Source: Bryobacteraceae bacterium
Lineage (GTDB): Bacteria > Acidobacteriota > Terriglobia > Bryobacterales > Bryobacteraceae
Length of the DNA: 6,838 nucleotides
Reading direction: 5' to 3'
Assembly: GCA_014379815.1 (NCBI GenBank)
Contig: JACMLA010000147.1
Coordinates: forward strand, 1-6,838
Shown: piece by piece, positions 1 through 6,838 of the stretch
Layout of the letters: each line of letters opens with the position of its first letter
How positions within the stretch are numbered: the first letter of the stretch is position 1
Notes under the pieces: generated by a model
Database searches by the model: none
Seen by the model: only the letters and a program-made list of their open reading frames with translations
What the model was told of the DNA's origin: nothing
Position numbers and translations under genes: made by a program

Positions 1-632
1 AAAATCAGGAAGTAGCGTTTGCCATCGTAAGCGAGCGTACCGTCAATGGCGTTGAACCCCGGGTCGAACCATAACTTCGGTTCCGAAAAGGTCTTCCAGT
101 CCCTGGTGGTCATCGCGTACAGACGGTGGTTATAGCCTGCATCCCCCGAGCCTTCGGTGTCAGGAAATCGTCCCGGAATCGTAGTCGACCAGAAGACGAT
201 CCACTGTTTCTGCCCCGCATCCCACGCAGCCTCGGGAGCCCACGCATTGCGTGCCGTGGGTTCGTTCTGAAAAACGGGGATCTCGCGCTGAGTCGTCCAT
301 TTCACCAGGTCGCGTGAGGAAGAGTATCCGATCTTCAGATCTCCGCCGGTGTCCTTGCGACTCCAGCCCCAGGTCCAGAGCAGATGCCATGTACCGTCCT
401 CGCCCCTCGTGAGGAAAGGATCGCGCATCAGCATCCCAGGCTGTTCGGGACGGATCCATGCTTGGCCAGCGTTTAGAGGCTGCCACTGCTGCCCGTTCTG
501 GCTAAGAGCGAAGTACACTCCCGTCTCGCCATTGTTCCGGAAAGAGGTGAACAGGAAGTGATCTGCCGCTGAGCAAATGTCGGACACCATGACGACCGCG
601 ATCGACAGAATGCGAAACGAGGTTCGTAGCAT
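1..632 (-). CDS. Secreted glycoside hydrolase family 43-like protein (3' end outside window)
   Basis: An open frame of 210 codons runs leftward from an ATG at 632 off the window edge, so the C-terminus is missing. The first ~23 residues look like a signal peptide (basic start MLRTSFR, hydrophobic ILSIAVVMV, likely cleavage after CSA/A), placing the protein outside the cytoplasm. The rest reads like the five-bladed propeller of GH43 and related clans. Visible pieces are MRDPFL (about 69-74), where GH43 enzymes carry the catalytic-base Asp-Pro, WAPEAAWD (131-138), like the GH43 WAPD/E motif, and IDGTLAYDGKRYF (196-208), like the pKa-modulating Asp region. GH43 enzymes mainly cleave arabinose- or xylose-containing plant polysaccharides; the substrate here cannot be told. 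The ATG overlaps the stop of the upstream ATPase gene by one base (TAATG), with a GGGAG just before it, which fixes the start. A GH32/GH43-type propeller without activity is possible. The fold call is fairly secure, the activity is not. Confidence 0.82.
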   Translation of the reverse strand, partial: MLRTSFRILSIAVVMVSDICSAADHFLFTSFRNNGETGVYFALSQNGQQWQPLNAGQAWIRPEQPGMLMRDPFLTRGEDGTWHLLWTWGWSRKDTGGDLKIGYSSSRDLVKWTTQREIPVFQNEPTARNAWAPEAAWDAGQKQWIVFWSTTIPGRFPDTEGSGDAGYNHRLYAMTTRDWKTFSEPKLWFDPGFNAIDGTLAYDGKRYFLI

Positions 633-2395
633 TAGCGCTCCCGGAAAACTTGTGGCGCTTCCGATATAGTGGCAAGGTCGAGTTCCAGCTGGGTCCGACC
701 GTCGTCAGTTACCGCTCCTACTGTAAAGGCTCCCCAGCAGTTTAGCGACAGCTTTGCCAGACCGTTCTCAGGGTGCACGGTTATTGTCGAGTCGATGAAC
801 GTGGGGTGAAGGTGGAAGGTCACAGGATCGGTTAGCGGTCTGGAGGAATCGGAGACGGCAAGATCTGTCCGGAACCACCCAGCTCCTATCTCTGAAACCC
901 GGGCGGTCAGGTTACGCCCATTGCGCGATGGCTCCATACCCCACTGACCTTTCTGAGGGTCATCCGGATCGACCTGGGGTTTAGGCGTCACGTCGATGGA
1001 CAAAGTGCGTATCAAACCTTCACGCAATCGTTTGCTGCCCGATGCGGTGGAGAAATCGATAGCCACCAGCTTGGCAATCACCGCTGGCAACTCCATTTCC
1101 CCATCGAGCACCGGAATAATGCGTTTGTTCAGCTTCAGGGCTAGCAGCTCTTCCGGATACAAGCTTCGATCCCGATCGGATGGCATGTTCACAGCTAAGA
1201 TGACTACCAGGGCATTATGAATAGCTTCGTGACACACCTGCTCCCAGTCGTCTCCGGGCAGAGGCGTGAAGACCACATCCTCACCGAACCATTCGGAAAT
1301 GCACGCAGAAATCCGGTCCACAAAGGAAGCGCTTGCCGACCGCTCCACAATGTAGACCGCGTTGCGCAGGGAAGCTTGCTGAGCCGGGACGTGTACCGGT
1401 GTCTCCAGGAATTGCTTTTTGGTCGCAAGGCGTAGTTCTTCCGGAATGCTTCCTAATTCTCTTACTGCTCCATCGGTAATCAAACTTGTAATCAAGTCGA
1501 AAGAAGTAAGTAATGAGTTGGTCTGATGTTTGCGGTCTGCGAATACCGCGAGAATCTCCTCGTAGGCGTAGTAGGGCTGATACAACAGCTCTGCCTGACC
1601 CCAGTACCGGTCCCGCGCGCTTCGTTCCAGATGCATCAGAAACGGTTGAAAGAGAGTGCGCGCCGTGGAACGGGCCGATTCCAGACGATCCTTCTCGGCC
1701 AACTCGATGCGGGTGGCTAAAGGCCAGACGCGCAGGCTTGGTTCCCCACTGGGTTTACGCCGCTGCTCAAAGGCGGACCGGGCCGCCGCTGCGGCACCCT
1801 GCATACTTTGACGGTTCAGGGTGTAGCAGACGACCAGATCGTCGGGCATATGGACTGTACACAGACCGGAAACATCGGTGATTCCTGTCCGGCTGTCAAT
1901 CAGGATGTAGTCGTAGTCTTCCCGCAACTGCCGCTTTAGTGCTTCCAGCAATACTCCGCCACCGAGCTTTGAGTAGAATTCCCTCCAGTCGAATGAACTG
2001 GCGCGAACGCTGTATGCGGGTCCCTGCTGTCCGGCCGGAACGAAGTCGATGCCGGCATCGTCTCCGAAGTCCCACTCCAGGGATTGCGAATACCCGATGA
2101 AGTCTGTATAGCGAAGATGCCAGTTCTTTTCATTGCCCGGCAGGTGCGCCTCGGTATGAAAGTCACAGAAGAAATCGATAAGTCCGGGAGATTCGCTAAG
2201 TTCTTTGTCGGCCAGAAACGGATGAAAGTACCGGTGCAATCCCGGTGCTTCCAGATCCCAGTCAATCACTAAGACCCGCAGACCATTGGTGGCGAGGATC
2301 CACGCGACGTTGGCCAGCGCCATGGAGCGTCCTGTGCCGCCTTTATAAGAATAAAAAGTGACAATTCGGCCAGACCGCGGTTTAGTTTCGGGCAT
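632..2395 (-). CDS. KGGxGR-motif MinD/ParA-like ATPase fused to a TIR-like domain and a pYEATS domain
   Basis: This 587-residue cytoplasmic protein has three parts. Residues ~10-310 are a SIMIBI/MinD-ParA-type NTPase with a variant P-loop YKGGTGRS (17-24), where the usual P-loop Lys is Arg, then VIDWDLEAPGL (43-53) and YILIDSRTGITD (163-174). This matches the KGGVGR-variant family (FYSYKGGVGRSMALAN type). Residues ~343-450 look like a degenerate TIR-like domain: AVYIVERS strand, GDDWEQ, ALVVILAV strand, then YPEELLALKLNKRIIPVL, with a Glu where TIR enzymes have their catalytic Glu. Residues ~480-575 are a prokaryotic YEATS (pYEATS) immunoglobulin-like domain: KGQWG, VTFHLHPTF, then WGAFTVGAVTDDGRTQLELDLA. 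There are no membrane segments. The ATG overlaps the stop of the upstream TIR gene as TAATG, and the stop overlaps the GH43-like gene the same way. I infer an NTP-controlled switch in a signalling or conflict system. What the pYEATS part binds is unknown. Confidence 0.9.
   Translation of the reverse strand: MPETKPRSGRIVTFYSYKGGTGRSMALANVAWILATNGLRVLVIDWDLEAPGLHRYFHPFLADKELSESPGLIDFFCDFHTEAHLPGNEKNWHLRYTDFIGYSQSLEWDFGDDAGIDFVPAGQQGPAYSVRASSFDWREFYSKLGGGVLLEALKRQLREDYDYILIDSRTGITDVSGLCTVHMPDDLVVCYTLNRQSMQGAAAAARSAFEQRRKPSGEPSLRVWPLATRIELAEKDRLESARSTARTLFQPFLMHLERSARDRYWGQAELLYQPYYAYEEILAVFADRKHQTNSLLTSFDLITSLITDGAVRELGSIPEELRLATKKQFLETPVHVPAQQASLRNAVYIVERSASASFVDRISACISEWFGEDVVFTPLPGDDWEQVCHEAIHNALVVILAVNMPSDRDRSLYPEELLALKLNKRIIPVLDGEMELPAVIAKLVAIDFSTASGSKRLREGLIRTLSIDVTPKPQVDPDDPQKGQWGMEPSRNGRNLTARVSEIGAGWFRTDLAVSDSSRPLTDPVTFHLHPTFIDSTITVHPENGLAKLSLNCWGAFTVGAVTDDGRTQLELDLATISEAPQVFRER
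638..642 (-). promoter_or_regulatory. Ribosome binding site of the GH43-like gene
   Basis: On the minus strand GGGAG lies five bases before the ATG at 632, inside the last codons of the upstream ATPase gene. Together with the TAATG overlap it supports this start and coupled reinitiation. It is the clearest Shine-Dalgarno-like site among the minus-strand genes. Confidence 0.45.
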
Positions 2396-3597
2396 TACCG
2401 CAGTTGCCCGGGGCCGGATAGCGTGGGATTAACGTCCGTATCGACGCCGAGCTCTTTTGCCGCCTGACGGGACTGATCATCTTCCAGCTTGGTGGGCGTG
2501 TCTCTTTTTAGCAGCGCCACATTGACTCTTTCCAGTGTTCGAATCAGATCCGGGAGGAAGGTCACAGTAGATCGGATAGCGAGCAGGCAGTGCGGCACTT
2601 CCGAGGTCACCATGTCGGGAAAGTCACTGGACAGTTTGGTGAACGCGTGAGTGTATGCGTCCTGAGACGACAGACTTGAGTCCGCCAGCACGACAACTGC
2701 GCAGTTCCGCATACCTTTCTTACTAATCTCGTCAAGCAGGTGCCTTTCCAGACTCCCTTCCGTGCTTATAGTCGCGAAGTCTGTAATGACGGCAACTGAT
2801 TCCCGACGATCCTCGCAGGCGAAAATCCGATCGACTAAGTCAGGTCCTGCGGGCAACTGGCGACAGACTCTGCTTGTTTGCGCCGCGACGGTGTCGCACA
2901 GTGTACTTGCGGGTATTCCAAACGGCTTCCACTGAGCCTTTTCAGGATGGAGCATCACGATGCTATATCCGTATGCGTTAGCGGTGTCATCGCCGTGAAA
3001 GATGCTCGGAATCTTTTCAAAATCGGGAAGAGGCGGCCACTCAGGCAAGTCCGATTCCTTGACGGAATCGAGGATGCGGTCTGCGAGTGCCATGACAGTT
3101 TTTACGAAGTTGTCTCGCTCGCTTTGGAGGCTTGCCAGAGCCTTCAGACCTTTGTCGACATACTTTTTGGGAAAACCTGAGTCCGCAAAGTTAAAGGCTG
3201 TCAGCTGTTGATGTAAACCGGCGCCAGGTCGTTCCCAGAGGACGGGGTAAATCAAGCTTGCCTTTCTTCCCTGATTCGGCTCAGCATTCATAAAGTGCTG
3301 TCGGCGCAACAGGAAAACCTGCACTTCTTTTCCACAATACTGGCTGGATTGGTAGCGAGGCGTGCAGAGGCAGACCAGACATTTGCTCGTCCGCAAGCTA
3401 TCGGCGAGCGCTTTGCGCCACTCGACGCCGGTTTTGATTTCCGTGGTGTCGAAGAACAGGATCTGGTCTTCTGGAACGTCGGTTTTATCGAGAATTTCTT
3501 TTCGGAGACGCTTCTGGAACTTATCCAGTTGTGGGGATTGATTTGCGCGCGCGTAACTCAGAAAGACTGTATAACCCTGTGCCATCGCAACACACAT
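2395..3597 (-). CDS. TIR-domain protein, FxsC-like
   Basis: About 400 residues, soluble, no signal peptide. The N-terminal ~140 residues are a TIR domain: YTVFLSYARA (first strand and loop), FFDTTEIKTGVEWRKAL, CLVCLCTPRYQSSQYCGKE and later SLIYPVLWE. The Glu of YCGKE (~residue 91) sits at the position of the catalytic Glu in NAD-cleaving TIR domains. The PRYxxSxxCGKE pattern resembles the TIR-like FxsC proteins of actinobacterial FxSxx-COOH clusters. The C-terminal half (about 205-365; YSIVMLHPEKAQWKPFG, SVAVITDFATIS, NCAVVVLADSS) is a second alpha/beta domain consistent with the FxsC C-terminal region, though that match is looser. The start is uncertain: GTG at 3600, ATG at 3597 and ATG at 3585 (MAQGYTVF) are in frame and none has a good Shine-Dalgarno; 3585 gives the most TIR-like N-terminus. 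The stop forms TAATG with the ATPase start, so the two are probably made together. Enzyme activity is unproven. Confidence 0.87.
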   Translation of the reverse strand: MCVAMAQGYTVFLSYARANQSPQLDKFQKRLRKEILDKTDVPEDQILFFDTTEIKTGVEWRKALADSLRTSKCLVCLCTPRYQSSQYCGKEVQVFLLRRQHFMNAEPNQGRKASLIYPVLWERPGAGLHQQLTAFNFADSGFPKKYVDKGLKALASLQSERDNFVKTVMALADRILDSVKESDLPEWPPLPDFEKIPSIFHGDDTANAYGYSIVMLHPEKAQWKPFGIPASTLCDTVAAQTSRVCRQLPAGPDLVDRIFACEDRRESVAVITDFATISTEGSLERHLLDEISKKGMRNCAVVVLADSSLSSQDAYTHAFTKLSSDFPDMVTSEVPHCLLAIRSTVTFLPDLIRTLERVNVALLKRDTPTKLEDDQSRQAAKELGVDTDVNPTLSGPGQLR

Positions 3598-3600
3598 CAC

Positions 3601-3763
3601 ACTATCACGAGGCGAATGGTGTCAGCGGTAAAATGGGAGGGACACGTGCAAGGGATCGGGAATAGCACTTCTTTCAAGCGAGTAAGTGCGTTACTTTCCG
3701 GATCCGGCAGGCCAATGCTCCGGCCAGAGTGAAATGGCTGGAGATAAAAAACGTTGTCGCTAA
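3601..3763. other. Intergenic gap upstream of the TIR gene, possible promoter region
   Basis: This gap separates the small secreted protein gene from the TIR gene, both on the minus strand. It holds a perfect 10-base palindrome CCGGATCCGG (3698-3707) and an inverted pair GCACTT (3665-3670) / AAGTGC (3684-3689) with a 13-base loop. Neither is followed by a clear T-run, so I see no convincing intrinsic terminator. No good -35/-10 pair was found by eye. The spacing, larger than at the other minus-strand junctions, suggests that the TIR-ATPase-GH43 unit has its own promoter here, but this is only an inference. Confidence 0.3.
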
Positions 3764-4108
3764 CTACTGTTTCTCCCAGCTTCCCGGCATCGCCGGGACG
3801 TAATACCAGCGAGTAGTCGAAGTGTTTTCGAGCGTGACTGTGATGGATGCCCACGGTCCGGATACGCGCTGAATCTGTCCGATCCAGGTAATCACGGAAG
3901 GGGAGGTCCAGGTGGTGTATCGCCACCGCGAACCTTGGGTGAACCCCTCGGGAAGCACTGGTGTGTTGGTCACGTAAACCGGCAACGGGGACGTGATGTT
4001 AACCTGCGCTGTCTGGCCGTCCTGGGCTTTAACGGGCCGCGTACCCCAGGCGAGCACCAGTGCGATTGCTGCGACTACAGATAGGGCGAGAAAGGTGGAA
4101 GCGCGCAT
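3764..4108 (-). CDS. Small secreted protein of unknown function
   Basis: The gene encodes 114 residues. The N-terminus is a classic signal peptide: MRAS, a hydrophobic core FLALSVVAAIALVLAW, then RPVKA before QDG, with likely cleavage after residue 28. The mature ~86 residues look beta-rich (QVNITSPLPVYVTN, WRYTTWT, ASITVTLENTSTTRWYYVP), with many Thr, Ser and Trp and no cysteine. I recognise no family or catalytic motif. It begins 39 bases after the stop of the bicupin gene on the same strand, so the two are probably co-transcribed; both products are exported. No strong ribosome binding site precedes the ATG. The signal peptide, the composition and a tidy start and stop argue that it is a real gene. 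Confidence 0.72.
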   Translation of the reverse strand: MRASTFLALSVVAAIALVLAWGTRPVKAQDGQTAQVNITSPLPVYVTNTPVLPEGFTQGSRWRYTTWTSPSVITWIGQIQRVSGPWASITVTLENTSTTRWYYVPAMPGSWEKQ

Positions 4109-4147
4109 ATCAGTACTAGACGCATTCCGGTACTCAGGTGCGCAATC

Positions 4148-4810
4148 TCACTTCAGGTCGATCATGATCATCTCGAAGGGCTGATCGCTCAAATTCTCTT
4201 CTTTGTGGGTGACCGGTGTGCCCCACGTTGCTTCACCAGCTTTTCTTTTCGGGTTTTGCACAGTTCCATCTGCGGCCGTAATGCGGAATTCCTGGTCCGT
4301 GAGCACGACGCCAACCCGATTTGTGGCGTGCTCGTGCATCGCGACCGATTCGCGGGGTGCATAGCGGACCCTTGTCACGCGCACCTGATCGTTCTCGAAC
4401 TCCACCTTGTAATTCTTCGGAGCGACTTTGAGCGGGTCTTTGTCTACCCCGACGATCTTTCCGGCTCCGGGCTTTTTGAGCTCGACTTCGATGATGCGTA
4501 CCGGTCTGGTGCTCGTAATCTCGGCAATGTGCATACCGGCGGCGGCACTCCACAGAGGCTGTCCTGCTTTCCACTGCAGGTCGGAAGGCTTCGCGCCCTG
4601 CCAGTCGAAGTGCTGCTTGCCCGCATCGAGGTACACCATCACGCGGTTGATTTTGTGCTGGTGAAGACCGGTTTTTTCTCCGGGCTGGACAGTCACGTCG
4701 AGCACCCGGACGAACTCATTATCGATCGGGGTCGCGACACGTTCGGCAGAGCTGGCTGCGAGAGCAGTCAGAACCACGCAAATCAGAAGGCGGAAAGATG
4801 TATAGCTCAT
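4148..4810 (-). CDS. Exported two-repeat cupin (bicupin) protein
   Basis: The protein has 220 residues starting at the ATG at 4810. The frame stays open upstream to 4939, but that would run into the divergent ABC gene and bury the signal peptide, so the internal start is preferred. MSYTSFRLLICVVLTALAASSA is a signal peptide, cleaved near residue 22. The mature part is two copies of one cupin unit: NEFVRVLDVTVQPGE...LHQHKINRVMVYLD with KAGQPLW...GMH, and NDQVRVTRVRYAPRE...MHEHATNRVGVVLT with KAGEATWG...THK. Each copy has an HxH pair plus a later His (H50, H52, H94 and H159, H161, H202), a plausible metal site. Many cupin_2-type proteins bind metals, but the reaction, if any, cannot be told. 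It is first in a probable two-gene unit with the small secreted protein and is divergent from the ABC ATPase. Confidence 0.8.
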   Translation of the reverse strand: MSYTSFRLLICVVLTALAASSAERVATPIDNEFVRVLDVTVQPGEKTGLHQHKINRVMVYLDAGKQHFDWQGAKPSDLQWKAGQPLWSAAAGMHIAEITSTRPVRIIEVELKKPGAGKIVGVDKDPLKVAPKNYKVEFENDQVRVTRVRYAPRESVAMHEHATNRVGVVLTDQEFRITAADGTVQNPKRKAGEATWGTPVTHKEENLSDQPFEMIMIDLK

Positions 4811-4873
4811 CGGGATTTGCCAGACATCATATAACGTGTTGGGGATCGTGGTCGTAGAATAGTAACAAAGCAC
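4811..4873. promoter_or_regulatory. Divergent intergenic region, probable back-to-back promoters
   Basis: The 63 bases between the bicupin ATG and the TTG of the ABC ATPase gene must drive transcription both ways if these are the operon starts. On the plus strand TAGAAT (4855-4860) could be a -10 box, but no matching -35 is evident and the leader would be only a few bases. On the minus strand TATGAT, about 20 bases upstream of the cupin ATG, is a possible -10 element. Both are weak matches seen by eye. Confidence 0.3.
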
Positions 4874-5650
4874 TTGACCACTGAACGACCGGTCGCTATT
4901 CGGACTTCTGAGCTGGGCAAGCGCTACCAATCTGGCCAAAATACGGTAACTGTATTCGAAGGCCTGAACCTAAGCGTTACCGTGGGAGAGCGCCTGGCTT
5001 TAATTGGAGACTCCGGGGCTGGCAAAAGCACTTTGCTGCACCTGCTTGGCGGTTTAGACCGTCCCACAGAAGGGACTATCTGTTTTGGAGATCTGGAGAT
5101 CACCAGCTTGAATGAAGCCGGACTGGCCGATTTCCGCAACCGGCAGATTGGGTTTGTCTGGCAGACTCACTATCTGCTACCCGAGTTTACGGCTCTGGAA
5201 AATGTCATGATGCCGTTGCTGATTCGCGCCGTTCCACGGGAAGCTGCATCAAAAGACGCAATGGCACGCCTTGCCGATGTTGGTCTGACACAAAGAGCCA
5301 GTCACAGGGCAGGTGAACTCTCCGGGGGAGAACAGCAGAGGGTTGTGATCGCACGCGCGCTTGTTGGCAGGCCGAAGGTGTTGCTGGCGGATGAGCCGAC
5401 CGGCAACCTCGATTCAGGTACTGGAGAGCGGATTACCGGTGTGTTTGAGGAGTTGCACCGGCAACATCAGCTGACATCGGTTTTTGTCACTCACAATCTG
5501 GGATTCGCGCGCCGGTGCGACCGCATCTTACATTTAGTTAACGGATCGTTGCGAGTTTTCGACGAAGAGGCTTCTGCTTCCCCTGTGGTCTTGCAGCCCG
5601 GGGGTGGCCGAGAAGATTCTGCAAGGAAAGACGGGGCGGAATATGTTTGA
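4874..5650 (+). CDS. lolD: LolD-type ABC transporter ATP-binding protein
   Basis: This 258-residue ABC ATPase has all core motifs: Walker A GDSGAGKS (45-52), Q-loop Gln97 in [13 protein letters not shown], signature LSGGEQQR (149-156), Walker B VLLADE (169-174), D-loop GNLD (177-180) and H-loop His207 in FVTHN. The stretch [16 protein letters not shown] is characteristic of the LolD/MacB/FtsE subfamily and closest to LolD, the ATPase that with LolC/LolE membrane subunits extracts lipoproteins from the inner membrane for delivery to the outer membrane. Family length is about 230; the last ~25 residues (Gly, Glu, Asp-rich) are an extra tail. The start is a TTG at 4874; no ATG or GTG lies between the in-frame stop at 4832 and the conserved core, and no clear ribosome binding site precedes it. 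The 3' end overlaps clpC by 8 bases. No membrane subunit gene adjoins it here. A MacB-like exporter role is the main alternative. Confidence 0.9.
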
Positions 5651-6838
5651 ACGTTATACCGAAAAGGCCCGGCGTGTGATCTTTTTTGCGCGGTACGAGG
5701 CGAGCCAGTTCGGCAGTCCTTATATTGAAACTGAGCACCTGCTCTTAGGATTGCTAAGGGAAGATAAAGCCCTTGCGAACCGGTTTCTGCGCTCGCATGC
5801 TGCTATCGAGTCGATCCGAAAGCAGATTGAGTCGCACACCACAATCCGCGAAAAGGTTTCCACCTCGGTAGATCTTCCTTTGAGCCATGAGTGCAAACGA
5901 GTTCTGGCTTACGGTGCGGAAGAAGCTGAGCGGCTAAACCATAAGCACATCGGCACGGAGCACTTGCTGCTTGGTCTGCTGCGCGAAGACAAAAGTTTCG
6001 CCGCGGAGATTCTGCATGAGCGAGGCCTGAGACTGTCTCAGGTGCGCGAGGAGATTGCGCGCTCTTCATCGGAGAAGATGGCATCCAACCGACCGAAAGA
6101 GAGCTCCCTGCTGGCAGAGTTCAGCCGGGATCTGACGCAGTCTGCGGTGGATGGGTCACTGGACCCGTTGATTGGGCGGGACTTTGAACTGGATCGCGTG
6201 ATCCAGATTTTGTGCCGCCGTACAAAGAACAATCCGGTGCTGATCGGTGAGCCTGGGGTGGGTAAGACGGCGATTGTGGAAGGCCTGGCACAGCGCATTG
6301 CCGACGGCGATGTTCCGTCATTCTTGGCCGATAAACGCATCCTCGCTCTGGATCTCTCGCTGATCGTCGCGGGCACCAAGTACCGCGGCCAGTTTGAAGA
6401 GCGGCTGAAGACGATCATGAAAGAGCTGATGGAGAACCAGAACGCCATCATTTTCATTGACGAGCTGCATACTCTGGTAGGTGCGGGCTCGGCAGAAGGT
6501 TCACTGGATGCTGCGAACATCTTAAAGCCGGCACTCTCGCGAGGGGAGATTCAGTGTATCGGTGCGACCACGCCCGGCGAGTATCGCAAGTCAATTGAAA
6601 AAGACCGGTCTCTGGAGCGGAGATTTCAGGCGGTCAAGGTTCCGCCACCGAACGAGCTGGATGCCATCAGGATTCTGTTTGGTGTCAAAGAACGTTACGA
6701 GAAGTTCCACGCTGTGGCGTATACCGACGATGCCATTGAATCGGCCGTGTACACGTCCAGTCGCTTCATTCCGGATCGCTTTCTGCCAGACAAAGCAATT
6801 GATTTGATCGATGAGGCGGGAGCCCGGGTCAAACTACG
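5643..6838 (+). CDS. clpC: ClpC-type AAA+ unfoldase, ATP-binding subunit of Clp protease (3' end outside window)
   Basis: The first 398 codons of an expected ~800-residue protein are present and the frame is intact to the edge. Residues 1-145 carry two Clp N-terminal repeats, each with the same core [11 protein letters not shown] (31-41 and 106-116), used in ClpC for adaptor and substrate binding. The first AAA+ domain follows: [13 protein letters not shown], Walker A GEPGVGKT (202-209), pore loop [11 protein letters not shown] with Tyr247, Walker B IIFIDE (269-274), sensor region IGATT (306-310), Arg finger in LERRF (324-328), and a lid ending in [10 protein letters not shown]. The middle domain and second AAA+ ring are beyond the window. 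ClpC hexamers unfold proteins and feed them to ClpP in the cytoplasm. The ATG overlaps the ABC gene by 8 bases, implying a shared transcript and coupled translation; the only Shine-Dalgarno-like bases, AAGGAAAG at 5623-5630, are rather far off. The [11 protein letters not shown] start is typical of ClpC, and ClpB is excluded by the paired repeat type. Confidence 0.95.

Follow-up and report, generated by a model that had tools for sequence, protein, structure and literature searches.

The closest described counterparts of the locus analysed here are the FxSxx-COOH systems of actinobacteria, which include the proteins FxsC (NF040588/TIGR04276) and FxsT (NF040586). MinD/ParA ATPases, to which the opening domain of FxsT is related, use a deviant Walker A motif, KGGxGK[ST], with a P-loop lysine. 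TIR signalling is known from Thoeris, and a further domain that concerns us, pYEATS, is reportedly described by Burroughs and Aravind (J Bacteriol, 2020).

The window, by which we mean the whole stretch of DNA analysed, comprises 6,838 nucleotides from a Bryobacteraceae bacterium (contig JACMLA010000147.1). A first-pass annotation had claimed that it encodes a TIR protein and an NTPase/TIR-like/pYEATS protein, joined by a TAATG overlap. We confirm that this two-gene pair is real, in its gene pairing as in its domain architecture: the domain assignments of both proteins are backed by Pfam/NCBIfam profiles and predicted structures (AF2 mean pLDDT 86.8 for the FxsC-like TIR protein and 90.6 for its partner), and the overlap is present. 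The features are as follows.

2395..3585, minus strand: FxsC-like TIR protein, 396 aa, open reading frame from ATG 3585
3058..3576, minus strand: TIR domain of the FxsC-like protein, residues 4-176
3325-3327, minus strand: codon of putative catalytic Glu87 in this TIR domain
2497..2973, minus strand: C-terminal Rossmann/receiver-like domain of the FxsC-like protein, residues 205-363
2393..2397, minus strand: TAATG stop/start overlap between both genes, read directly from the sequence
632..2395, minus strand: NTPase-TIR-pYEATS protein, 587 aa, from open reading frame, domain profiles and predicted structure
1460..2371, minus strand: KGGVGR-type MinD/ParA-like domain, residues 9-312
2324..2344, minus strand: P-loop KGGTGRS, residues 18-24, with Arg in place of the MinD/ParA Lys
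998..1363, minus strand: embedded TIR domain, residues 345-466 (TIR_2, 29.0 bits)
1151-1153, minus strand: codon of putative catalytic Glu415 in the embedded TIR; Glu416 adjoins
635..961, minus strand: extended pYEATS module, residues 479-587 (Pfam core 514-574)

The open frame of the FxsC-like gene reaches back beyond its ATG to a GTG at 3600.

Domains of the two proteins

The FxsC-like protein exceeds the cut-off of Pfam TIR_2 (49.4 bits against 28) and matches FxsC_Nterm (NF040588) at 96.9 bits and E 1.3e-27, under the cut-off of 130. FxsC_Cterm (TIGR04276, cut-off 55) has no match in it at E <= 1; the same profile exceeds its cut-off in the relatives L005, L008, L009, L011 and L042. By these profiles, the protein is a divergent relative of FxsC. 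In a fold search, its TIR domain was nearest to SPARTA and AbTir, and its C-terminal domain was receiver/Rossmann-like. The putative catalytic Glu is retained in all 51 aligned FxsC-like TIRs, and this TIR is probably an NAD-cleaving enzyme. Protein searches with this gene returned five and then seven homologues, including the window's own, in a search whose reach is limited by its word filter.

The first domain of the partner scores 149.5 bits against AAA_KGGVGR (NF047398, cut-off 90) and has the MinD/ParA ATPase fold; it is the KGGVGR MinD/ParA-like domain with which FxsT begins in actinobacterial FxSxx-COOH systems. The lysine of the deviant Walker A motif is absent: where the aligned MinD (1g3q) has KGGTGKT, the P-loop has Arg23. 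Of 119 aligned rows, 113 have this Arg and six have a gap. Because of this replacement, NTPase activity is not assured.

The middle domain, annotated at first as TIR-like, is a TIR domain, and a fast-evolving one that mostly keeps its putative catalytic Glu. Its score against TIR_2 lies just above the cut-off of 28, and its family profile matches tir-1, AbTIR and Cat1. We placed the putative catalytic position by alignment to the NADase tir-1, whose Glu in WVHKEL we take to be the catalytic residue. This Glu is kept in 96 of 119 aligned embedded TIRs; the other 23 lack it in the alignment column, among them L001 (Gln) and L003 (Lys), and a few of these have another Glu close by. In L002, TIR_2 finds nothing in the embedded TIR at E <= 0.001; in L003 it matches this domain with a score under the cut-off. 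Mean identity across relatives is 24% for the embedded TIR, as against 60% for the NTPase domain and 52% for the pYEATS region. Module swapping as the cause of this variability is mostly rejected, because NTPase identity reaches at least 0.9 in 14 pairs and the TIR identity of these pairs still averages 0.71 (range 0.41-0.87), a pattern that looks like fast gradual change. One pair, P0033/P0050 (NTPase 0.95, TIR 0.41), is a possible exception to gradual change. The FxsC-like protein also diverges quickly, with 17-25% identity to most relatives, so rapid change is not peculiar to the embedded TIR.

The tail scores 47 bits against pYEATS (PF20305), exceeding the cut-off of 26.9. The module has a conserved leader of the DPxxxxKGxWGG type; a SIR2-pYEATS protein and further short proteins also hit the profile, over positions from about 480 to 601. 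Among the matches listed, pYEATS was assigned to 117 of 120 homologues. The pYEATS part of the first-pass annotation is present here, as one of several exchangeable tails: the proteins with this NTPase end in pYEATS, FGE-sulfatase, pentapeptide, NACHT/STAND or NB-ARC-TPR regions. Elsewhere, pYEATS occurs in the SIR2 fusion and in a protein annotated as FRG-domain; it adjoins a patatin gene at L103 and lies a few genes from one at L109. Its occurrence is patchy: in three phyla it was found in 4 of 396, 6 of 337 and 2 of 398 genomes, with the seed genome counted in each. The TIR and pYEATS regions are thus backed by profiles, including the match of the embedded-TIR profile. A fold search with the whole AF2 model of the NTPase-TIR-pYEATS protein found the NTPase region only, among the matches listed, so this search does not confirm the embedded-TIR and pYEATS folds.

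Pairing and genomic setting among relatives

In a genome scan, an FxsC-like gene lies directly upstream in 77 of the best 80 NTPase loci, with 32-143 nt between the end of its open frame and the KGG codon at paired loci. These 80 loci fall into five named phyla, and mostly into Actinomycetota (Streptomyces, Frankia, Micromonosporaceae). The pairing is also found in 13 of the 14 loci without an FxsT tail. In the class of G001, a TIR gene is directly upstream in all nine close relatives examined. Neither outcome that the first-pass annotation had named as refuting it has occurred: close relatives usually have the pair together, and the regions assigned to TIR and pYEATS are supported. At more distant NTPase places in this class (L154-L160 and L163; E 2.7e-49 to 2.2e-26), an FxsC match was found in none of eight, a count that leaves out three further NTPase places, in G1395, G1293 and G1446 contig 180. 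Upstream of the distant KGGTGR NTPases L155-L158 and L163 we read HTH-type genes from the sequences instead, and an annotated HTH gene takes the place of the TIR gene at L098, another more distant KGGTGR NTPase. Partners at L149-L153 are short and have no C-terminal domain. Four verrucomicrobial NTPase loci besides L003 were examined; a short TIR is upstream at L117, and L118-L120 have no FxsC match. Two relatives are on plasmids: H2 (41.8% identity) has an annotated HTH gene upstream, and H3 (36.1%) has there a TIR-type open frame of 208 aa, which hits the FxsC profile at 2.3e-20 and for which the annotation gives a hypothetical protein of lesser length.

As to proximity to defence islands, some relatives have defence-type genes nearby, but the window does not; its pair neighbours lolD/clpC-type genes, and by eye the neighbours at L146, L149 and L151 look ordinary too. 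A predicted conjugative plasmid carries a sister architecture amid TIR, SLOG and patatin genes. In the NTPase tree, the window groups with L001 of the Methylococcaceae, apart from the acidobacterial L002 and L146, which points to horizontal spread. In four of four related genomes, lolD and clpC are neighbours with no pair nearby. This does not amount to an empty site at exactly the position of the pair in the window: in G001 the nearest cupin-like gene shares a contig with clpC but is about 35 kb away, in the remaining genomes it is on other contigs, and the GH43-like gene had no match in six genomes, in a search that had no positive control. None of 50,697 phage records matched the NTPase protein at E <= 1e-5. 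Viral contigs gave no FxsC-like match with the five-sequence alignment A2; they contain four distant NTPase loci, whose identity is 39-40% over part of the protein and which have no FxsC match.

Possible roles of the pair

We put at about even the chance that the pair is a TIR/NADase conflict module, of anti-phage or programmed-death type, with a MinD/ParA-like switch and a swappable sensor tail. The tail would sense a trigger or bind an adaptor, and the MinD/ParA-like domain, with nucleotide bound, would dimerise or oligomerise; the Arg in its P-loop suggests that such a switch is slow or works just once. This step would join the embedded and FxsC-like TIRs into a TIR-TIR assembly, in which the FxsC-like TIR would cleave NAD+, causing depletion or giving an ADP-ribose signal. 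The fast-changing embedded TIR could be a contact surface under phage pressure, or a surface for assembly specificity. NAD cleavage, switching and phage defence by the pair are what we infer. The pairing, the retained Glu, the TIR matches and the swappable STAND/NACHT-type tails count for a conflict module, as do pYEATS alongside SIR2, FRG and patatin, the patchiness, the horizontal spread and the sister architecture on a plasmid. Against it count the ordinary neighbours, the lack of a good named PADLOC match, the Glu-less and weak embedded TIRs, the quick divergence of the FxsC-like protein as well, and the predominance among the 80 loci of Actinomycetota, a phylum whose FxSxx systems may have no antiviral role. 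The interpretation in the first-pass annotation is thus partly supported, with a TIR gated by the NTPase and pYEATS acting as sensor as its conjectural part.

The overlapping genes would also suit restraint rather than activation: the NTPase-TIR-pYEATS protein may mainly hold an FxsC-like TIR toxin in check by TIR-TIR capping, as in a toxin-antitoxin pair, so that lost or modified restraint frees the NADase. The 23 embedded TIRs without Glu resemble what a capping pseudo-enzyme might be, and several more distant KGGTGR NTPases have HTH-type genes upstream in place of a TIR gene; however, most embedded TIRs retain the Glu, and large STAND/NACHT/NB-ARC tails suit activation more than plain inhibition, which makes this reading unlikely. 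It is quite improbable that the FxsC-like TIR makes an ADP-ribose-type second messenger, read by its own Rossmann-like C-terminal domain or by its partner. That domain and the Thoeris precedent speak for such wiring, but the short partners lack the domain, and none of the seven window proteins scanned is a known receptor, whether SLOG, Macro or another. Developmental or housekeeping signalling, which may be the role of actinobacterial FxSxx-COOH systems, would accord with the predominance of Streptomyces, Frankia and Micromonosporaceae and with the ordinary genes that surround the pair here and at several relatives; we consider it very unlikely here, given the patchiness in other phyla, the absence of the pair beside lolD-clpC in four related genomes, the plasmid copy amid TIR/SLOG/patatin genes and the varying tails.

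Starting again from the conflict module, a wider proposal can be made, which we hold to be less likely than not: the loci may belong to a widespread immune architecture so far unrecognised as one system, with a constant FxsC-like TIR NADase, a MinD/ParA-like scaffold with P-loop Arg for Lys, a fast-diversifying second TIR and interchangeable sensor tails. Heterotypic TIR-TIR assembly would set specificity, and the actinobacterial FxSxx-COOH systems would be one peptide-coupled branch. If active, the pair would be a test case for a MinD/ParA-type switch controlling TIR NADases and a route towards the function of pYEATS, a family (PF20305) whose name carries no tested function.

Comparison with known systems

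PADLOC gives no good match to a named system: the N-terminus of the NTPase protein matches the unnamed candidate PDC-M28B (84.5 bits, NTPase region only), and the TIR matches are weak. Like Thoeris, the pair is TIR-centred, and the window TIR has weak similarity to ThsB and ThcB4 (12.8 and 21.4 bits), but these scores are far under the cut-offs (21.2 for PF08937 and 220, respectively) and none of the seven window proteins scanned is ThsA-like. From the MinD/ParA-AP-ATPase and peptide-processing systems, as presented in Kaur et al. 2020 (PMC7159879), the locus differs in that the MoxR-vWA pair, peptidase and radical-SAM protein are absent from these seven proteins; in that paper, YEATS appears solely as an author name.

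Among the papers listed in the literature searches, none has a characterised system that pairs an FxsC-like TIR with an NTPase-TIR-pYEATS protein; the pairing is in part known from the FxsC-like and FxsT-type proteins of actinobacterial FxSxx-COOH systems. The window's FxsC-like protein differs from FxsC in its FxsC_Nterm score, which is under the cut-off, and in lacking an FxsC_Cterm match. The FxsT tail is NB-ARC/TPR, whereas the window tail is pYEATS; the window NTPase protein has no NB-ARC, TPR or FxSxx_TPR match, and the FxsT-tail comparison was negative for L001-L003 as well. No FxsB radical-SAM gene is among the seven window proteins scanned. FxsB exceeds its cut-off in nine of nine actinobacterial genomes tried, and in one of eight others (seven named non-actinobacterial and one unclassified, several of them MAGs), on another contig. 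FxsT-type proteins may carry a TIR after the NTPase as the window protein does; that of L005 (FxSxx_TPR, 1014 bits) has TIR_2 at 335-452. In both settings the gene directly downstream of an FxsC-like TIR gene encodes a MinD/ParA-like protein of the KGGTGR type. The little-studied actinobacterial FxsC/FxsT pair is thereby tied to a broader two-gene TIR module in five named phyla.

The gene pair and its surroundings

The pair under study occupies the minus strand of the window, among the following features:

632-2395, minus strand: NTPase-TIR-pYEATS gene (587 aa), second gene of the pair
2395-3585, minus strand: FxsC-like TIR gene (ATG start; the open frame reaches a GTG at 3600)
4874-6836, plus strand: ABC ATPase, LolD-type by reading, and Clp ATPase (ClpC by reading)
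window edge: truncated GH43-like gene (20.1 bits, under the cut-off)
window flank: small secreted-looking protein without a Pfam match
window flank: cupin-like protein, under the cut-off

The first-pass annotation had described a TIR gene and an NTPase-TIR-pYEATS gene joined by a TAATG overlap, and both domain models and the sequence itself confirm this description. In the FxsC-like protein, TIR_2 scores 49.4 bits, and the FxsC_Nterm model 96.9 bits, under its cut-off of 130. The 587-aa protein opens with a KGGVGR-type MinD/ParA-like domain (NF047398, 149.5 bits against a cut-off of 90), followed by an embedded TIR_2 domain barely above its cut-off (29.0 versus 28 bits) and a C-terminal pYEATS domain (47 bits, cut-off 26.9).

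For the window's Clp protein, the best match reaches 91% identity in G1345, 89% in G001 (the uncultured Acidobacteriia genome that contains L002), 87% in G1446 and 86% in G004 (Edaphobacter, the genome of L004); G1345 and G1446 belong to the same class as G001. In seven other genomes tried, identity is at most 65%, which makes an acidobacterial origin of the window probable. A lolD-type ABC ATPase gene beside clpC is common to all four related genomes fetched, and in none of the four was the pair found beside lolD-clpC.

Pairing of the NTPase with an upstream TIR gene

A two-gene module implies homologues that are not rarely paired, and this is what we found among the close relatives. Using the NTPase alignment, we scanned a single genome for each GTDB species; of 589 confirmed stretches, the best 80 were analysed. 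Five named phyla are represented: Actinomycetota in great majority, with heavy Streptomyces redundancy, and also Acidobacteriota, Verrucomicrobiota, Nitrospirota and Pseudomonadota. In 77 of these 80, the NTPase is immediately preceded, on its own strand, by an FxsC-like ORF that ends 32-143 nt before the KGG codon. Seven of the nine seeds of the FxsC-like profile were taken from these loci, so 70 of the 77 upstream matches are independent of the profile. The exceptions are L049 (opposite-strand FxsC-like ORF, shorter NTPase frame), L050 (no FxsC-like ORF found upstream) and L053 (contig edge). The FxsT tail is matched by 66 of the 80 NTPases, and 13 of the 14 loci without this match also have the FxsC-like gene.

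In the class of G001, 19 of 399 genomes have NTPase matches at E <= 1e-20 (25 rows). Ten places reach E <= 1e-59, one of which starts at the contig start; the nine examined all have a TIR gene directly upstream, either of the two-domain FxsC type (four, among them L147, where the gene is split) or a short TIR-only form (five), the latter including L149, with a weak profile match (9.3e-6). At weaker E-values, none of the eight places examined has an FxsC match. Pairing is thus a mark of the close relatives, not of all KGGTGR NTPases. Among four further NTPase loci in Verrucomicrobiota, one has a short TIR gene upstream. All five pYEATS-type loci examined (the window, L002, L003, L146 and, partially, L001, where the contig end truncates the frame) have the FxsC-like gene. 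The split FxsC-like gene of L147, in the genome of L002, is spread over two frames (L147:4486-5909, plus strand), from a frameshift or sequencing error. Upstream of the distant KGGTGR NTPases L155-L158, an HTH-looking gene with Cys pairs takes the place of the TIR gene, an arrangement suggestive of a separate module.

A conserved NTPase with an exchangeable tail

The NTPase protein has 4882 homologues at E <= 0.001. Among the 120 listed, the Pfam column gives pYEATS in 117 and NTPase, TIR and pYEATS together in 102; this architecture is not due to chance. We aligned 119 sequences: the window, 115 listed homologues and three loci, leaving out P0001 (the window's own), P0003, P0025, P0041 and P0112 as duplicates or different architectures. 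Over the same 7021 pairs, identity averages 0.60 in the NTPase (residues 9-325) and 0.52 in residues 479-587, and falls to 0.24 in the embedded TIR (345-470). The KGG signature Lys and downstream Asp residues are conserved, and the final P-loop position, where Lys is usual, holds Arg in 113 of the 119 rows and a gap in the other six. A Glu in the embedded TIR aligns with the Glu in the WVHKEL stretch of the NADase tir-1, which we take to be its catalytic residue. Of the 119 rows, 96 carry this Glu, 12 have Gln instead and 11 a gap or another letter; the count depends on the alignment because a Glu lies close by in a few of the rows without it. The family profile has further matches in AbTIR and Cat1.

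The tail of the NTPase protein is exchangeable. It is pYEATS in L001, L002, L003 and, by full-length profile match, L146; FGE-sulfatase in L004 and L097; pentapeptide in L008; nSTAND5 in L009; nSTAND1 plus TPR in L042; NB-ARC/TPR in L005; NACHT in L012 and L020, and under the cut-off in L017; and DUF4231, under the cut-off, in L022. No further tail domain was found in L011 or L043, and L049 is short. In a tree of 42 NTPase domains, the FGE pair (Edaphobacter and a Rhizobium plasmid) is united (100/96). The window groups with the homologue P0005, and falls with Methylococcaceae L001 in a seven-row clade (99/96), away from acidobacterial L002 and L146, as horizontal transfer would lead one to expect. 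Pentapeptide-tailed L008 sits beside L003, L002 and L146 (92/89), so the rows with pYEATS do not form a strictly single clade.

Occurrence is patchy and accessory in character: within three phyla, pYEATS matches turned up in 4 of 396, 6 of 337 and 2 of 398 genomes, counts that include the seed genomes, and 14 control genomes gave none. The pair has TIR or NACHT-type genes nearby in L002, L004 and L022, and TIR, WD40, SLOG cluster 2 and patatin genes surround the FxsC-like and NTPase-FGE pair of L097 (753-12868), on a Rhizobium beringeri plasmid typed as conjugative by prediction; other relatives have ordinary neighbours.

The window's pYEATS unit (635-961, minus strand) appears longer than the Pfam model, extending about 35 residues N-terminal of its core (profile positions ~480 to 601). 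This stretch also matches a SIR2 fusion (L102), the proteins L107 and L108, whose hydrophobic stretches suggest an N-terminus of membrane type, and further short proteins (L101, L161, L162), and its DPxxxxKGx[WF]GG-type leader is seen with several different fusion partners. The SIR2-like fusion (L102:6008-7345, plus strand), from the phylum of G001, is another NAD-linked effector type bearing a pYEATS tail. Short pYEATS ORFs adjoin a patatin phospholipase gene (L103:3455-5006, minus strand) or lie a few genes from one (L109:7637-11203, minus strand, with weak matches to the embedded-TIR part of the profile). A Rhizobium leguminosarum plasmid encodes a protein annotated with an FRG domain whose C-terminus is of the pYEATS type (L100:4224-5324, plus strand).

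Proposed function and relation to FxSxx-COOH systems

The earlier two-gene reading is partly supported, standing in its domains and pairing, and is refined in that the plan is FxsC/FxsT-like, pYEATS is exchangeable and the embedded TIR is fast-evolving. The data demonstrate the pairing, the domains and the conservation of key residues. Regarding enzymatic activity, switching, sensing and a role in defence, we infer that the FxsC-like TIR would be the conserved NADase of the pair, controlled via a MinD/ParA-like scaffold that bears a second, fast-evolving TIR, and that the exchangeable tail on this scaffold may act as a sensor or adaptor.

FxsB was above the cut-off in all nine actinobacterial genomes tried, and in one of eight others (seven named non-actinobacterial, one unclassified), several of which are MAGs and may be incomplete. 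The one is G001, with FxsB on contig 12 and NTPases on contigs 42, 97 and 171. Thus, the pair resembles FxSxx-COOH systems in its FxsC/FxsT-like plan, but beyond the actinobacterial genomes tried it mostly lacks their peptide-processing partner.
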